Shown here: piece after piece, positions 1 to 64,000 of the stretch
Layout: every line of letters starts with the position of its first letter
How positions within the stretch are numbered: the stretch's first letter is position 1
NCBI RefSeq assembly: GCF_008806325.1
Contig: NZ_WACR01000001.1
Coordinates: 124,001 to 188,000 of the forward strand
Source of the DNA: Salibacter halophilus
Lineage (GTDB): Bacteria; Bacteroidota; Bacteroidia; Flavobacteriales_G; Salibacteraceae
Direction of reading: 5' to 3'
DNA length: 64,000 bases
Notes under the pieces: generated by a model
The model's input: only the letters and a program-made list of their open reading frames with translations
What the model was told of the DNA's origin: nothing
The model's database searches: none
Program-made: the position numbers and the translations under genes

Positions 1-1
1 G

Positions 2-991
2 CGAAACTGGGAGCCTGAAATATCTCTGATCACGTATGACAAAGAAAATCTCGACTTGCAAAAGATCGATCAGTTTTCCCATTTACCTGATTTAAATTCA
101 AATAAAGTCAGTTGGATAAATATTGATGGAATTCACGATGTGGATTTAATTAAACAAGTTGGAAGTAGATTCGATCTTCATTCACTTGTCCTGGAAGATG
201 TGGTAAACGCCAATCAACGCCCTAAAATTGAGGAGTTTGAGAATTATCTTTTTTTCACTGTTCGGGTAATTAGGGTCGAGGAAAAAGACACTAAAATTCA
301 CGAAGAACAAATCAGCTTTGTACTGGGCGATCACTTCGTTTTGTCATTCCAGGAACACAAAGGAGATATCTTTAGTTACGTTCGCGAGCGTCTCAAAAAC
401 AAACTGGGTCGGTTGAGATCTGCCGGATCTGACTATTTGGTTTACGCACTTCTCGATACTATCGTGGATCACTATTTTGTTGTAGAAGAAAATATTACGC
501 TCCGTATAGAAAACCATGAGTTAGATATTATTCAGAACCAGGGCAGTAAAAATTTGAGTCAAATGATCCTGGGACTCAAAGATCAGGTATTGATCATGAG
601 AAAAGCAGTTGTTCCATTGAGGGAAGCTGTTGCTAACTTGAAAAAAGGAACGTCATCGCTCATAGCTGATGAAACCATCAACTTCCTCAATGACCTGTAC
701 GATCACATCAATCACCAAATCGATGGTGTTGAAATGTCGCGAGACTCTATCACCAACCTCATCGAACTCAACAGTATTTACCAAAACAACAAGCTGAATG
801 AGATCATGAAAGTGCTCACCATGATTTCAACTATTTTTATTCCTCTGAGTTTTTTGGCCGGGCTGTACGGCATGAATTTCAACAATATGCCCGAACTGGA
901 ATACCGGTACGGCTATTACTGGGTTCTGACCGTGATGGGAATTTTGATAATTTTGATGATTCTATTTTTTAAACGCAAAAAGTGGTTGTGA
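2..991 (+). CDS. corA: CorA family Mg2+/divalent cation transporter (5' end outside window)
   Basis: Inner-membrane pentameric channel for Mg2+ and related divalent cations. The C-terminus carries the family signature YGMN (GMN codons near 869-877) between two membrane helices, one just before it (about 814-868) and one after it (about 913-975), then a basic KRKK tail in the cytoplasm. The N-terminal part is the usual soluble alpha/beta domain. A TTG at 56 could be read as a start, but the frame stays open to the left edge and the extra residues (PEISLITYD) fit the CorA N-terminus, so the gene is cut by the window edge. ybaB follows after 1 bp, so the two are probably cotranscribed. Confidence 0.93.
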   Translation, partial: RNWEPEISLITYDKENLDLQKIDQFSHLPDLNSNKVSWINIDGIHDVDLIKQVGSRFDLHSLVLEDVVNANQRPKIEEFENYLFFTVRVIRVEEKDTKIHEEQISFVLGDHFVLSFQEHKGDIFSYVRERLKNKLGRLRSAGSDYLVYALLDTIVDHYFVVEENITLRIENHELDIIQNQGSKNLSQMILGLKDQVLIMRKAVVPLREAVANLKKGTSSLIADETINFLNDLYDHINHQIDGVEMSRDSITNLIELNSIYQNNKLNEIMKVLTMISTIFIPLSFLAGLYGMNFNNMPELEYRYGYYWVLTVMGILIILMILFFKRKKWL

Positions 992-992
992 T

Positions 993-1304
993 ATGTTTGG
1001 GGATATGATGAATAAAATCCAGGAAGCTAAAAAGCAGGTTGAACAAACGAAAAGTGAACTGGATAACAAGCAGATTGAGGTTGAGAAAAACGGTGTAAAG
1101 GTTGTGATAACAGGAAATGGAGCTGTGAAAGACATCCAGGTACCAACAAATTTTCAACAACTCGAAAAAGAGGAACTCGAGGATTTAATCACTCTTGCAG
1201 TTAGCGAAGCTGTTTCCAAATCAATCGATTTAAAAGAATCTTCATTAAAAGAGGCTGCTCAGGGGATGCTACCAAACATGCCGGGTATGGATAATTTGTT
1301 CTAA
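993..1304 (+). CDS. ybaB: YbaB/EbfC family nucleoid-associated protein
   Basis: Small (103 aa) DNA-binding dimer of the YbaB/EbfC family. The N-terminal helix begins MFGDMMNKIQEAKK, followed by the family's beta-hairpin region (VEKNGVKVVITGNG) and a C-terminal tail rich in Met, Pro and Gly (MLPNMPGM). Length and order fit the family. The ATG lies 1 bp after the corA stop, suggesting one transcript. In other bacteria ybaB usually sits with dnaX-recR, which is not seen here. The function is taken from family knowledge. Confidence 0.9.
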   Translation: MFGDMMNKIQEAKKQVEQTKSELDNKQIEVEKNGVKVVITGNGAVKDIQVPTNFQQLEKEELEDLITLAVSEAVSKSIDLKESSLKEAAQGMLPNMPGMDNLF

Positions 1305-1378
1305 AGGTCGCGTTTTTATAAACCGGGGATTCGTTCAGTTTTCTTATATTCGGAATGCACTTAAACTGATGAAACCCC

Positions 1379-1804
1379 ATGAAGTTGTTCCTTTTTATCC
1401 TATCCATTAATTTGGCTATTTCCTTTGATGCGTGTTGTCAAACAAATATTCTTGTGTTAAAAGGTTCTGTCTATTACAAGAATAACAGGCTGGCCGATGT
1501 TGCCATGAATGTGTACTCAAAAGGTGAATTGATTGAGACAGTTAAAACCAATAGTCGCGGTAAGTTTGTTCTAAAATTAACCGGAAAAGACAATTACACG
1601 GTTGAATTCAAAAAAGAAGGATATTTCGACAGGCAAATGATTTTTAGCGCTCATCCCAAAAATGACTTTGGACGGGAACGATTTTCATTTGAAATTGACA
1701 TGTTCAAATTCAAAGAGGACGAAACACCGGAGGAAGTGACTAAAGTTCCGCTAATCGAATACATTCCGAACGAAAAGCAGTTCAAGTTCACACAAAATCT
1801 CTAG
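1379..1804 (+). CDS. Exported protein with carboxypeptidase-regulatory-like (Ig-like) domain
   Basis: A 141-aa protein with a hydrophobic signal peptide (about residues 1-20, ending near DACCQ). A beta-sandwich of the carboxypeptidase-regulatory-like type follows: residues 25-95 run through GSVYYKNNRLADVAMNVY, then a TNSRGKFVLKL turn and YTVEFKKEGY, the classic order of that fold. Such domains usually sit in the periplasm or outer membrane of Bacteroidota; no enzymatic role is implied. The gene converges with the Kazal-type gene, and both stop codons lie in the same CTAG at 1801-1804. The precise function is unknown. Confidence 0.7.
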   Translation: MKLFLFILSINLAISFDACCQTNILVLKGSVYYKNNRLADVAMNVYSKGELIETVKTNSRGKFVLKLTGKDNYTVEFKKEGYFDRQMIFSAHPKNDFGRERFSFEIDMFKFKEDETPEEVTKVPLIEYIPNEKQFKFTQNL

Positions 1805-2535
1805 CAATCTTTTCCTGATATCTTAAAGTTGTGTACCTCAGCTGGTGTTTGACTACTTCCTTTGAATACTGATAAGTTAAAAGAAACAGAATCATTTGGG
1901 ACGTACACATCGAGATAAGAGCACGTATCACACTGTAGTTTTACGGTTGAATACCACTGGAATCTTTCTCCTTCTTTTTTATCAAATCCTATCTCGATCG
2001 TTTCACCTTTACACGCTGAAAACTCAATTGAACCACAAACGCCATCACGGTATTGCTGAACTCCCGCAGCTTCGGCAACACATTCATTGCCGTAAGTATT
2101 TCCATCGCATCCGCAAACAGGTTTGTAATACTCCTGACAAGGTTTGTTTGAAATGCTATCGGGATTGACACAAGAGTCATCTGTTTGGCACCTACCGGTT
2201 GTCCAGTCTGAAATTCCATAAACGTAATAAGCCTCGCAGGCATTGCGGTAAGTGTTTCCATTACATCCGCAAACCGGAGAATCGTAATCTTTACATTCGA
2301 AGTTGTTATTTTTGAATTCTGCACTGTAACAGGGAGCAATAGTTGCGGGCTCAACTGCAGAGTCTTCTTTCTCACAAGATGTGAGAACATTGAGTAAAAT
2401 TATGCAAAGTACTGCAAGGAGAAAGCTCCCCATGACTTTAAGAGCTCGTTTTCTTACCGTTCTTGTTTCAATGTCCATCCAAAATATCCTTTTAACTTCA
2501 TCTTTAAGAGACAAGATATTCCAAAATGGTTGCAT
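1801..2535 (-). CDS. Lipoprotein with two Kazal-type protease-inhibitor-like domains
   Basis: A hydrophobic segment ends in a lipobox LTSC (Cys54 of the longest reading), then come two Cys-rich repeats, each with PVCGC(N/D)GNTY, a later Cys and a closing GxC, which is the Kazal/follistatin pattern. The C-terminal 80 residues hold further cysteine pairs and a beta-rich domain. Kazal domains inhibit serine proteases in animals; in bacteria the target is unknown. The start is uncertain: the ATG at 2535 gives a long basic leader, while ATGs at 2478 or 2433 give a more normal lipoprotein signal. It is the third gene of a sigma/anti-sigma operon, 12 bp after the anti-sigma stop, so it may be controlled by or act with that system. 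Confidence 0.75.
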   Translation of the reverse strand: MQPFWNILSLKDEVKRIFWMDIETRTVRKRALKVMGSFLLAVLCIILLNVLTSCEKEDSAVEPATIAPCYSAEFKNNNFECKDYDSPVCGCNGNTYRNACEAYYVYGISDWTTGRCQTDDSCVNPDSISNKPCQEYYKPVCGCDGNTYGNECVAEAAGVQQYRDGVCGSIEFSACKGETIEIGFDKKEGERFQWYSTVKLQCDTCSYLDVYVPNDSVSFNLSVFKGSSQTPAEVHNFKISGKDC

Positions 2536-2547
2536 TAATTGAGATGA

Positions 2548-3954
2548 TTACAAATTGAAGATTAGACCTGCTCTAACGGAATACCTTTGGGTGTTGTCCT
2601 CAAACGGGCTATCCTCGTTGAGATTTGTGAAATGAGAGAAACGTGGTTCTGAATATAGCATGATGCTTTTTGTGATCGAGTATCCAATTCCAACACCGGC
2701 ATTTAGGCTCATATTCGTGAGGTAGTTTCTGCTCGCTCTACTTTCTTTCTCTTCAATATTGATTTGTGACGAATTGTACTGAATATCTCGCGACTGATAA
2801 ATATCCACCGCTGCTCCTACTGATCCGTAAACTTCAAACCTGTTCTTTTTCACCCTGTAACGAACCTCTAATGGTACATTTACACTGCGCATTTGATAAT
2901 TGAGGAAGAGCGTATCTCTAACTCTGTTAGAAATAATTTGCTCCTGTTCAACAAAGTGATTTTGAAATTGACCATCAGGAGTTGGAGGTCCGGCTGGTAG
3001 TGGCATCATGCGCTTCACCGTAATAGAAACCTGTTCTTCTACATCAAAGTAATACCGCTGATTTCCTGAAAATTTACTGTACTCAACCCCAGATACAACC
3101 GAAAAATGATTCCCTAAATCCAGTACTGCCTGAGCTCCAAAATCAAATGCGCTGGTAATCGACTTTGTACTTTCAAACTTATCGATTGATCGGTAATCAG
3201 CTACATCATTGGAGAAGTTGTAATAATTGAACTCGGCAAAATCTATCACCTCAGGATTTTGCAAACTCATTCCTGCAAATACACCAACACGCATTTTTAG
3301 TTTGCGGTCAACATCTGGAAGTTCATCAAAAGTGTAGTGATTTGATTTACTCGATAACTCATTTGTATTGAAATTATCAGATTTAATTTCAGCCGCCAAC
3401 AACTCTATTTTTTCAAGCTCTGCGTAGTCTACAGTTTTGGGCTGTTTTACAGAATTATTGTTTGATTCCTTTGATTTGACCTTTGTCATTTCACGGTCAG
3501 GGCCAGATTCAGCTAACTTTTCGTCACTTCGTTCAGCTATATTGGATGCAAGCTGGCTATTGGTTGGGCTCTGATCGTTACGAATTTGAGAAATACCACT
3601 CTTATCAAATTCAGTTTTGTTATTTTGAATAGCGGGTTGATTGGCCTCTTGTGACTGTGATAAAAATTCTTTGGCCTGTTCAGAGCCAGATGATTTCTCT
3701 GAAACAACCTTTTTAGCATTGTTTTCTAACAGATCATCAGCAACATCATCGTAGTTGAAAACCATTGCAGTTGCAAAAGCCACTAATAAGGCAATTGAAG
3801 CCACCCATCTCAATGCCGATACATAATTCAATATGCGGTATGGTTTGCTGCTGTCGAGATCTCGCTCAATAGCGCCCCACACACCTTTTGACGGCTCTTC
3901 CCGAACATCACGTGCTGCCTTCCTAAATATGTCGTCAAACTCCCTATCCTGCAC
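2548..3954 (-). CDS. Putative dual-membrane-spanning anti-sigma factor with C-terminal outer-membrane beta-barrel
   Basis: The N-terminus is a short soluble segment (FDDIFRKAARDVREEP...GVWGAIERDL) of the kind found in Bacteroidota anti-sigma factors, followed by one membrane helix (WVASIALLVAFATAMVF), about 110 residues of polar Ser/Asn/Glu/Lys-rich linker, and a C-terminal porin-like beta-barrel of about 250 residues ending in alternating aromatic strands. I chose the GTG at 3954 because it overlaps the end of the upstream sigma gene by 11 bp; a TTG at 3993 is possible but overlaps by 50 bp. The layout matches the dual membrane-spanning anti-sigma (Dma) type reported in Bacteroides, which links the outer membrane to a cytoplasmic sigma factor. 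The role is inferred from order and topology. Confidence 0.7.
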   Translation of the reverse strand: MQDREFDDIFRKAARDVREEPSKGVWGAIERDLDSSKPYRILNYVSALRWVASIALLVAFATAMVFNYDDVADDLLENNAKKVVSEKSSGSEQAKEFLSQSQEANQPAIQNNKTEFDKSGISQIRNDQSPTNSQLASNIAERSDEKLAESGPDREMTKVKSKESNNNSVKQPKTVDYAELEKIELLAAEIKSDNFNTNELSSKSNHYTFDELPDVDRKLKMRVGVFAGMSLQNPEVIDFAEFNYYNFSNDVADYRSIDKFESTKSITSAFDFGAQAVLDLGNHFSVVSGVEYSKFSGNQRYYFDVEEQVSITVKRMMPLPAGPPTPDGQFQNHFVEQEQIISNRVRDTLFLNYQMRSVNVPLEVRYRVKKNRFEVYGSVGAAVDIYQSRDIQYNSSQINIEEKESRASRNYLTNMSLNAGVGIGYSITKSIMLYSEPRFSHFTNLNEDSPFEDNTQRYSVRAGLIFNL

Positions 3955-4528
3955 TTTGACCGTTTTGCGCAACTGAGCGTTTGTACAGCTCAATCACTTT
4001 AGTTTTCAATAATTTACGCGCTCTGGCTAATTGAGATTTACTGGTTCCGATTGAAATATCAAGCTTTTCAGCAATCTCTTTATGTGTAAATCCTTCAATA
4101 GCGTACAGACTAAAAATTTGTCTGTAGCCATCAGGTAAATTGTCTACCAACTTCATCAACTCCTCGTGTTCAAGACTTTGCATCGCATCATTCAAAACAG
4201 ACTTATCAACCGAAATCGACTCTATTTCTTCATCTGCGCACCTGTATCGCTTTTCTTTATCGATGTACCTGAGCGCTGTGTGAACGAGTATTCTGCGCAT
4301 CCAACCTTCAAAAGAACCTTCACCTTTGTAAGTTTTGATCGACTTAAAAACCTTGATGAACGATTCTTGCAAAATGTCCTCAGCAAGAGCCCTGTTTTGA
4401 GCGTAACGCATGCTTACACCAAACATTTTCGTTTTAAAAAGCTCATAAAGCTCCCTTTGACTCTTGCGATTTCCATCGCAACAGCCATCAATCAAACTAT
4501 TGAGTCTTTTGGTGTAAACTAATTCCAC
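3944..4528 (-). CDS. ECF-type sigma-70 family RNA polymerase sigma factor
   Basis: A 194-aa alternative sigma factor. Region 2 is clear (MRYAQNRALAEDILQESFIKVF...GSFEGWMRRI), and region 4 carries the helix-turn-helix (LPDGYRQIFSLYAIEGFTHKEIAEKLDISIGTSKSQLARARKLL, residues about 130-180). It starts at GTG 4528. Its 3' end overlaps the anti-sigma gene, the usual way such pairs are coupled so that the sigma factor is made with its inhibitor. The likely regulon includes its own operon with the Kazal lipoprotein; that is inference. Confidence 0.92.
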   Translation of the reverse strand: MELVYTKRLNSLIDGCCDGNRKSQRELYELFKTKMFGVSMRYAQNRALAEDILQESFIKVFKSIKTYKGEGSFEGWMRRILVHTALRYIDKEKRYRCADEEIESISVDKSVLNDAMQSLEHEELMKLVDNLPDGYRQIFSLYAIEGFTHKEIAEKLDISIGTSKSQLARARKLLKTKVIELYKRSVAQNGQSAG

Positions 4529-4681
4529 GAGGGGTCAAAATTAATTTAAAATCAAGTTATAAAGTTATGAAATCTTTATTCATGGTTTAAGAAAACACTT
4601 TATTTTTAAAAGGTATGACTAAAATGAAAACAACGAAGCCCATTATCCGTTTAAATTAATAGTAAATTTCATGAAGATTTG

Positions 4682-4689
4682 TATTTTTG
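4682..4689 (+). promoter_or_regulatory. TAnnTTTG box directly in front of the 4691 gene
   Basis: TATTTTTG matches the Bacteroidota -7 consensus TAnnTTTG. It ends only 1 bp before the ATG at 4691. If used, transcription would begin at or just past that ATG, so either the message is leaderless or the real start is the next in-frame ATG at 4712. Confidence 0.4.
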
Positions 4690-4690
4690 A

Positions 4691-5449
4691 ATGACTGAAA
4701 ACTGGAAGGATATGTTTAAGAATGTGGATATTATAGAGGAATTGACGAAGGAAAGAGCTAAGCAACAAACGGCTGAGAAAAACATCATTAACCAGGCAAC
4801 CGCCATCATCAATGGCGATTTTCAACTTGAAAAATCAATTGAAAACAGGTTGACAAACCCTCATCAAGAAAGGAGTCAGCATTCAAAGTTTGATCAACTC
4901 GACTCTGATCTCATTTTTTCAGAATATACAATCGAAAATATTTGTACAAAGTACAGGCTGCGCTTTTTACCCTCTCATTTATTCCTGGGTGAAATTCCAA
5001 AAGAAGCAAAAGCCAAAATCAAAAAAATTGAAAAAGAAAACCAATTGACTTTTGAGAGTTTCAAAATTGTGGCTCCCGAAAGTCGGTTCAAGTTGAGAGA
5101 TGCTACTGAAGATCCAATTCTTTTTGCAGATCTCGGTAATGGAAGCTATTACATGATTCACAAATGGGGTGACGACATGGGCTGGTACCGAAATGCAATT
5201 CACTACCCGATGAGGAATATTACTACTTTAGGGTTGACAGCAGTAGTATTGGGTTTGCTCACAACACTCATCCTTCCTGATTCATTATTCCCTCAAACAG
5301 AATGGAGTAACGCTTACGCATCAGGTTTAACAAAAATTTACATGGCATTTGTGTTCAGTGGCTTTTACTTTGTGTCTGCACTTATCATCGGAATTTTAAA
5401 ATCTAAAGAATTTAGTCAGGATGTTTGGAAGAGTAAATTTTTCAATTAA
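4691..5449 (+). CDS. Uncharacterised protein with two C-terminal membrane helices
   Basis: A 252-aa protein that I do not recognise by function. Residues 1-65 are charged and helical; residues 75-165 form a soluble domain with SRFKLRDATEDPILFADLGNGSYYM and HKWGDDMGWYRNAI, a conserved-looking core; two membrane helices follow (about 180-205 and 215-238), so the bulk is cytoplasmic if the N-terminus is inside. The ATG at 4691 almost touches a TAnnTTTG box, so an ATG at 4712 (starting MFKNVD) is an alternative start. Its 3' end overlaps the next lipoprotein gene by 29 bp, which suggests cotranscription. Confidence 0.75.
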   Translation: MTENWKDMFKNVDIIEELTKERAKQQTAEKNIINQATAIINGDFQLEKSIENRLTNPHQERSQHSKFDQLDSDLIFSEYTIENICTKYRLRFLPSHLFLGEIPKEAKAKIKKIEKENQLTFESFKIVAPESRFKLRDATEDPILFADLGNGSYYMIHKWGDDMGWYRNAIHYPMRNITTLGLTAVVLGLLTTLILPDSLFPQTEWSNAYASGLTKIYMAFVFSGFYFVSALIIGILKSKEFSQDVWKSKFFN

Positions 5450-5810
5450 TAAAGTATTGAACATCAGTTTAATTACAGGGTTGATGCTATCATCAGCCCT
5501 TTTTTCGTGCAACTCGACAAGTGAAGGCCCTTGCGGATACACTGATCCTATGTTTGTCAAAATGGAAATCACATCCATTGAACCTTCAGATGAAGAAGGA
5601 ATTTACAACGTTTGGCTTCAGTTTGATCAAAGCATTTTAGCTCAGGAAAAACAAGAGTTGGGCGATTTGCGAAATGTGAAAATCACTTCAGATTATCTAA
5701 CTAAAAACCATCTTCAGGAAGGCATCACTTTAACAGGGAAAGTCTCTGAACTAACTGAAGGCGATTGTGAACCTTACGTATTGAGCTGGAATCACGGTTT
5801 CACTGATTAG
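5421..5810 (+). CDS. Small putative lipoprotein
   Basis: A 129-aa protein with a basic start, a hydrophobic stretch and a lipobox-like ALFSC at residues 26-30, so it is probably a lipid-anchored envelope protein. The mature part has a cysteine near its start (GPCGYTD) and one near its end (GDCEPY), which may form a disulfide, and a beta-rich middle. No family is recognised. It overlaps the preceding gene by 29 bp and ends 24 bp before meaB. Confidence 0.65.
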   Translation: MFGRVNFSINKVLNISLITGLMLSSALFSCNSTSEGPCGYTDPMFVKMEITSIEPSDEEGIYNVWLQFDQSILAQEKQELGDLRNVKITSDYLTKNHLQEGITLTGKVSELTEGDCEPYVLSWNHGFTD

Positions 5811-5822
5811 TCTCAGGTTTCT

Positions 5823-5830
5823 TACATTTG
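5823..5830 (+). promoter_or_regulatory. TAnnTTTG promoter box for meaB
   Basis: TACATTTG lies 4 bp upstream of the meaB ATG at 5835. With transcription starting a few bases downstream of the box, the message would be almost or fully leaderless. No good TTTG -33 element is seen at the usual distance, so this is a moderate call. Confidence 0.45.
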
Positions 5831-5834
5831 AGGC

Positions 5835-6887
5835 ATGAGTGAGAAAAGCGCCCGTGATAGAGCAATTGAGCGGTTCAGGTCCAAATCCCGAACAGCATAC
5901 TCCATTGATAAAATCGTTAACGGAGTTTATAGCGGAGATGCTAATTTTCTCAGCAAAGCCATCACGCTTGTAGAAAGCTCAAACCCAACTCATCATGAGA
6001 AAGCCCAGCAAATCATTGAAAAGTGCCTTCCGAAATCAGGTAATTCTATTAGAGTGGGCATAACCGGAGTTCCCGGTGTTGGAAAATCAACATTTATCGA
6101 AGCATTTGGCGGTTACCTTACTGCCAAAGGACACAAGGTAGCTGTATTAGCCATCGACCCCAGTAGCAGTATGTCTCGCGGTAGTATTTTGGGAGACAAA
6201 ACTCGAATGAACGAACTCAGTAAAAACGAAAAAGCTTTCATTCGCCCTTCTCCTTCATCCGGTGCACTTGGCGGTGTGGCCAATGCTACACGAGAGAGTA
6301 TTATACTGTGTGAAGCAGCCGGCTACGATGTTATCATTGTGGAAACTGTTGGAGTTGGACAGAGCGAAACAACTGTTCACGGAATGGTAGATTTCTTTTT
6401 GCTGCTCATGCTCAGCGGTGCGGGAGATGAATTACAGGGAATCAAACGCGGCATCATGGAAATGGCCGATTCGATTGTGATCAACAAAGCTGATGGAGAC
6501 AATGTCCAGGCCAGTAAAAATGCAAAACGCGAATATCAAAACGCTCTTCATCTATTCCCTCAAAAGCGGTCTATGTGGAGTCCGAAAGTGAAAACCTGTA
6601 GCTCGACTGAAGGTACGAATTTGGATAAAATCTGGAGTCTGATCGAAAAATATAAAGAGCAGACGATGAAAAACGGCTATTTTGGTCAGAACCGCACCCG
6701 GCAAGCCAAAAACTGGATGCATGAAAACATCAACGTCATGCTTAAAAACCGTTTCTATCAGAACCAGCTAATCGAAAATGAAATTCCGCATTACGAGTCT
6801 AAGATTGCCGATAAAGAACTCAATCCGTATAAAGCGGCAAAAAAATTGATTGAGCTTTTCGATAAATCGACTAAAAACGAGACCTAA
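5835..6887 (+). CDS. meaB: Methylmalonyl-CoA mutase-associated GTPase MeaB
   Basis: A P-loop GTPase of the MeaB/ArgK group that loads and protects the adenosylcobalamin cofactor of methylmalonyl-CoA mutase. The Walker A motif GVPGVGKS is at residues 78-85, with LAIDPSSSMSRGSILGDKTRM (metal/switch region) after it, then VETVGVGQSE, and NKADGDN (NKxD guanine specificity) about residues 217-223. At 350 aa it has the normal length. No mutase gene lies in this window, so the partner must be elsewhere. It converges with the next gene, the 3' ends overlapping by 17 bp. Confidence 0.93.
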   Translation: MSEKSARDRAIERFRSKSRTAYSIDKIVNGVYSGDANFLSKAITLVESSNPTHHEKAQQIIEKCLPKSGNSIRVGITGVPGVGKSTFIEAFGGYLTAKGHKVAVLAIDPSSSMSRGSILGDKTRMNELSKNEKAFIRPSPSSGALGGVANATRESIILCEAAGYDVIIVETVGVGQSETTVHGMVDFFLLLMLSGAGDELQGIKRGIMEMADSIVINKADGDNVQASKNAKREYQNALHLFPQKRSMWSPKVKTCSSTEGTNLDKIWSLIEKYKEQTMKNGYFGQNRTRQAKNWMHENINVMLKNRFYQNQLIENEIPHYESKIADKELNPYKAAKKLIELFDKSTKNET

Positions 6888-7392
6888 ACTCCCGCTTGAG
6901 TCCTTCAATAGCTACTTTTTGTGGTAAATGATCGAGTTGTGCTGTTATGCTCAAAATCATTTGCGTGAGATCAAATGATGAAGCATTCTCCTCACATTTA
7001 GATGCAGAAATATTGATAATCCTTATCGCTTCTTCTTTTCCCTGAACTACGAGTTTCCAGGCTTCGCTGGATACATAGAGTTGCTGCGTGAGATTGTGAT
7101 CAAATTCATTGCGAATATTCGTCAACATGGCCATTTGATGTTGCTGAGCTGTTAGTTTACTGTTTTGAGACCTCATTGCAAGTCGGTCAGGAGAAATGCG
7201 TTCAAGAAATAAAATCAATCGCTCATAAGCCTGAATCTTGGTAGGGTTCACATGATCTTTCGATTGCTTCCTTAGCTCTAGAGCTTTCATTTTCTCCTGA
7301 TTCTCATGATACTGCTGAATCACAAAATAAACAGTAGCGCCTACAATACCTGAAGGAATCAACAACTTAAACAGTTCAAACAAATAGTCCAT
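6871..7392 (-). CDS. Uncharacterised membrane-anchored protein
   Basis: A 173-aa protein with one N-terminal membrane helix (FELFKLLIPSGIVGATVYFVI, about residues 5-25) and a cytoplasmic-looking, mostly helical C-terminal part with many charged residues (QAYERLILFLERISPDRL...NEFDHNLTQQLYVSSEAWK). I do not recognise a characterised family. It overlaps the end of meaB on the opposite strand by 17 bp and is separated by about 100 bp from the divergent aminotransferase gene. Confidence 0.7.
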   Translation of the reverse strand: MDYLFELFKLLIPSGIVGATVYFVIQQYHENQEKMKALELRKQSKDHVNPTKIQAYERLILFLERISPDRLAMRSQNSKLTAQQHQMAMLTNIRNEFDHNLTQQLYVSSEAWKLVVQGKEEAIRIINISASKCEENASSFDLTQMILSITAQLDHLPQKVAIEGLKREFRSRF

Positions 7393-7473
7393 ATCAAATT
7401 AATTGGGCTCCAAAGATTAGAAATTTTCACTGAACCCCCACTCTCCACTACTTCGATGGCATATAAAAATCAT

Positions 7474-7481
7474 TAGATTTG
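7474..7481 (+). promoter_or_regulatory. TAnnTTTG promoter box for the aminotransferase
   Basis: TAGATTTG matches the Bacteroidota -7 consensus and lies 20 bp upstream of the chosen ATG at 7502, a normal leader distance. Confidence 0.5.
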
Positions 7482-7501
7482 CAGTTCATCAATTGCGCAA
7501 T

Positions 7502-8698
7502 ATGAAACACGTTTCAAAGAGAGTCAAAGAGCTATCTGAATCGCAAACATTGCTAATGGCTGCAAAGAGCCGCGAATTACAAGACCGTGGAGTCGATGTT
7601 ATCAACCTCAGTATTGGAGAACCTGACTTTGATACTCCGGAATTTATCAAAGAAGCTGCAAAAAAAGCTATCGATGATAATATCACGCATTATACTCCTG
7701 TACCCGGCTTTCCTGAATTGCGAGAAGCAATCGCCAAAAAATTAAAGAGAGACAACAAGCTGGACTATTCGGCTGGAAACGTAGTTGTTTCTACGGGAGC
7801 CAAACAGTCTTTGATGAATGTGGTTCTGAGTGTGATAAACCCGGGTGAAGAACTGATTTTGCCGGCTCCGTATTGGGTGAGCTACTACGCAATGGGTGAG
7901 TTTGCGCAGGCCAGTATCAAAACCATCAAAACGACAGTTGAATCGGAGTTTAAAATCACAGGTGATCAACTGGAAAAATCCATTACTTCAAAGTCAAGAC
8001 TCTTAATATTCAGCTCGCCATGTAATCCAAGTGGTAGTGTTTACAGTGAGGAGGAATTAAGTGATCTCGTTCGTGTTATTCAAAAGCACCCAAATTTGGT
8101 GGTTGTAAGCGATGAGATTTACGAACACATCAATTACAGTGGATCGCACGCGAGTTTAGCACGATTTGAGGAAATCAAAGATCAGGTTGTGACAGTAAAT
8201 GGTGTTTCTAAAGGATTTGCGATGACAGGCTGGCGAATTGGTTATATCGCAGCACCTGAGTGGATTGCGAAAGCAGCTATCAAAGTTCAGGGACAGTTTA
8301 CCAGCGGAGCAAACAGTATTGCACAAATGGCTGCAAAAGCAGCTCTTGATGCATCTCCTGACTCTGTTTCCTATATGAATGATGCTTTCCTCAAGAGAAG
8401 AGAGTTGATTTTGGATTTACTGAAAGGAATTGACGGACTCAAAACAGCAACTCCGCAAGGAGCCTTTTACGTATTCCCAGATGTATCGCACTTTTTTGGG
8501 AAAGACACTCCTGAAGGAAAAGTGATAGCTCACTCGACAGACCTATGTATGTATTTACTCAATGAAGTTGCTGTGGCAACAGTTCCGGGTGAAGCATTTG
8601 GAGATGAAAACTGTATCAGGTTGAGTTACGCTACTTCTGAAGGGAATATCAAACTCGCAATAGAACGCATTAAGAAAGCATTGGATAAACTCAAATAA
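7502..8698 (+). CDS. PLP-dependent class I/II aminotransferase (aspartate aminotransferase type)
   Basis: A fold-type I aminotransferase that moves an amino group between an amino acid (probably aspartate) and 2-oxoglutarate. Seen: the N-terminal INLSIGEPDFDTPEFI; SSPCNPSGSVY; DEIYEHI; the PLP-binding lysine in NGVSKGFAMTGWRIGY (about residues 233-248); and the late arginine in IRLSYATS. I use the ATG at 7502 (MKHVSKRVKEL) rather than the TTG three codons upstream. At 398 aa it has the usual length. The 3' neighbour starts 6 bp after the stop in the same frame, which suggests an operon. Substrate specificity is not decided by the motifs. Confidence 0.9.
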   Translation: MKHVSKRVKELSESQTLLMAAKSRELQDRGVDVINLSIGEPDFDTPEFIKEAAKKAIDDNITHYTPVPGFPELREAIAKKLKRDNKLDYSAGNVVVSTGAKQSLMNVVLSVINPGEELILPAPYWVSYYAMGEFAQASIKTIKTTVESEFKITGDQLEKSITSKSRLLIFSSPCNPSGSVYSEEELSDLVRVIQKHPNLVVVSDEIYEHINYSGSHASLARFEEIKDQVVTVNGVSKGFAMTGWRIGYIAAPEWIAKAAIKVQGQFTSGANSIAQMAAKAALDASPDSVSYMNDAFLKRRELILDLLKGIDGLKTATPQGAFYVFPDVSHFFGKDTPEGKVIAHSTDLCMYLLNEVAVATVPGEAFGDENCIRLSYATSEGNIKLAIERIKKALDKLK

Positions 8699-8704
8699 TT
8701 TAAA

Positions 8705-9700
8705 GTGGATCAACATTTAATCAACAGGGCATTTGATCAGTTCAAACATCTCAAAGCTATTGTGATTGGTGATGTCATGATCGACTCTTATTACTGGGGA
8801 AAAACAGATCGCATTTCTCCTGAAGCTCCTGTTCCTGTTGTTTCTGTTCAAAAAAAAGAAAACAGACTTGGAGGAGCAGCTAATGTAGCTCGAAACATCA
8901 AGGCTCTAGATGCTGAAGTGTTCTTGTGTACTGTTATTGGTGACGATGAGGGCGGAAATACTTTTGAGTCGCTGATGAAAGATGAGAACATGCCGGTTGA
9001 TGGACTCATTAAAGATGAAAAGCGGCCAACAACTATCAAGACACGCGTTATCAGTCATCATCAACAAATGTTGCGCATTGATGAAGAAACGGTTTCTCCG
9101 ATCGATAGAAAGATCAATAAAAAGCTGATCGACCGCATCCAGAGTATTATTGATCGAGAAGATATTGACGTGGTCATTTTTGAAGATTACGATAAAGGAT
9201 TGATCACGCCTAATCTCATCAAGCAGGTTATCACTTTTTGTCGTGAACATGGAGTTCCGGTAACTGTTGATCCCAAAAAGAAAAACTTTAAAGCTTACAA
9301 ACACGCTACTCTTTTTAAACCAAATTTGAAAGAACTGAGAGAAGGTTTAAAAATTGAATTGCCAGAAGTAAACAAAGAGAGCCTGGATAAAGCAATAGCG
9401 CTTTTGAATGAGAAAATTGAAGTTGACCAGGCATTAATAACACTGTCAGAACGCGGTGTTTACATAAATACAGCTCAGGGATCAAAAATAATCCCGGCTC
9501 ACATTCGAAATATTGCGGATGTCTCAGGAGCAGGCGATACTGTTATTGCAGTTGCTTCACTTTGTTTGGCACTCGGAATGGAACCAGAATTCACTGCCCA
9601 GTTGGCTAATTTAGCTGGCGGACTCGTTTGTGAGCAAATTGGTGTGGTTCCGATCAATAAAAACCTACTTGAAGACGAAGCTTTAAGATTGAGTAAGTAA
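8705..9700 (+). CDS. PfkB/ribokinase-family sugar kinase, heptose-7-phosphate kinase-like (HldE N-domain type)
   Basis: A ribokinase-fold kinase. Near the start is VIGDVMIDSYYWGKTDRISPEAP, typical of the RfaE/HldE domain I that phosphorylates D-glycero-D-manno-heptose 7-phosphate; then RLGGAANVARNI; and near the end the anion-hole/catalytic motif DVSGAGDT (about residues 270-277). The adenylyltransferase half of HldE is absent, so this is a stand-alone kinase, common in Bacteroidota. The start is the GTG at 8705, the first start codon after the aminotransferase stop. It ends 3 bp before trkH. Whether the true substrate is a heptose phosphate is inferred from similarity. Confidence 0.85.
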   Translation: MDQHLINRAFDQFKHLKAIVIGDVMIDSYYWGKTDRISPEAPVPVVSVQKKENRLGGAANVARNIKALDAEVFLCTVIGDDEGGNTFESLMKDENMPVDGLIKDEKRPTTIKTRVISHHQQMLRIDEETVSPIDRKINKKLIDRIQSIIDREDIDVVIFEDYDKGLITPNLIKQVITFCREHGVPVTVDPKKKNFKAYKHATLFKPNLKELREGLKIELPEVNKESLDKAIALLNEKIEVDQALITLSERGVYINTAQGSKIIPAHIRNIADVSGAGDTVIAVASLCLALGMEPEFTAQLANLAGGLVCEQIGVVPINKNLLEDEALRLSK

Positions 9701-9703
9701 TTT

Positions 9704-11533
9704 ATGGATATCAATCAGCTTAGAGAAAAGATTAACCTCTTCATTTACGACAGTAAAACAGAGGTTTTGCGGTGGCTGAATATTATCAGCTTGCTCGTTT
9801 CAATTAGCTCGGTTGGTGTCATCATTTACTACTACGGTTACAAGCACTCTCAGGAGGTTCTTGATTCGCTTTTCCTCTTCATGCAAGCCACATTTGCTTT
9901 TTACATTATTCGTTATGTGGTAAGAATCATCTATGATTTTGAACCAAAAAAATTCTTCAGGCGAACCTGGCTAGAAGGCCTGCTCATCACGATGCTCATC
10001 GTGGATGCAATCAGTTACAACTTTGCAGGTACACTGGTGATTCAGCAATTCTTTCAGAATATTGGTTTCCAAAACTTCACTGGCTTTTCCACCATCTTTC
10101 TCCAGGTTTATATTCTCATTATCGTAGCGATAGATCTTAAAAAAGAATCACAAATTCTCCCTAGAATTAAGATTAACCCACCAAAGCTCTTTGCCATTAC
10201 CTTCTTGATTTTAATGGCTATTGGAACATTTTTACTGATGTTGCCGGAGATGACTGTTGCTGAAGGAAGTATGTCATTTCTCAATGCTCTGTTCACCAGT
10301 ACCAGCGCCTCATGCGTCACCGGACTAATCGTGGTTGATACGGGAAGCTATTTCACCTTTAAAGGACAATTTGTTATTTTAATTCTCATGCAGCTTGGTG
10401 GGCTTAACATTGTTTCATTTGGTTCATTTACAGCTCTCTTTTCAAAGTTTGGTGTTGGAATGCGACACCAGGATTCTCTCGAAGATTTCATCTTTAAAAG
10501 TTCAGTTTTCAGCAGCAAAGGATTGCTCGGTAAAATCATAATCGGAACTCTGGTTTTTGAATTAGTAGGCACCTCAATAATTTTGTGGTTGATGGAAAGC
10601 GAATTCCCTGATCAAGCTCTCGGAGATAATCTTTTCTTTTCACTTTTCCATTCTGTAAGTGCGTTCAATAATGCAGGATTCTCCACTATAAGCGATGGTT
10701 TCTTCAACGAGTTTTATCGATATTTCTTTATCCTACATCTGGTAGTAGCAATTTTGATCTTCTTTGGAGCGCTCGGATTTGATACGCTGATCGATTTATT
10801 CAATGTAAAGTCGATGCGGGAAAGATTGAAGTACCCGTGGAAAAGACCAAAAGTTGGAACAATGGTCAACATATACACGACTATTACTTTAGTCGTTTTG
10901 GGTACAATAGCTTTCCTGATTTTTGAGAAGCAAAACAGCTTTGCCAATTACGGTACTGTAGAATCCATCATCACAGGGCTTTTTCAATCAATAACACTCA
11001 GAACCGCAGGTTTCAACACTCTCGACTTTAGTCAGATGGCTATTCCCACACTGCTCATTGCAATGATTTTCATGTTCATTGGTGGTGCTTCCAGCTCTAC
11101 TGCTGGCGGAATAAAAACTTCTACATTCTCTATTCTTATCTTATCAGCTTATTCTGTTATTCGAAGGAAAAAACACATCGAAGTCTTCAAGAGAACAATT
11201 CCACAGGATATTGTTTTCAGAGCATTCAGCACACTTATGTTTGCTTTGACTATCATACTTATTGGAATTATAGCACTATCTATAAGTGAGCAGGAATTGA
11301 TCGCGAGTGAACAATTCAGGCTCATAGACATTATTTTTGAGGAAGTCAGCGCATTTGCAACCGTAGGCGTTTCCACGGGAGTCACTTCTCACCTGAGCGA
11401 ATTGGGAAAATCAATTATTATACTTTCCATGTTTGTTGGAAGGGTGGGAACATTAACCGTTGTTTTCGCGTTGAGCAGTTCTATTGTCAGTACAAATTAT
11501 AAATATCCTGATGAGCACATGCTTATCGGTTAA
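9704..11533 (+). CDS. TrkH/KtrB family potassium uptake protein
   Basis: A membrane pore subunit for K+ (or Na+/K+) uptake, 609 aa. Four pore-loop repeats with the selectivity glycine are readable: SASCVTGLIVV, SAFNNAGFSTI, TLRTAGFNTL and SAFATVGVSTG. Several extra membrane helices precede the first repeat (residues about 20-165), as in many Bacteroidota members, making it longer than a typical KtrB. The regulatory TrkA/KtrA partner is not in this window. It sits 3 bp after the sugar kinase and 5 bp before the methyltransferase, suggesting one transcript. Confidence 0.92.
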   Translation: MDINQLREKINLFIYDSKTEVLRWLNIISLLVSISSVGVIIYYYGYKHSQEVLDSLFLFMQATFAFYIIRYVVRIIYDFEPKKFFRRTWLEGLLITMLIVDAISYNFAGTLVIQQFFQNIGFQNFTGFSTIFLQVYILIIVAIDLKKESQILPRIKINPPKLFAITFLILMAIGTFLLMLPEMTVAEGSMSFLNALFTSTSASCVTGLIVVDTGSYFTFKGQFVILILMQLGGLNIVSFGSFTALFSKFGVGMRHQDSLEDFIFKSSVFSSKGLLGKIIIGTLVFELVGTSIILWLMESEFPDQALGDNLFFSLFHSVSAFNNAGFSTISDGFFNEFYRYFFILHLVVAILIFFGALGFDTLIDLFNVKSMRERLKYPWKRPKVGTMVNIYTTITLVVLGTIAFLIFEKQNSFANYGTVESIITGLFQSITLRTAGFNTLDFSQMAIPTLLIAMIFMFIGGASSSTAGGIKTSTFSILILSAYSVIRRKKHIEVFKRTIPQDIVFRAFSTLMFALTIILIGIIALSISEQELIASEQFRLIDIIFEEVSAFATVGVSTGVTSHLSELGKSIIILSMFVGRVGTLTVVFALSSSIVSTNYKYPDEHMLIG

Positions 11534-11538
11534 AGCTT

Positions 11539-12264
11539 ATGTCCAAGAACGTTACTCCATACGATAAAGAAGCTACGAAGAAAGAACAGGTAGCTGAAAT
11601 GTTTGATAATATCGCGGGAAACTACGATTTCCTCAACCACTTTCTCTCACTGGGGATTGACATATTGTGGCGCAAAAAAGCGATCAAATTATTGAAACCT
11701 GTGAAACCCAAAACGGTTCTGGATGTCGCTACAGGAACAGGTGATTTTGCTGTTCAGGCTTTGGATTTAAAACCCGAAAAAGTAACGGGGGTCGATATCT
11801 CCAACAAAATGCTTGATGTTGGACGGGTAAAAATGAAAAAGAAAAATGTGGAAGACATTGTTGAGATGAAGTATGGAGACAGCGAAAACCTCCCATTTGA
11901 AGATGAATCCTACGATGCCATCACAGTTGCTTTTGGTGTGAGAAACTTCGAAAACCTTGAAAAAGGGCTGGCTGAGATGCATCGCGTTCTGACCAAAAAA
12001 GGAAAAACGGTTATCATCGAGTTTTCAAAACCTCAGCACTTCCCCATCAAGCAGCTTTACAACTTTTACTTTAAGTCTATTTTGCCAAACCTGGGGAAAT
12101 GGGTTTCTAAAGATCAACGTGCTTATACCTACCTTCCAGAATCAGTTGAAGCATTCCCTTATGGACAAAAGTTTCTCGATGTAATGGAAAGTGTGGGCTA
12201 CACAAATACTAAGTGCATCCCGCTTACGTTTGGTATTGCAAGCATTTACACAGGTGAGAAATAA
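11539..12264 (+). CDS. ubiE: Demethylmenaquinone methyltransferase (UbiE/MenG)
   Basis: A SAM-dependent C-methyltransferase for the last step of menaquinone synthesis. Motif I is VLDVATGTGDFAVQAL, and the family signatures YDFLNHFLSLGIDILWRKKA (N-terminal) and VAFGVRNFENLEKGLAEMHRVL are both present. At 241 aa it has the normal length. The ATG at 11539 lies 5 bp after trkH. porT follows at once, an order I know from other Bacteroidota. Because the group lives mainly on menaquinone, menG activity is the likely one. Confidence 0.94.
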   Translation: MSKNVTPYDKEATKKEQVAEMFDNIAGNYDFLNHFLSLGIDILWRKKAIKLLKPVKPKTVLDVATGTGDFAVQALDLKPEKVTGVDISNKMLDVGRVKMKKKNVEDIVEMKYGDSENLPFEDESYDAITVAFGVRNFENLEKGLAEMHRVLTKKGKTVIIEFSKPQHFPIKQLYNFYFKSILPNLGKWVSKDQRAYTYLPESVEAFPYGQKFLDVMESVGYTNTKCIPLTFGIASIYTGEK

Positions 12265-12275
12265 ATCGGAAAAGG

Positions 12276-12995
12276 TTGATAGTTAGACTTTTGAAATACG
12301 GTATCCTTTTGTTTATTGCGTTCATTTTCAGCGAACTGGCACAAGCACAGCTGGAAAGACCAAAAAACCTCCGTTTTTTTGATGAAAAGAAAGTTCACTT
12401 TGGTTTTACACTGGGAGTCAACACAATGGGCTACAACCTCAACACTGACCTCACGAAAAACGACTCACTCGTTTCAGTTGAAACAAACAGGCAAAGCGGA
12501 TTTAACATCGGGATTGTGAGTTCATGGCACATTACCCGTAAATTCAGTTTGCGTTTTTTACCTACGCTCGCATTTGGACAGCGAAATCTCGATTACCTCT
12601 TCCAGGGTGAGTCAGATAATTCACTAGAAACAAAGCAGGTTGAATCGACTTACCTTCAGTTTCCTTTGAATTTCAAATATCGGTCAGAGCGCCTCAATAA
12701 TTTCGCTGCTTATGTTGTTGGTGGAGCCAATTACAGCCTCGACCTCGCCTCTCAGTTTGATACCGATAATAAAGTGCCAGTATCAGAACAAGTTATTCGG
12801 CTCAAAAGACACAACGTCATGTACGAATTTGGAGTTGGATTCGATTTTTTCCTCGAGTACTTCAAATTCTCACCTGAAATCAAAGTTTCACAGGGAATCA
12901 ACGGAGTCTTGATTCAGGACAATACACTGTGGAGCGATCCGATTGAAAAACTTACACCTCGGATGGTTTCCATCTCATTTCACTTCGAGGGCTAA
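12276..12995 (+). CDS. porT: PorT-family type IX secretion outer-membrane beta-barrel protein
   Basis: A 239-aa outer-membrane barrel with a signal peptide (ILLFIAFIFSELAQAQ, cleavage near residue 25), an N-terminal KKVHFGFTLGVNTMGYNL strand and regularly alternating strands to the C-terminus. PorT is needed for type IX secretion, the system that exports gliding and surface proteins. Identity rests on this N-terminal pattern and on the ubiE-porT-rRNA methyltransferase neighbourhood. Start codons are TTG at 12276 or TTG at 12291; no ATG is suitable. The 3' end overlaps the convergent methyltransferase by 4 bp. Confidence 0.82.
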   Translation: MIVRLLKYGILLFIAFIFSELAQAQLERPKNLRFFDEKKVHFGFTLGVNTMGYNLNTDLTKNDSLVSVETNRQSGFNIGIVSSWHITRKFSLRFLPTLAFGQRNLDYLFQGESDNSLETKQVESTYLQFPLNFKYRSERLNNFAAYVVGGANYSLDLASQFDTDNKVPVSEQVIRLKRHNVMYEFGVGFDFFLEYFKFSPEIKVSQGINGVLIQDNTLWSDPIEKLTPRMVSISFHFEG

Positions 12996-13714
12996 ACCCA
13001 GTAACTCAAAATAATTCCAGTCGCCACAGCAACATTCAACGACTCAGCTCCTCCCCTTTTCTCAATGGTTACCGAGAAATCGAGTAGTTTTTGAATTTCA
13101 GGACTTATCCCGTGAGATTCGCTTCCCATGACCAAAACTGCTTTTTGAGGAATTGTATCGCGATCGAGCTTTTTACCGCTCATCTCAGCACCAACAATTG
13201 AGTATCCTTTAGCTTTTAATTTCTCAATTTTTTCGGTCAGATCCACTCTAGCTAACCGAGTTCGGAATATCGAGCCCATTGATGATTGAATGACTTTGGG
13301 ATTGAATTCGTCAACAGTTTCTTCAGAGCACAAAACCGTTTCAATTCCAAACCAATCGGCAATACGCAGAATCGTACCCAAATTACCGGGATCATTGATA
13401 CCCTCAACAGCTAATATTTTATCTGATGAAATTTTGAATGATTTATCTGGAAATTTGACCAGTGCCATGATTCCGGGCGGATTTTTCATCGATGAAATTT
13501 GCGACAACTCTTTCTGTGAAACTTCCTGTACAGCAAAGGAACTGGGAGTTGGCGGAGTCTGGCTCTGACCGTGATAAACTGCTTCAACTTCAAAGTCGCT
13601 TTCTATCGCTTCCTGAACCAGTTTTTCGCCTTCAACAAGGAATTTTCCATGTTCATTCCTGAACTTTTTTTGGCGCAGAGACCGTAAAATTTTTAATTCC
13701 CTTTTTGAAAGCAT
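12992..13714 (-). CDS. SPOUT-class RNA 2'-O-methyltransferase (TrmH/SpoU family)
   Basis: A trefoil-knot RNA methyltransferase that methylates ribose 2'-OH, probably of rRNA. Seen: an N-terminal substrate-binding part (KFLVEGEKLVQEAI), motif 1 EGINDPGNLGTILRIADWFG, motif 2 LVMGSESHGIS and motif 3 IEKRGGAESLNVAVATGIILSYW with the conserved Asn. At 240 aa it matches the family. It is oriented against its neighbours, between porT and the TamA-like gene. The exact target nucleotide cannot be told from the sequence. Confidence 0.9.
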   Translation of the reverse strand: MLSKRELKILRSLRQKKFRNEHGKFLVEGEKLVQEAIESDFEVEAVYHGQSQTPPTPSSFAVQEVSQKELSQISSMKNPPGIMALVKFPDKSFKISSDKILAVEGINDPGNLGTILRIADWFGIETVLCSEETVDEFNPKVIQSSMGSIFRTRLARVDLTEKIEKLKAKGYSIVGAEMSGKKLDRDTIPQKAVLVMGSESHGISPEIQKLLDFSVTIEKRGGAESLNVAVATGIILSYWV

Positions 13715-13733
13715 TTCACCACAGTTTAATCAT

Positions 13734-13741
13734 TAGTTTTG
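13734..13741 (+). promoter_or_regulatory. TAnnTTTG promoter box for the TamA-like gene
   Basis: TAGTTTTG ends 12 bp before the ATG at 13754. A TTTG at 13704-13707 is 26 bp upstream, somewhat longer than the usual spacing, so only the -7 box is convincing. Confidence 0.45.
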
Positions 13742-13753
13742 CAAATCTATCAC

Positions 13754-16228
13754 ATGGGCTTGAATTACTACGTAAAATATACGCTTTTGGCGATTGCTCT
13801 AACAATTGCGTTAGGAGCCTGCAACAGCACCAAGTATGTCCCTCAAGACAAGTATTTGCTCGTTAAAAACGAACTTAAAAACAATGCTAAAACTGTTGAC
13901 GAGGATGAGATTAAGGCCGTAATCAAGCAAAAGCCAAACAAAAAAATATTTGAACTTTTCCGTTTTAACCTGTTCGTTTACAACCTTTTTGACTCTGCCA
14001 AAGTCGCTAAGCGAAATGAAAGGAAACGCAAAAGACTGGAAAAACGAAACGATAGAAGAGTTGAAAAAGGAAAAGAGCCAAAAGAGTTCAATCCAGTTCT
14101 ATCTCATCGGATCAAGTATAAGATAGGAAATGCTCCAGTTGTATTCGATTCTATTTTCATGAATAAATCAGTAACTGATTTGAGCCTTTTCCTTAAAAAT
14201 AACGGGTATTTCAACAATCGCGTATCAGCTAAACCGGTTAGAGATACGAATAGCAGGAAAGTTACGGTTCAATATGAAATTAAAGCAGGAAAGCCTTATA
14301 AAATCAAGGAGGTTGCTTACTCGATAGATGACAAGGATTTGTTACCTGCTATTAAAAAGGCGACAAAAGAAACTTCATTGAGAAACGGTGCTATTTTTAG
14401 TCTGGAAGAAATTGATGACGAGAGACAGCGACTCACAAAATCGATGAGAGATCAAGGCTACTATTACTTTAATCAAAATTTTGTTACCTATGAAGTCGAC
14501 TCTACAATAGGTAACCACCGCGTTTACATCAGGCAAAAAGTCAATAACCCCGTCACAGAAGAAAGACTCCCATCAGGAGAAGATACGCTAGTAGAAAAAA
14601 TGCATCAAAAATACCGTGTACAAAATGTGTATATTAACACTAACTACTCCACAGAGTTTCAATCAGTAACAAATGACACGGTTAAGTATGACGATCTCTA
14701 CTTCGTCAACACCAAAAAAAGCAATTACAAACCAAGAGTGCTAGCCGATGCGATATACATTGCGCCAAATGAATTTTACTCACAATCCAGGCAGGAATAT
14801 ACTTACGACCGTCTTTCATCTCTTAATAACTTCAGGTTTATCAACATTCAGTTTGAAGAAGCCGGTAATGATACAGCTCTTTTAAACTGCTACATCAACC
14901 TCACCCCTATTCTGCGACAATCTGTTTCAGCTGAAGCTGAAGGAACCAATACTGGTGGTAACCTCGGTGTCTCAGGAAATCTAGGTTACACGAACAGGAA
15001 CCTTTTTAAAGGAGCCGAAATGTTTCGGGTTAGGCTCAGAGGTGGTGTTGAAGCACAACAAACGAACAACCCTGTTGAAGGAGATCAGGAAACGCAAGGA
15101 TCAAATCTAGAACGAATTTCACCTTTCAACACAACAGAATACGGTATTGAAACATCACTCTACCTACCAGATCTACTTCTACCAAAAAATGTTTACCGTT
15201 ACGAATTACCTAATTACAAGAATCCTAAAACCAATGTCAACCTCAACTTCAATTACCAAAGACGCCCCGACTTTACGCGTAACTTGATCAATACCTCTTA
15301 CGCCTATTTTTGGTCTGGAAACACCAAAAACAGCAATGATTACGCTTTTTATCCTCTTAACTTATCGATTATCCGAATTGATAAACGCGATTATTTTGAT
15401 CAGCGATTGCGAGATCTTCAAAACCCGTTTCTACTAAACACCTACAGTGACCACCTGATTGCAGGTAGTAAATTTAATTACACCTGGACCAATCAAAACC
15501 TTCGCAAAAATCAAAACGCTATTTGGAATCGTGTAACGGTTGAAACAGCCGGTAATTTACTCGCCCAGAGCAGCGATTGGCTCGGACTAAATAAAACAAA
15601 CGGAGAATACTACGAGCTCTTTGGTATTCGCTACGCACAGTTTGTCAAAGTAGCCAACGATTTTAGAGTCTACAACAACATCACAAAAAACAGCAAAATG
15701 GCTTATCGGTTCCATGCCGGAGTTGGTGTGCCTTACGGTAACAGAAATGTACTGCCTTACGACAAAAGCTTTTTTGCAGGAGGAGCAAACGATATAAGAG
15801 CATGGACAGCTCGTTCCCTTGGACCCGGTTCAACTCCAGATTCTGTAACAGCAGGCATTGATCAGGTTGGAGATGTTCTCCTAGAAGCAAATGTTGAATA
15901 CAGAGCCCAATTGACTGATATGTTTGAAATTGCCTTCTTTGCCGATATGGGAAATATTTGGGTACTGGAAAGAGATCAACAGGTGGAATCATCAATTTTT
16001 AGATTTGACCGTTTTTATGAAGAAATCGCGGTCGGAACCGGAATTGGTTTTCGTTTTGATTTCAGCTTCCTGCTACTCCGCTTAGATTGGGGTGTGCAAA
16101 TGCGAGATCCCGCTCTGGCTGAAGGAGAAAGATGGATTTTTCAATCCAAAGACCTATACAATGAAGCCAATCAAAACAACTACAATATGCGGAGTACATT
16201 TAACTTAGGAATTGGGTATCCTTTTTAG
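13754..16228 (+). CDS. BamA/TamA (Omp85) family outer-membrane lipoprotein
   Basis: A large (about 824 aa) outer-membrane assembly-type protein. A lipobox LGACN ends the signal peptide (MGLNYYVKYTLLAIALTI...), then come POTRA-like repeats (residues about 130-400, e.g. KPYKIKEVAYSIDDKDL) and a C-terminal 16-strand Omp85 barrel with the conserved FFAGGANDIRAW segment, ending in GIGYPF. Bacteroidota have several such lipid-anchored TamA-like proteins; substrates are unknown. I start at the ATG 13754 rather than the TTG 13739 because it gives a standard lipoprotein signal. It is transcribed divergently from the RNA methyltransferase. Confidence 0.9.
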   Translation: MGLNYYVKYTLLAIALTIALGACNSTKYVPQDKYLLVKNELKNNAKTVDEDEIKAVIKQKPNKKIFELFRFNLFVYNLFDSAKVAKRNERKRKRLEKRNDRRVEKGKEPKEFNPVLSHRIKYKIGNAPVVFDSIFMNKSVTDLSLFLKNNGYFNNRVSAKPVRDTNSRKVTVQYEIKAGKPYKIKEVAYSIDDKDLLPAIKKATKETSLRNGAIFSLEEIDDERQRLTKSMRDQGYYYFNQNFVTYEVDSTIGNHRVYIRQKVNNPVTEERLPSGEDTLVEKMHQKYRVQNVYINTNYSTEFQSVTNDTVKYDDLYFVNTKKSNYKPRVLADAIYIAPNEFYSQSRQEYTYDRLSSLNNFRFINIQFEEAGNDTALLNCYINLTPILRQSVSAEAEGTNTGGNLGVSGNLGYTNRNLFKGAEMFRVRLRGGVEAQQTNNPVEGDQETQGSNLERISPFNTTEYGIETSLYLPDLLLPKNVYRYELPNYKNPKTNVNLNFNYQRRPDFTRNLINTSYAYFWSGNTKNSNDYAFYPLNLSIIRIDKRDYFDQRLRDLQNPFLLNTYSDHLIAGSKFNYTWTNQNLRKNQNAIWNRVTVETAGNLLAQSSDWLGLNKTNGEYYELFGIRYAQFVKVANDFRVYNNITKNSKMAYRFHAGVGVPYGNRNVLPYDKSFFAGGANDIRAWTARSLGPGSTPDSVTAGIDQVGDVLLEANVEYRAQLTDMFEIAFFADMGNIWVLERDQQVESSIFRFDRFYEEIAVGTGIGFRFDFSFLLLRLDWGVQMRDPALAEGERWIFQSKDLYNEANQNNYNMRSTFNLGIGYPF

Positions 16229-16285
16229 TCTGCACCTCTTCACTTACATGATTCTAAATTTGCAAACACCTTAACAATTTATTTT

Positions 16286-16293
16286 TAGCTTTG
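16286..16293 (+). promoter_or_regulatory. TTTG/TAGCTTTG promoter for class I aldolase
   Basis: TAGCTTTG fits the -7 consensus. A TTTG at 16259-16262 lies 23 bp upstream as a possible -33 element. The leader to the ATG at 16331 would be about 35 bp. A second box TAAATTTG at 16255-16262 overlaps that TTTG and could be an alternative promoter. Confidence 0.5.
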
Positions 16294-16330
16294 TCGGCTC
16301 AAAGCAAATCAACAAAGATATACCTAACAT

Positions 16331-17392
16331 ATGTCAGCGATTAATAAAATTCAGGAGCTCCTTGGTGACAAGGCCGATAATCTTTTGAGCCACGTTTCAA
16401 AAACAATCTCAAAAGAACAACTTCACCTACCGGGAAGCGACTTTGTTGACCGCGTTTTTTTAAACAGCGATCGCAATCCTCAAGTATTAAAAAGTCTTCA
16501 ATCTCTATATAATCACGGTAGACTTGCAGGTACTGGTTACCTTTCTATACTACCGGTTGATCAGGGTATTGAGCACTCGGCAGCAGCATCGTTTGCTCCA
16601 AACCCAATTTACTTCGATCCGGAAAATATCGTAAAACTCGCAATTGAAGCAGACTGTAACGCAGTTGCCTCAACTTTTGACGTGTTGGCTTCTACAGCGA
16701 GGAAATACGCTCACAAAATACCGTACATCGTTAAGATCAATCACAACGAATTACTCACTTACCCCAGTACTTTTGATCAGATCCAGTTTGGTACGGTTGA
16801 GCGTGCCTGGGAGATGGGTGCAACAGCAGTTGGTGCCACTATCTATTTCGGATCTGAACAAAGTGATCGCCAAATTCAGGAAATCGCACTCGCATTTGAG
16901 CGCGCTCACGAACTTGGAATGGCTACTATCCTGTGGTGCTACCTCCGCAATAGCGACTTCAAAAAAGATGGTACAGATTATCACACCTCAGCTGATCTTA
17001 CAGGACAGGCAAACCATATTGGTGTAACAATTGGTGCTGATATCATCAAGCAAAAGCTCGCGACAAACAACGGAGGTTACAAAGCATTAAACTTTGGCAA
17101 AACACACGACAAGGTTTACAGCGACTTGACATCAGACAACCCGATTGATCTTTGTCGTTACCAACTAGCAAACTGCTACATGGGACGCAGAGGACTTATC
17201 AACTCAGGAGGTGCTTCAGGAGGCGACTCAGATTTGGCAAATGCTGTTGAAACTGCAGTTGTCAATAAAAGAGCTGGTGGATCAGGATTGATTCTCGGTC
17301 GCAAAGCTTTCCAAAAGCCGATGAAAGAAGGAGTTGAAATCATCCGCTCTGTACAGGATGTTTACCTTGAAAGCGAGGTAACGATCGCATAA
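16331..17392 (+). CDS. Class I fructose-bisphosphate aldolase (DhnA/FbaB type)
   Basis: A Schiff-base aldolase of the archaeal-type/DhnA family, which splits fructose 1,6-bisphosphate in glycolysis and makes it in gluconeogenesis. Seen: the N-terminal [13 protein letters not shown]; the lysine-containing strand [34 protein letters not shown] with a likely Schiff-base lysine; and the phosphate-binding end [15 protein letters not shown]. At 353 aa it matches this type. It has its own promoter and is followed 43 bp later by accD. Confidence 0.9.
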
Positions 17393-17435
17393 AGAAATCG
17401 TCTCGATTTCATGTATCACTTAAAATACACTCATT

Positions 17436-18278
17436 ATGAGTTGGTTTAAGCGAATTAAAAAGGGTATTACTACCCCTACAAAAGATAAAAAAGAAACACC
17501 TGACGGTCTTTGGTTCAAGTCTCCAAAAGGACACATCATTGAAACGTCAGAACTCGAGAAGCACGCTTATGTTGTACCGGCTGACGGTTACCACAAGCGC
17601 ATAGGATCTGACGAGTATTTCAATCTCATTTTTGATGAGGGAACAATGAAAGAGATCAATAAATCACTCTCTTCAGGTGACCCGCTCAAGTTTGAAGATA
17701 CGAAGAAATACACTGACAGAGTTAAAGCTTCTCAGCAAAAAACAGGTCTCAAAGATGCTATCAGAACCGCACACGGAAAAGTTGACGGTCAGCCGTTGAT
17801 GATTGCCTGCATGGATTTTAAATTCATCGGTGGTTCAATGGGATCTGTAGTAGGTGAAAAGATTTCCCGCAGTATAGACTACTGCATCAAGCACAAAACG
17901 CCATTGATGATTATTTCAAAATCAGGTGGTGCACGTATGATGGAAGCTGCATTTTCACTCATGCAAATGGCAAAAACATCAGCTAAGCTTACTCTTTTGT
18001 CTCAACACAAAATTCCGTACATCAGCTATTTGACTGATCCAACAACCGGAGGTGTTACGGCATCTTTTGCTATGTTAGGCGATATCAACATCGCTGAGCC
18101 GGGCGCTCTTATTGGCTTTGCCGGACCAAGAGTAATCAAGGAGACAATCGGTAAAGATTTGCCAGAAGGTTTTCAAACATCTGAATTTTTGCTCGAGCAT
18201 GGCTTTCTCGACTTCATTGTCGATAGGCGTGAACTACGCGATAAACTCTCTCAGACACTGAGATTGTTTAAAAATTAA
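17436..18278 (+). CDS. accD: Acetyl-CoA carboxylase carboxyltransferase subunit beta
   Basis: The beta half of the carboxyltransferase that moves CO2 from biotin to acetyl-CoA in fatty acid synthesis. The crotonase-fold core is strong: [40 protein letters not shown] and [24 protein letters not shown]. The N-terminal zinc ribbon seen in E. coli AccD is recognisable by position ([11 protein letters not shown]...[13 protein letters not shown]), but all four zinc-binding cysteines are replaced. As far as I recall, other flavobacterial AccD proteins look the same, so it is a lineage trait, not damage. accA is not in the window. rpsO follows. Confidence 0.95.
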
Positions 18279-18309
18279 GAAATTACAAAAACAGTCGCTT
18301 TAAATTATC

Positions 18310-18317
18310 TATATTTG
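18310..18317 (+). promoter_or_regulatory. TAnnTTTG promoter box for rpsO
   Basis: TATATTTG matches the -7 consensus and lies about 50 bp upstream of the rpsO ATG at 18368, leaving a leader where S15 autoregulation could act. No clear TTTG is seen at the -33 distance. Confidence 0.5.
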
Positions 18318-18367
18318 CGGCTTCGATTACGGTCGAAATACATAAAAATCATTTAAATAATATTGGC

Positions 18368-18637
18368 ATGTATTTAACAAGCGAAAAGAAAAAAGAAATT
18401 TTTAAAGAGTTTGGTGGCTCTGAAGGAAACACCGGTTCAGCTGAAGGTCAAATTGCATTGTTCACTCACCGCATTGACCATTTAACAAAGCACTTAAAGA
18501 ACAACAAAAAAGATGCTTCAACTCGTAGAGCACTTATCACACTCGTTGGTAAAAGACGCTCACTTCTCGATTACTTAAAGGCTAAAGATATTGAAAGATA
18601 TCGTGCCATTATCAAGAAATTGAAGCTTCGTAAATAA
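18368..18637 (+). CDS. rpsO: 30S ribosomal protein S15
   Basis: A primary 16S rRNA-binding protein of the small subunit platform, 89 aa, the normal size. The conserved core is present: [25 protein letters not shown] and the second helix pair [23 protein letters not shown]. The order rpsO-pnp is the classic bacterial one. A factor-independent terminator lies between the two genes, so pnp may depend on read-through or its own promoter. Confidence 0.97.
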
Positions 18638-18645
18638 TTTTACAG

Positions 18646-18677
18646 GAAAGGCAATTGCAAAATTGCCTTTCTTTTTT
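18646..18677 (+). terminator. Terminator/attenuator between rpsO and pnp
   Basis: A perfect 11-bp stem (18646-18656 with 18661-18671) is closed by a GCAA loop, a GNRA tetraloop, and followed by six T. It sits 8 bp after the rpsO stop and 17 bp before the pnp ATG. Confidence 0.85.
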
Positions 18678-18694
18678 AAAAGATACTACGTATA

Positions 18695-20812
18695 ATGAAA
18701 ATCGGATTAGAACATACCTTTACAACAGCAGGTCAGGAAATTACTATTGAAACGGGCAAATTAGCCAAGCAGGCTGATGGCTCAGTTGTCATCAAGCAGG
18801 GTAACACTATGCTTTTAGCTACTGTTGTTTCGAGAAAAGAAGCAGCTGAAGGCGTTGACTTTTTACCGCTTACCGTAGAGTACCGCGAAAAGTTCGCATC
18901 TACCGGTAAGTTCCCTGGTGGTTTTATCAAGCGCGAAGCGAGACCATCAGAAAATGAAATTTTAACAGCTCGTTTGATCGACAGAGCTCTACGTCCATTG
19001 TTCCCTGATGATTATCACGCTGAAACGCAGGTATTCGTTCAATTGATATCTTCCGATAAAGATACTATGCCTGATGCTCTCGCGTGTTTTGCTGCATCTT
19101 CAGCAATTGCGATGAGTGATCTTCCATTTAACGGACCGGTTTCTGAAGTTCGTGTTGGTAGAATCGATGGAAACTTTGTGATCAACCCAAAACTGTCAGA
19201 ACTCGAGTCGAGCGATATCGACATGATGGTTGCCGGTTCTTCTGACAACATTGTGATGGTTGAAGGTGAGATGGATGAAATCTCAGAGCAGGAAATGATC
19301 CAGGCGATCATGTTTGCTCATGACGCAATTAAAGAGCAATGCCAGGCTCAAAAAGAATTGGCTTCTCAGGTTGAGAAATCTCATACCAAAAGAGAATACG
19401 AACACGAGACTCACGACAAAGAGCTCGAAGAAAAAGTTAAAAATGACCTTTACGACAAAGCTCACGAGATTGCGAAAACTCCTACATCTAAGCAGGAACG
19501 CAGCGAGCAATTCGATAAGGTTCTGACCGAATACAAAGAGCAATTCTCAGAAGAAGAGCTCGAAGAAAAAGGCGGTCTCATCAACACTTACTTCGGTAAG
19601 GTGAAAAAAGCAGCAGTTCGCGCTGTAGTGCTCGATGACGGTATTCGTCTTGACGGTCGTAAAACGGATGAAATTCGCGATATTTGGACAGAAGTTGGTT
19701 ACCTACCGGGAACTCACGGAAGTTCTATCTTTACTCGTGGTGAAACGCAATCTTTGACAACTGTAACGCTCGGAACCAAACTTGACGAGCAGAGCGTAGA
19801 TGGCGCTTTCCTTACAGATAGCCAACGTTTTATTCTACATTATAACTTCCCTCCTTTCTCAACTGGTGAAGCGAGACCTGTTAGAGGTACTTCACGAAGA
19901 GAGGTTGGACACGGAAACCTCGCAATGCGTGCATTGAAAGGAATGGTTCCTTCAGATTACAATTACACAGTTCGCGTTGTTTCAGATATCCTTGAATCAA
20001 ATGGTTCATCATCAATGGCAACTGTTTGTGCAGGTTCACTAGCAATGATGGATGCCGGTATTCCGGTTAAGAAACCTGTATCGGGAATCGCAATGGGTTT
20101 GATCTCTGAAGGTGATCGTTATGCTGTACTTTCTGATATCCTCGGAGATGAAGATTTCCTCGGTGACATGGACTTTAAAGTTGCCGGTACCGTTGACGGA
20201 ATTACAGCTTGTCAAATGGATATCAAAGTTGAAGGATTGAACGAAGAGATTTTAACGAAAGCTCTAGAGCAGTCTAAAGAAGGCCGCATGCACATCCTCA
20301 ACAAGATGAATGAGACAATCAGCGAGCCTAATAAAGAGCTCAAACCAAATGCTCCGCGCATTGTTCAAATGACAATTCCGGGAGATCTTATTGGTGCAGT
20401 GATTGGACCAGGTGGTAAAATCATTCAGGAAATCCAGAAAGAAACTGAAACGACCATCGTCATTGAAGAAGTTGACGGCAAAGGTGTAATCGATGTAATG
20501 GCAACGAATGGCGACCAAATGGAGCAGGCATTGTCACGCATCAAGTCAATTACTCAGGTACCTGAAGTTGGAGACGAATTCCTGGGTAAAGTAAAAGCGT
20601 TAGCTCCTTACGGTGCTTTCGTTGAAGTAACTCCCGGAAAAGACGGATTGCTTCACATCTCTGAAATCGACTGGAAACGCATCGATAAAGTTGAAGATGT
20701 GTTGAAAGAAGGTGATGAAGTGAAAGTGAAAATCATCGATAAAGACAAAAAAACAGGAAAATTAAAACTTTCTAGAAAGGTGCTTATCCCGCGCCCTGAA
20801 AAGAAAGACTAA
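18695..20812 (+). CDS. pnp: Polyribonucleotide nucleotidyltransferase (PNPase)
   Basis: A phosphorolytic 3'-5' exoribonuclease of RNA turnover. Two RNase PH domains are visible (first about residues 10-215 with [20 protein letters not shown] and [18 protein letters not shown]; second about 310-540 with [14 protein letters not shown] and [23 protein letters not shown]), separated by a helical linker. A KH domain ([15 protein letters not shown]) and an S1 domain ([20 protein letters not shown]) follow at the C-terminus. At 705 aa it has the usual length. It lies downstream of rpsO and ends in a strong terminator. Confidence 0.97.
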
Positions 20813-20846
20813 GGATTTTCTAAGTACTGTTTCTTAATTTTTTGTG

Positions 20847-20875
20847 AAAAGCCCCAAACTTCTTTGGGGCTTTTT
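20847..20875 (+). terminator. Rho-independent terminator after pnp
   Basis: A perfect 12-bp stem built on AAAAGCCCCAAA and its complement (20847-20858 with 20863-20874) with a CTTC loop, running into a T-tract. Confidence 0.9.
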
Positions 20876-20960
20876 GCGTCTATAATAATGCGAGCCTTTC
20901 CCGGCTTTCTTACCCTGAAAGCCAGCTCAAAAGAATTAGCGTGAGTAAAAGGAAAGGATT

Positions 20961-21827
20961 ATGAGACAGTTAAAGATCACAAAGCAAATCACTAACCGCG
21001 AGTCGGTTTCGCTTGATAAGTACCTACAGGAAATCTCAAAAGAAACCATGTTGAGTGCTGATCAGGAAGTTGAGTTAGCTCAACGCATTCAGGCGGGAGA
21101 CGCAACAGCACTCGAAAAACTCACGAAAGCAAATCTCAGGTTTGTCGTATCGGTTGCCAAGCAATACCAAAATCAGGGATTGACGTTACCCGACTTGATC
21201 AATGAAGGAAACCTCGGATTGATCGAAGCAGCAAAACGTTTCGACCAAACACGCGGATTTAAATTCATTTCTTATGCCGTTTGGTGGATCAGACAATCAA
21301 TTTTAAAGGCATTGGCTGAACAATCGAGAATGGTTCGTTTACCGCTCAATAAAATTGGTTCAATCAGCAAAATCAATAAAGCATATTCAGAACTCGAGCA
21401 ATTACATCAAAGAAAACCTTCTACGAGTGAAATTGCCGATATGCTCGAAATATCTGAGGCTGAAGTGAAACAATCATTGCGTATCAACAACCGTCATATC
21501 TCAATGGATGCACCCATTTTAGGAGACGACAGTGATGAACGCGATATGTACGCCCGGATTGAAGCCAAAGATGGTAGTCCTGATAAGCAACTCCTTGCCG
21601 ATTCACTCAAAGAGGAAGTTGAACATTCTCTCAACCTCCTTGCAGCACGTGAAGCTCAGGTTATCAAATTGTATTTTGGAATTGGTTGTGACGAATCACA
21701 TACGCTCGAAGAAGTTGGTGATATGCTGGCCTTAACTCGCGAACGTGTTCGTCAAATCAAAGAACGAGCATTGAGGAGACTCAAGGTGATGTCGAGAAAC
21801 GTACACTTAAAATCGTTTTTAGGATAA
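20961..21827 (+). CDS. rpoD: Primary sigma factor RpoD/SigA (Bacteroidota short form)
   Basis: The housekeeping sigma factor, 288 aa, lacking region 1.1 as is usual in Bacteroidota. Seen: region 1.2 [27 protein letters not shown]; region 2 [34 protein letters not shown] and [17 protein letters not shown]; region 3; and region 4 helix-turn-helix [29 protein letters not shown]. It reads the TAnnTTTG promoters found across this window. The last 25 bp of the gene, stop codon included, are repeated 283 bp downstream (see repeat entries). Confidence 0.96.
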
Positions 21828-21829
21828 GT
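21805..21829 (+). repeat. 25-bp direct repeat, copy 1 (3' end of rpoD)
   Basis: This covers the codons for the last residues of RpoD (LKSFLG), the stop and two more bases. It is identical over 25 bp to 22088-22112. The two copies enclose a small gene on the opposite strand. Confidence 0.9.
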
Positions 21830-21833
21830 AGAT

Positions 21834-22019
21834 TTATCCTTTCATCAACGTAACTATAACTGTAAGGTATGAAATGAAACCAATGCAACTATAGATTATT
21901 TTTGTCGCATTCATTTTAATTTTATCAGTCTTATAAACGGCATAAAGACCTATTGGAAAAATTAAAAAAAGTAAGAGATCAACTAATATCTCATTATTGT
22001 ACCATTCACTTTTTTCCAT
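21834..22019 (-). CDS. Small two-helix membrane protein
   Basis: A 61-aa protein starting MEKSEWYNNEILVDLLL, with two likely membrane helices (residues about 12-28, with FPIGLYAVYKTDKI after it, and 39-58). The pattern of Trp-Tyr near the start followed by FPxGLYAxxKxDKI resembles a short domain I know from other Bacteroidota small proteins, so I treat it as a real gene although it is short. It lies inside a 283-bp segment bounded by a duplication of the rpoD 3' end, which suggests it arrived by insertion. Function unknown. Confidence 0.6.
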   Translation of the reverse strand: MEKSEWYNNEILVDLLLFLIFPIGLYAVYKTDKIKMNATKIIYSCIGFISYLTVIVTLMKG

Positions 22020-22087
22020 AAAGTATGATTCGTTTGACTGACTAAGTTAGTGATTTTTGAACTAATAAATCCGTTTTAAGCAATCTA

Positions 22088-22112
22088 ACTTAAAATCGTT
22101 TTTAGGATAAGT
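22088..22112 (+). repeat. 25-bp direct repeat, copy 2 (rpoD 3' end duplicate)
   Basis: A perfect copy of 21805-21829, lying outside any gene 38 bp before rpe. It is the footprint expected if the segment 21830-22112 was inserted at the end of rpoD while restoring the gene. Confidence 0.9.
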
Positions 22113-22126
22113 TTTGCGGCAATGCG

Positions 22127-22134
22127 TATTTTTG
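22127..22134 (+). promoter_or_regulatory. TAnnTTTG promoter box for rpe
   Basis: TATTTTTG lies 16 bp upstream of the rpe ATG. It is inside an inverted repeat: TTTTGCGGCAA at 22112-22122 pairs with its complement at 22132-22142. The repeat could be an operator or chance. Confidence 0.5.
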
Positions 22135-22150
22135 CCGCAAAATTGACAAC

Positions 22151-22804
22151 ATGAAAACTCCAATCATTGCTCCTTCAATTCTTGCAGCCGATTTCGCTAA
22201 TCTCCAGAATGCTGCTGAAATGCTCAATGAAAGCCAGGCCGACTGGTTTCATATAGATGTAATGGACGGAGTTTTTGTGCCTAACATCTCTTTCGGGATG
22301 CCAGTGATTAAAGCCATCAAGAAGCACGCAAAAAAACCTTTTGATGTGCACTTGATGATCACTCAGCCCGAACGTTACATTGAAGATTTCAAAAATGCCG
22401 GGGCAGATATATTGACCGTACATTTGGAAGCCTCTCCTCACCTACACCGAACTGTCCAGGAAATCAAAAATCATGGCATGAAAGCCGGAGTTTCGATCAA
22501 TCCGCATACTTCCGTGGAACTACTTCGCGACATCTTACCCGATCTGGATTTGGTTCTGATCATGAGCGTTAACCCGGGTTTTGGCGGACAAAAGTTTATC
22601 GAAAATACTTTCAACAAAGTAAGAACGCTCAGAGCCATGGCTGATGAGCTAAACCCAAACCTCATCATAGAAATTGACGGTGGCGTAAATGACAAAAACG
22701 CACCTGACCTTGTCAATGCAGGAGCTAATGCGCTGGTTGCCGGGAGCTTTGTATTCAAGTCTAACGATCCCAGGCAGACCATAGCAAACTTGAAAAATCA
22801 GTAA
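22151..22804 (+). CDS. rpe: Ribulose-phosphate 3-epimerase
   Basis: A TIM-barrel enzyme of the pentose phosphate pathway interconverting ribulose 5-phosphate and xylulose 5-phosphate. Seen: IIAPSILAADFANLQ at the start; the metal-binding FHIDVMDGVFVPNISFG and VHLMI; SVNPGFGGQKFI; IEIDGGVND; and ALVAGSFVF at the phosphate site. At 217 aa it has the normal length. It stands as a single gene behind its own promoter box. Confidence 0.96.
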   Translation: MKTPIIAPSILAADFANLQNAAEMLNESQADWFHIDVMDGVFVPNISFGMPVIKAIKKHAKKPFDVHLMITQPERYIEDFKNAGADILTVHLEASPHLHRTVQEIKNHGMKAGVSINPHTSVELLRDILPDLDLVLIMSVNPGFGGQKFIENTFNKVRTLRAMADELNPNLIIEIDGGVNDKNAPDLVNAGANALVAGSFVFKSNDPRQTIANLKNQ

Positions 22805-22896
22805 CCTGCCTGAATCTAAACTTTTCACCTCCCCTTTTGTCTTATTGTAAGCAGATTTATATATTACTGCACTACAAGAATTTGAATCTTATCATC

Positions 22897-24060
22897 ATGA
22901 AGAATATTTTCTTTTTATTAATCCTGTCTGTAATGGTGTCAACTTCACTAGCGCAAGAACGCGTAGTGAAAGTCAACTTTGAATCAGGATCATTTGTCAA
23001 CTCTCCATCAGTGCCCTTTGACAAACCATTTCTCGTTGAGGGTGAAGTCTTGAAAAACGTGGAGTACGTTGAAGTTGCCATTTTCCCGTCAGGTTCTGAA
23101 ACCGAGCTTCATCGTTACAGTTGGAATCGTTACGATCAGAACCAAACAGAAACATTTAGTATTAAAGTTCCCGCAGTACTTAAATCAAATAGTAAGTACG
23201 ATTTCAAGATCATTACTTACAAGCGGTTGACGAGTACTCAAAAACAAAAGTTGCGAGAAAACCTCAGGAACCGCATTCACTTTTACCTAGAAAACAACTA
23301 CAAGTTTGATGGCAAAAAAGTAAGCGTTGAAAAGCCAAAACATGTTTACCGGGGACTAGAAAAGCTAATTGATAAAGCACTTGAATATCAGGTATCAAAA
23401 AACGGACTGCAGTACGTTGCACCGAGTAAATTGGTATTGAGCGAATTGGAAAATGATCGCGATTTTAAATTTAGAAAGTTCCTCAGCAGGAAGAAAACAA
23501 CAATGCGTGACAGTATTGCGAATAAACTCATTGATAAAAAAGTAAATCACCTCACTGACCTTGTGATGAGTGAAGTAGATCAATTTCTCAACTCTGATGT
23601 TGTTCAACAATACAGAAGCGTCACAGTGGAATCAGTCCCAACAGATAAGGAACGATTCAGCCTACCGGTAAATGCCGGAATGTACGCGTGGAATAAATCC
23701 ACAACGATAAACAACGCATCAGTTAACAACACCAATTTTACTCCGGGAGTTGGTTTTACTATTCCATTTGCAGCTAAAACAACACTCGCTCAAAAAGCCA
23801 AATTATTCGATTCATTTGGCTACTCGATGGGGGTTCTCTTCGATCCTGTAAGAGATGCCAGCGGAACTGAGTTTGTTACTCCGGGTGTTAATATTCCGGT
23901 TTACACTGGCTTTGGTGTAAGGCTTTTCAAAGTTGTTCGTTTAAATGTTGGCGGACTCATCCTGGCCGAGGACGGTATTCAGGATTTTCAAAAAATTACA
24001 TTCCTGCCAACCGCTGGTTTAGCGCTTGAACTCAACTTATGGATGGGAGTGAAAAAGTGA
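22897..24060 (+). CDS. Uncharacterised exported protein
   Basis: A 387-aa protein starting at ATG 22897 with a clear signal peptide (MKNIFFLLILSVMVSTSLAQ). The longer reading from 22837 only adds an unlikely leader. After an N-terminal beta domain (VVKVNFESGSFVNSPSV...VEVAIFPSG) comes a charged, helical middle (residues about 115-260). The C-terminal third has strands like an outer-membrane barrel (VGFTIPFAAKT..., NIPVYTGFGVRLFKVVRLNVGGLIL). No family is recognised. The stop overlaps the ATG of the OmpA-type lipoprotein as TGATG, so both are probably translated from one message and may act together in the envelope. Confidence 0.75.
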   Translation: MKNIFFLLILSVMVSTSLAQERVVKVNFESGSFVNSPSVPFDKPFLVEGEVLKNVEYVEVAIFPSGSETELHRYSWNRYDQNQTETFSIKVPAVLKSNSKYDFKIITYKRLTSTQKQKLRENLRNRIHFYLENNYKFDGKKVSVEKPKHVYRGLEKLIDKALEYQVSKNGLQYVAPSKLVLSELENDRDFKFRKFLSRKKTTMRDSIANKLIDKKVNHLTDLVMSEVDQFLNSDVVQQYRSVTVESVPTDKERFSLPVNAGMYAWNKSTTINNASVNNTNFTPGVGFTIPFAAKTTLAQKAKLFDSFGYSMGVLFDPVRDASGTEFVTPGVNIPVYTGFGVRLFKVVRLNVGGLILAEDGIQDFQKITFLPTAGLALELNLWMGVKK

Positions 24061-25382
24061 TGAGGAAACTATTTTCTATTTTCATATTATCGATTCTATT
24101 GGTTGCTTGCGGTGTGCAAAACACCGGAAAAGTTTCGCTTTATGTTGATGATTCTGACTCGAAAGACTCGGCAGGCTATAGTTCGGCTCTGACCGAAGAA
24201 AAAGCTCAAAATACTTCATTAACTTCAGACTCAACCTCAGCCAGGAAAGGACCGATTATTATTCTCACGCCTGATACACAGATCGCTAATTACGAGAGAT
24301 TTGACAGTATTTCAAAACGAGTGCAAACTGTTAAATCAACAATTTATCGCGATACATCTGTTGTACAAAAAAGTGATTCTATCAAGTATTTATCTGAATC
24401 TTACAGGATTAGAAATTTAGAGGCTCAACAACAACTGATGAGTCGAAAGTTAGATAGTTTGCTCAATAAAAAAGATACTTCTCAAGATATCGTTAGTGAA
24501 GAAGCATCTCATGAAGATTCATTACTTACTGAAATCGAGAACCTACAGTCTCAACTCAACAATGCTTTAGGCTCTCAAAAGACCATTATTAAAGAAGGAA
24601 GACAAAAGAATGTTACGCGTGTGAGAAACGGAGGAACTACGGTTATCCCTGTTCCTTTGCCATCTGGAAAAACACGTTACGATACGGTTATGCAAACTCA
24701 GTTTGATACGATTTCATCAGACTCAGGGTTGGTTGAAGAGTTCATTATACTTCACGATATAGCGTTGACGGATGAGCCAATTGCAAACCTGGCTGTAGAA
24801 AAGGAGCTCGATGCGCTGATCGATACTACTGCTCAAAATGGAATAGATCGTGAGAATTATAAGTCAAAAAAAGCGGTATCGCAATTTCAGTATGACAGCC
24901 TTCTCCTGCAGTACAAAAAACAAAACATCAACTTCAACGATACTGTATCGAGCCTGAACAAAGCATTGAAAAATGCTAAAAGTAAGCCCGTTAAAAAAGT
25001 GGAAAAACAACCTCAACCGGTTGAGAAAATTGAACCAAAAGTCACTAAAAAACCGGCTTATGATACAGTTCGTATCGATTTGCTTTATGATCCCGGGAAG
25101 AAAGAGCCGCAAAACCTATCAAAATTAAAAGGAGCTTTGAATGATGTATCAAAGCAAAATATTTACCGGATTTTCATCTCAGGTTATACTGACAGCTCTG
25201 GTAATTCTATGCTGAATTTAACGCTCTCTCAAAAGCGCGTACAGGAAATCAGAAATTACCTGACATCGGCAGGTATTGACAACCGAGTTATCTTCTCTCA
25301 GGCTTTTGGTGAACAGTACGCATCTGATCCAATTTTAGACAGGGAAAGACGCGTGGAAGTTGAGATCCTGATAAAACTCTGA
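24060..25382 (+). CDS. OmpA-family lipoprotein
   Basis: A 440-aa envelope protein. A lipobox LLVACG follows a short signal peptide when started at ATG 24060, which overlaps the preceding stop as TGATG. A long polar, probably coiled middle (Ser/Lys/Gln-rich, residues about 25-330) leads to a C-terminal OmpA-type peptidoglycan-binding domain: IFISGYTDSSGNSMLNLTLS, then KRVQEIRNYLTSAGI and the closing RERRVEVEI. It likely tethers the outer membrane to the cell wall. The 5' neighbour is the likely partner. Confidence 0.87.
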   Translation: MRKLFSIFILSILLVACGVQNTGKVSLYVDDSDSKDSAGYSSALTEEKAQNTSLTSDSTSARKGPIIILTPDTQIANYERFDSISKRVQTVKSTIYRDTSVVQKSDSIKYLSESYRIRNLEAQQQLMSRKLDSLLNKKDTSQDIVSEEASHEDSLLTEIENLQSQLNNALGSQKTIIKEGRQKNVTRVRNGGTTVIPVPLPSGKTRYDTVMQTQFDTISSDSGLVEEFIILHDIALTDEPIANLAVEKELDALIDTTAQNGIDRENYKSKKAVSQFQYDSLLLQYKKQNINFNDTVSSLNKALKNAKSKPVKKVEKQPQPVEKIEPKVTKKPAYDTVRIDLLYDPGKKEPQNLSKLKGALNDVSKQNIYRIFISGYTDSSGNSMLNLTLSQKRVQEIRNYLTSAGIDNRVIFSQAFGEQYASDPILDRERRVEVEILIKL

Positions 25383-26597
25383 TTATTTGCCGTCAACGTA
25401 ATCCTGAAGGTATCCGTATTTTTCTGTCAAATCACCGTCTTTCGTAATTGTAGCGAGCTCGAGGATGTCGTCTTTATCTCCGCGGATTATTAGTGGCAAA
25501 ATATGCTTCATCAGTTCTTCGCCAAAGTCCTGTGACGCATCGAGTGGTAACTCACACGGCAGATTATCAACAGCCATAACAGCAATGGCATTTGAAGCGC
25601 GATAATCATCCTCTTCTTCTGTTTCGATGTTGTAACCGTAAATCGGGTCGACAATTGTTGAAGGCCTAATCGTTGAAGCAACCGGACCATCAATATCACA
25701 ACTGATATCTGCAACAACTCTAATCCTAAAATCTTTGTCCTTAGCATCTTCACGAGTAAAAAGATACGGAGAGCCTTCAGCGTAAAAATGACCTGCAATG
25801 AAAAAATCTGTCGAGCGGGCAAAGCGCATGAAATCACTTTCGTAGTCGCGGTAGTTTTTGAAAAAGTCTTTTCGTGAACGCTCACCACCATCTTTCCTGC
25901 GATTGTAATGCTCCACACCTAGTTGCGTGTAAACCGGTTCTGAAAAATCACGATTCGAATAATCAGTTGGATCAACCTTCCTGATTCCTATTTTATCAAT
26001 GATCTCCATGGCTCCGTGAGCAACTCTGCCTCTACCCGTTAGCACGATCTTGATATTGGGTAGCTGAATTTTTTCCAGCTCCTGCTCCATCTCTGCTCTA
26101 TCAGCACATTCGTGAGCCGGTTTTAAATTGTAGAGTCCGTAGCGCAAACCATAAGTTCTAAACCCGTTGTAAGCCCCTACCACTCCGGCATATCGGCCAA
26201 AACCGATGAGACGAGAGCCCTTAGCATCCGTCAAACACTCCCAGTCGATCAACGTGATTTTACGTTCGAGAATGGTTCTGAGTAAATCGCGGTTATAAGG
26301 CTGTTCCTTTATTGTGTGTGAAAAGAAGAAGTACGTTTTTTGCGGAATGAGCATTTCCAGCGGAACCTCTTTCACTCCAAGCAGTACATCGCGATCGTGC
26401 ATTTGATCCACAACGTCAATACCCTTGCGTTCATAATCAAAATCAGTAAACTTGCGCACATCACTTTTTTGCACGGTCAGATCCACCTCATCACCATAAG
26501 AATCGATAATGTTCTTGCATTGAGTGGGTGTAAGCGGAACTCGCTTATCAGGTGGAACTTTTCCTTCTTTGATTACTCCAATTTTCACAGCGGCCAT
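25383..26597 (-). CDS. Alanine dehydrogenase/transhydrogenase-like (saccharopine dehydrogenase type) NAD(P)-dependent oxidoreductase
   Basis: A 404-aa protein of the AlaDH/PNT-LYS1 superfamily. The N-terminal domain begins VKIGVIKEGKVPPDKRVPLTP, with conserved Arg and Lys contacts, and continues VLLGVKEVPLEML. A Rossmann segment (IKIVLTGRGRVAHGAMEIIDKIG) follows and VVADISCDIDGPVASTIRPSTI comes late, a pattern of this group. I start at ATG 26597 (MAAVKIG), not the TTG 11 codons upstream. The substrate cannot be fixed: alanine, saccharopine or another amino acid are all possible. It is divergent from ssrA. Confidence 0.8.
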   Translation of the reverse strand: MAAVKIGVIKEGKVPPDKRVPLTPTQCKNIIDSYGDEVDLTVQKSDVRKFTDFDYERKGIDVVDQMHDRDVLLGVKEVPLEMLIPQKTYFFFSHTIKEQPYNRDLLRTILERKITLIDWECLTDAKGSRLIGFGRYAGVVGAYNGFRTYGLRYGLYNLKPAHECADRAEMEQELEKIQLPNIKIVLTGRGRVAHGAMEIIDKIGIRKVDPTDYSNRDFSEPVYTQLGVEHYNRRKDGGERSRKDFFKNYRDYESDFMRFARSTDFFIAGHFYAEGSPYLFTREDAKDKDFRIRVVADISCDIDGPVASTIRPSTIVDPIYGYNIETEEEDDYRASNAIAVMAVDNLPCELPLDASQDFGEELMKHILPLIIRGDKDDILELATITKDGDLTEKYGYLQDYVDGK

Positions 26598-26647
26598 TAT
26601 AATTCGATTTTGCCCAAAGATAGGAAACAAAGCCGGCTAACCTTGCG

Positions 26648-26678
26648 TTTGAGCAAGAAGCAGAATTGTATACATTTG
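26648..26678 (+). promoter_or_regulatory. Consensus promoter of ssrA (TTTG-N19-TACATTTG)
   Basis: TTTG at 26648-26651 and TACATTTG at 26671-26678 are 19 bp apart, a full match to the Bacteroidota -33/-7 promoter. The mature tmRNA starts 16 bp further on. This is the best promoter in the window. Confidence 0.8.
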
Positions 26679-26694
26679 CAGACTGCATTTACAT

Positions 26695-27094
26695 GGGGCC
26701 GACTGGTTTTGACAGCAAGACGAATCGGTTATGTAAGCAAGCCTGGCGTTGAAGAAAAGCCAGTCAAAACGTTCTTCACACTTTTAAATGGCGAAAATAA
26801 TTACGCTCTCGCTGCGTAATCTAGTCCAAGACTGATTACCTTCATCACACTCCAAAGAGGAGGTGACGAGATGTCCCGGGAAAGAGTTCTCCCAACACTT
26901 TTTCCAGTCGGGGCACCAATAAGTTTGGGATAGAAAGTAGAATGCCCGGTTTTGCTTTCGAAACTCAATTCGGGATAAGCTGTAGATAGGTTGTTTGTCA
27001 CCGGCCTACAGACGAAAATTAATGACAAACTAAGCTTGTAGAAGGCATAGCTATTCCTTGTTTGGACGAGGGTTCGAATCCCTCCGGCTCCACA
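26695..27094 (+). ncRNA. ssrA: Transfer-messenger RNA (tmRNA)
   Basis: One-piece tmRNA that rescues stalled ribosomes. The 5' end GGGGCCGACTGGTTTTGACA and the 3' end GGTTCGAATCCCTCCGGCTCCA are typical; GGGGCCG pairs with CGGCTCC to make the 7-bp acceptor stem, and the T-loop GGTTCGAATCC is intact. The CCA end is not encoded. The tag frame GGC...TAA at 26790-26819 gives GENNYALAA, the usual Bacteroidota tag. Its last bases, from 27080 on, are part of a 53-bp repeat that recurs at 31488, so the 3' end was an integration site. smpB is not in the window. Confidence 0.96.
26790..26819 (+). other. tmRNA proteolysis tag reading frame (GENNYALAA)
   Basis: The resume codon GGC is followed by codons giving GENNYALAA and TAA. 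With the alanine charged on tmRNA the tag is A-GENNYALAA, ending in the LAA signal for ClpXP. Confidence 0.92.
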
Positions 27095-27132
27095 ACTCAA
27101 CCTCCATCGTCATGATGTGAGGTTTTTTGTTT
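27080..27132 (+). repeat. 53-bp direct repeat (attL-like) at the ssrA 3' end
   Basis: A perfect 53-bp match to 31488-31540. It covers the 3' half of the tmRNA T-arm/acceptor, the tail and the whole terminator hairpin. The period is 4408 bp. This is the classic footprint of site-specific integration into a tmRNA gene. Confidence 0.95.
27099..27132 (+). terminator. ssrA terminator
   Basis: AACCTC-CATC pairs with GATG-t-GAGGTT (one bulged T), followed by a T-rich tract. A second copy lies at 31507-31540. Confidence 0.8.
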
Positions 27133-27293
27133 TCAAACTCTATTCTCAAAACAGTAAAAGACAATCGATAATAATGTTATTTAAAAAGTATTTAGATAAC
27201 ATGGTATTAAATTAAGGTCTCGTGTAAGTGATTAAAATAGCATTCAAGTAAATAAAAATAGTGAATGGTCAACTTAAACTGAATAGACACATC

Positions 27294-30200
27294 CTATTCC
27301 AATTCTTCGAGGGAGGTGGCTTCGACCAGTAGATACAAATAAATCAACATTACCTGCGCTCCACATTCGGTTAACCGCGCTTGCCAGTTCTTCATTGTAT
27401 TAATGTTTTCGGCAATAGTGTCCCCCATTGTTTCACCTTCTTCAGTGGGGGACAACGCGGGAACAACGGAAGCTATGGTTTGAACAAAATCCAACTTGTC
27501 AGGATCTTCGGAATCTTTGTACTTGTCGAACACGGTCATTAAGTCTTCCACAAGGTTTGAATGTGTATTGACAGTATCCTCAATCAAGGTGTTTAGCCAG
27601 CTTTCGAGAACACTTGTGTCTGATTCGGGATTGGCATTGCCCGAGAGTTCAAAAAGTTGACTCAGTACTCCTGTACTTATGGTGAGCGTGGAATAACGGT
27701 CGAGCAGGGATTGGGCAAACTCAATCTCTTCGGTTCGCTGAAACAGCCTTATATTGGCTTGTTTCAATGCTTCTGCGGGAACAGGGACGGGTATCCAGCG
27801 GTAGGAAGGTATTTCTTCCAGCTTTCCCTTTTCGAGATCGAACATGCTGAATTTGTAGGCTTGATAAGCGGGAACTTCACCAAGCTGTGATACAACAATC
27901 CAATATTCATCGAACTGATGATCCAATACGGTTCGTTTAAAACTCAAATATGGGCAGGAGCCAACGGATTCGAACAGGATGTTTATCGCCAATTCCAATG
28001 CCGTAAAAGTATCGAGCAGGTTAATGCAATCAGCATGGATGATAACGGTTCTTGGATGTGCTTCCGTGTGGGCAGAAAAGTCAACAGAGTTCAACGCTTC
28101 GTCTGTTTTCTTTTGGCAAGTTTTGTTCAGTCGCTTTAGAAAATCACGTTCAATTTTTTCGAAGGTTTTCGGCCCTTCTTTCGCCAATTTTTTGGGTAGC
28201 TGTTGCATGGGGCAAACGAAGTGCTTCCAGCCATAGGCAAGTGCTGTGATGGCTTGCTTTTCTTTATTTTCCAGTTCTCGAAGTGTTTGTGGGTTGCTAT
28301 ACTTTTCGAAGTGTTTGGTAAAGGCTGCTTGATAGACATTTAGTGCATCGAAGGCTTGTATAAGATTAACCAGCGACATCCGATGCAGTTGCTTTTGTTT
28401 TTCGATTGATATACCTACACGGTCGAATATTGTACGCAGGCTTTGCCAATTAAAAGCGTTTAACGATGAGAAGTAGTTTTTATGCGCATCCTTAAAATCG
28501 CGAAACCTATCGGTAAGCAGCGAGGTTTCTGCTGTGTCGTTTTGGTCTTCGCGTTTGTGGTCTTTGCTGGAATCTTCTGACACTCTTCCGGTAGGGTCTG
28601 AAATGGGTTTTGGAAAGAGTATTTCGTATTCTATTTGATAGGTGTTGTAGGTTATGGCTTCGGTGGCAAATTGGACGATTGGTGTACGACTTCGGTTCTT
28701 TTTGAAATGTTCCTCCAATACACTGACCATCTGCTGCAGATAGCTCGAAAATGCACTCCTGATTTTAAGGGTGTGTGCAACAAATTCCTCCCATGTTTCT
28801 GGACGTTTTTCGTAAACCAGCAGATTAAGAATGAGCGAGTTGATTGAGGTTAGCCAGTAAATAGGGTTGTTCTGTTGTTTGATTTGTGCGCTGGAATCAT
28901 CGAAGTCTGATTCGATGAAATTTGTTTTGTGGCCGTATCCTTTTGCTCCGTGACTATCGAGGTAGGGAAGTGCATAGCGGAGAATGTCGATTATTTCCAG
29001 TTTTCGCTGATGGGCTATGTTTTCACCGGAATCAAAATCTTTAAAAATATCGAGCAGAAAATGAGCCGTTACACTTGTTTCTGATCTTTCGAGATAGGCC
29101 ACGTTTAGTTCCGGGCCAATGCGCTGTAACAGGTTGGGTTCAGCATCAAAAGCAATGATTTTCCCTTCTTCTGAAATTGCGTGTAAACCGAATAATGCTC
29201 TTGAAGCTGCTCCAAGTGATCTTTGATTAACAGCAGCTATGATGGCTTCCCGGTTCAGATGAATTTCTTTATTGGGTGCTAATCGGGCTGTCCAAAAAAG
29301 CAGCTCGCCAAAAGAACTCGCCTCTTGATCGGTGTCGAGGTTTGAAGCGGGAATGCCTGCATTGACTAACCATTGTTGTGCTCGGTTGAAAATACGCTCT
29401 TGCGAAATTTGATGCTCTTCCAGTTTTTGGATTACGGTAGTCCTCGCGTTTTGGAAGTTCTCGTTTTCTGGGAAAAGTGGCATATCGTTCAACATACCCG
29501 TAAAGTCGAGATGGGTGCGAACGTGGAGCAGAAACGAATCCTGTTCATATAGTTCATCCCATAAGGCTTGATGGTCTTCGATTAGTGATTTTACATCTAT
29601 CCAAATGAGCGCGTTTAGCACGTTAACACACCCTGTGTATGTATTGCAATTGATGGTAGGCAGGATGTTGATGATTCGTTCACGGGTACTTGTGTGATAC
29701 CTAAAAACGGAAACGAGGAAAATATAGAGGTCTGGTTCAGCTACTAAGCTGGTACATTGCTCCGCTGTTGCGGCTAACTCCTGTTTGTCAAGATGAAGCA
29801 ACTCGGATATGATACCGGATCGGATGGGGTGTAAACCGGTTAAGGTGGTTTCTTCATCGGAATATCGCAAAAGGTATTCTCGCTCCAGTGTTTTAACCGC
29901 CAGCCGTAATTCCGTAACGATACTGGAGGCAGTAATTTTTGATGCCTGAATACCAGCTCCCATTGCATCGGCAAACCCTACAATCTTGAGCAGGGGAATT
30001 AACCGGGGTTGTTCTTTCTCGATGCGGTCTAATTGTGATTGGATGCGTTCGCGCAGGGTTTCCCCTTGTGTGGTTAAGTAGGTGAACTCTAACAGCGGGC
30101 CTTGCTCTCCAAACTTTATCCAGGCTTCTGCGAATCCGGTGTGGTGTTTGTCAACGGCACGCTGTGTTAACCTTTCATAGATGCTCTCTGCCTCTGTTTT

Positions 30201-31376
30201 GTGAAGCTCCAGCGCAACGTCTCCAAACTGAAAATGCACCCCTTTGTTTGGGGTCTTGTTCCAGTCTTCTTCACGAATTGTTATGAGAAACTTAAAGGCA
30301 TTCGAGCCAACAAAATCTCTCAACAATTCGACCCAATTGGTATTGCCGGGTTTTACATCTATGTAAATGAGTAGCGGGAAATCCAATGAACTGGAAATTG
30401 CGCGCAGTGCGGCAATTTGTTCTGTGGTTTCCTTCCAGCTTAGAGGCATTACTTCGTAGGTTATGCCCCTGTAGTGTTGTCTGATAAATCGGTATGCAAG
30501 CGTGCTTTTTCCCTGTCCTGACGCTCCGTGTATGATGGCAACATGCTGATGCTGAAATGCCTCGTAAACCTCATCCATTTTGGTTTCGCGAGACACATCG
30601 AGACCAGCCAAAATGTGCTTATATGTGGCTCCTACACCTTTGTGAAATCCATTTTCGAGTTCAGGCATTGAAAGGGTGTCTATCTCAACATCCTGAACGG
30701 GTCGAATTGTCCGGTGCAGATGCTGGTGAAAATCTTCGCGTTCAGCTACAAACTTTCCAATGGAATTGAGTTGGTTGAGCAGCGATTCTTGCGAAATGGT
30801 TCCTCCTTTTTCAGCAATTCTCGCAACCCACTGATGCAAAAGGTCTATTCCCGTGTTCGGATTCAATGCCAATGCTCGTTCCTGAATCAGGCGAATGACG
30901 TCATCGATATAGGTTTCTTCATCTACCGAAATGAACGAAGTGTTTTCCTTTAGCGGAATTAGTTCAGGTGAATTGATTTCGAGTTCGGCAAGGCGGGCAG
31001 TGAATTCGTTCTCGGAAGTTGAAGGAGAAAAGAGGTCGGTTAGCCCTTTGCTGATCTTACCAAAGCACACAACTTTTAATTGAGGCGATTCACCTGATTC
31101 ATAAACTTTAGCTGCGCGCAGAAGGCTTTTAGTTATATCAGCGAGGTATAGCATGTCGTTGGTGCTCTTTACCTGTACAAGCTGTTGCAGCTTGTTGTCC
31201 AAATTGCTAACGTCCAAGTCTTCCAACCCTTCGGGTTCGTAAACTAGTCCGCTGTCTAGATTTGAAAGTATTTCCCGAACAGTAAATAGTGTTTGCAAGC
31301 GAAATCCTCGCATTGCTCTTATTGCTCCTGTATTACTATCAGTTAAGTTCTTACTCACAGCCAAAAGATACTTCAT
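27294..31376 (-). CDS. Large STAND-type P-loop NTPase with N-terminal nuclease-like (DUF4297/Cap4-like) domain; putative anti-phage defence protein
   Basis: A 1360-aa protein. Residues 1-120 look like a PD-(D/E)xK nuclease of the DUF4297/Cap4 type: GFRLQTLFTVREIL, then E47-P-E49-G-x-E-D, and Q68-V-K70-S as the QxK motif. An ATPase module follows: Walker A GASGQGKST at 284-292, Walker B LLIYID at 335-340, and FLITIREEDW (TxR-like sensor) at 363-371. About 900 further residues are helical and hydrophilic, as in the sensor part of Avs-like STAND proteins. Family knowledge says such proteins sense a phage product, assemble and cut DNA; that role here is inference. It is the only cargo of an island in ssrA, typical for defence genes. 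Confidence 0.75.
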   Translation of the reverse strand: MKYLLAVSKNLTDSNTGAIRAMRGFRLQTLFTVREILSNLDSGLVYEPEGLEDLDVSNLDNKLQQLVQVKSTNDMLYLADITKSLLRAAKVYESGESPQLKVVCFGKISKGLTDLFSPSTSENEFTARLAELEINSPELIPLKENTSFISVDEETYIDDVIRLIQERALALNPNTGIDLLHQWVARIAEKGGTISQESLLNQLNSIGKFVAEREDFHQHLHRTIRPVQDVEIDTLSMPELENGFHKGVGATYKHILAGLDVSRETKMDEVYEAFQHQHVAIIHGASGQGKSTLAYRFIRQHYRGITYEVMPLSWKETTEQIAALRAISSSLDFPLLIYIDVKPGNTNWVELLRDFVGSNAFKFLITIREEDWNKTPNKGVHFQFGDVALELHKTEAESIYERLTQRAVDKHHTGFAEAWIKFGEQGPLLEFTYLTTQGETLRERIQSQLDRIEKEQPRLIPLLKIVGFADAMGAGIQASKITASSIVTELRLAVKTLEREYLLRYSDEETTLTGLHPIRSGIISELLHLDKQELAATAEQCTSLVAEPDLYIFLVSVFRYHTSTRERIINILPTINCNTYTGCVNVLNALIWIDVKSLIEDHQALWDELYEQDSFLLHVRTHLDFTGMLNDMPLFPENENFQNARTTVIQKLEEHQISQERIFNRAQQWLVNAGIPASNLDTDQEASSFGELLFWTARLAPNKEIHLNREAIIAAVNQRSLGAASRALFGLHAISEEGKIIAFDAEPNLLQRIGPELNVAYLERSETSVTAHFLLDIFKDFDSGENIAHQRKLEIIDILRYALPYLDSHGAKGYGHKTNFIESDFDDSSAQIKQQNNPIYWLTSINSLILNLLVYEKRPETWEEFVAHTLKIRSAFSSYLQQMVSVLEEHFKKNRSRTPIVQFATEAITYNTYQIEYEILFPKPISDPTGRVSEDSSKDHKREDQNDTAETSLLTDRFRDFKDAHKNYFSSLNAFNWQSLRTIFDRVGISIEKQKQLHRMSLVNLIQAFDALNVYQAAFTKHFEKYSNPQTLRELENKEKQAITALAYGWKHFVCPMQQLPKKLAKEGPKTFEKIERDFLKRLNKTCQKKTDEALNSVDFSAHTEAHPRTVIIHADCINLLDTFTALELAINILFESVGSCPYLSFKRTVLDHQFDEYWIVVSQLGEVPAYQAYKFSMFDLEKGKLEEIPSYRWIPVPVPAEALKQANIRLFQRTEEIEFAQSLLDRYSTLTISTGVLSQLFELSGNANPESDTSVLESWLNTLIEDTVNTHSNLVEDLMTVFDKYKDSEDPDKLDFVQTIASVVPALSPTEEGETMGDTIAENINTMKNWQARLTECGAQVMLIYLYLLVEATSLEELE

Positions 31377-31487
31377 ATATGCTCCATATCAAAGCAGAGT
31401 ATAATTCAAGCGCTGAATAAGTTGTTATGATATCAGCACTGCACAATTTTCCAATCCCTTCTTTACCAATGTTTGCATTAAAACACA

Positions 31488-31540
31488 CCCTCCGGCTCCA
31501 CAACTCAACCTCCATCGTCATGATGTGAGGTTTTTTGTTT
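31488..31540 (+). repeat. 53-bp direct repeat (attR-like) with duplicate ssrA terminator
   Basis: A perfect copy of 27080-27132 with no tmRNA body in front of it. It includes a second copy of the terminator hairpin (31507-31540) and marks the right end of the island. Confidence 0.95.
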
Positions 31541-31658
31541 CCATAAAAACTCACAAGTAAGACGGCACTGTTCCTACATCCAAATTGCCCTTTCAGCAAC
31601 CCACCAAATTTCTTAACCTAAAACTCATTACTTTTGACTGAAGTCAATCAGGAAGCAA

Positions 31659-32408
31659 ATGAAAATAGCCATCATCGATGATGAAGCCAAAGCGCGAAGC
31701 TTGCTCGAACATCTCATCAAACAAAATTGTAACGACATTGAAGATATTTTCATGGCAGATGATCTCAAAAGTGGTGTGGATCTGATCAAAAAAGAAAAAC
31801 CCAGGCTCGTATTTCTCGATATCGAAATGCCCAGGGAACAGGGCATTGAAATCCTCAACTATTTTGACGATGAAGAGATTGATTTTGAAATTGTCTTTAC
31901 TACAGCTTATTCTGATTATGCGCTCCAGGCCTTTGAAATGAATGCTGTCGATTACCTTTTGAAACCAATACGCCCCAAAAGACTCAAAGAGGTTGTGGAA
32001 CGCGTTCAGGATTCCTTTAATAAAAACGATATTCAAACGAGACTTGAAGAATTGAAGACCTCTCTTCAAAACCAAAACTTTGATAAGATTGGTCTCCCCG
32101 TTCAGGATGGGATCATTTTTATTCCGCTCAAAGAAATCATTCACCTGGAAGCTGATGGTATGTACACAAACGTTTATCAAAATGAATGTGACAAACTTGT
32201 TGTATCCAAGCCACTCAAGTTTTTTGAGCACCTTCTTCAATCTGGAAAAACATTTTACCGCCCGCACAGATCTCATATTTTCAATCTCACTTTCCTCAAG
32301 CAATACGTGAGAAGAGACGGTAATTACATCGTTTTGGAAAATGATGCCGTTCTGCCAATCTCAAAAGACAAACGCGAAGAGTTTTTACAAATCGTATCGT
32401 CAATTTGA
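31659..32408 (+). CDS. LytTR-family response regulator
   Basis: A 249-aa two-component regulator. The receiver domain (residues 1-120) has the acidic pair in IIDDEAKA, the phospho-acceptor Asp in RLVFLDIEMPREQG (about D54), TTAYSDYALQAFEMNAVDYLLKPI with the switch Thr and Lys. A LytTR DNA-binding domain (about 140-245) has IIHLEADGMYTNVY and FYRPHRSHIFNL. Its stop TGA overlaps the TTG start of the next gene, so the kinase is coupled. The gene lies just outside the right border of the ssrA island. Confidence 0.92.
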   Translation: MKIAIIDDEAKARSLLEHLIKQNCNDIEDIFMADDLKSGVDLIKKEKPRLVFLDIEMPREQGIEILNYFDDEEIDFEIVFTTAYSDYALQAFEMNAVDYLLKPIRPKRLKEVVERVQDSFNKNDIQTRLEELKTSLQNQNFDKIGLPVQDGIIFIPLKEIIHLEADGMYTNVYQNECDKLVVSKPLKFFEHLLQSGKTFYRPHRSHIFNLTFLKQYVRRDGNYIVLENDAVLPISKDKREEFLQIVSSI

Positions 32409-35326
32409 AAAAGCTGATTTACATATTCAGTATCATTTTGATTTCTACTATTGCCGGATATAGCCAGCAATACAACCACTACAGCTTCAACAAACTATAC
32501 GATTTTGATGTCAACACTATTTATGACATTGAACAATCCAAAAACGGACATATGTGGATTGGAACAGATGAAGGTCTGTTTCATTTCAACGGAGTATCGT
32601 TTAAACATCACAACCACCCACTTTATAACAGTGAGTACACAAACATCAAAGAAGATACTGCAGGTGGTATTTGGTTCACAAACTTTGGTGGTCAATTATT
32701 CAGGTTGATAAACGATTCAATCGAAGTGGTGGTTAAAAACGAAGAGGATAATGATTTTATCGCTGTCTATTACCTGTCAGAATTTCCCAATGTATTTTAC
32801 TCCTGTAACCGAAACAGAATAATTACTAAACTCCAGTTTGAAACCAAAGAACAAACAAACATCTACACCTCTCAAAAAACGGAGATCATAGCCCCTCAAA
32901 GTGAAAAAGATGGAAAGATTCATGTATTTGAGAGAAGAGGTAATACCCTAATTCAATGGTTGATAAATCTAAAAACAGCTCAGGTTGATTCTTTGGGGAG
33001 TTATGAGTTAGAAGACAGAGTTTTTGGAACGGTGAGGATGATGTATATCGATGAAAAACCCACAATTTCTGTAACGTATAAAAAACTGAATTTCATCACT
33101 CTAACCCAAAGCGCTGATACCATTCTCACCCACCCAACGAGCTCTTACGAATTTAATACTATTCAAAAAATCAATGGAGATTTATTTCTTCTTACCAAGC
33201 AATCGTTAATACTGCTCGACAAGAACAAACCGCAAAAACTGCTGTCAAACTACAGCCATTCATGTTTAGAAAAGGACAATGAGGGTAACCTTTGGATTGG
33301 GACGCTAAAAGAGGGAATCATGATCGTTCCCAATCGAAATATTCAACACCGCGAAATTGCTGATGATGACATTTACGAATCTGTTCAGGATAAAAACCAA
33401 AATATCTACTTCAATTCTTCACAGGGTAAGTTTTATAAACTGGAATATCCGTATCGGTCAGAGCCGAAGCTATTAGCCAACAATACTCCGGTAGCCTCAA
33501 TGCTTTACGACTCTATTCGAAATAGGATATACATAGGAACACAATCTGGTTTTTATGATTTAAAACAAAAAAAGTACATCCAAAATGAAACGCAGCGAGG
33601 CAGGTTTAAGCAATCGGTTTTCATTGATCAAAATACTGTTTTAAGCTCAACATCTGTTGGTTGCAAACTCCACAACTTATCGAAAAGGCCTTATCCGGTT
33701 TTTGATAACCTGAGTTCTGACAACAAAAAGAGCTGGACAGAGAAGAACCAAATTAACCTCCGCAACAAACGTGCGCTGAATGTAGGAATATCAAAAGAGA
33801 GAAAGTATATCTATGTCGATTATATTGATGGTTTGCATGTTTATCACAATAGTGATGATGAATTGAAAGTATTCCACGACAAAAAACCGATTCTCACATC
33901 AGCCTTATACCCTGCTGAGAATGGCACATGGGTAGCAACAAAAGAGCGAAAACTACTAAAAATTGAATTTGATAGTGTGGTGAAATCTCTCGATTTACCA
34001 GCCACTGTTGATGGCTTTGATAAATGGGAAAATTACTTATTCGCATTCAACAACAAAGCCATTTACAGGATTAATACTGACACGGAGAGTGTTGAAACAA
34101 TTGATATCCATGATGGCCTGCAACGCGATAACATCAACAGTTTATTTATCGTGAACGATACCGTTTACGCTGTAGGAGCGCATAAAATTCAGCTGTTCCC
34201 GTGTTCGGTTCTGACCGAAAATAGAATAAAACCATCTGTCGAGCTTTCAAAGATTCAGGTATTTGATAAAACTCAGCCGCTCGGTAAATTGAATAAGCTC
34301 AGTCACGATCAAAACAACATTACGTTTCACTTCAACGCCATTTCATTTAGGAGTCAAAAGTCACTAACCTATCAATACAGACTCAAAGAGATACAGCCTA
34401 GTTGGACATCTACAACGAGCGATGCACCTCAGGCCCAGTTCTCCAGACTTGCACCCGGTGAATACACAATGGAGTACAGAGCCTGCAATGAAGACAATTA
34501 TTGTTCAGATCCAAAAAGTGTGAGTTTCAGAATTAAGCCAGCGTTTTATCAAACCTGGTGGTTCATCGTACTGCTGATTGGCTCAATAGTAACGGTATTA
34601 TTGCTCTTCTTTAGATGGTTCCTGCACAACGAGAGACAAAAAAATGCTTTTACCCAAAACAAAAAGGACCTCGAAAGAAAAGTGTATAAAGCCCGAATAT
34701 CAGCTATTCGGTCGCAAATGAATCCGCATTTCATGTTCAATGCACTCAATACAATTCAGGAATTTATCATTACGAATCAACAAAATATCGCCAGCGAATA
34801 CCTTGCCGATTTTGCTGATTTGATGCGCAAATACCTTGAACAGAGCAAGAATGAAAAAATCAGCTTGCAAGATGAAATTGAAACACTTGAGATTTATTTA
34901 AAACTGGAAAACCTCAGGTTTGAAGAATCACTTGAGTATTCTATTTACACTGATCCGCAAATCAATCCCTACGAGAGCTACATTCCGGTAATGCTACTTC
35001 AACCGTTTATTGAAAACAGTATAAAGCACGGATTGCTTCACAAATCTGATAATCGAAAATTATCGATCAGATTTGAAAACCTCGATGAAAACCGAATCAA
35101 GTGCATCATTGAAGATAACGGAATAGGCCGAAAAGCATCTGCTGACATCAATAAATCGCGCTTTAAGCATCAATCATTTGCAACAAAAGCACTAAACGAA
35201 AGATTATCGTTACTCAACAATGAAACGAGCGATCAAATAGAGCTCAATATCACAGATCTCTACGAAGGAGATGAGTCGGGCGGAACCAGGGTTGAGATCA
35301 TTTTCAATAAAACCATCAACAAGTAA
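32405..35326 (+). CDS. Sensor histidine kinase with periplasmic two-component-regulator propeller (LytS/YehU-type kinase domain)
   Basis: A 973-aa membrane sensor. A signal peptide (MKKLIYIFSIILISTIAGYSQ) leads to a periplasmic beta-propeller with motifs such as NGHMWIGTDEGLFHFNG and GNLWIGTLKEG, then a Y_Y_Y-like Ig domain (about 635-705). One membrane helix (WWFIVLLIGSIVTVLLLFF) follows, and a cytoplasmic His_kinase domain with SQMNPHFMFNALNTIQEF (phospho-His) and an ATPase with LLQPFIENSIKHG. The start is a TTG at 32405, overlapping the regulator stop. It likely phosphorylates the LytTR regulator; the ligand is unknown. Confidence 0.92.
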   Translation: MKKLIYIFSIILISTIAGYSQQYNHYSFNKLYDFDVNTIYDIEQSKNGHMWIGTDEGLFHFNGVSFKHHNHPLYNSEYTNIKEDTAGGIWFTNFGGQLFRLINDSIEVVVKNEEDNDFIAVYYLSEFPNVFYSCNRNRIITKLQFETKEQTNIYTSQKTEIIAPQSEKDGKIHVFERRGNTLIQWLINLKTAQVDSLGSYELEDRVFGTVRMMYIDEKPTISVTYKKLNFITLTQSADTILTHPTSSYEFNTIQKINGDLFLLTKQSLILLDKNKPQKLLSNYSHSCLEKDNEGNLWIGTLKEGIMIVPNRNIQHREIADDDIYESVQDKNQNIYFNSSQGKFYKLEYPYRSEPKLLANNTPVASMLYDSIRNRIYIGTQSGFYDLKQKKYIQNETQRGRFKQSVFIDQNTVLSSTSVGCKLHNLSKRPYPVFDNLSSDNKKSWTEKNQINLRNKRALNVGISKERKYIYVDYIDGLHVYHNSDDELKVFHDKKPILTSALYPAENGTWVATKERKLLKIEFDSVVKSLDLPATVDGFDKWENYLFAFNNKAIYRINTDTESVETIDIHDGLQRDNINSLFIVNDTVYAVGAHKIQLFPCSVLTENRIKPSVELSKIQVFDKTQPLGKLNKLSHDQNNITFHFNAISFRSQKSLTYQYRLKEIQPSWTSTTSDAPQAQFSRLAPGEYTMEYRACNEDNYCSDPKSVSFRIKPAFYQTWWFIVLLIGSIVTVLLLFFRWFLHNERQKNAFTQNKKDLERKVYKARISAIRSQMNPHFMFNALNTIQEFIITNQQNIASEYLADFADLMRKYLEQSKNEKISLQDEIETLEIYLKLENLRFEESLEYSIYTDPQINPYESYIPVMLLQPFIENSIKHGLLHKSDNRKLSIRFENLDENRIKCIIEDNGIGRKASADINKSRFKHQSFATKALNERLSLLNNETSDQIELNITDLYEGDESGGTRVEIIFNKTINK

Positions 35327-35458
35327 GACTTTCAGAAACTGATAAGTGCAATTCACAAGTTGGGCTACTCATTATTGTATTGATGATCATTTATTTGTCT
35401 TCAACAAACTGAAAATTCTCTTAACCTAACAAAACAAGCCCTACAACACTATGATTAC

Positions 35459-35676
35459 TAAACCGGAGGACAATTTGTAGCAATACGTATAAGGAACAAC
35501 TGTAAAGCCGTGCGAACCTTAGATTTTAGCTCAAGTTTGGCAATTAACTTTTCGATCAGATCACACTTGCAAATTTTGAGCTAGCGGTTTTAATTTCTTG
35601 TGAGGCGGTAGTTTCTTCATAACCCTCTGGTATAAGTGCGAGGAAAGTCGGTGCGTAAGAGTACCGGCTTTTTTTG
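35459..35676 (+). ncRNA. Structured intergenic RNA candidate, possibly 6S-like (6S-Flavo)
   Basis: This lies in the 365-bp gap after the histidine kinase. ACCGGAGG (35462-35469) can pair with CCTCTGGT (35624-35631) to close a long rod; inside, AAGCCG (35505-35510) pairs with CGGTTT (35585-35590), and TAGCTCAA (35527-35534) pairs with TTGAGCTA (35576-35583), continued by TTTG/CAAA and CAA/TTG. A strong terminator follows. A rod of about 175 nt with internal bubbles resembles 6S RNA, for which Bacteroidota have a separate family (6S-Flavo); this identity is unproven. No convincing TAnnTTTG box was found upstream. Confidence 0.55.
35644..35676 (+). terminator. Terminator of the intergenic RNA
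   Basis: AAAGTCGGTGC pairs with GTACCGGCTTT (two G-T wobbles), loop GTAAGA, followed by a run of T. It points rightwards, so it ends a plus-strand transcript and not the toxin-antitoxin operon. Confidence 0.8.
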
Positions 35677-35691
35677 TCGTCCTAAAATCAG

Positions 35692-36000
35692 TTACGTTTT
35701 TTTCTTATGAAGTTTTCCACTGGAATCCTGCCTATCATCCCAAAAAGAAAGAACAGTAAGGACCTCACTTGATGCTTCATAAATTATTGAGTAGTTATCG
35801 ACAATAAAAGTTCTTGAACTATTATCCTGATTTTCTAATCCCATTTTAGGGTTTACTGCTAACAACTCTGTAATATGTTCAATCGTATTTGTGAGCTTAA
35901 GAGAATAAGCTACACTTTGATTTTTTTCAGTGTAATAAGCAAGAACTTTTGTGAATTCTTGCTGAGCTCTAGACGACCAAACTATTTTTCTTTTAGCCAT
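35692..36000 (-). CDS. RelE/ParE-superfamily toxin
   Basis: A 102-aa toxin of a type II toxin-antitoxin pair. Seen: KIVWSSRAQQEFTKVLAYYTEKNQSVAYSL and TFIVDNYSIIYEASSEVLTVLSFWDDRQDS, the alpha-hairpin plus sheet pattern of ParE/RelE toxins. ParE members poison gyrase and RelE members cut mRNA on the ribosome; the sequence does not decide, though the long N-terminal helices favour ParE. It is the second gene of the pair, starting within the last 19 bp of the antitoxin. Confidence 0.85.
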   Translation of the reverse strand: MAKRKIVWSSRAQQEFTKVLAYYTEKNQSVAYSLKLTNTIEHITELLAVNPKMGLENQDNSSRTFIVDNYSIIYEASSEVLTVLSFWDDRQDSSGKLHKKKT

Positions 36001-36218
36001 GAGCGAACCTCAGTCATGAACTCTTTCTGATCCTTGTATTCCCCATTCTCAATTTGTTTACGGCTAATTTCTACACTCTTTTTTTGCTCCTCATTGAGTT
36101 GATACTTCTCCTCAGTTTTTGAAGCTGCTATCAATGATTGAATGGCCTTCAGTAATTGGGGATCTTCGAGAGTCCTTATTTGATCGATTATGCTTTTTTG
36201 GATTTCAGCAACTTTCAT
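35982..36218 (-). CDS. Antitoxin of the ParE/RelE-type pair
   Basis: A 78-aa acidic/helical protein directly upstream of the toxin and overlapping it by 19 bp. The C-terminal half (EEQKKSVEISRKQIENGEYKDQKEFMTEVRSWL) has the spacing of antitoxin tails seen with ParE toxins in Bacteroidota. Such antitoxins usually bind and silence the toxin and may repress their own operon. The identity rests on the pairing and size. Confidence 0.8.
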   Translation of the reverse strand: MKVAEIQKSIIDQIRTLEDPQLLKAIQSLIAASKTEEKYQLNEEQKKSVEISRKQIENGEYKDQKEFMTEVRSWLKEK

Positions 36219-36291
36219 GGTATAAAGATATAATTAAGTATGTTAAGATAAAACGAGGAAATAACTTCACAGTTACTACGTTTACAACTAC

Positions 36292-37077
36292 ATGAAAATG
36301 ATATGGTTCCTTTCGTTTGCGATTATTGTATTGAGCTTTTCATGTTCAAAAGACGATGAAGATGATACACCTCAGCAACCTGAGACAATAAACTATACAC
36401 AGGCTGAAATAGACGAAAAACAACCTTTTATCGCTCTTCTATCACGACACGATTGTGGCGCTTGCGGTGCTTATGGTCATCCGCTATTCGACCAAAAAGC
36501 TAAAAATCAACGTATCAACGCTGTCAGTTTTTACTACAAAGAAGAAGATCCCAACTTTACTCCTGTATCACGAGAGTTGGCAGAATACCACCAAATCTTT
36601 GGTACTCCCACTTTCCTTCGCGGGATGGACTACCTAAAAAATGATACCACAAAATGGAAGAATTCAATTGACTCAACATTGAACACAGCAGCCGAAGTAA
36701 ACATAAAAATAGATGCTTACAGTATTGGAAATACTCTCACTTACAAAGGCATAATTAACTCTAAACAACCTTTTAGTAATGATGTCAGGTTTGCGGTTTA
36801 TGTAGTTGAAAACAATGTTTTTGGTAGACAATACACTTATAACGGAAACAAATGGATTGATGAATACGAACACAATCATGTTCTTCGGTCTGCTCCTCAT
36901 AGCTTGTGGGGTCAATCAATTGATTTGAGTAATTCTTCCACAGAAACTGAAGAATTGACAATTACTATTGCCCCCTTTAATAAGAACAACCTCAACTTAG
37001 TTGGTGTGGTTTATCTGATGGATAATGGAGAACCTGTTAGGGTTTTGAACTCCAGGACGCTTGAGTTGAAAAAATAA
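36292..37077 (+). CDS. Omp28-like lipoprotein with CxxC motif
   Basis: A 261-aa lipoprotein (lipobox SFSC, then SKDDEDDTPQ). The first domain is thioredoxin-like: FIALLSRHDCGACGAYGHPL carries a CxxC pair, then AVSFYYKEEDPNF and IFGTPTFLRG with the cis-Pro. The C-terminal domain (about 135-260) is a beta-sandwich. This architecture matches Omp28-related outer-membrane proteins of Bacteroidota, whose function is not known; a thiol-redox role is only suggested by CGAC. It is a lone gene between the toxin-antitoxin pair and cmk. Confidence 0.75.
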   Translation: MKMIWFLSFAIIVLSFSCSKDDEDDTPQQPETINYTQAEIDEKQPFIALLSRHDCGACGAYGHPLFDQKAKNQRINAVSFYYKEEDPNFTPVSRELAEYHQIFGTPTFLRGMDYLKNDTTKWKNSIDSTLNTAAEVNIKIDAYSIGNTLTYKGIINSKQPFSNDVRFAVYVVENNVFGRQYTYNGNKWIDEYEHNHVLRSAPHSLWGQSIDLSNSSTETEELTITIAPFNKNNLNLVGVVYLMDNGEPVRVLNSRTLELKK

Positions 37078-37082
37078 AGGAA

Positions 37083-37769
37083 CTACTCTCCCATTCTTTC
37101 CCTTGACCAATCCAAGGCTTTCTGTAGCTGTTCATCCGGTGTCAGATCCGTGTTGTCGAGTACGAGTGCATCATCGGCTTGTTTGAGCGGATCAGAACTG
37201 CGATGCGTATCGATATAATCGCGGTGTTCGAGGTTTTTCTTTACCTCTTCCATGCTGGCTTCCTTACCATTAGCTTTTAGTTCATCGTAACGCCTTTGCG
37301 CTCTGACCGATGGAGAAGCTGTCATGAAGATTTTCAACTCGGCATCTGGAAAAACAACAGTGCCTATATCGCGGCCGTCCATAACGACTCCTTTTTCCTT
37401 TCCCATTTCCTGTTGTTGCGAAACGAGTTTCTTGCGGACTTCAGGAATGGCAGCTACTTCGCTTACCCGTTCTGAAACACGCATGGATCTGATCGATTCC
37501 TCTACGTTTTCGCCATTCAAAATGGTTTGTAAACCATTTTCGTTGCGCTCAAACCTGATCGTAATTTGATTGAGTGAATTGATGAGTTTCTCTTTGTCAA
37601 AATCACTTTCAAAAAAACCATTGTCCAGCGCAAACAAAGCCACACTGCGATACATGGCACCTGTATCTACGTAAATATAATGGAGTTTTTTTGCGAGTTG
37701 CTTGGCAAGCGTGCTTTTGCCGCATGACGAATAGCCGTCAATGGCGATGTTGATTTTGGCCGGACTCAT
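37083..37769 (-). CDS. cmk: Cytidylate kinase
   Basis: Phosphorylates CMP and dCMP to the diphosphates. The P-loop is INIAIDGYSSCGKSTLAKQLAKKL; YVDTGAMYRSVALFAL, VVMDGRDIGTVVFPDAELKIFMTA and RRYDEL are all diagnostic. At 228 aa it has the normal length. Its ATG overlaps the end of porQ by 4 bp, so the two are coupled; this porQ-cmk order is familiar in Bacteroidota. Confidence 0.96.
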   Translation of the reverse strand: MSPAKINIAIDGYSSCGKSTLAKQLAKKLHYIYVDTGAMYRSVALFALDNGFFESDFDKEKLINSLNQITIRFERNENGLQTILNGENVEESIRSMRVSERVSEVAAIPEVRKKLVSQQQEMGKEKGVVMDGRDIGTVVFPDAELKIFMTASPSVRAQRRYDELKANGKEASMEEVKKNLEHRDYIDTHRSSDPLKQADDALVLDNTDLTPDEQLQKALDWSRERMGE

Positions 37770-38821
37770 CCTTTGCTTTTAAATTCACTGAAATTGGTTG
37801 CAATAGTAATATGGTGAGAGAAACCAGCCAAATGATAACCGGCAATACCGTAGCTCAGGCGAAATCGTTTGATTTGAAATCCGGTTCCGAATGAAAATCC
37901 GGCCAAACCACTACGCGTATCCTGTGGTGATAATTCCTGCTTGCGCAAATAGTTGAACCCGATGCGCAAATGAAAATTATCGCTGGGCATAATCTCAGCC
38001 GCAATGTTCATGTGACGCATAAAATTGTCAAAACTGAAAGCCCCGTCCTCATTGTTTTGCGAAACCGTACCGCCATTTGGAAGTAAATACGCTTTTTCAC
38101 TCTGCGGTTGGTTATAGGTCAGATCCCACGTCTCTAGCCTGGATGCCGTCACAGTAAAACGGATTGGTGCTTTGGGCAATTTGTACGATCCCGCCAATTG
38201 AAAATTCAACGGTAAATTATCCCTGTTTCCTTTTACATAAGGTTTGATCTGGTAACCGAGATTATCGATCACCAAACCGGCAGAAAACAGCTTGTTCTTA
38301 CTCAAGTACTGAGCTCCCAAATCAAAAGCTAGCCCAAAGCTATTATCACTGGAAAAATTGCTGTAAATCGCTTTAAAAGTACCACCAAAAGAAAAAAGTG
38401 AATCGGGTTGGTAGCCATACGAAACATCAAATGCGTATTCACCGGCCGAGAATTCACCGTTTTTGATTCCGCGTTCATCTGCACGAGTAAACGTTCCGTA
38501 ATTTATGTATTGCATTCCAGCACTGAAAGTACCCACATCCTCAAAATGACGAGCGTGTGTTACATACCCAAAGTTGACATCAGAAATATAGTTGATGTAA
38601 GTGAGAGCAGCTGCGTTGTGAACTGTACTGTCTAAAACAGCTGGATTATCTTTTACGAGATTGACATCTCCGTCTCTCACCGTAATTAAACTTCCGCCCA
38701 GTGAAGCTGAACGAGCCGATGCAGGCAAATCCAAAAACTTGTACACGCCATTTCCTCCTGACTGAGCTAAGGCAGCAATAGAAGAAAACAGTACAAAAAT
38801 CGAGAATAAGCAATTCTTCAT
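37766..38821 (-). CDS. porQ: Type IX secretion system protein PorQ
   Basis: A 351-aa outer-membrane barrel protein. A signal peptide (CLFSIFVLFSSIAALAQ) is followed by the hallmark YKFLDLPASARSASLGGSLITVRDGDVN and NPAVLD, then strands to the C-terminus. PorQ belongs to the attachment part of type IX secretion, which handles the lipopolysaccharide linkage of exported proteins in Porphyromonas. It is coupled to cmk. Together with porT and the PorP/SprF pair it shows an active T9SS. Confidence 0.9.
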   Translation of the reverse strand: MKNCLFSIFVLFSSIAALAQSGGNGVYKFLDLPASARSASLGGSLITVRDGDVNLVKDNPAVLDSTVHNAAALTYINYISDVNFGYVTHARHFEDVGTFSAGMQYINYGTFTRADERGIKNGEFSAGEYAFDVSYGYQPDSLFSFGGTFKAIYSNFSSDNSFGLAFDLGAQYLSKNKLFSAGLVIDNLGYQIKPYVKGNRDNLPLNFQLAGSYKLPKAPIRFTVTASRLETWDLTYNQPQSEKAYLLPNGGTVSQNNEDGAFSFDNFMRHMNIAAEIMPSDNFHLRIGFNYLRKQELSPQDTRSGLAGFSFGTGFQIKRFRLSYGIAGYHLAGFSHHITIATNFSEFKSKG

Positions 38822-38899
38822 ATTTGGCGGAAATAATTCCCCAATAATACGAAGAAGGCGGAGAATTATTTTAATGTCTGTTATGAATTATAGTGAACC

Positions 38900-38984
38900 G
38901 TGCTTACAGCACTAGTTGATCATTACAATTTTTATAACTCTGGGCTAAAACCCAGAGCTGGATGTGTTCCGTGCCTAAAGGCAC
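38900..38984 (+). repeat. REP-like unit 1: three hairpins (GTGCT.., CTCTGGG.., GTGCC..)
   Basis: Three short palindromes: 38900-38912 (GTGCT/AGCAC), 38938-38957 (CTCTGGG/CCCAGAG) and 38971-38984 (GTGCC/GGCAC), separated by 25 and 13 bp. It is the mirror image of unit 2. It lies in the gap between porQ and lon. Confidence 0.85.
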
Positions 38985-39043
38985 TCAGATCAAAAATAAC
39001 TTTTCTCTGCCAAATATTTTTAACCTAAGCCACTCGCTTGAAA

Positions 39044-39128
39044 GTGCCGTTAGGCACGACTCACTTCTATCTCCGGGTGATAACCCGGAGCCTCATCCTA
39101 AAGAAAAGTATTTGAGTGCCGTAGGCAC
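39044..39128 (-). repeat. REP-like unit 2, inverted copy of unit 1
   Basis: Palindromes at 39044-39057 (GTGCC/GGCAC), 39071-39090 (CTCCGGG/CCCGGAG) and 39116-39128 (GTGCC/GGCAC), separated by 13 and 25 bp, the reverse of unit 1. The two 85-bp units in opposite orientation, 59 bp apart, make a REPIN-like element. The related transposase (RAYT) is not in the window. Confidence 0.85.
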
Positions 39129-39150
39129 AGTGCACAATTACTGGTAATAA

Positions 39151-41601
39151 TTACTCAATCTTTTGTGGATCTTTCACCTTTTCTTTGAGCAGTGCAATAT
39201 CAGTTACTTCGATCATTTCTTTTACATAGTGGAACTTGAGGCCTTTCAAATAGCGCTCATCAATTTCCTCTACATCTTTCTTATTTTGTTCTGATAAAAT
39301 GATCTCATTGATATTCGCTCGTTTGGCAGCAAGAATTTTTTCCTTGATTCCGCCAACCGGCAACACGCGACCACGAAGCGTGATCTCACCCGTCATGGCG
39401 AGTCTGCTCTTGATCTTGCGCTGTGTGAAGGCAGATGCCAAAGAAGTGAGCATTGTTATCCCTGCCGATGGACCATCTTTAGGTATAGCACCTTCAGGAA
39501 CGTGAATGTGAACATTGTATTTGTCGAACACTTCAGGATCGAGATTCAGGTGATCAGCATGAGAACGCATGTATTCCAGTGCCACCATTGCTGATTCTTT
39601 CATCACATCACCCAGACTACCAGTGAGAGTGAGTTTTCCTTTTCCTTTCGTCACTGAAGTCTCAATAAAGAGAATATCACCTCCAACAGCTGTCCACGCA
39701 AGACCTGTAACAACCCCGGCATGCTCATTACCTTCGTAACGTTCTTTTTCGTGACCAGGGCCAAGGTATTTGGTCAGATCCTCAGCCTTGATGTTCACAT
39801 CGTATTCCTCTTCCATAGCGATCGCTTTGGCAATTTGACGTACCAGCTTCGCGATCTTTTTCTCCAATGAACGAACACCACTTTCACGCGTGTGTTCCTC
39901 AATCAGCTTTTCGAGAACTTTCTTCGCTATCTTGAACTGGTTTTTCTTTAAACCGTGTTCTTTGAGCTGTTTTGGAATGAGGTGACGCTTCGCAATTTCA
40001 ATCTTTTCTTCAACCGTGTAACCATTAACTTCTATGATCTCCAGTCTGTCTCTCAGAGCCGGCTGGATCTGACCGAGATTATTTGCAGTAGCCACAAACA
40101 TCACTTTAGATAGATCGTAGTCAACCTCGAGGAAGTTATCAGTAAATGTGTCGTTTTGTTCAGGATCCAAAACTTCGAGCAATGCTGAAGAAGGATCTCC
40201 ATGCGGACCATGACCTACTTTGTCAATCTCATCCAAAATGAAAACCGGATTTGAAGAACCCGCTTTTTTCACACTTTGGATAATCCTGCCCGGCATCGCA
40301 CCGATGTAAGTTTTTCTGTGTCCGCGAATTTCAGCTTCATCTCGTAAACCACCCAGCGACATACGCTGATATTTGCGACCTAATGCCTCAGCGATAGATC
40401 GGCCAAGTGAAGTTTTACCGACACCGGGAGGGCCTGCCAGGCAAATGATTGGCGCTTTCATATCATCCTTGAGCTTGATCACAGCAAGGTGCTCTAGAAT
40501 ACGCTCTTTCACTTTTTCCAAACCGTAGTGATCACGATCTAGGATTTTTTCTGCTCGCTTGAGGTCGAAATTATCAGTTGTGTATTCGTTCCACGGGAGA
40601 TCGAGCATTGTATCGAGGTAATTCGATTGAACAGAGTATTCAACTCCGGTTGGGTTCATACGCTCCAGCTTGCTCAACTCTTTTTCGAAAACCTCTTTAA
40701 CCTCTTTTCCCCACTTTTTCTTTTTCGCTTTTTCTTTAAACTCAGAAACTTCCTGATCGAGCGGATTACCACCCAGCTCTTCCTGAATTTGCTTCATCTG
40801 TTGGTGAAGAAAGTATTCGCGCTGCTGCTTGTCGATATCTGTCTTAACTTTTGACTGAATATCGTTTTTGAGTTCGAGCATTTGAAACTCTTCAGTAAGT
40901 AGCTCCAATACTCTTTGCGCACGCTTGTTCACATCTAACTCTTCCAAAAGTTCCTGCTTTACATCTACAGGTCTGGAAAGGTTAGAACTGATGAAATTGA
41001 TCAGGAAAGAAGGACTCTCGATATTCTTAATCGCTACCTGTGCATCAGATGGGATATTTGGCGATTCCTGAATGATTTTCAGAGCCAATTCACGAATCGA
41101 TGATACCAACGCATCAAAGCGTTCGTCATCTTCATCCGGCATCACCTCATCAATCGGTTTAATCTTCGCCTTAAAGAAAGGATCATCCGTTACGATCTCC
41201 TCGATTTCCATTCTGCGCTTTCCCTGAATGATCACCGTAATACTGCCATCAGGCATTTGCAACTTTTTTATGATGCGAGCCACGGTTCCGACCTTATTCA
41301 GGTGCTGAGCCTCAGGGTTTTCAATACTGCCGTCTTTTTGTGCGACAACACCAATTGCTTTTTTCTCACTGTAAGCTTCATTCACCAGCTTGATCGACTT
41401 ATCGCGACCAACTGTAATGGGAATTACTACTCCGGGATAAAGCACATTATTGCGAAGGGGAAGTAATGACAAACTTTCAGGTACCGCTTCGTTTTTCATT
41501 TGGTCTTCATCGTCCTTTGACAAAAGCGGTATAAACTCAGTATCGTCTCCAATCATATTATTCAATCCTAAAAAATCAAAATCCATATCAAATCCATTCA
41601 T
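39151..41601 (-). CDS. lon: ATP-dependent protease Lon
   Basis: A cytoplasmic AAA+ serine protease. The N-domain begins [20 protein letters not shown], the ATPase has Walker [19 protein letters not shown] and Walker [13 protein letters not shown], and the protease domain holds the catalytic Ser in [11 protein letters not shown] and the partner Lys in [13 protein letters not shown]. At about 816 aa it has the family length. I use the ATG at 41601; a TTG at 41610 and an ATG at 41586 are possible. The conserved start lies after an acidic 40-residue leader usual in this group. Confidence 0.96.
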
Positions 41602-41709
41602 ACTCAACAAGTATAAGGACCAGGCAAATTAGATGCCCGGTGAGTAAATGTTGTAATTGACCCAGAAAAGGACAATAGATGTGCCAACAACTAAAAACTG
41701 CAATTCTGT

Positions 41710-42903
41710 CTAACTATAAGACCTGTATTGATCAGTGCGTTCGTATATTTCAGACAAGATGGCTTTGTCGATATCGGTTAGTTCAATTCCTCTGCGCTCC
41801 ATCATGCGTTGAGCTACTTCAAAAGACTTTTCAAGCATAAACGTATCAAAGCCTTTTGCTCCTCCCCAACTGTAACTGGGAATGAGTTTTGAAGGAAAAT
41901 CGCTTCCAAAGATGTTTGCTGAAACACCAACTACAGTTCCGGTATTGAACATCGTATTGATCCCGCTTTTGGAATGATCGCCCATAATTAAACCGCAAAA
42001 CTGCTTTCCTGTTGAGATAAAATCTTCTTCGAGATAACTCCAGGCTTTTACAATGCCGTAGTTGTTTTTGAGATTCGAGTTATTGGTATCAGCACCCAGG
42101 TTGCACCATTCTCCTATCACTGAATTGCCGAGGAATCCATCGTGTCCTTTATTCGAATAACCAAAGATTACACAGTTGTTCACTTCACCTCCAACTTTCA
42201 CGTGCGGACCTAATGTTGTGGCTCCATAAATTTTAGCGCCCATTTTCAGAACACTGTTTTCGAGCATGGCCAATCCGCCACGAACGGTGGCACCTTCCAT
42301 GATTTCTGCGTTCTGACCGATATACACAGGAGCATCAGAAGCGTTGAGTACAGCCGCCTCTACTTTAGCTCCTTTTTCAACGAAGATTTTATCCCCGATA
42401 ATCGTATTCGTTGACGAAAGTTGCTGCGACTCTCTACCTTTAGTTATCAATTCAAAATCAGCAACGAGCTGAGAGTGGTTCTGACTGTAAATATCCCATG
42501 GATGTTCAATAATATCGAGCTCACCTGAAAACTGAATGCTATCACCACTCAACCTTAATGATTTTACAACGCTCTCCGCTTCAAATTCTGATTGACTTAC
42601 AACAGCAGCCAATACTTTTTCATCTTTCTTGAGAATCTCGCCAGACTTGAGCGATTGAATCTTTTCAGTAAGAGCCGGAGTTGGACAAACCGATCCGTTG
42701 ATCAACAGGTTTTCGTTCTCAGCACTAAACCTGTACTTTTTAGCCAGGTAAGGTTGTGTAAACCAACTGACTTTCGTGTTTAGGTGATGTTCCCACTTTT
42801 GCGTGATGGTTAAAATCCCTATGCGGATTTCTGATACCGGCCTCGTAAATGTTAGAGGCAATAGGCTTACATGCGCGTGATCATCAAACAGAATTGTGTT
42901 CAT
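41710..42903 (-). CDS. GlmU-family protein (sugar nucleotidyltransferase-like with hexapeptide repeats)
   Basis: A 397-aa protein whose C-terminal part (residues about 160-340) is a left-handed beta-helix of hexapeptide repeats (IIGDKIFVEKGAKVEAAVLNA, IMEGATVRGGLAMLENSVLKMGAKIYG, NCVIFGYSNKGHDGFLGNSVIGEWCNLGA). The N-terminal part (NTILFDDHAHVSLLPLTFTRPVSEIRIG) is nucleotidyltransferase-like but lacks a clear GxGTRM pyrophosphorylase signature. Such GlmU-like proteins are common in Bacteroidota with unknown substrate. It lies between lon and rpmE on the same strand. Confidence 0.85.
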   Translation of the reverse strand: MNTILFDDHAHVSLLPLTFTRPVSEIRIGILTITQKWEHHLNTKVSWFTQPYLAKKYRFSAENENLLINGSVCPTPALTEKIQSLKSGEILKKDEKVLAAVVSQSEFEAESVVKSLRLSGDSIQFSGELDIIEHPWDIYSQNHSQLVADFELITKGRESQQLSSTNTIIGDKIFVEKGAKVEAAVLNASDAPVYIGQNAEIMEGATVRGGLAMLENSVLKMGAKIYGATTLGPHVKVGGEVNNCVIFGYSNKGHDGFLGNSVIGEWCNLGADTNNSNLKNNYGIVKAWSYLEEDFISTGKQFCGLIMGDHSKSGINTMFNTGTVVGVSANIFGSDFPSKLIPSYSWGGAKGFDTFMLEKSFEVAQRMMERRGIELTDIDKAILSEIYERTDQYRSYS

Positions 42904-42932
42904 AATGCGGTGTATTGGCGACTAATTTAACA

Positions 42933-42963
42933 CAAAAAAAGCCTCGCTATAAAACGAGGCTTT
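42933..42963 (-). terminator. Terminator after rpmE (type B)
   Basis: On the minus strand AAAGCCTCG pairs with CGAGGCTTT (42938-42946 with 42955-42963), followed by a T run (A run 42934-42940 on the plus strand). It is 23 bp after the L31 stop. Confidence 0.85.
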
Positions 42964-42985
42964 CATCAATGTATATGAAAAGAAA

Positions 42986-43249
42986 TTACTTCTTGTCCTT
43001 TTGGAACTTTCCGTATTTGCTTTTAAATTTATCAATACGACCAGCAGTATCAACGTACTGGATTTTACCTGTGTAGTAAGGGTGAGACTTGTGAGAAATC
43101 TCGAGTTTTACAAGCGGGTATTCATTTCCATCTTCCCACTTAATAGTTTCTTTTGCCGGAGCACATGAACGGCTCATAAATGTGTAATCGTTTGAAGTAT
43201 CTTTAAAAACGACTAATCTGTAATTATCTGGATGAATTCCTTTTTTCAT
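42986..43249 (-). CDS. rpmE2: 50S ribosomal protein L31, type B (zinc-independent form)
   Basis: An 87-aa type B L31. It begins [20 protein letters not shown] and has [19 protein letters not shown] and [13 protein letters not shown] near the end. The CxxC zinc pairs of type A L31 are absent, as expected for this form; only one cysteine (SRSCAP) remains. A TACCTTTG box lies upstream (43288-43295, minus strand) and a strong terminator downstream, so it is a single-gene unit. Confidence 0.95.
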
Positions 43250-43287
43250 AACGACTCTATTGTTCTGCTTCTCAAAATTCGGTTTGC

Positions 43288-43295
43288 AAAGGTAA
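43288..43295 (-). promoter_or_regulatory. TAnnTTTG promoter box for rpmE (type B)
   Basis: TACCTTTG on the minus strand, 38 bp upstream of the L31 ATG at 43249. Confidence 0.55.
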
Positions 43296-43379
43296 GCAAA
43301 CTATTTACAAAAGTTGAAATATTCTTGTATTAAAAGTTGAATTTTACACAAAATTGCTGAAAGTCCACTAACATACAAT

Positions 43380-43387
43380 TACCTTTG
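43380..43387 (+). promoter_or_regulatory. TAnnTTTG promoter box for the beta-helix lipoprotein
   Basis: TACCTTTG, 34 bp upstream of the ATG at 43422. Confidence 0.5.
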
Positions 43388-43421
43388 AAGCTTTTCGTTA
43401 AAATTACCATTAAACTGGAAC

Positions 43422-44924
43422 ATGAAGCAACAGCTTACATTACTTTTCATCAGCATAGCTATTTTAGCGAGTTGGGGATGCCGCAAAGACACTCTGGACA
43501 CGAGTAATGATGCGGTACTTCAATTTTCAACTGATTCAGTTTACTTCGATACAGTTTTTACTGAAATTGGATCGGCTACGCAACGTTTCATGATTTACAA
43601 CCCACAGTCAGATCCGGTTAAAATATCAAACGTGCAACTCGAAAATGGATCTGACAGTCAATTCAGATTTAATGTGGATGGTTATCCGGGAAGTAAAGCT
43701 AGAGATATTACGATTCAGGGAAAGGACAGCGCTTTTGTTTTTGTTGAAGTAACTGTTGATCCAACTAATCAAAATGCACCTTTACTGGTTTATGATAATT
43801 TGCTTTTTACAACGAATGGAAATATTCAGAATGTAACACTAACAGCTTACGGACAAGATGCTTATTACTACAGAGCAACGCAATTTATTCAGGGATTCCC
43901 TCCTCTCTCATTTGTGAGTGAGTACGATGATTACTTCCCGATAGCTCAAAATATCACACTCCCAAATGACAAACCGCACGTTGTATTTGGTTATTTGGTA
44001 ATCGACTCGCTTATCAATCTGGAAGTGCAGCCGGGAACAAAAATTCACTTTTACGATGGTGCCGGATTATGGGCTTACAGAGGAAGCAATTTGAAAGTAA
44101 ATGGCATGCCCGATGATGAAGTAGTTTTTGACGGCTTTCGATCAGATGAATTTTACGGTGAACTTCCCGGGCAGTGGGACAGAATTATTTTAAACGAATC
44201 ACCGTCAGATCACGAGTTTCATCATGCTGAGATCAAAGATGCTTTCATCGGAATATCAGCTGAGTACTTTTTCCTGGATACTGATCCCCAGATTCCGACC
44301 AATAAATTAGTTCTCGAAAACACGAAAATTGACAACTGTAATGGGCTCGGACTGTTCTCTCGCTTCTATAATATTGAAGCGAAGAATTGTTTGTTTACAA
44401 ATACGCGCAATCAAGTAGTTGCGGCTCAGGGAGGTGGGAATATTGATTTTACTCACTGTACAGTTGGAAACTACTGGGGCTATGAAACACGTCAGGAACC
44501 GAGTATGTTTTTGTCCAATGCTCTTGTCCTTGGTGATGGAAATGGCGGAGAAGTAACTTTTGTAAGTGACTTCAATTTCACTTTTCAAAATAGTATCTTA
44601 TACGGATCGAGTGAGGAAGAGCTTACTATTGATACAACTCACCAAAATGACGGGGTTTTCAATATCAATTTTGATCATAGCATTATCAGAGCCAAAGATA
44701 TTACTGAAGACAAACCTGAATATTTTACAGAATGCCTCATCAATCCGGATAATGGCTATGTAAATCCTGTATTTAACATCGGAGAGGATGATGAATTCTT
44801 CACGCTGTACGACAGTTCAGTTGCTGTGAACTATGGAGATCCATCAGTAACGGGGATACCGCCAAATGATTTGGCGGGCAATCCAAGAGACAATTCGCCT
44901 GATGCTGGTTGTTACGAACTGTAA
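43422..44924 (+). CDS. Lipoprotein with parallel beta-helix and C-terminal choice-of-anchor-like end
   Basis: A 500-aa surface-type protein. The signal peptide ends in a lipobox ASWGC. An Ig-like domain follows (FSTDSVYFDTVFTEIGSATQRFMIYNP, residues 35-150), then a right-handed beta-helix (residues about 180-450) with NLEVQPGTKIHFYDGAGLWAYRGSNLKVNG and repeated turns. The end NPRDNSPDAGCYEL resembles the choice-of-anchor Q terminus. The role is unknown, perhaps carbohydrate binding. It converges with the PorP/SprF gene. Confidence 0.75.
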   Translation: MKQQLTLLFISIAILASWGCRKDTLDTSNDAVLQFSTDSVYFDTVFTEIGSATQRFMIYNPQSDPVKISNVQLENGSDSQFRFNVDGYPGSKARDITIQGKDSAFVFVEVTVDPTNQNAPLLVYDNLLFTTNGNIQNVTLTAYGQDAYYYRATQFIQGFPPLSFVSEYDDYFPIAQNITLPNDKPHVVFGYLVIDSLINLEVQPGTKIHFYDGAGLWAYRGSNLKVNGMPDDEVVFDGFRSDEFYGELPGQWDRIILNESPSDHEFHHAEIKDAFIGISAEYFFLDTDPQIPTNKLVLENTKIDNCNGLGLFSRFYNIEAKNCLFTNTRNQVVAAQGGGNIDFTHCTVGNYWGYETRQEPSMFLSNALVLGDGNGGEVTFVSDFNFTFQNSILYGSSEEELTIDTTHQNDGVFNINFDHSIIRAKDITEDKPEYFTECLINPDNGYVNPVFNIGEDDEFFTLYDSSVAVNYGDPSVTGIPPNDLAGNPRDNSPDAGCYEL

Positions 44925-44936
44925 AAAGTTGAGCTA

Positions 44937-45971
44937 TTAAAGGAATCTCGTCAAAGACCCGCGATTTCCTTTCTTGTAATTCGCTTTGTAAATGATTGAA
45001 AATTCTGGTCCGCCCATTCCGTTGTTCACACGAGTGAGGTTTCCAACAGTAAAGTCGTAAGACATTCCTATTTCAAATCCGCCAGCTCCAAGTTTTACCA
45101 TTGGAACAATTGCATCACCAGTTCTGTGGTAAAGTCCCAGAGCAAGTGACATTTCATTGAGGAAACCAGTTGAGCGTGTAGCCTGAGAAAGAATGAATTT
45201 CACGTCAGAACCTAACATTACGCTGTTATTTGGTCCCTGGTGCATCCACATAAACTGAGGGTGAATGGCGACAACATCATTTGATGCTAAATAGTAAAAT
45301 CCACCGTCAAACATGTAGCGAGTATCCAGACTTACATCATTTCCCATGAAGTTCACAGATGGTGTATTCAAATGGTAGGCTGCTGCACCACCGTAAGCTT
45401 TGTAACGACCATCTTCACTAGCAAAGAAATATTTGATACCTCCGCCAAAATCTACGTGAGAAACAGATTCTTCCATAGGTGCTTCTCCGCTAGGTAATGT
45501 TGGATCAAAACCTGTGTTCGTCCATTGATTGTCCCATGTAGTTAAATCAGGTGTAATACTTCGCTGACCAAAACCAACACGTGCACCTATTGAAACGTAG
45601 TGACGCGCTTCGGGATCCATCACTTTGATGTAACCGATATTCAATCCTGCATTGAGCATATTAAAACCGGTGATTCCGGCCTGATCCTGATTGACATTTA
45701 AGCCAAGTGAGAAAATATCACGTTTAAAAAGATCTTTTGCTATTTGACCATCAACAAACCCACCTATTGACTGGAATGGAGTTGAGATGTTTTCCCATTG
45801 CCTGCGGTAATTGACTCCGGCTCTGACCGAACCCTGAAAAAGTCCTGTGTTAGCCGGGTTAATTTGCAGAGGAGCATTATCAAACTGAGAATAATGTACA
45901 TCAGCCTGACCAATCACCTGGAATGAAGCAAAGAATAATATTATCGTTAGTAATCTTGTGCGCATATTCAA
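44937..45971 (-). CDS. PorP/SprF family type IX secretion outer-membrane protein
   Basis: A 344-aa protein with a signal peptide (LLTIILFFASFQVIGQ) and the family hallmarks DVHYSQFDNAPLQINPANTGLF, RAGVNYRRQWENI and FSLGLNVNQDQAG. SprF-like proteins hold or help export a specific adhesin with a type B sorting domain; here the substrate gene is just upstream, 10 bp away. This substrate-SprF pairing is the usual one. Confidence 0.93.
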   Translation of the reverse strand: MNMRTRLLTIILFFASFQVIGQADVHYSQFDNAPLQINPANTGLFQGSVRAGVNYRRQWENISTPFQSIGGFVDGQIAKDLFKRDIFSLGLNVNQDQAGITGFNMLNAGLNIGYIKVMDPEARHYVSIGARVGFGQRSITPDLTTWDNQWTNTGFDPTLPSGEAPMEESVSHVDFGGGIKYFFASEDGRYKAYGGAAAYHLNTPSVNFMGNDVSLDTRYMFDGGFYYLASNDVVAIHPQFMWMHQGPNNSVMLGSDVKFILSQATRSTGFLNEMSLALGLYHRTGDAIVPMVKLGAGGFEIGMSYDFTVGNLTRVNNGMGGPEFSIIYKANYKKGNRGSLTRFL

Positions 45972-45981
45972 TAGGGTTTAA

Positions 45982-48219
45982 TTAGCGAACGAGTGTCACG
46001 TCACCTTTTAGAATTTCCTGATAACCGTTTATGTATGTTAGTCTGACCATGTAAGCAAAAACACCCGGATCGAGCTTAGTACCCCTAAAGGTTCCATCCC
46101 AACCGCGATCTTGTGTATAAGATTCAAATACCAACTCACCGTAACGGTTGTACACATAAAACTGCATATCAGTAATACCGTTTCCTCTTACACGGAGTTC
46201 ATCATTTTGCCCGTCTCCGTTTGGAGAGAATGCATCAGGTACTCCGGCATAATATTCTTTACGAACTAATACTCGAATTGAGTCAGTTGATGAACAGCCA
46301 TTGCTGTTTGTGTTAGTCACGTAATAAATTGTATTCTCTTTTGGAGATACCCGAACCTGACGACAATCAGTGCAGTCAATTTCGTAATCAGGAGTCCACA
46401 TAAAGTTATTCGCTGTACCAAAAGCTTCTAATCTAACACTTCTACCAATCAGAACCTCCTGATCAGGCGATGCCACAACTTCTGGGTAACTTTTCACAGA
46501 AATTCGTTGAGTTTCAAGTGCCACGTCAGTTCCGTACTCGTTATCAGCTCTAATTTGAACATTGAAAGTACCTGTATCAGAGTAACAAACAATTGGATTT
46601 TGTTCAATTGAATTTTGATAAGGAGCATCAGCACCAAAGAAAGTCCAGGTCAGTGAATCTTCTCTTCTACTTGTGCTTCTAAACTGAATACAGTTACCAA
46701 CACAAATGCTATCAGCTTCAACTGAGAAACGAGCTTCAGGAGCCAAACACGAATCCACTTCAATAAAACCTGCAATACTCTTGGAATCTGTCCCGTTGAT
46801 GTTAGAAGCTTCAAGGGAAACAGTGTAAAGCCCCGGAGTTTGGTAGCAAATATTTTGCGGATTTTGAGCAGTTGAAGTCGCTGAGTCAGAACCGGGAAAA
46901 CTCCAGTTCCATGTAGATCCTGCTCCACTCATATTTGTACTTTGATCCACGAAGCTAATGCAGTCACCCGGACAAATTTTGCGGGCAGAAGCATCAAAGT
47001 CAGCAACCGGAGGAGGACAAGAAACTACTTCTATATAATTTAAAAATGTATCAGCTGTAGTTCCATTAGTATCAGTAACCTGAAGAATGACATCATAAAA
47101 ACCGGGAGTAGAATAACTCACAAGAGGATTATTACTCGTTGAAGTAGTTGGTGTTCCACCAGGGAACGACCATTGCACATTTGTGATTGGTGCTGAACCC
47201 GGCTGAGTATTATTTTGGAAAGTAACATTAGCACCTTCGCAAACCGTTGTTGGGTTTGCATTGATCATGATGTTTGGAGGATTACACGGATTTACTGTAA
47301 CATTCCATGTGTAATTATCTTGAGAAACCCCATCAGTTACAATGAGTTCAAATGTGTAGTTTCCAGGAGTACCGGCTGTAAAATTAGCTGTGGAACCATT
47401 CAAACTCTGCGGACCGGTATTAGCACCATTGAAATTCCACTGGTATGCTCCGATTGAAGGATCAGTTTGAGCTTGAAAAGTCACCTGATCTCCCTGACAA
47501 AGCGATGTTGGTAGTGGATTGGGAGATGTAACAACAGCCTGAACGCTTGCCGGCTGAGTAATTGAGATATTGTCTAAAGCAAATGAAGGTTGCGAACCAC
47601 CGGGATCTGAAATAAATCGAAACCCTACATAAACATCGTTTAAATTGTTGAGTGCATTACCAGTATATGTGGTAAACATCCAGTTATTTTGACCTGCAAG
47701 AGATTGTGTAAAGTTAGCGTTATTGAGTTGAACCCACGTTCCTGTTGGACCATCTTTCACATAAACCTCAGCTTCGTTAGCTGAAGAGCCGTTGAGCATC
47801 CAAAAGTTCAACTCGATTCCGGTTTGACCGATCGTACTGATACCTGTTTGTATCTCAGTAAAATAACTTTCCCCAACAGGAGCAGCAGGATTAAAATGAG
47901 CATTTTCTATTGGTGGTGTTTGTGCCTGGCCCAATGCACTGGTTATGTGTAAATAATTTTGGCTATTGGGAACAATTGCTGCCGGTTGAGCCGGTGTTGG
48001 AGGCACTGTCAATGGGCCGGCTGTTCCTCCAGCGTATGCTGAATTGATCACCCAAAGGTTATCTCCTGCTCCTGCAGCTCCGGTAAGAGCTCCATTGTTG
48101 AGCGATACATTAACATTCGTTCCTTCAAAATCAGTTGACCACAACTGCCCCTTAGCAACGGGGGAAAAGGCGATTAAAAACAAACAAGCCAAAATTGATA
48201 GCCCAATGGTTCGAGTCAT
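45982..48219 (-). CDS. PKD-domain surface protein with type B T9SS C-terminal sorting domain
   Basis: A 745-aa secreted adhesin-like protein. After the signal peptide (LSILACLFLIAFSPVAKG) comes an N-terminal lectin-like/MAM-like beta domain (residues about 25-220), then four PKD-like Ig modules (for example NVQWSFPGGTPTTSTSNNPLVSYSTPGFYDVIL), and the gliding-associated C-terminal domain: GVPDAFSPNGDGQNDELRV, FYVYNRYGELVFES, WDGTF, PGVFAYMVRL. That end is a type B type IX sorting signal. The downstream PorP/SprF gene fits the pairing. The target ligand is not known. Confidence 0.92.
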   Translation of the reverse strand: MTRTIGLSILACLFLIAFSPVAKGQLWSTDFEGTNVNVSLNNGALTGAAGAGDNLWVINSAYAGGTAGPLTVPPTPAQPAAIVPNSQNYLHITSALGQAQTPPIENAHFNPAAPVGESYFTEIQTGISTIGQTGIELNFWMLNGSSANEAEVYVKDGPTGTWVQLNNANFTQSLAGQNNWMFTTYTGNALNNLNDVYVGFRFISDPGGSQPSFALDNISITQPASVQAVVTSPNPLPTSLCQGDQVTFQAQTDPSIGAYQWNFNGANTGPQSLNGSTANFTAGTPGNYTFELIVTDGVSQDNYTWNVTVNPCNPPNIMINANPTTVCEGANVTFQNNTQPGSAPITNVQWSFPGGTPTTSTSNNPLVSYSTPGFYDVILQVTDTNGTTADTFLNYIEVVSCPPPVADFDASARKICPGDCISFVDQSTNMSGAGSTWNWSFPGSDSATSTAQNPQNICYQTPGLYTVSLEASNINGTDSKSIAGFIEVDSCLAPEARFSVEADSICVGNCIQFRSTSRREDSLTWTFFGADAPYQNSIEQNPIVCYSDTGTFNVQIRADNEYGTDVALETQRISVKSYPEVVASPDQEVLIGRSVRLEAFGTANNFMWTPDYEIDCTDCRQVRVSPKENTIYYVTNTNSNGCSSTDSIRVLVRKEYYAGVPDAFSPNGDGQNDELRVRGNGITDMQFYVYNRYGELVFESYTQDRGWDGTFRGTKLDPGVFAYMVRLTYINGYQEILKGDVTLVR

Positions 48220-48290
48220 ACCACACTATTATTATATCGATTCGAGCAAAATAACGCCATTCCTAATAAAAAACAAATTCTGGTTCATTG

Positions 48291-49325
48291 TTATAACAAT
48301 GTGACCAAAAATTTAAGAGTATTGACGTTATCTGCATACTCCCATAATTTTGGGATTTGTGTTTCCCCAAAGTTAATACCTTCTTTTCCAACAACGCATT
48401 GGATTGACTCACTTTTTTGCTTTATTTCTTTTTCTACTTTCTCTTTATCATTGTAAAAGTCGTAGTACAACACACCTACAGGTGACGACAACGCACCCTC
48501 ATTTCTCTTCAAAATGAGGAAATTATTATCGAGCAAACCTTCTTCCTTATTGAGTAAATAAATCGTACGGTTGTATTCGTAATTGTTCATGTATTTTGTA
48601 TTCTGCTGAACAAAGCCAAAGTCAACGATACTCTCAAAGAACTCATCAAAGTTAAATCCTTCAGGAGCATAGATTTTTGAAATATTTCGGCAACCCAGCC
48701 CGTAGTACTGGAATATATCTCTACCCAATCTTTCCAATTCTTCTTTTGTTTCATCACCTTCTAAAACAGCAACCGAGTTTCTGTTTTTGCGAATGATATT
48801 GGGATACTTCCCGAAATAATGCTCAAAATAACGAGCAGAGTTGTCACTTCCGGTAGCAATAATCGCATCGATTTGGGGTAGTCTGTCAGCCGTAAAGTGA
48901 ATTCTCTCCCTGAATCGTGGTTCAATCTCAATGAGTAATTCACTCAGGTAAGGGAGCAATAACTTATCTTTATGTGACAACTTCCCTGCAAATGAGTGCC
49001 CTGCAATCAATATAGAGAGCCAATCATGAAAACCCACCATTGGGATATTACCGGCCATGATAGTACCTACAACACGATCACCGTTGTAATTCAGCATATC
49101 AGAATACTCGGCCGTCCACTGCTCCAGCTTCTCTTCATTCAGCAAATCAGCATTGTGGGCAATAGCATCCTTTGTGAATCGTTCACTAAACCAGCCGTTT
49201 TGGTGATAGGCTCTGATCAATAAATCATTTAATGGATGCATACCATCATCACCTGCTTTTGCGAGTTGACTTTCCAACTCAGTACCCAATTGGTCAAATG
49301 CCTTTATGCGCTCTTTTAAGTTCAT
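48291..49325 (-). CDS. Acyl-CoA reductase (LuxC family)
   Basis: A 344-aa protein of the LuxC-like acyl-CoA reductase family, which reduces acyl-CoA/acyl groups to aldehydes with NADPH. Seen: VVGTIMAGNIPMVGFHDWLSILIAGHSFAGKLSHKDKLLLPYL, IDAIIATGSDNSARYFEHYFG and the likely catalytic Cys in YYGLGCRNISKIY. Neighbours serC and serA lie just to the right, an arrangement I know from other Bacteroidota genomes. The physiological substrate is unknown. Confidence 0.87.
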   Translation of the reverse strand: MNLKERIKAFDQLGTELESQLAKAGDDGMHPLNDLLIRAYHQNGWFSERFTKDAIAHNADLLNEEKLEQWTAEYSDMLNYNGDRVVGTIMAGNIPMVGFHDWLSILIAGHSFAGKLSHKDKLLLPYLSELLIEIEPRFRERIHFTADRLPQIDAIIATGSDNSARYFEHYFGKYPNIIRKNRNSVAVLEGDETKEELERLGRDIFQYYGLGCRNISKIYAPEGFNFDEFFESIVDFGFVQQNTKYMNNYEYNRTIYLLNKEEGLLDNNFLILKRNEGALSSPVGVLYYDFYNDKEKVEKEIKQKSESIQCVVGKEGINFGETQIPKLWEYADNVNTLKFLVTLL

Positions 49326-49339
49326 TCAATATTTGGCTT

Positions 49340-49347
49340 TAATTTTG
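49340..49347 (+). promoter_or_regulatory. TAnnTTTG promoter box for the 49370 gene
   Basis: TAATTTTG, 22 bp upstream of the ATG at 49370, in the 44-bp gap of two divergent genes. Confidence 0.5.
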
Positions 49348-49369
49348 CAATTAAACGAAAAAACGAATA

Positions 49370-50236
49370 ATGCGAATTACACTTTTGCTCTTTTTTCTTT
49401 TTGAAGCTTCACAGTTTTTCGGTCAGAACCCAACCGAACTGGCCGCAAAGATAGCGCACTACAAATCGAAACAGGTTGAAGCACAATCACAGTCGGGTAC
49501 CGTAACTTACAACGATTCTCTCATTCAATCTGTAAAAGAGTTCCTGAATACTGAGGATAGTTATGAGGTGAACATAGAATCAAAATTCATGGGAGATCTG
49601 CGCTCACCCGATGATGAATTCAGACTCATCACGTGGAATATTCCCGAGAGACAAGGCTCATTCACCTACTTTGCTTTTATTCAATTTGAAGATGATCGCC
49701 CGTGGATTCAGCTAAATGATGGATCTGACCAATACGAAAGCAGACCTCTTTACAAAACCATGAATGCCGAAAACTGGTACGGGGCACTCTACTATGAAAT
49801 CATACCTTTTAAAAGCTCAGGTAAAGAATATTACGCCCTGTTAGGTTGGGATGGCAATAGTAAAATGTCCAATAAAAAGGTGATTGAAATCGCACATTTT
49901 AACAAAAAGGGCAAGCCCACATTTGGAGCACAGGTTTTTGGCGATGACAAACTCAAGAACAGAGTTGTATTTGAATTCAAAAAAGATGCTACTCTATCAT
50001 TGAGGTATCACGAAGATGACGAGCGAATAGTTTTCAATCACTTAGAACCACTAAACCCTGAGATGGAAGGTATTTATTCGTTCTACGTGCCAAATTTGAA
50101 TTTTGATGCCTATGAACTCAAAAAAGGCAAGTGGGAATTCGTTGAAAATGTGGAAGTCATCATGAAAACGAAAAGTATTTTTCACGATCCGCGTGGCAGA
50201 AAAGAACCGGTTAAAAAGCCCGGCAACCCGAAATAG
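49370..50236 (+). CDS. Uncharacterised exported protein
   Basis: A 288-aa protein with a signal peptide (MRITLLLFFLFEASQFFGQ). The mature part has a helical start and a beta-rich core with several aromatic strands (FRLITWNIPERQGSFTYFAFIQF, WYGALYYEIIPFKSSGKEYYALLGWDGNSKMSN). The last 20 residues are basic and Pro-rich (GRKEPVKKPGNPK). I recognise no characterised domain. It is divergent from the acyl-CoA reductase and 84 bp upstream of serC. Confidence 0.75.
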   Translation: MRITLLLFFLFEASQFFGQNPTELAAKIAHYKSKQVEAQSQSGTVTYNDSLIQSVKEFLNTEDSYEVNIESKFMGDLRSPDDEFRLITWNIPERQGSFTYFAFIQFEDDRPWIQLNDGSDQYESRPLYKTMNAENWYGALYYEIIPFKSSGKEYYALLGWDGNSKMSNKKVIEIAHFNKKGKPTFGAQVFGDDKLKNRVVFEFKKDATLSLRYHEDDERIVFNHLEPLNPEMEGIYSFYVPNLNFDAYELKKGKWEFVENVEVIMKTKSIFHDPRGRKEPVKKPGNPK

Positions 50237-50320
50237 CCAGGTCACTATATTAAGACATGGGTAACATCTAGTCAGAAAAAGTTTGTTTATTTCGTAGTCA
50301 CAAAAATAAATTCATTAAAA

Positions 50321-51385
50321 ATGGCTAAAGTTCACAATTTCAGTGCAGGTCCCTGCATTTTACCACAAGAGGTTTTTAAAGAAGCATCACAAAGTGTGCT
50401 TGATTTTGACAACTTAGGACTCTCAATTTTAGAAATCAGCCATAGAAGTGAAAACTTCGTGCGTGTGATGGAAGAAGCGAGAGAACTCGTTAAAGAGTTG
50501 CTCAACATCCCTAAAGGCTACACTGTTCTTTTCTTACAAGGTGGTGCGAGCACAGGATTCTTAATGGCTCCTTACAACTTGCTTACTGAAAACGGAACTG
50601 CCGGTTACATGAATACCGGAACCTGGTCAACTAAGGCAATTAAAGAAGCAAAAAAACTGGGAAATGTTGATGTCATTGTTTCCAGTGAAGATGAGAACTT
50701 CAAGTATATTCCTAAGGATATTCAGATCCCATCTGGCCTGGACTACGTTCACTACACGGCTAACAACACGATTTACGGAACTCAGTTCAAGAAACTCCCA
50801 CAAACTGATAATTTCCTCGTTTGTGATATGAGTTCTGACATTTTTAGTCGACCTGTAACGATCAACGCTTACGATATCATTTATGCTGGTGCTCAAAAGA
50901 ATATTGGCCCTGCCGGAACAACTATGTACATTGTAAACGAAGAGGTCTTTAACAAAAGTGGTCGTGATATTCCTTCAATGCTCGACTTTGAAGTACACCA
51001 CAAAAAAGACAGTATGTTCAATACTCCATCAGTATTTGCTGTTTATGTAACGATGCTCAACCTCCGCTATATGAAAGCAAATGGTGGTGTTGAAGCGATG
51101 AAGAAAAAAGCTCAGGAGCGTTCTGAGATGATCTACAATGAAATCGATGAAAATCCATTGTTTGAAGGTTACGCCAACAAAGAAGATCGCTCTAGCATGA
51201 ACGCGACTTTCACATTGACTGATGAGAGTTACAAAGAGAAATTTGACAAGCTTTGGAAAGAAGCGAACATCAATGGTATTAAAGGTCATAGATCAGTTGG
51301 CGGATACCGCGCTTCAATGTACAATGCACTTCCAATTGAAAGCGTTGAGGCTCTTGTTAACGTGATGAAAAAACTAAGAAGTTAA
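50321..51385 (+). CDS. serC: Phosphoserine aminotransferase
   Basis: Makes phosphoserine from phosphohydroxypyruvate in serine synthesis (and can act in the pyridoxine route). Seen: VHNFSAGPCILPQEVF at the start, ISHRSENFVRVMEEARE, LFLQGGASTGF, and the PLP lysine in YAGAQKNIGPAG (about residue 191). At 354 aa it matches the family. serA follows after 27 bp, giving a serine synthesis operon. Confidence 0.96.
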   Translation: MAKVHNFSAGPCILPQEVFKEASQSVLDFDNLGLSILEISHRSENFVRVMEEARELVKELLNIPKGYTVLFLQGGASTGFLMAPYNLLTENGTAGYMNTGTWSTKAIKEAKKLGNVDVIVSSEDENFKYIPKDIQIPSGLDYVHYTANNTIYGTQFKKLPQTDNFLVCDMSSDIFSRPVTINAYDIIYAGAQKNIGPAGTTMYIVNEEVFNKSGRDIPSMLDFEVHHKKDSMFNTPSVFAVYVTMLNLRYMKANGGVEAMKKKAQERSEMIYNEIDENPLFEGYANKEDRSSMNATFTLTDESYKEKFDKLWKEANINGIKGHRSVGGYRASMYNALPIESVEALVNVMKKLRS

Positions 51386-51412
51386 TAACTCAAAACCTTA
51401 AATAGTATTACG

Positions 51413-52366
51413 ATGAAAGTACTTGCTAATGACGGTATTTCTCAATCAGGACTGGAAAAGTTAGAACAAAACGGTTTTGAAGTAGATACAAACAAGCGCG
51501 AGCAGGATGACCTTGTTGATGCTATCAACAACGATAACTTTGGCGCTCTGCTCGTTCGTAGCGCAACTAAAGTGCGTAAAGAGCACATCGATGCCTGCCC
51601 AAATTTAAAAGCCATCATTCGCGGTGGTGTTGGTATGGACAACATCGATGTTGAATATGCCCGTGAAAAAGGAATCTTCGTTTCCAACACACCGGCAGCT
51701 TCTTCGCAGGCGGTTGCTGAGCTCACAATGGCTCACCTCTACTCTATTGCTCGCGGATTGTTCGATAGCAACCGCAATATGCCTAAAACCGGAGGATCTG
51801 ACTTTAAAAAGCTCAAGAAGAAATACGGTAAAGGTGTTGAGTTGAGAGATAAAACAATCGGTATTCTCGGTTTTGGCCGAATCGGTCAGTACACAGCGAA
51901 ATACGCTCTCGGGAACGGAATGAATGTAGTTGCGTTCAACCGTACTCCAAAAGAGGTTGAAATAGATCTCGAGATTCCGGGTGTTGATGCAAAGAAAACG
52001 ATCAAAACAGTTTCAAAAGAAGAATTATTGAAACAGGCAGATTTCATCACGCTTCACGTTCCTGCTCAATCTGACGGAAACGCAGTAATTGGAAAAGCAG
52101 AATTTGACATGATGAAAGAGGGTGCCTTTATCGTGAATACTGCCAGAGGTGGTGTTGTTGATGAAGATGCTTTGATGAACGCCATCGATAGCGGGAAAAT
52201 CAAATATGCCGGAGTCGATGTATTCGTCAACGAACCAGCTCCAAGCGATAAAATACTCGCTCACGAAGGAATCAGTTTGAGTCCGCATATTGGTGCAGCT
52301 ACAGTTGAAGCCCAGGACAGGATCGGAATAGAAATCGCTGATCTACTCATTGGCGAATTCAAATAA
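51413..52366 (+). CDS. serA: D-3-phosphoglycerate dehydrogenase (2-hydroxyacid dehydrogenase)
   Basis: The first step of serine synthesis, oxidising 3-phosphoglycerate with NAD. Seen: the NAD-binding IGILGFGRIGQYTAKYA, the catalytic Arg in VNTARGGVVDEDALMNAI, LHVPAQSDG, and the catalytic His in LSPHIGAATVEAQ. At 317 aa it is the short form without the C-terminal ACT domain, so serine feedback is not expected through that domain. It is next to serC, which supports the assignment. Confidence 0.94.
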   Translation: MKVLANDGISQSGLEKLEQNGFEVDTNKREQDDLVDAINNDNFGALLVRSATKVRKEHIDACPNLKAIIRGGVGMDNIDVEYAREKGIFVSNTPAASSQAVAELTMAHLYSIARGLFDSNRNMPKTGGSDFKKLKKKYGKGVELRDKTIGILGFGRIGQYTAKYALGNGMNVVAFNRTPKEVEIDLEIPGVDAKKTIKTVSKEELLKQADFITLHVPAQSDGNAVIGKAEFDMMKEGAFIVNTARGGVVDEDALMNAIDSGKIKYAGVDVFVNEPAPSDKILAHEGISLSPHIGAATVEAQDRIGIEIADLLIGEFK

Positions 52367-52390
52367 TTCTAGTCCTTTGAACGATAATTA

Positions 52391-52425
52391 AAAAGGGAGC
52401 TGATGATTTTTTCAGTTCCCTTTTT
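52391..52425 (+). terminator. Terminator after serC-serA
   Basis: A 13-bp stem (AAAAGGGAGCTGA with TCAGTTCCCTTTT, one G-T pair), 8-nt loop, then T-rich. Confidence 0.85.
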
Positions 52426-52439
52426 CTATTTCAAAAAAC

Positions 52440-52447
52440 TACCTTTG
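52440..52447 (+). promoter_or_regulatory. TAnnTTTG promoter box for the transaldolase
   Basis: TACCTTTG, 44 bp upstream of the ATG at 52492 and right after the serA terminator. Confidence 0.5.
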
Positions 52448-52491
52448 CAAAACATTGCGCAAAGCAGTCATAATAATCAAAAAAGTATCAC

Positions 52492-53148
52492 ATGAAATTC
52501 TTCATTGACACAGCAAATCTCGATCAAATAAAAGAAGCACACGAGCTGGGTGTACTCGATGGTGTAACGACAAATCCTTCGTTGATGGCGAAAGAAGGCA
52601 TTACCGGAGAGCAGAATATCATCGATCATTACGTGAAAATTTGCGAAATGGTTGACGGCCCCGTAAGTGCTGAAGTAATTTCTACAGACTTCGATGGCAT
52701 TGTAAAAGAAGGAGAACGCCTCGCTGAACTACATGACAACATCGTGGTAAAGGTTCCGATGATCAAAGAAGGAATTAAGGCGATCAAGTACTTTTCAGAA
52801 AAAGGAATAAAAACCAACTGCACACTCGTTTTCTCTCCGGGTCAGGCACTACTAGCTGCAAAAGCCGGAGCAACTTTCGTTTCGCCATTCATCGGGAGAA
52901 TCGATGATATTTCATCTGACGGAATTGATTTGATCCACAAAATCAGATTGATTTACGACAACTACATGTTTGATACTGAAATTCTGGCTGCCAGTGTACG
53001 TCACACAATGCACGTGATCGAATGCGCTGAGGCCGGAGCTGATATCATGACTGGCCCACTTTCATCGATTACAGGATTGTTGAAGCATCCCTTAACTGAT
53101 ATAGGTCTGGAAAAATTCCTTGCAGACTACCGCAAAGGAAACAGCTAA
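52492..53148 (+). CDS. Small transaldolase (MipB/TalC/FSA family)
   Basis: A TIM-barrel class I aldolase of about 218 aa. Seen: [13 protein letters not shown] with its Asp, [15 protein letters not shown], the Schiff-base lysine in [11 protein letters not shown], and [31 protein letters not shown]. In fructose-6-phosphate aldolase the position in xPYxxRID is Tyr, while transaldolases carry Phe; here it reads SPFIGRID, which favours transaldolase in the pentose phosphate pathway. It has its own promoter and is near rpe only at long range. Confidence 0.92.
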
Positions 53149-53196
53149 ACAATAGCACAATATTTTAGCGAAAAGCTTAATTTCACAGCAAAATAG

Positions 53197-53850
53197 TTGA
53201 TGATGAAATCGTTTTCAATTACTGTGATATTGAGCTTTTTGCTTTTTGCAGCTTTTGGTCAGAACCAAAATAACACACCATTTATCGAAGATCCGGGGTA
53301 TCATCCTGTGTATATCCTTAGCGATACTCATCGAATTAAGGGTGACACGATTAATGATCCCAATAATGCTCTCCACAGCTCATTGATTGAGAATGATACC
53401 GCTTTTCACGTAGTTTATCATTACGGTCGTTATCCGGGCATGATCTTTTTCAAAAAAAGACCGCAATACATCGACCAAAAATGTGAGCTGGAAATTTATA
53501 AGTTCAATGGAGGAAGGCACGTGGGAATTACCCGTCATCTCAAGTATCAAAAAAACGATTCCATTTATATTGAAACCACAGCATTTTATGTCCTTGATCC
53601 ACACAATATGAAAGTTGGAGGCTACCTTCCATATTCCTACAAAGAAATTAGAAAGAAAGATTCAACAATTATTTACAGCGAAGAAAGAGAAGTCTCCCAT
53701 ATCACAAAAAATGCGCTTTTAAACGTCAGTAAAATCAAGTATCACCCTGCAAACAACAACGACAGTTCTCCCGTTTTTATAACCACAGGAAAACCCGGGA
53801 AATACTCTTATGCAAGAGGAAAATTCATGATTCCAAAAAGGTTTAAATAA
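53197..53850 (+). CDS. Uncharacterised exported protein
   Basis: A 217-aa protein with a signal peptide ([18 protein letters not shown]). The mature part has the sequence [22 protein letters not shown] near the start and a beta-rich body with several Tyr-rich strands ([23 protein letters not shown]). No family is recognised. Its stop overlaps the start of the next gene (TAATG), so translation is probably coupled to the threonylcarbamoyl-AMP synthase. Confidence 0.7.
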
Positions 53851-54479
53851 TGGCTGCTGAAAAAATCCGCATCAATCCAGACAATGTCAATGCAAGCGAA
53901 ATCGATCGTGTTGTTTCCATTTTAAAAAATGGCGGTGTTATCGTGTACCCTACTGATACTGTTTACGGCATTGGTTGCGACATAACCAATAAAAAAGCTG
54001 TAGAACGTGTTGCTCGGCTAAAAGGCGTAAAGGCCAAAGAAGCTAAGTTTGCCATGATCTTTCACGACCTCAGTCACCTGTCTGAATACACGAAGCCGCT
54101 TGACAACACAACTTTCAGGTTGATGAAAAAAGCGCTACCCGGTCCGTTCACCTTTATTCTTGAAGCCAACAATCAGGTTCCAAAGATATTCGCCAACAAG
54201 AAAAAGGAAGTTGGTATTCGAATTCCCGATCATGAAATTCCAAGAGAGATTGTTCGCGTGCTGGGAAATCCAATTGTGACAACATCAGTTCACGATGACG
54301 ATGAAATAGTTGAATATACTACAGACCCAGACGATGTTTACGAACAATTCAAAGATCTGGTAGACGCAGTAGTAGATGGCGGGTTTGGAAATAATATTCC
54401 ATCCACAATAGTCGATTGTACGGGAGATGAACTAGAAATAATAAGGCAGGGATTGGGCCAGCTTGAAGAGCTGAACTAA
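53850..54479 (+). CDS. L-threonylcarbamoyladenylate synthase (Sua5/YrdC/YciO family)
   Basis: Makes threonylcarbamoyl-AMP for the t6A37 base of tRNAs reading ANN codons. The YrdC fold is clear: [90 protein letters not shown], and [18 protein letters not shown]. At 209 aa it has only the YrdC domain. It overlaps the preceding gene by one base and converges with the transglycosylase, 4 bp overlapping. YciO homologues of unclear role are an alternative. Confidence 0.9.
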
Positions 54480-55447
54480 CCCCTCTTATTTGTATCAAGC
54501 ATCAATTTTGACATTGCTGATTCTTGAGGCAATTTTATATCATAAGACTTTCCTGATCTATTTCTCAAATAGCTCTGTCTCAACCACGGATTCAAATTCT
54601 TGAGCACCTTGTAATTGATTCCTCTGTCTTTTGCGAAAGCTGCAAAGTCATCAACTGAAGTATCAACTTTTACAATTTCAGTTTTGATAGGCTCCCACAA
54701 ATGCTCGTCTCTATAATGAAAACCGTATTTACCGGGATGATTCAAAATTTCTTTAGCAGCTAAAATCCTGAATAAGTAACGAGCAGTTTCTGTATTGAGC
54801 AATAAATCGTAATAGTTAGAAGCTTTTTGTCTTTCCAATTGATGCTCTAATCCATTCTGCCCCATATTGTATGAAGCCGCAGCCAACGTCCAGGTTCCAA
54901 ACTTTTCTTTTGCCTCTTTCAAATAGTCACAAGCTGCTTTAGTCGCTTTTTCAACGTGATAACGTTCATCAACTTCATCGTTGATTTCCAGTCCGTACTC
55001 ACGACCAGATCCTTCCATGAATTGCCAAAAACCTGTTGCTCCTGCCGGGGAAACTACTTGTGTGAGTCCGCTCTCGATCAGAGCCAGATATTTGAAATCC
55101 TCCGGCACATCGTTTTCTTCGAGAATTGGTTCAATAACCGGAAACCATTTATTTGAACGTTTCAGATAAAGAAGTGTATTCGACTGCCAGTAAGTATTGA
55201 CATGTAATTCACGATCGAGCTTTTCGCTCACATCACTCAACTGCAATGGAACTTCTTCTCCGGCAAAACTCAGGTTCTGAGGAAGATTTAGAGAGTAAAT
55301 TTTATAGTCCCTGTTGAAATAATCCTGGTAAGTTCGTTCGTTTTCAGCCTTGCTATCGGTTTTGGCAGATGTGAAAAACTCAGCCACTCCTGCACCAACA
55401 ATTATCAACGAAAAAATAGCTATTAAGCTCGCATTACTTCTCTTCAT
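54476..55447 (-). CDS. Lytic transglycosylase (MltD/SLT type)
   Basis: A peptidoglycan-cleaving enzyme of about 323 aa. A signal anchor ([19 protein letters not shown]) leads to an SLT domain with the catalytic Glu in [25 protein letters not shown], then [16 protein letters not shown] and [12 protein letters not shown]. The last 60 residues ([24 protein letters not shown]) look LysM-like. I start at ATG 55447; longer readings from 55531 lie within the rfbC gene and give a poor signal. It overlaps rfbC by 14 bp, so it may be coupled to it. Confidence 0.9.
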
Positions 55448-55991
55448 ATTCAAACGGACTCTCAAATAATTTAAAAACTTCATTCTCTCTATCCTTTTCT
55501 GATAAAATAGGATTGTCAACTTTCCAGTCAATATTCAAATCTGGATCGTTGTACATGATCCCACCTTCGTGGCCGGGACTGTAATAGTTTGAACACTTGT
55601 AAGCAAAAACCGTGTTATCCTCTAACGTCACAAATCCATGAGCAAAGCCAACTGGAACATAGAACTGATACTGATTTGTTGCATTCAATTCTACTCCAAA
55701 AGTTTTTCCATAAGTAGGAGATCCTTTACGAATATCGAGGGCCACATCATAAACAGATCCTGAAATTACCCTAACTAATTTTGCCTGAGCAAACTCATCT
55801 GTTTGAAAGTGTAACCCTCTTAGCACATTTTTTTGTGAAAAGCTCTGGTTATCCTGCACAAACTCATCATTAATCCCAACGCTCTCAAAAGTCTTTTTGT
55901 TATAAGACTCAAAAAAATACCCCCTGTGATCACCAAAAACTTTTGGCTTGAGTAATTTTAGGCCTTTAATTGGCTCATCTATAATTTCCAT
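55434..55991 (-). CDS. rfbC: dTDP-4-dehydrorhamnose 3,5-epimerase
   Basis: A cupin enzyme of dTDP-L-rhamnose synthesis for surface polysaccharide. Seen: LLKPKVFGDHRGYFFESYN, the catalytic His region VLRGLHFQTDEFAQAKLVRVISGSVYDVALDIRKGSPTYG, and FYVPVGFAHGFVTLEDNTVFAYKCSNYYSPGHEGGI. At 185 aa it has the normal length. rfbA, B and D are not in this window, so it stands apart from a complete rhamnose cluster. Confidence 0.95.
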   Translation of the reverse strand: MEIIDEPIKGLKLLKPKVFGDHRGYFFESYNKKTFESVGINDEFVQDNQSFSQKNVLRGLHFQTDEFAQAKLVRVISGSVYDVALDIRKGSPTYGKTFGVELNATNQYQFYVPVGFAHGFVTLEDNTVFAYKCSNYYSPGHEGGIMYNDPDLNIDWKVDNPILSEKDRENEVFKLFESPFEYEEK

Positions 55992-56049
55992 TGACTAAAC
56001 TTGCAGTAAATTTTGCCGAAGATATAACATAGCCCTCTCCTCCAGAAAA

Positions 56050-57627
56050 ATGAAATCAGATTTTGTAAATAGCAGTTTGTGGAAAGCGATTAAAAAGAAC
56101 GCGCATCTAATCCTAACACTGGGAGTCATCATTTTAATCTTTTCGACACACAACCTGGAAAACGAATTTCATCGATTACCTCAAGGCCCGCATGCATGGC
56201 GACAGGCAGACTGCCTGAGTTTTGCCAATAGGTTTTACTATGACAACAACTCTATTTTTGAGCCGGCTGTGATGAACCTTGGTGAATCCGGCACAGGTAA
56301 AGTAGCCAGCGAATTTCCTATTCTCAATTACACTGCTGCCCAAATTTGGAAAATTACCGGTGTTGAGGAAGGCTACTACCGGATCATGAATTTTTCTATT
56401 TTTTTACTTGGCCTCTTTTTTCTCGCAGATTTAGTAAAAAAACTGACCAGCAACTTTTTGGCGGGTCCGGCAATGGGTCTTCTCTTGGCTTGTTCCCCTA
56501 TCATTATTTACTACGGTTTCAACTTCCTTGCTGATGTTCCGGCATTAGGATTACAACTGATATCACTTTGGGCCGGATGGCACTACTTTAAATTCAGGAA
56601 ACCAAAACACCTCATTATCTTTTTGATAGTGGGCTTGTTGGGCGGACTCATTAAAGCGAGCGGAATGATGGCATTTTTAGCTGTCCTGGGAGCTTTCTTT
56701 TTCTCTAACCTCAGCACCGCCAGATGGAACGTAAAGAACTGGCTAAAACCGATATGGCTTTATATTGGGGTTCTGACCGTAATTGCAATTCAAGCTTCCT
56801 GGTACATTTATGCAGATGCTTACAGTAGAGCTGATCCTGTTCATGAAGGTGGTTTTTTCCTGGTGGGACTTCTTCCTATTTGGGAAATGGATGCCGAATG
56901 GATTAACCGAAACATCGATACTGCGATAACTCTTTGGGGAAAGCACTACTACAATATTTGGGTACTTTATGTCACAGCATTTTTATTGTTAATGAATTTC
57001 ATTTTCATCAAAAGAGTACCACTTTTTTGGCGATATGTTCAATCATTTGTGCTCCTTGGAGTCATTGCTTTTTTCGTTCTTTTCTTCCAGCCATTAGGAC
57101 ATCACGATTACTATTTGCTCAACTGTTACATTATTTTTCCTGTTACCTGGATTACGAGTTTTCTGGTTTTAAAGAGCTTTGGTATTTATGAAAAACCTGT
57201 TGTTTGGACAGGAGCAATCGCACTTACGATTTTTGCTTTTGGTAACGTCAAGTATGCTAAGGACCAACACAACGACCGATACATGTACTGGCGAAATGCT
57301 AAATACAGAGATCTATTCAGCAGACTTGAAGGGTTAGAACCAATTTTGAGAGAAAAGGGAATTAAACGAACTGATGAAATCATCATTCCAAATGATATGA
57401 GTATTCAAATCAGTTTGTATTATTTGAATCAGCTCGGCTATCAGGGATTTCAAATCAAGAAAGACCCTGAGAATATGCGCTACTGGATTGAAAAAGGCGC
57501 GCAATACGCAGTTGCTATGAGCGAAGAAGAAGTGAAAAGCGATTATTTTGTTCCGTTCACTAAAGACACAGTTCTAGTCAAAAACAATGTTTATATTGTT
57601 GAACTTATTGATAAAAAAGAGCTCTAG
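56050..57627 (+). CDS. GT-C fold glycosyltransferase (ArnT/PMT-like, family 39 type)
   Basis: A 525-aa membrane protein with about 11-12 helices. The first periplasmic loop has HRLPQGPHAWRQADCLSFANRFY, whose Arg/Asp pair resembles the catalytic region of polyprenyl-phosphate-sugar-using GT-C enzymes. The C-terminal about 140 residues (LEPILREKGIKRTDEIIIPNDM) form a soluble domain. It likely transfers a sugar from a lipid carrier to an envelope acceptor; the acceptor is unknown. The next small lipoprotein begins 2 bp after its stop. Confidence 0.8.
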   Translation: MKSDFVNSSLWKAIKKNAHLILTLGVIILIFSTHNLENEFHRLPQGPHAWRQADCLSFANRFYYDNNSIFEPAVMNLGESGTGKVASEFPILNYTAAQIWKITGVEEGYYRIMNFSIFLLGLFFLADLVKKLTSNFLAGPAMGLLLACSPIIIYYGFNFLADVPALGLQLISLWAGWHYFKFRKPKHLIIFLIVGLLGGLIKASGMMAFLAVLGAFFFSNLSTARWNVKNWLKPIWLYIGVLTVIAIQASWYIYADAYSRADPVHEGGFFLVGLLPIWEMDAEWINRNIDTAITLWGKHYYNIWVLYVTAFLLLMNFIFIKRVPLFWRYVQSFVLLGVIAFFVLFFQPLGHHDYYLLNCYIIFPVTWITSFLVLKSFGIYEKPVVWTGAIALTIFAFGNVKYAKDQHNDRYMYWRNAKYRDLFSRLEGLEPILREKGIKRTDEIIIPNDMSIQISLYYLNQLGYQGFQIKKDPENMRYWIEKGAQYAVAMSEEEVKSDYFVPFTKDTVLVKNNVYIVELIDKKEL

Positions 57628-57629
57628 CA

Positions 57630-58001
57630 ATGAAGAAACTTCTTACTTTTTTCGTTCTCTCGGTATTCGTTTTAGCTGGTTGTGAAGACGATGATGAAGA
57701 TACTCAGCCACAAAGCAAAACGAACTACGGAAACCTTTACCTCGTCATGGATGCACCTGCAACTGCTGTGGTTTATGACGAAATTACGGGTGATACAATC
57801 GACTTTGGATTCATGCGAAGAAATCATCAACGCAGATTGAAAAAAACATCGGGTGATTCTCTACACTACCGCGTTGAAGCTGATACGAGTTTCACCTTTA
57901 TCCTGGAGTTCAATACCTTCGTTTGGGAGAGCCGTTACGTCAACGATACAACTTACACGTATAAAAACGAACTAAAAGTTTCAAACCCTCCGCAGTATTA
58001 G
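57630..58001 (+). CDS. Small putative lipoprotein
   Basis: A 123-aa protein with a lipobox LAGC followed by an acidic run (EDDDEDTQ), common in Bacteroidota surface lipoproteins. The mature part is beta-rich (YGNLYLVMDAPATAVVYDEITGD, HYRVEADTSFTFILEF). No family is recognised. It begins 2 bp after the glycosyltransferase stop. Confidence 0.7.
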   Translation: MKKLLTFFVLSVFVLAGCEDDDEDTQPQSKTNYGNLYLVMDAPATAVVYDEITGDTIDFGFMRRNHQRRLKKTSGDSLHYRVEADTSFTFILEFNTFVWESRYVNDTTYTYKNELKVSNPPQY

Positions 58002-58032
58002 TGATCTGACCGTAAAAAACGGTTGAAAAATG

Positions 58033-58040
58033 TAGCTTTG
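58033..58040 (+). promoter_or_regulatory. TAnnTTTG promoter box for hutI
   Basis: TAGCTTTG, 17 bp upstream of the ATG at 58058. Confidence 0.5.
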
Positions 58041-58057
58041 CCCAAAATTTCAAGGGT

Positions 58058-59305
58058 ATGAAGAAGACATTGATCAAACACATCAAAACACTTTACCAGG
58101 TTGAGTCAGAACCGCGCGAAAAAGTGGCGGGAAAAGACATGGCAACTTTGCCGCTCATCGAAGATGCGTACCTCGCTATCGAAGGCGACACTATCGTTGA
58201 CTTTGGTCCCATGACAGACCTTCACGGTGTTACAAACTGGAATGATCTCGATGTTATCGATGCTGATGGAAAAATGGTTCTACCCGCTTGGTGCGACTCG
58301 CATACCCACATCGTTTTTGCCAAAACTCGCGAAGGCGAATTCGTTGACCGCATCAAGGGGTTGAGTTACCAGGAAATTGCAGCTAAAGGAGGTGGAATTT
58401 TAAACTCTGCAAAAAGGTTGCGCGAAACATCTGAAGAAGACTTATTTCAAAGCGCAATGCAGCGCATAAAGGAAATGGTCAGAACCGGAACCGGGGCGAT
58501 TGAAGTGAAAAGTGGTTATGGCCTCACAGTTGAATCTGAGTTGAAAATGTTGCGCGTTGCGAAAAGACTCAAAGAAGAAGCTCCCGTAGCTATTAAGTCT
58601 ACTTTCCTGGGAGCTCATGCTATTCCTGCCGAGTATAAAGACAATAGAAAAGGATACATCGATCTTATCGTCAATGAAATGATTCCGGCTGTTGCTGATG
58701 AAGGCTTAGCTGAATACATCGATATTTTTTGTGAACAGGGTTACTTCACCAATGAAGAGACTGACCGCGTACTCGAAGCCGGAGCAAAATACGGGATGAT
58801 TCCAAAGATTCACGTCAACCAGTTTTCAAATACCGGTGGCGTGCAAACAGGCATAAAACACAACGCTCGCACTGTTGACCACCTGGAGGAAATGGGAAAA
58901 GAAGAAATTGAAGCGCTGTTGAAAAGCAATACAATGCCTGTTTCGCTTCCTTCGTGCTCTTTTTTCTTAAGTATCCCCTACACTCCTGCGAGAGAAATCA
59001 TCGATGCCGGATTACCCTTAGCTATTGCTACAGACTACAATCCGGGTTCAACTCCATCAGGTAATATTCCGTTTTTACTTTCGTTAGCCTGTATCAAGCA
59101 AAAGCTCACACCTGAAGAAGCTATAAACGCTGTCACCTTAAACGGAGCTTACGCGATGGGGCTTGAAAAAACGCACGGCTCAATTGCAGTTGGTAAAAAG
59201 GCTAATTTGATCATTACAAAAGAAATGGATGACATAGCTTTGATTCCGTACGCTTTTGGAAGTGAACATATCGATCAAACAATTTTAAATGGACAAATTC
59301 AGTAA
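58058..59305 (+). CDS. hutI: Imidazolonepropionase
   Basis: An amidohydrolase of histidine breakdown that opens imidazolone propionate. Metal ligands are visible in LPAWCDSHTHIVFAKTREGEFVDRIKGLSYQEI, the substrate and metal His in FLGAHAIPAEYK and IHVNQFSNTGGVQ, and the Asp in AIATDYNPGSTPSGN. At 415 aa it has the right size. Other hut genes (hutH, hutU, hutG) are not in the window. The 3' end overlaps the DUF2141 gene by 17 bp. Confidence 0.95.
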   Translation: MKKTLIKHIKTLYQVESEPREKVAGKDMATLPLIEDAYLAIEGDTIVDFGPMTDLHGVTNWNDLDVIDADGKMVLPAWCDSHTHIVFAKTREGEFVDRIKGLSYQEIAAKGGGILNSAKRLRETSEEDLFQSAMQRIKEMVRTGTGAIEVKSGYGLTVESELKMLRVAKRLKEEAPVAIKSTFLGAHAIPAEYKDNRKGYIDLIVNEMIPAVADEGLAEYIDIFCEQGYFTNEETDRVLEAGAKYGMIPKIHVNQFSNTGGVQTGIKHNARTVDHLEEMGKEEIEALLKSNTMPVSLPSCSFFLSIPYTPAREIIDAGLPLAIATDYNPGSTPSGNIPFLLSLACIKQKLTPEEAINAVTLNGAYAMGLEKTHGSIAVGKKANLIITKEMDDIALIPYAFGSEHIDQTILNGQIQ

Positions 59306-59702
59306 GTTCTTACTTCTCTCGGTTTTCGGTTTCGCTCTATTTGGATTTCAAACGGGATCTCGATGTGATCTGACCGTGAAATTCCCACAACTCGAAGATC
59401 AGGAAGGGAAAATATTCATCAAGTTACTCGATAAAAATGAGGAATTGGTTGATCGTGCTATCGTCAATGTAAAACGGGGAGTTCCACAGTACACTTTCAT
59501 GAAGCTAAAAGCAGGAAGCTACGCTATTGTTGCGTTTCAGGATTTGAACGGGAATAAAGATATCGACAAGGGCTTTTTTGGTCAGCCGACTGAACCTTAC
59601 GGATTTTCAAATAACGTAAGAGGAACTTTTGGTCCTCCTTCATTTGAGAAGCAACTCTTTACGCTTAGTGGAAATAAAATTATTGAAGTTATTTTAGATT
59701 AA
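59289..59702 (+). CDS. DUF2141-family exported protein
   Basis: A 137-aa secreted protein (signal KFLLLSVFGFALFGFQ). The mature beta-sandwich has CDLTVKFPQLEDQEGKIFIKLLDKN, YTFMKLKAGSYAIVAFQDLNGNKDIDKGFFGQPTEPYGFSNN, the hallmark of DUF2141. The function is not known. The start overlaps the end of hutI by 17 bp, and a small membrane protein follows after 12 bp, so the three may share a transcript. Confidence 0.88.
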   Translation: MDKFSKFLLLSVFGFALFGFQTGSRCDLTVKFPQLEDQEGKIFIKLLDKNEELVDRAIVNVKRGVPQYTFMKLKAGSYAIVAFQDLNGNKDIDKGFFGQPTEPYGFSNNVRGTFGPPSFEKQLFTLSGNKIIEVILD

Positions 59703-59714
59703 AATTCAAGGAAT

Positions 59715-60119
59715 ATGCATCCGGTTTTGAGGAATATTTTAGTTGTAATTGGCGGATTGATCATCGGCAGTTTTGTCAACATGGGAATAATCATGATTAG
59801 CGGATCTATCATTCCGCCACCTGAAGGTGTTGACCCAAGCAACATTGAGAGTTTAAAAAATGGAATGGATCAGTTTGAAGCTAAACACTTTTTGTTTCCT
59901 TTTTTAGCTCATGCCCTGGGCACTTTGGTGGGAGCAATTTTTGCAGGGAAATTTTCAGCGAGTCGCAAGCTCGCAATGTCTCTCATAATTGGTGTTTTCT
60001 TCCTTATAGGCGGCATTATGAACGTTTACATGCTTCCATCTCCAACATGGTTTAGCATAGTTGATCTTGTCTTTGCCTATATTCCTATGGCAATACTTGG
60101 ATACAAAATTGGGAAATAA
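59715..60119 (+). CDS. Small four-helix membrane protein
   Basis: A 134-aa protein with four predicted membrane helices (about 5-27, 58-76, 84-102 and 108-131) and a short loop after the first helix (ISGSIIPPPEGVDPSNIESL). This length and layout are common in Bacteroidota but the role is unknown. It ends in a terminator shared with the convergent lipoprotein gene. Confidence 0.78.
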   Translation: MHPVLRNILVVIGGLIIGSFVNMGIIMISGSIIPPPEGVDPSNIESLKNGMDQFEAKHFLFPFLAHALGTLVGAIFAGKFSASRKLAMSLIIGVFFLIGGIMNVYMLPSPTWFSIVDLVFAYIPMAILGYKIGK

Positions 60120-60147
60120 AAAAAGCCGCTCAGAGGCGGCTTTTATT
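60119..60147. terminator. Bidirectional terminator between converging genes
   Basis: AAAAGCCGC (60121-60129) pairs with GCGGCTTTT (60136-60144), with an A run before and a T run after, so it can act in both directions. Confidence 0.85.
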
Positions 60148-60162
60148 GATTGGTTATCTAAT

Positions 60163-60780
60163 TTAATACATCTCAAAAGGAACGTATTTAGCTTCACCCT
60201 CAATTTTAATTGAGTCAGATTCGTCACTGGTATACGCCATGGCATCAAAAACAGCTGTTACTCTTTTATTATTAGTATCAAATCTGGTTATTTCCATAGA
60301 GCCGTAAGCTGATTTCGAATTAAAAGTGTAAACAGTTGTTGTACCGTTACTCTCATATTTTGTGTATACAAACTCGAAACGGTCACAAATTTGACTATTA
60401 CCTTCTTCTATGCAATCATCGCCTTCTCTAGTGTAACTCTTTTTTTCAACACCAGGGTTATCTCCTTCAGTTGTTCTGTAAGGACTACTAACACCAACTT
60501 CTAAAGAATTATTACCTTGCTGGCCAAACATCTGTATTGTAACAATATTTTCTTTAATAGTACTTGAAAATACTGAAGTTTCGGTTCTGTATTGTGAAGC
60601 AACCATAAATGAGTCTAACACTTTGCCAACTTCGAAATCTTCATCACCAACAGTGACAGAGTAGCTTTCAGTTGGTTTTGGCTGTGGTTGCGGTTCATCA
60701 TCGTCATCATCTTTGTTGCATGATGAGAATACTAATAGTGCAGATAAGGCTAGCCACCCAAGGCTTTTAAAGTTTTTCAT
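60163..60780 (-). CDS. Putative lipoprotein
   Basis: A 205-aa protein with a signal peptide and lipobox LVFSSC followed by an acidic run and PQPQPKPTESY, a standard surface lipoprotein start. The mature part is beta-rich with one cysteine pair (DDCIEEGNSQICDRFEF). No family is recognised. It has a 140-bp gap before the next minus-strand gene, with no clear promoter box. Confidence 0.7.
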   Translation of the reverse strand: MKNFKSLGWLALSALLVFSSCNKDDDDDEPQPQPKPTESYSVTVGDEDFEVGKVLDSFMVASQYRTETSVFSSTIKENIVTIQMFGQQGNNSLEVGVSSPYRTTEGDNPGVEKKSYTREGDDCIEEGNSQICDRFEFVYTKYESNGTTTVYTFNSKSAYGSMEITRFDTNNKRVTAVFDAMAYTSDESDSIKIEGEAKYVPFEMY

Positions 60781-60920
60781 AAAAATAAAATTTTAGGTTG
60801 AAGGTCAATAATACAAATTTAACTCTGAATTAATAGAGAAAAGTTGGTAATAATTAGAAAAGGCAGTGTAAAAGTTAGTGGTTATATGCATGCCGAACTT
60901 TAGAATAGCTGTTAAACTAG

Positions 60921-61547
60921 TTACCTCAATAAATACCCTAACTTAAAATCAAAATTCAGCCATCCGCCAAATCCATTTTTATCGATATATGGAGCATCAG
61001 CATACATCAATGACGGGCCTGCTAAAAACTCTAATGTGAGGTTTCCGGTCTTTTCTTTGTCCCAAAACACCTTGAAACCTGCGTTTGCAGAAAGTGATGT
61101 TCGATAGCCGTATTCTAATTCTGCCGTTTCGCTATAGGAGAGTTTAGATTGAGTAATGATGTTATCCCATTCAGTGCTGACGAAGAATCCACTATGCGGT
61201 TTTAACTTTTCAGTTTTGAAGTATTTACGCACCTCACTCGTCAACCGTATTCCACGTAGTTGATCGACACTTTCACCACCAAAAATAGAGCTATGTCCAG
61301 GTACATCTAGCAAGAATCCAGCTTCCTGCCCAAAACTCCAGCCTTTTTTGCCTACTTTTTCCAGTCCCAGAGACGCTCCATAAGAGCTAGTGAAGATATC
61401 TCCAACCAGTGGACTTACGGGCAACTTTAAATATATCTCATTTTGATTTTCTAACAGACTATCGTTTTGAGAATACGCAGATTTTGGATTGAAAAGAACA
61501 GCGCATATTGCCAATGAGAATATGATGTAGCTAAAGTTTGTTTTCAT
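60921..61547 (-). CDS. Uncharacterised exported outer-membrane-type protein, paralogue A
   Basis: A 208-aa protein with a signal peptide (FSYIIFSLAICAVLFNPKSAYSQ) and a beta-barrel-like body. It is a clear relative of its upstream neighbour 61574-62185: shared pieces are LPVS-LVGDIF, LGLE-GKKGWSF-QEAG, GIRLTSE-RKY, and S-FFVS-EWDN. The two are a tandem duplication. The role is unknown; size and pattern fit small outer-membrane barrels. Confidence 0.75.
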   Translation of the reverse strand: MKTNFSYIIFSLAICAVLFNPKSAYSQNDSLLENQNEIYLKLPVSPLVGDIFTSSYGASLGLEKVGKKGWSFGQEAGFLLDVPGHSSIFGGESVDQLRGIRLTSEVRKYFKTEKLKPHSGFFVSTEWDNIITQSKLSYSETAELEYGYRTSLSANAGFKVFWDKEKTGNLTLEFLAGPSLMYADAPYIDKNGFGGWLNFDFKLGYLLR

Positions 61548-61573
61548 AAGTCACAGTGATAAATGGTCGTTTC

Positions 61574-62185
61574 TCAATGCATTGCAAAACCAAGTTTTAC
61601 ATCGAAGTTTAACAATGGGAAATAATTAGAATCACTTGAATCAAGGCCAAATCCCAGTCCGCCTCCACCGAGCAAATCCAATGTCAAGCTGCTCGAATTG
61701 CCGGATCTGACCAGGTACTTTTTGCCAATATTAAATGTGAGTCCGCTACGGTAGACCTCAGACTGAACGATTTTTCCTTCTGATAATTCCTCACCTCTCA
61801 ATAAAAAGTTATCCCATTCTAAACTCGCAAAAAATCCTGAACCCGGAAAAAAGTTATCCGGATGCTCATACCTTCTCAATTCTGAAGTTAATCGAATTCC
61901 ATTTAAATCCTCTAAACGCGATCCGAAAAACAAACCATCTCTGTAATCAACATCAAAAATATAACCGGCTTCTTGCGTAAAGCTCCATCCTTTTTTTCCT
62001 GTTGTTTCAAGGCCTAAAGAAAACCCCATACTATTTGAGAAAACATCTCCCAGCAAAGAGCTAACCGGAAATTTGAGCGTGTATTCTCTATTCTTATTCT
62101 CTAAGCTATTGTTTGATTGAGCATTGAGTTTTGAGAATAAAAACACAAAAGCTGATATGAATAGAAGCGATAGAATCTTTTTCAT
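61574..62185 (-). CDS. Uncharacterised exported outer-membrane-type protein, paralogue B
   Basis: A 203-aa protein with a signal peptide (ILSLLFISAFVFLFSKLNAQ) and a beta-rich body ending in FDVKLGFAMH. It shares FPVSSLLGDVF, LGLETTGKKGWSFTQEAGYIFDV, GIRLTSELRRY and GFFASLEWDN with its downstream copy. It is the first gene of the pair and the last gene before the cassette-like region. Confidence 0.75.
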   Translation of the reverse strand: MKKILSLLFISAFVFLFSKLNAQSNNSLENKNREYTLKFPVSSLLGDVFSNSMGFSLGLETTGKKGWSFTQEAGYIFDVDYRDGLFFGSRLEDLNGIRLTSELRRYEHPDNFFPGSGFFASLEWDNFLLRGEELSEGKIVQSEVYRSGLTFNIGKKYLVRSGNSSSLTLDLLGGGGLGFGLDSSDSNYFPLLNFDVKLGFAMH

Positions 62186-62628
62186 AATTGTGGTGGTTTA
62201 TTTTGGCGGTCAATTACTGTTAAATATCTAAGAAAGAATGCAGTAATTCAAATCACCAAAAAATAATATCATGCCCTCATAACAAGAAGAGCAAACCCAA
62301 ATATTGTGCATTTTCACTCCTTATTTCAGGCACATTTAAAACTAATGTACCCAAATTTCTCCAGACGAAGTTAAAATTTCACCAATTTGATAGCTGAAGG
62401 AGTTAATCAACCATCTATTTTGCAAATAGCAGACTCAGCTATTTGACTTTAAATCCTCTTTTATAACTATCTTCATAAAACTAAGGAAAAGGAGTTGTTG
62501 GTAATTTGGTGATTATTTAGTAATTATGAAGGGAGAAATGAATTATATAATGTTAAGTAACAACCAAAAGTCAGCTTATCACTACTAATTTTCGGGGATA
62601 AGTTAACCTTTTGTCAACTTATAACCTA
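62186..62628. other. Gene-free leader before the cassette-like region
   Basis: This 443-bp AT-rich stretch holds no ORF that I can support. A weak dyad, AAGTT at 62600-62604 with AACTT at 62616-62620, lies just before the first cassette boundary. If the region to the right is an integron-like array, this would be where an attI-type site or leader promoter would lie, but neither is seen with certainty. Confidence 0.4.
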
Positions 62629-62638
62629 GTTAGCCACA
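62629..62638 (+). repeat. Left boundary core of cassette 1 (GTTAGCCACA)
   Basis: GTTAGCCACA, followed by AATATGAAAAGACA, aligns with GTTGTAGCCA-ATTAAAAAAGACA at 63341. Its complement TGTGGCTAAC opens the palindrome at 63213. It marks the start of the first cassette. Confidence 0.6.
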
Positions 62639-62651
62639 ATATGAAAAGACA

Positions 62652-63197
62652 ATGAAACAACTGTCGACAGAAATAACAGAATTGCTGAATAAGAAATCAA
62701 CAACTGACTTCTTAAACGCTGCTCGACATTTTGCGACTTTGTTGGAAAATGGTGATTTAAACCAAGAGCAATTCTACAAGGAATCTCATAAAGCATTATC
62801 AGAACTTTATCGGACTGCATTGGAACTTGAGACAATTGACCTAATTCATTCGAGCTCTAAAAGCGAATTCAACGAAATTGACCAAAACGAACTCAGAGAA
62901 ATGAATAAAGGTCTGATTTCTAAACTTGGAAAAGAATGCTTCTATTGGGAAGTATTCGAACCAGCATATGACAAGAAAAACGAACCGACACAAGGTTGGT
63001 TAGTAGACGACTTTGCAGACATTTATGCAGACCTAAAAGAAGAACTAACAAAAATTGACAAAGTCGGCACTGACGAATCAATAGAAGACGCTTTATGGCA
63101 ACTGAAATTTGGATTTAATCACCATTGGGGAAATCACTGTATTGACGCAATGAGAGCATTACATTATTTATGGTATGACGGAAAAACTTCGATGTGA
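62652..63197 (+). CDS. DUF5063-family protein (cassette 1)
   Basis: A 181-aa soluble protein. The pattern YWEVFEPAYDKKNEPTQGWLVDDFADIYADLKE and ALWQLKFGFNHHWGNHCIDAMRALHYL matches DUF5063, a short family of unknown role. Asp is almost always GAC in this gene, unlike the core genes, which prefer GAT, a sign of foreign origin. It begins 23 bp after a boundary core and is followed 16 bp later by a long palindrome, so it looks like the ORF of a gene cassette. Confidence 0.75.
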   Translation: MKQLSTEITELLNKKSTTDFLNAARHFATLLENGDLNQEQFYKESHKALSELYRTALELETIDLIHSSSKSEFNEIDQNELREMNKGLISKLGKECFYWEVFEPAYDKKNEPTQGWLVDDFADIYADLKEELTKIDKVGTDESIEDALWQLKFGFNHHWGNHCIDAMRALHYLWYDGKTSM

Positions 63198-63212
63198 AAA
63201 TGAAAAAATACT

Positions 63213-63352
63213 GTGGCTAACAGCACCTAAGAAAACATGGGGCGGACAGTGGTTTCCGCAAGGTTTGTTCTTCGTGGCTACTTTTGTCGCTTGCGGACAA
63301 GAAAGTGCTCCGAAAGCCCCACGTTTCTTAGCTGCAAAACGTTGTAGCCAAT
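63213..63352 (+). repeat. attC-like long imperfect palindrome
   Basis: The left arm opens TGTGGCTAACAGCACCTAAG and the right arm closes with GCTGCAAAAC-GTTGTAGCCA. Paired pieces, from outside in, are TGGCTA/TAGCCA, CTAAGAAA/TTTCTTAG, CATGGGGC/GCCCCACG and TCCGCAAG/CTTGCGGA, with unequal unpaired bases between. The asymmetric pairing and the core GTTG at the 3' end resemble integron attC sites, although the core does not match GTTRRRY exactly. Confidence 0.7.
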
Positions 63353-63365
63353 TAAAAAAGACAAA

Positions 63366-63980
63366 ATGAGAAACTCAATGACATTACTTCTAACATTCAC
63401 TTTCCTACTTTTAGCAAGGTTCAGTGGAAAGAAGGACGAAGTAAAAATTTGGACAGAACAAACGACAGTTGATAAGGCGATTGACTTTGAAAATTCGCTT
63501 AGTAAACAAATAGAAGTTCTCGACAAGAATGTCTCGCTCTCAAAAAGCATTTATCCTCTAGTTGACAAGTACAAATTAGCAAAGCCAATAATAATTCAAC
63601 GTGAGCAGACGGGTTTTTTACCTCTTTACGCTGAATACTTTTATTCTGAATCAGACTCAATTATCAGATATATAAGTTATGACTGGGAAAGGGAGAAATA
63701 TGGAAATTATTTCAAGAAACAAGAAATATGGGAAGTAGAAAGCAAAAAACTGAAACAGTACAATTCTGAATACGAGAAAATAAAATCGACTTTAATCGAG
63801 CAACTCGGTGAACCGACAAATCAGGATACAGAACCGCAAAAGACAGAATCAACTTCAGGACGAGGAGATTACTTGACTAGAAGTACAGTCTGGGAGACAG
63901 ATAATCACTATTCCAAATTGACTATGATTTTTGAATCAATGACTTACAGAATTAGGTGGTACTATTACTGGAAAAAATAA
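63366..63980 (+). CDS. Uncharacterised protein (cassette 2)
   Basis: A 204-aa protein beginning MRNSMTLLLTFTFLLLARFSGKKDEV. The start looks like a lipoprotein signal that has lost its cysteine (ARFSG where a Cys would be expected), so the anchor may not work or the start is ambiguous. The rest is soluble, charged and mixed alpha/beta (PIIIQREQTGFLPLYAEYFYSESDS, WEVESKKLKQYNSEYEKIKSTL). No family is recognised. It follows the first attC-like palindrome by 14 bp and is itself followed by the start of another. Confidence 0.7.
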   Translation: MRNSMTLLLTFTFLLLARFSGKKDEVKIWTEQTTVDKAIDFENSLSKQIEVLDKNVSLSKSIYPLVDKYKLAKPIIIQREQTGFLPLYAEYFYSESDSIIRYISYDWEREKYGNYFKKQEIWEVESKKLKQYNSEYEKIKSTLIEQLGEPTNQDTEPQKTESTSGRGDYLTRSTVWETDNHYSKLTMIFESMTYRIRWYYYWKK

Positions 63981-63986
63981 AATAAC

Positions 63987-64000
63987 TGGCTACAACAGCA
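63987..64000 (+). repeat. Start of a second attC-like palindrome, cut by the window edge
   Basis: TGGCTACAACAGCA repeats the opening TGGCTAACAGCA of the palindrome at 63214 (two extra bases, CA) and is the complement of the closing GTTGTAGCCA at 63341. It begins 6 bp after the ORF stop. Confidence 0.6.

Follow-up and report, generated by a model that had tools for sequence, protein, structure and literature searches.

Within the window analysed here, a 64,000-nucleotide stretch of the Salibacter halophilus genome (contig NZ_WACR01000001.1, positions 124,001 to 188,000; coordinates below are those of the window), a unit lies at the 3′ end of the tmRNA gene ssrA, bounded by two direct repeats (attL, 27080-27132; attR, 31488-31540) and devoid of any recombinase. 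The features of the locus are as follows:

26695-27093, plus strand: ssrA (tmRNA; ARAGORN, Rfam RF00023), tag peptide GENNYALAA, the 3′ end being the attachment site
27080-27132, plus strand: ssrA-proximal 53-bp repeat, attL-like, comprising the last 14 nt of ssrA and the terminator
27099-27128, plus strand: proximal ssrA intrinsic terminator, a stem-loop (27099-27124) followed by a U-run (−11.9 kcal/mol, z −3.66)
27133-27293, no strand: left non-coding arm, 161 bp
27294-31376, minus strand: sole cargo gene, 1360 aa, with a predicted Cap4/LmuA-like nuclease, nSTAND NTPase and long C-terminal region
30504-30527, minus strand: Walker A motif GASGQGKS of the nSTAND NTPase, residues 284-291
31167-31232, minus strand: predicted PD-(D/E)xK nuclease residues E49, E52, D53 ... 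Q68-V-K70, from aligned homologues
31377-31487, no strand: right non-coding arm, 111 bp, on the promoter side of the cargo gene
31488-31540, plus strand: distal 53-bp repeat, attR-like, comprising a truncated ssrA end and the terminator

The tmRNA was placed at 26695-27093 or 27095 by ARAGORN and Rfam (E 4.5e-59), and the repeat therefore spans the last 14 nt of ssrA together with its stem-loop terminator. The two copies are identical at 53 of 53 positions (55 of 56 when extended), which rules out chance as the source of the repeat. The ssrA gene beside the proximal copy is intact; the distal copy has only a shortened end of the tmRNA, followed by an identical terminator, and folding returned the same stem-loop and U-run for both (z about −3.5). 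Between the repeats there is a single long ORF, which begins with ATG, and the two arms contain neither a recombinase remnant nor arm-type short repeats above chance. These results bear out the initial annotation, which had described perfect 53-bp repeats over the tmRNA 3′ end and terminator, with one gene between them and no integrase. Excision would release the unit as a 4408-bp circle, with the predicted junction ...GCATTAAAACACA + 53-bp repeat + TCAAACTCTATTC...; neither such a circle nor an empty ssrA site was seen in the assembly.

No relative of the cargo gene was found in any of the 59 related genomes searched, two of the same genus included. In both same-genus genomes ssrA is directly followed by what we read as a ubiE-like methyltransferase gene. 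The genes past 31540 in Salibacter halophilus (LytTR/kinase) look like ordinary genes of the host, with relatives in both same-genus genomes; the downstream kinase was dropped as a synteny marker because its family is too abundant. We then surveyed 100 genomes of the class, taken from among BLAST hits whose contigs were usable. In each, as much as 20 kb past ssrA (some stretches are cut short) was searched for another copy of the 3′ core of the gene. Such a copy, at least 14 bp long (two 13-bp matches, L162 and L233, were left out of the count), was present in 16 of the 100, always in the same orientation, and the controls, which were 14-mers from eight different offsets and the core in reversed and in inverted form, gave no second copy. 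A tyrosine integrase is intact in five of the 16 units (L144, L158, L165, L174 and L177), broken in one (L168) and not detectable in ten (L145, L227, L140, L180, L190, L186, L196, L193, L220 and L226), although distant integrases may have escaped the profile, which rests on six proteins, five of which came from these very islands; L140, L180 and L190 are the least certain of the ten. Related genomes do have other cargo between the ssrA repeats, with or without an integrase, a comparison that the initial annotation had proposed for sister strains.

Where the integrase is intact it sits at one end of the unit, and these five units span 7.7-17.9 kb. A profile match identifies a type IIG restriction enzyme among the cargo of L144, and L158 and L177 have genes that we read as type I restriction-like. 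The island of L174 (genome G071) adds a second nuclease-type cargo at the ssrA site, an 895-aa protein (minus strand, 11080-13767) that over its first ~100 residues resembles a PADLOC endonuclease effector (E 2.9e-14). Among the units with no detectable integrase, L145 (genome G318, 165-4475) is a close parallel to that of Salibacter halophilus, being 4.31 kb long and carrying a TmtA-like gene (E 6e-142) and a TIR/AlbA gene; it also has an extra GAGGGTTCGAATCCC T-arm fragment ~110 bp past ssrA. L227 is a 2.9-kb unit with a response regulator and a kinase-like ATPase. Three further units (L193, L220 and L226) measure only ~170 bp and consist of a duplicated ssrA 3′ end within the first ~350 bases past the gene, with repeats of 54 and 56 bp reaching beyond ssrA in L193 and L220, and of 17 bp in L226. 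L186 and L193 share a hairpin-like sequence, CCACTGCACGTTAG...GCGCAGCTAAC, just before the second core, to which L186 adds a small GIY-YIG-like ORF; insertion of an integron-like cassette was considered for these two and rejected, because it leaves the 17-54-bp repeat unexplained.

The repeat of Salibacter halophilus begins at the very point of the tmRNA 3′ arm at which those of its relatives' integrase-bearing islands begin. This argues against an origin by local duplication or by homology-directed capture of a gene beside ssrA, as does a tyrosine-integrase island of Riemerella anatipestifer, experimentally proven, which also has a 53-bp repeat (PMC6764341). Such an origin would accord with the absence of a recombinase gene and with a repeat that exceeds the usual length at ssrA, but we regard it as highly improbable. 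The identity of the two terminators is nevertheless odd. The intact integrase-bearing islands have repeats of 14-15 bp and two terminators that differ, as against 53 bp here, and identity running past ssrA was found in the Salibacter unit, L193 and L220. Strand exchange within the core does not copy the terminator, and so a donor terminator, tandem elements or homogenisation is needed: either the element brought the lineage's own terminator, from a close relative, or two elements lie in tandem, or the copies have been homogenised. In the tandem case, two elements of the same family would have inserted in succession and the distal one decayed, making both terminators element-derived. This would account for identity that continues beyond the core through the terminator. 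The contrast with the intact islands, whose terminators differ, speaks for it, and tandem arrangements of comparable integrase-less islands are known from streptococci (PMC7563491). However, the third core expected beyond 31540 does not occur in the genome at up to two mismatches, and the LytTR/kinase genes found there look host-type, which leaves tandem accretion very unlikely.

A different possibility, raised in the initial annotation, is that the unit is a live, minimal satellite-like element made of att sites and one gene, which borrows its integrase in trans from prophages or islands that use the ssrA site. Phages or islands that use this site do exist. In one genome of the same family (G009), ssrA sits at a contig end, and another contig, bearing what we read as phage-tail-like genes, terminates in the same ssrA 3′ arm (C12/C13 ends, L044 and L045), and there is probably a prophage at this site. 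A viral contig (L129) likewise has a tyrosine recombinase, recognised by motif, beside an ssrA arm; the exact 33-bp core of the Salibacter repeat is absent from the viral contigs searched. The continued identity of the two att copies over 53 bp and the recurrence of integrase-less ssrA units with differing defence-like cargo (L145, perhaps L227) also speak for a satellite. Against it, the genome itself offers no partner, the arms lack arm-type binding repeats, and, as noted above, the assembly shows neither circle nor empty site. Across the whole 3.12-Mb genome the repeat core has no third copy at up to two mismatches, no serine recombinase was found, and the integrase of ssrA island L158 returned no match when used as a query. 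PF00589 matches occur at six places. Two are proteins of 297-303 aa, the size of XerC/XerD, and one is a 368-aa integrase adjoining a gene that we read as mnmE-like. A pair of recombinases lies on the 9.5-kb contig C15, and the last match is a short frame (152 aa from its start codon) adjoining a reverse-transcriptase-like gene. Taken together, the PF00589, serine recombinase and L158 searches identify no integrase fitting the ssrA site in the assembled genome, though one could reside on an unassembled plasmid or phage. The search for an integrase of this repeat has thus come back empty, nothing shows mobilisation in trans, and we consider a live satellite unlikely.

Several of these recombinase loci have features of their own. 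The mnmE-like gene adjoins an island (Salibacter genome G000, contig C3, 120-129 kb; L040, 2122-11346) which combines the tyrosine integrase with a type I restriction methylase-like gene. Contig C15 (L039) holds the two recombinases in tandem, a DUF1016-like nuclease gene and a replication-like gene, and looks like a mobile element or plasmid. The reverse-transcriptase-like neighbour of the short recombinase frame (C3, 306 kb; L041, 6301-8347) is possibly a defence gene of the DRT type.

With its sequence alone as query, the cargo protein gave sub-threshold Pfam matches, and single-sequence scans of genome contigs and viral contigs found no relatives. It has about 50 homologues, most of them about 1300-1430 aa long and about 23-29% identical over their length, which are patchily distributed in Bacteroidota, Cyanobacteria, Firmicutes, Proteobacteria and others; an alignment-based scan found 48 relatives in genome contigs and none in viral contigs. 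Domains were assigned from profile matches of the homologues, whose N-terminal segments match nSTAND_NTPase5 (29 of 29), LmuA (17 of 29) and Cap4_nuclease (9 of 29), the Salibacter protein itself being among the 17 that match LmuA (E 1e-6). Among the aligned homologues, E49, E52, D53, Q68 and K70 of the predicted nuclease site are invariant (V69 varies), as is the Walker A lysine K290. An AlphaFold model of residues 1-560 (mean pLDDT 86) placed Avs3, Avs4 and Avs5 at the top of the Foldseek matches, with HerA-DUF4297, LmuA and Cap4 below; whole-model TM-scores were low (0.25-0.33), so the structural match holds for separate domains only. No Pfam repeat-domain match was obtained for the C-terminal 800 residues.

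Profiles, invariant residues and the AlphaFold/Foldseek comparison all point to an N-terminal effector nuclease and a STAND NTPase within one large protein, an architecture characteristic of Avs. The N-terminal Cap4/DUF4297-type nuclease joined to a STAND NTPase also recalls Lamassu LmuA and CBASS Cap4, although the Salibacter cargo is a single chain, unlike Lamassu. It departs from Avs in its nSTAND_NTPase5-type NTPase, in a C-terminal region with no recognised domain, and in going unrecognised by the curated family models: the Avs models of PADLOC and NCBIfam do not match the cargo protein at E≤1, nor do any of them match the 29 N-terminal homologue segments. The pooled neighbours of the homologues include matches to PtuA, reverse transcriptase, KAP NTPase, AbiEii, restriction and integrase families, in a pool that also took in three proteins of contig C15 of the Salibacter genome, two of them recombinases. 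A tyrosine integrase lies near a homologue in four of 56 loci, and direct repeats flanking homologues are mostly absent or unrelated. In one of the four (L108), the homologue belongs to a 12.5-kb island at tRNA-Ala whose far end has an integrase and which is flanked by a 15-bp repeat of the tRNA. Another homologue follows a PtuAB-like pair that splits a glycosyltransferase gene in a gut 'bacteriophage' scaffold (L065, MT836892.1, 1454-5037) which looks like a polysaccharide locus. From the homologue domains, the predicted fold and the defence-type neighbours we infer a role in defence, and together they strongly suggest an anti-phage function. The cargo is most likely a single-protein Avs-like defence system, in which, by analogy, the C-terminal region would recognise a phage component, the STAND NTPase would oligomerise with ATP and the N-terminal Cap4/LmuA-type nuclease would cut DNA. 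It belongs to a little-described nuclease-STAND family, widely but patchily spread and distinct from the families of the Avs models.

The initial annotation was right to describe an integrated ssrA unit with a single defence-like gene and no recombinase. It had also called this arrangement unusual, and here we differ, since att-flanked islands without an integrase form a named class, the CIMEs (PMC7563491), and such units recur at ssrA. CIMEs are 1.2-13 kb long with cargo, the gene-less microCIMEs 130-220 bp, and those described are streptococcal, occupying protein genes or tRNA-Lys beside ICEs/IMEs (PMC7563491). Like them, the 4.4-kb Salibacter unit retains two att direct repeats at a conserved gene whose 3′ end is a known integration site, and contains no recombination, mobilisation, conjugation or transfer genes; the ~170-bp units of its relatives fit the size of microCIMEs and could be the scars of emptied islands. 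Unlike CIMEs, it is solitary, lies at ssrA in a member of the Bacteroidota, carries a defence-like gene and has no resident parent element. As to descent from an ICE or IME, the unit holds no parental fragment, and a homologue of its gene does occur in the integrase-bearing tRNA-Ala island mentioned above. Nor is it an autonomous tyrosine-integrase island, as no integrase of its own adjoins the att sites. Islands at the tmRNA site of E. coli constitute hotspot 9 and belong to the defence-island repertoire (PMC10121019), and those at ssrA in Dehalococcoides use serine recombinases (PMC3146451), as opposed to the tyrosine type of the relatives' ssrA islands. Both share with our unit the ssrA 3′ end as target, a direct repeat at the far boundary and variable cargo, but they mostly carry an integrase or integration module and the Salibacter unit does not. 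The Riemerella 10K genomic island, a 10-kb element at tRNA-Arg with a working tyrosine integrase and experimentally demonstrated excision, has a 53-bp repeat that, as printed, finishes with a hairpin and T-run resembling a terminator (PMC6764341). It is like the Salibacter unit in its Bacteroidota host and in having, at an RNA gene, a perfect 53-bp repeat that includes such a hairpin, and differs in target, size and the presence of an integrase.

On balance, we think it probable that the unit is a CIME-like remnant or passenger of an ssrA-specific tyrosine-integrase island, with a cargo that is likely an Avs-like defence system. The repeat longer than the 14-15 bp of integrase-bearing islands and the lack of any integrase trace in the unit count against this reading. 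We infer that an integrase-bearing island would have recombined its attP with the ssrA attB, the ssrA 3′ end being restored by the island's own copy, and that either the integrase portion subsequently disappeared or a derivative without it was captured, leaving two att sites and one gene. Were an ssrA-specific integrase to arrive, it could act on these att sites in trans; alternatively, an ssrA-specific element could integrate adjacent to the unit and both leave together (accretion-mobilisation). A more general idea, which we put forward only tentatively, is that the ssrA 3′ end of Bacteroidota recurrently hosts integrase-less, single-system defence cassettes (the Salibacter unit, L145 and perhaps L227), moved by tyrosine integrases borrowed from islands or phages and leaving ~170-bp att-to-att scars when emptied.

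The structure of the Salibacter unit is of an already known, CIME-like kind, and it shows in compact form a defence gene that occupies the attachment site of an RNA gene without a recombinase. The interest lies in the repeated occurrence at ssrA of defence-like units that lack an integrase, and in the little-described nuclease-STAND protein. In this group, our survey suggests, units lacking an integrase are more numerous than those with one over the 20 kb next to ssrA. If such units can move, island finders that require an integrase would overlook them, and single defence genes would be able to spread by means of borrowed integrases.

Follow-up and report, generated by a model that had tools for sequence, protein, structure and literature searches.

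Cassette array at the right edge of the window

The window, the whole 64,000-nucleotide stretch of DNA analyzed here, corresponds to C1:124001-188000 of the Salibacter halophilus genome (G000). Near its right edge, two open reading frames (ORFs) lie on the plus strand at 62652-63197 and 63366-63980, each with the leader AAAAGACA. They are preceded by the short cores GTTAGCCACA (62629-62638, plus strand) and GTTGTAGCCA (63341-63350, plus strand) and followed by palindromes opening with TGGCTAACAGCA at 63214 and TGGCTACAACAGCA at 63987, all as described in the initial annotation. The palindrome, put there at ~140 bp, measured 139 bp: the attC-like site of cassette 1, with the layout R''-L''...L'-R', spans 63212-63350 (plus strand) and scored 123.7 bits with the attC model R2. 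The R' core of cassette 1 pairs with its own R'' at 63212-63221, and that of cassette 2 with its own R'' at 63987-63996. With the crossover presumed at G|TT, and by analogy with classical integrons for the exact boundary, cassette 1 would extend from the TT of its own R' to the G of the next core (62630-63341, plus strand). Cassette 2 (63342-64000, plus strand) is cut by the window edge; the next core is at C1:188117, equivalent to window position 64117. The window holds the start of the second attC-like site (63987-64000, plus strand), and the full site lies at L026:3988-4127. The 181-aa product of the first ORF matched DUF5063 (PF16702, E 1.9e-35), and the 204-aa product of the second matched no family in the Pfam/NCBIfam search.

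The array was expected to run past the right edge, and it did. Nine R2 matches were detected at C1:187.2-193.7 kb (L026), reaching C1:193675, ~5.7 kb beyond the window, which excludes an end of the units at 64 kb. The window contains no integrase, as had been noted, and no Phage_integrase match was found anywhere on C1. With at least two attC and no nearby integrase, the array has the composition of a CALIN. The 10-mer GTTGTAGCCA alone modestly exceeded its chance frequency in the window (six matches with at most one mismatch versus 2.2 expected; 3 of 100 shuffles reached six). The full repeat occurred well beyond chance, with 18 places in the own genome matching a 164-bp stretch of it at E ≤ 1, itself included.

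Six nucleotides before the core of cassette 1 lies the inverted repeat ATAAGTTAAC-CTTTT-GTCAACTTAT (62598-62622, plus strand; palindrome score 7), which may act as an attI-like element; this palindrome and the core are present without a recombinase gene upstream. The pre-array stretch at 62472-62539 (plus strand) has an 82% identical copy near an orphan attC, at C3:231356-231423 (minus strand), and a weaker third copy was observed at C1:34021-34064. A lone attC-like site was found at C3:230.6 kb. The ~70 bp shared before two orphan sites is possibly a promoter or an attI remnant. When the pre-array sequence was searched in 34 relatives, only short weak matches were obtained, in three of them.

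At least four sister arrays are present in the same genome, at C1:64.9-70 kb, C3:308.4-310.8 kb, C6:76.5-77.9 kb, and from C3:51.2 kb onward. At C3:306.3 kb, adjoining a sister array, lies a tyrosine recombinase gene truncated at its 5' end, of which a C-terminal part of 152 aa remains; its first ~240 residues were sought upstream and were not found. This remnant was the sole relative found in the genome of the recombinase described below, and a 10/10 match to the predicted cassette core is located 42 bp behind its stop codon. The first cassette behind it (L028:6830-8347, on C3) encodes a reverse transcriptase close to Drt4, with a score of 413.4 bits against a family cut-off of 450. Since the Drt4 family is antiviral, a defence gene appears to be carried as a cassette behind the remnant. 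A Bacteroidales-type SRP RNA was observed beside the C3 array, and an Rfam search at the L026 and L028 arrays returned no family.

Folding and own-end complementarity of the attC-like sites

The initial annotation had compared the palindrome with folded attC sites. We aligned 18 sites from the own genome over 144 columns and scored a named stem of 20 pairs. Stem cells were paired in 86.4% of cases across the 18 copies, compared with 80.4% in shuffles and at most 47.8% with slid partners. Ten pairs were changed on both sides, and none of 500 shuffles was as good on any of the five measures, in agreement with attC-like folding. In a 70-site alignment from 26 loci, which was fitted to the structure and hence favours covariation, doubly changed cells numbered 293 against 104.6 in shuffles and at most 98 with slid partners; 0 of 500 shuffles were as good on four of the five measures, and 6 of 500 were on the number of pairs with both-side change. 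The minus strand of the window palindrome folded better than shuffles (z -3.75, 0/200), and the plus-strand fold was weaker (z -1.71, 12/200). For the AAC-GTT stretch, the bottom strand folded better in 93 of 111 sites, by a mean of 2.2 kcal/mol. The sites are thus imperfect palindromes that have R and L boxes where cassettes end and that conserve structure over sequence, as in integron attC.

The span from AAC to GTT was 120-128 nt in 221 of 275 sites (L025-L132 and L196-L222). Smaller groups were seen near 60, 158-164, and 186-191 nt, and in the folds the long sites add a central hairpin. A series of attC lengths in ~64-nt steps (spans of ~60, 124, and 188 nt) was considered; it was weakened by spans of 146-147, 158-164, and 196-224 nt in further arrays.

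In an excised circle, the two ends of a cassette meet, so the 5' arm of a cassette should pair with its own 3' arm. In the first set of 87 consecutive attC pairs, 71 were used after removal of six with gaps of at least 2500 nt, five lacking GTT, and five lacking AAC. Over the seven positions after GTT, the match to the own R'' averaged 6.25 of 7, and 66 of the 71 pairs matched at five or more positions. The neighbouring arm within the same attC matched at 2.37 positions (n = 110) and permutations at 2.56, with 0 of 10000 permutations as good. A second set was gathered after model building, from twenty array regions chosen for R2 matches, those four of six plasmid stretches that had a match, and L196; each locus had at most 98 31-mers in common with any earlier locus. 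Here, 125 of 151 pairs were used (10 without AAC, 15 with gaps, and one without GTT were dropped), and own arms matched at 5.78 positions versus 2.55 for the neighbour (n = 164) and 2.48 for permutations (0/10000). Poor pairs, with fewer than five of seven matches, numbered 5 of 71 in the first set and 19 of 125 in the second; perhaps some of them span a missed attC. The model treats the arm columns as unpaired and therefore cannot create the arm match. Judged from the sequences, own-end complementarity is the mark of a circular cassette. It also ties the palindromes to cassette boundaries, which excludes ordinary terminators unconnected with gene boundaries.

The complementarity is interrupted at a single place. 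Position 11 never matched in the 172 well-matched pairs (66 and 106 from the two sets, with the 5 and 19 poorer pairs excluded), and positions 12-14 matched again in most of them. At position 11, R' was A in 171 of 172 pairs and the complement of R'' was G in 130, so that the mismatch is mostly A.C on the top strand and a T.G wobble on the bottom strand. This mismatch may select the strand. Copying templated by the hairpin was considered as a source of arm complementarity and is disfavoured by the mismatch.

An ORF of at least 60 aa was found in 192 of the 197 cassettes with attC on both sides (median length of the longest ORF, 215 aa), and the longest ORF was co-oriented in 179 of the 192. 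Among these 192 ORFs, 16 pairs were common to different loci at E ≤ 1e-8. Arrays contained up to 17 matches in 20 kb. They also occur on plasmids, as in Chryseobacterium sp. SNU WT5, where six sites follow a recombinase gene already named "site-specific tyrosine recombinase/integron integrase".

A tyrosine recombinase linked to the sites

Eighty named relatives of the recombinase were taken by protein, of which 40 are Bacteroidota by record title. Model R1, from the own genome only, gave 38 matches in 17 of the 80 loci, all on the recombinase strand. Model R2 matched in 23 of the 40 Bacteroidota loci (13 of which had given sites to R2) and in none of the 40 others; among the 25 loci with at least 1500 nt of downstream sequence, 21 had R2 matches. 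Sixty-three of the 67 R2 matches lay downstream on the recombinase strand, three upstream on the other strand, and one upstream on the same strand. The upstream sites of opposite strand (L118:81-219, L127:85-222, and L116:926-1063, all minus) have the layout of classical divergent integrons; the first quick tree puts L118 and L127 on a shared branch close to the base of the Bacteroidota group.

The arm predicted for the first cassette was found downstream of the recombinase in all 25 loci, perfectly in 17 and at 9/10 in eight. It lay within 180 bp of the recombinase stop codon in 21 loci and at 277, 301, 925, and 2049 bp in the other four. When arms of other loci were used as a control, 31 of 600 reached nine matches anywhere and 11 did so within 180 bp. 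By position, the match behind the recombinase is an attI, as in integrons. The 40 bases before the cores of 23 loci and the window had a mean palindrome score of 6, compared with 4.22 in mononucleotide shuffles (0/200), and nine of the 24 stretches scored at least 7.

Full-length relatives of the remnant are ORFs of 378-451 aa. All eight relatives compared with the integron integrase family TIGR02249 matched it only as two split stretches below the cut-off. The distance from KGxKDR to LRHS was 65-67 aa in Bacteroidota rows (71 in L097) and 107-108 aa in 14 IntI rows; since it was 64-73 aa in other Xer-type rows, the short distance excludes IntI and is not special to the clade. Against IntI4 (2a3v), residues 182-242 were unmatched by the profile, which has only 18 positions there. 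The additional (I2) domain of IntI, an insertion of ~42 aa, is accordingly absent. For the Seonamhaeicola enzyme, structure prediction (mean pLDDT 84.8, pTM 0.58) gave a bbabbab N-terminal domain at residues 1-72, and the best solved relatives were XerA-type (5hxy and 4a8e) and IntI4 (2a3v). As a constant feature this domain was rejected: of 147 matches listed for the phylum, 55 begin no later than position 40 and 81 begin at 85 or beyond. A quick tree was computed from 91 rows; 60 Bacteroidota-type rows, including three rAID-like rows and L098 (phylum unstated), fell on one side of a branch with an unstarred SH-aLRT value of 84.6, and the 14 IntI rows grouped at 100. These sequence comparisons place the recombinase in a clade separate from IntI. 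L111, from a Candidatus Undinarchaeales MAG, encodes a 377-aa recombinase with a 67-aa distance and without the I2 insertion; the first quick tree grouped it with IntI rows at 96*, and it is possibly an intermediate form.

We next consider the distribution of the two components. With R2 at E ≤ 1e-4 and eight candidates scored per genome, which gives a lower bound, the attC type was detected in at least 180 of 395 genomes of the phylum. Among controls from other phyla, 1 of 39 genomes matched, with up to 84 candidates scored. This match, G503:C158:2167-2304 (L196), is in an alphaproteobacterial metagenome bin and may reflect contamination or transfer. The recombinase profile at E ≤ 1e-60 matched 121 of 395 genomes. 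Taking the three draws of 395 as the same genomes, both were present in 101, the attC type only in 79, the recombinase only in 20, and neither in 195 (odds ratio 12.5, p 1e-24).

Probable integron-type recombination and its alternatives

We interpret the feature, with a probability of roughly 0.86, as the beginning of an orphan cassette array, part of an integron-type system that characterizes Bacteroidota. The recombinase would be an XerA/IntI-related tyrosine recombinase that lacks the IntI insertion and often carries an additional domain at its N terminus. It would recognise the long attC that ends a circular cassette in the form of one folded strand, most likely the bottom strand; in the circle, the two complementary R arms of the cassette would meet and complete the hairpin. 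Catalysis by this enzyme would then join the cassette at G|TT to the double-stranded attI just behind its own gene. With integration at an attI behind the recombinase gene, cassettes would stack downstream in the same direction. The array in the window would have lost, or never had, an adjoining recombinase, and the genome keeps only the C-terminal remnant, at the head of a sister array. The 20 recombinase-positive genomes without an attC match, the 79 attC-positive genomes without the recombinase at the threshold used, R2-type attC near a classical IntI (L243) and a weak match at a second IntI locus (L239), the four upstream matches among 67, the poor arm pairs, and the SH-aLRT of only 84.6 count against this interpretation.

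A classical integron or CALIN, in which a canonical IntI with the I2 domain serves the attC and the consensus alone is unusual, is an unlikely explanation. The overall logic is the same, and IntI exceeded the TIGR02249 cut-off in 105 of 395 genomes of the phylum. Among ten IntI loci examined, four R2-type sites stand at a distance of a few kb from the classical IntI of L243, and L239 has one weak R2 match (E 0.016). A generic attC scan of IntI loci was too blunt for the arm comparison and gave an excess on the reverse strand too, because palindromes read both ways; with a stricter scan, the classical locus L241 also has own-end arms, in three pairs and their mirror only. However, with the draws again taken as the same genomes, the association of IntI with the attC type was negative (odds ratio 0.56, and 0.38 in genomes that lack the other recombinase). 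The class of the window has 65 attC-positive genomes, of which 48 have the new recombinase and none has IntI; no IntI match was found in G000. The deviation of the cores from GTTRRRY, pointed out in the initial annotation, was real: 28 of 288 R' heptamers conformed, in a count that required GTT itself. These observations favour the suggestion, also made there, of a distinct Bacteroidota cassette system, since the recombinase tied to the attC type is not IntI.

Whole blocks might instead have spread by homologous recombination between repeats, with the recombinase, for example an Xer-type resolvase, as a bystander. We regard this as very improbable. The pre-array sequence common to two orphan sites would fit, as would one homologous cassette pair. 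A 264-aa cassette gene is common to L115, L205, and L073 at 95-97% identity. The cassettes of L115 (14516-15483) and L205 (ending near 4721) share DNA similarity of 84.8% over 1103 columns, which ends at the last base of the right GTT; on the left, the similarity runs through the preceding attC, leaving only one clean junction. Yet their arms differ in step, GTTGTGGTT versus GTTGTAAGT, and both cassettes keep their own-end matching, which suggests that an attC with both arms was replaced as one unit. In L073, the detected attC on either side of the copy stand farther apart. Spread as blocks is also opposed by the attI core that immediately follows the recombinase and by the co-occurrence of recombinase and attC.

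Dispersed palindromic repeats, whether terminators or REP-like hairpins moved by another enzyme and lying between short genes by chance, would agree with palindromes close behind stop codons and often far from any recombinase, but this is scarcely credible, as a terminator would not predict an upstream 10-mer matching the arm after the same gene, a match that persisted in the fresh pair set, nor the core behind the recombinase, and the matches within a locus share one strand.

Comparison with integrons and rAID arrays

The Bacteroidota system is like IntI integrons, including chromosomal ones and the archaeal ones presented in PMC9668308, in its tandem single-gene cassettes and GTT/AAC-boxed attC hairpins. 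Its attI at the recombinase end and long arrays are further likenesses, as is the own-end complementarity, seen in the one classical locus L241. By contrast, the ~42-aa insertion is missing from the Bacteroidota recombinase, which often has a bbabbab domain added at its N terminus and whose gene points into the array; R' rarely conforms to GTTRRRY, and the ~14-nt arms show an invariant position-11 mismatch, which may be peculiar to this system. As the IntI-specific domain was looked for and not found and few R' conform to the consensus, the system is not classed as a classical integron. Like a CALIN, the window array consists of attC without an integrase in cis, whereas its attC type and recombinase differ from those underlying the term. 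In Xer/pdif modules, genes are flanked by 28-bp XerC/XerD core sites, whereas the Bacteroidota sites are ~139-bp hairpins with cassette-specific arms. Smyshlyaev et al. (PMC8138268) note that conservation of the IntI insertion is incomplete in their integron-like subgroup; in the relevant passages of that report, no cassettes, attC, or attI are described for the members without it.

rAID arrays consist of a tyrosine recombinase followed by at least two short immunity-type genes in the same direction, with conserved motifs between them, and their authors, in a 2025 passage on acquisition, call the mechanism "not yet clear" (PMC12247911). A Bacteroides ovatus plasmid locus (L221) has this layout, with a recombinase relative followed by 17 co-directional genes, five of which are annotated as immunity or SMI1/KNR4 proteins. 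Own-end arms at its ATTA core matched at 7.0 of 9 positions against 5.0 when permuted (7/20000), with 8 of 11 consecutive pairs scored, in a single-locus test in which the regular expression probably put two of the eight R'' in the wrong place. Such arrays share with the window-type system the recombinase clade, co-oriented short genes, conserved intergenic motifs, and, in L221, own-end arms. They differ in short intergenic sites, ATTA instead of GTT, and immunity cargo; an R2 search of the L221 array gave no match. The window array has no adjoining recombinase, and a scan of eight ORFs there gave no immunity family. We lean toward the view that Bacteroidota carry a second kind of integron, with a recombinase of a non-IntI lineage, no I2, and its own attC code, of which rAID would be a short-attC branch that acquires genes by cassette integration.

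A literature search found no description of this system; most subscription papers were outside its scope, and a prior comparison of rAID with integrons is possible. If the system is confirmed, searches have missed a major platform for gene capture in marine, soil, and gut bacteria, probably because they target IntI. Folded-hairpin recombination would then not need the inserted IntI domain, which is called essential for integron function in a passage of PMC8138268. The system would also provide a testable mechanism for rAID arrays, and hairpin recombination may explain arrays that protect gut Bacteroides from the toxins of their neighbours. The matched yet never perfect arms bear on the origin of cassettes and attC. 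According to the figures given in one large survey, 93% of complete integrons are in Gammaproteobacteria and one is in Bacteroidetes proper (PMC9024848), in contrast to the 180 of 395 sampled genomes of the phylum with the attC type described here. IntI was commoner in the phylum than these figures suggest; classical IntI is common in its other classes, and in the class of the window it was observed in one genome (G133).
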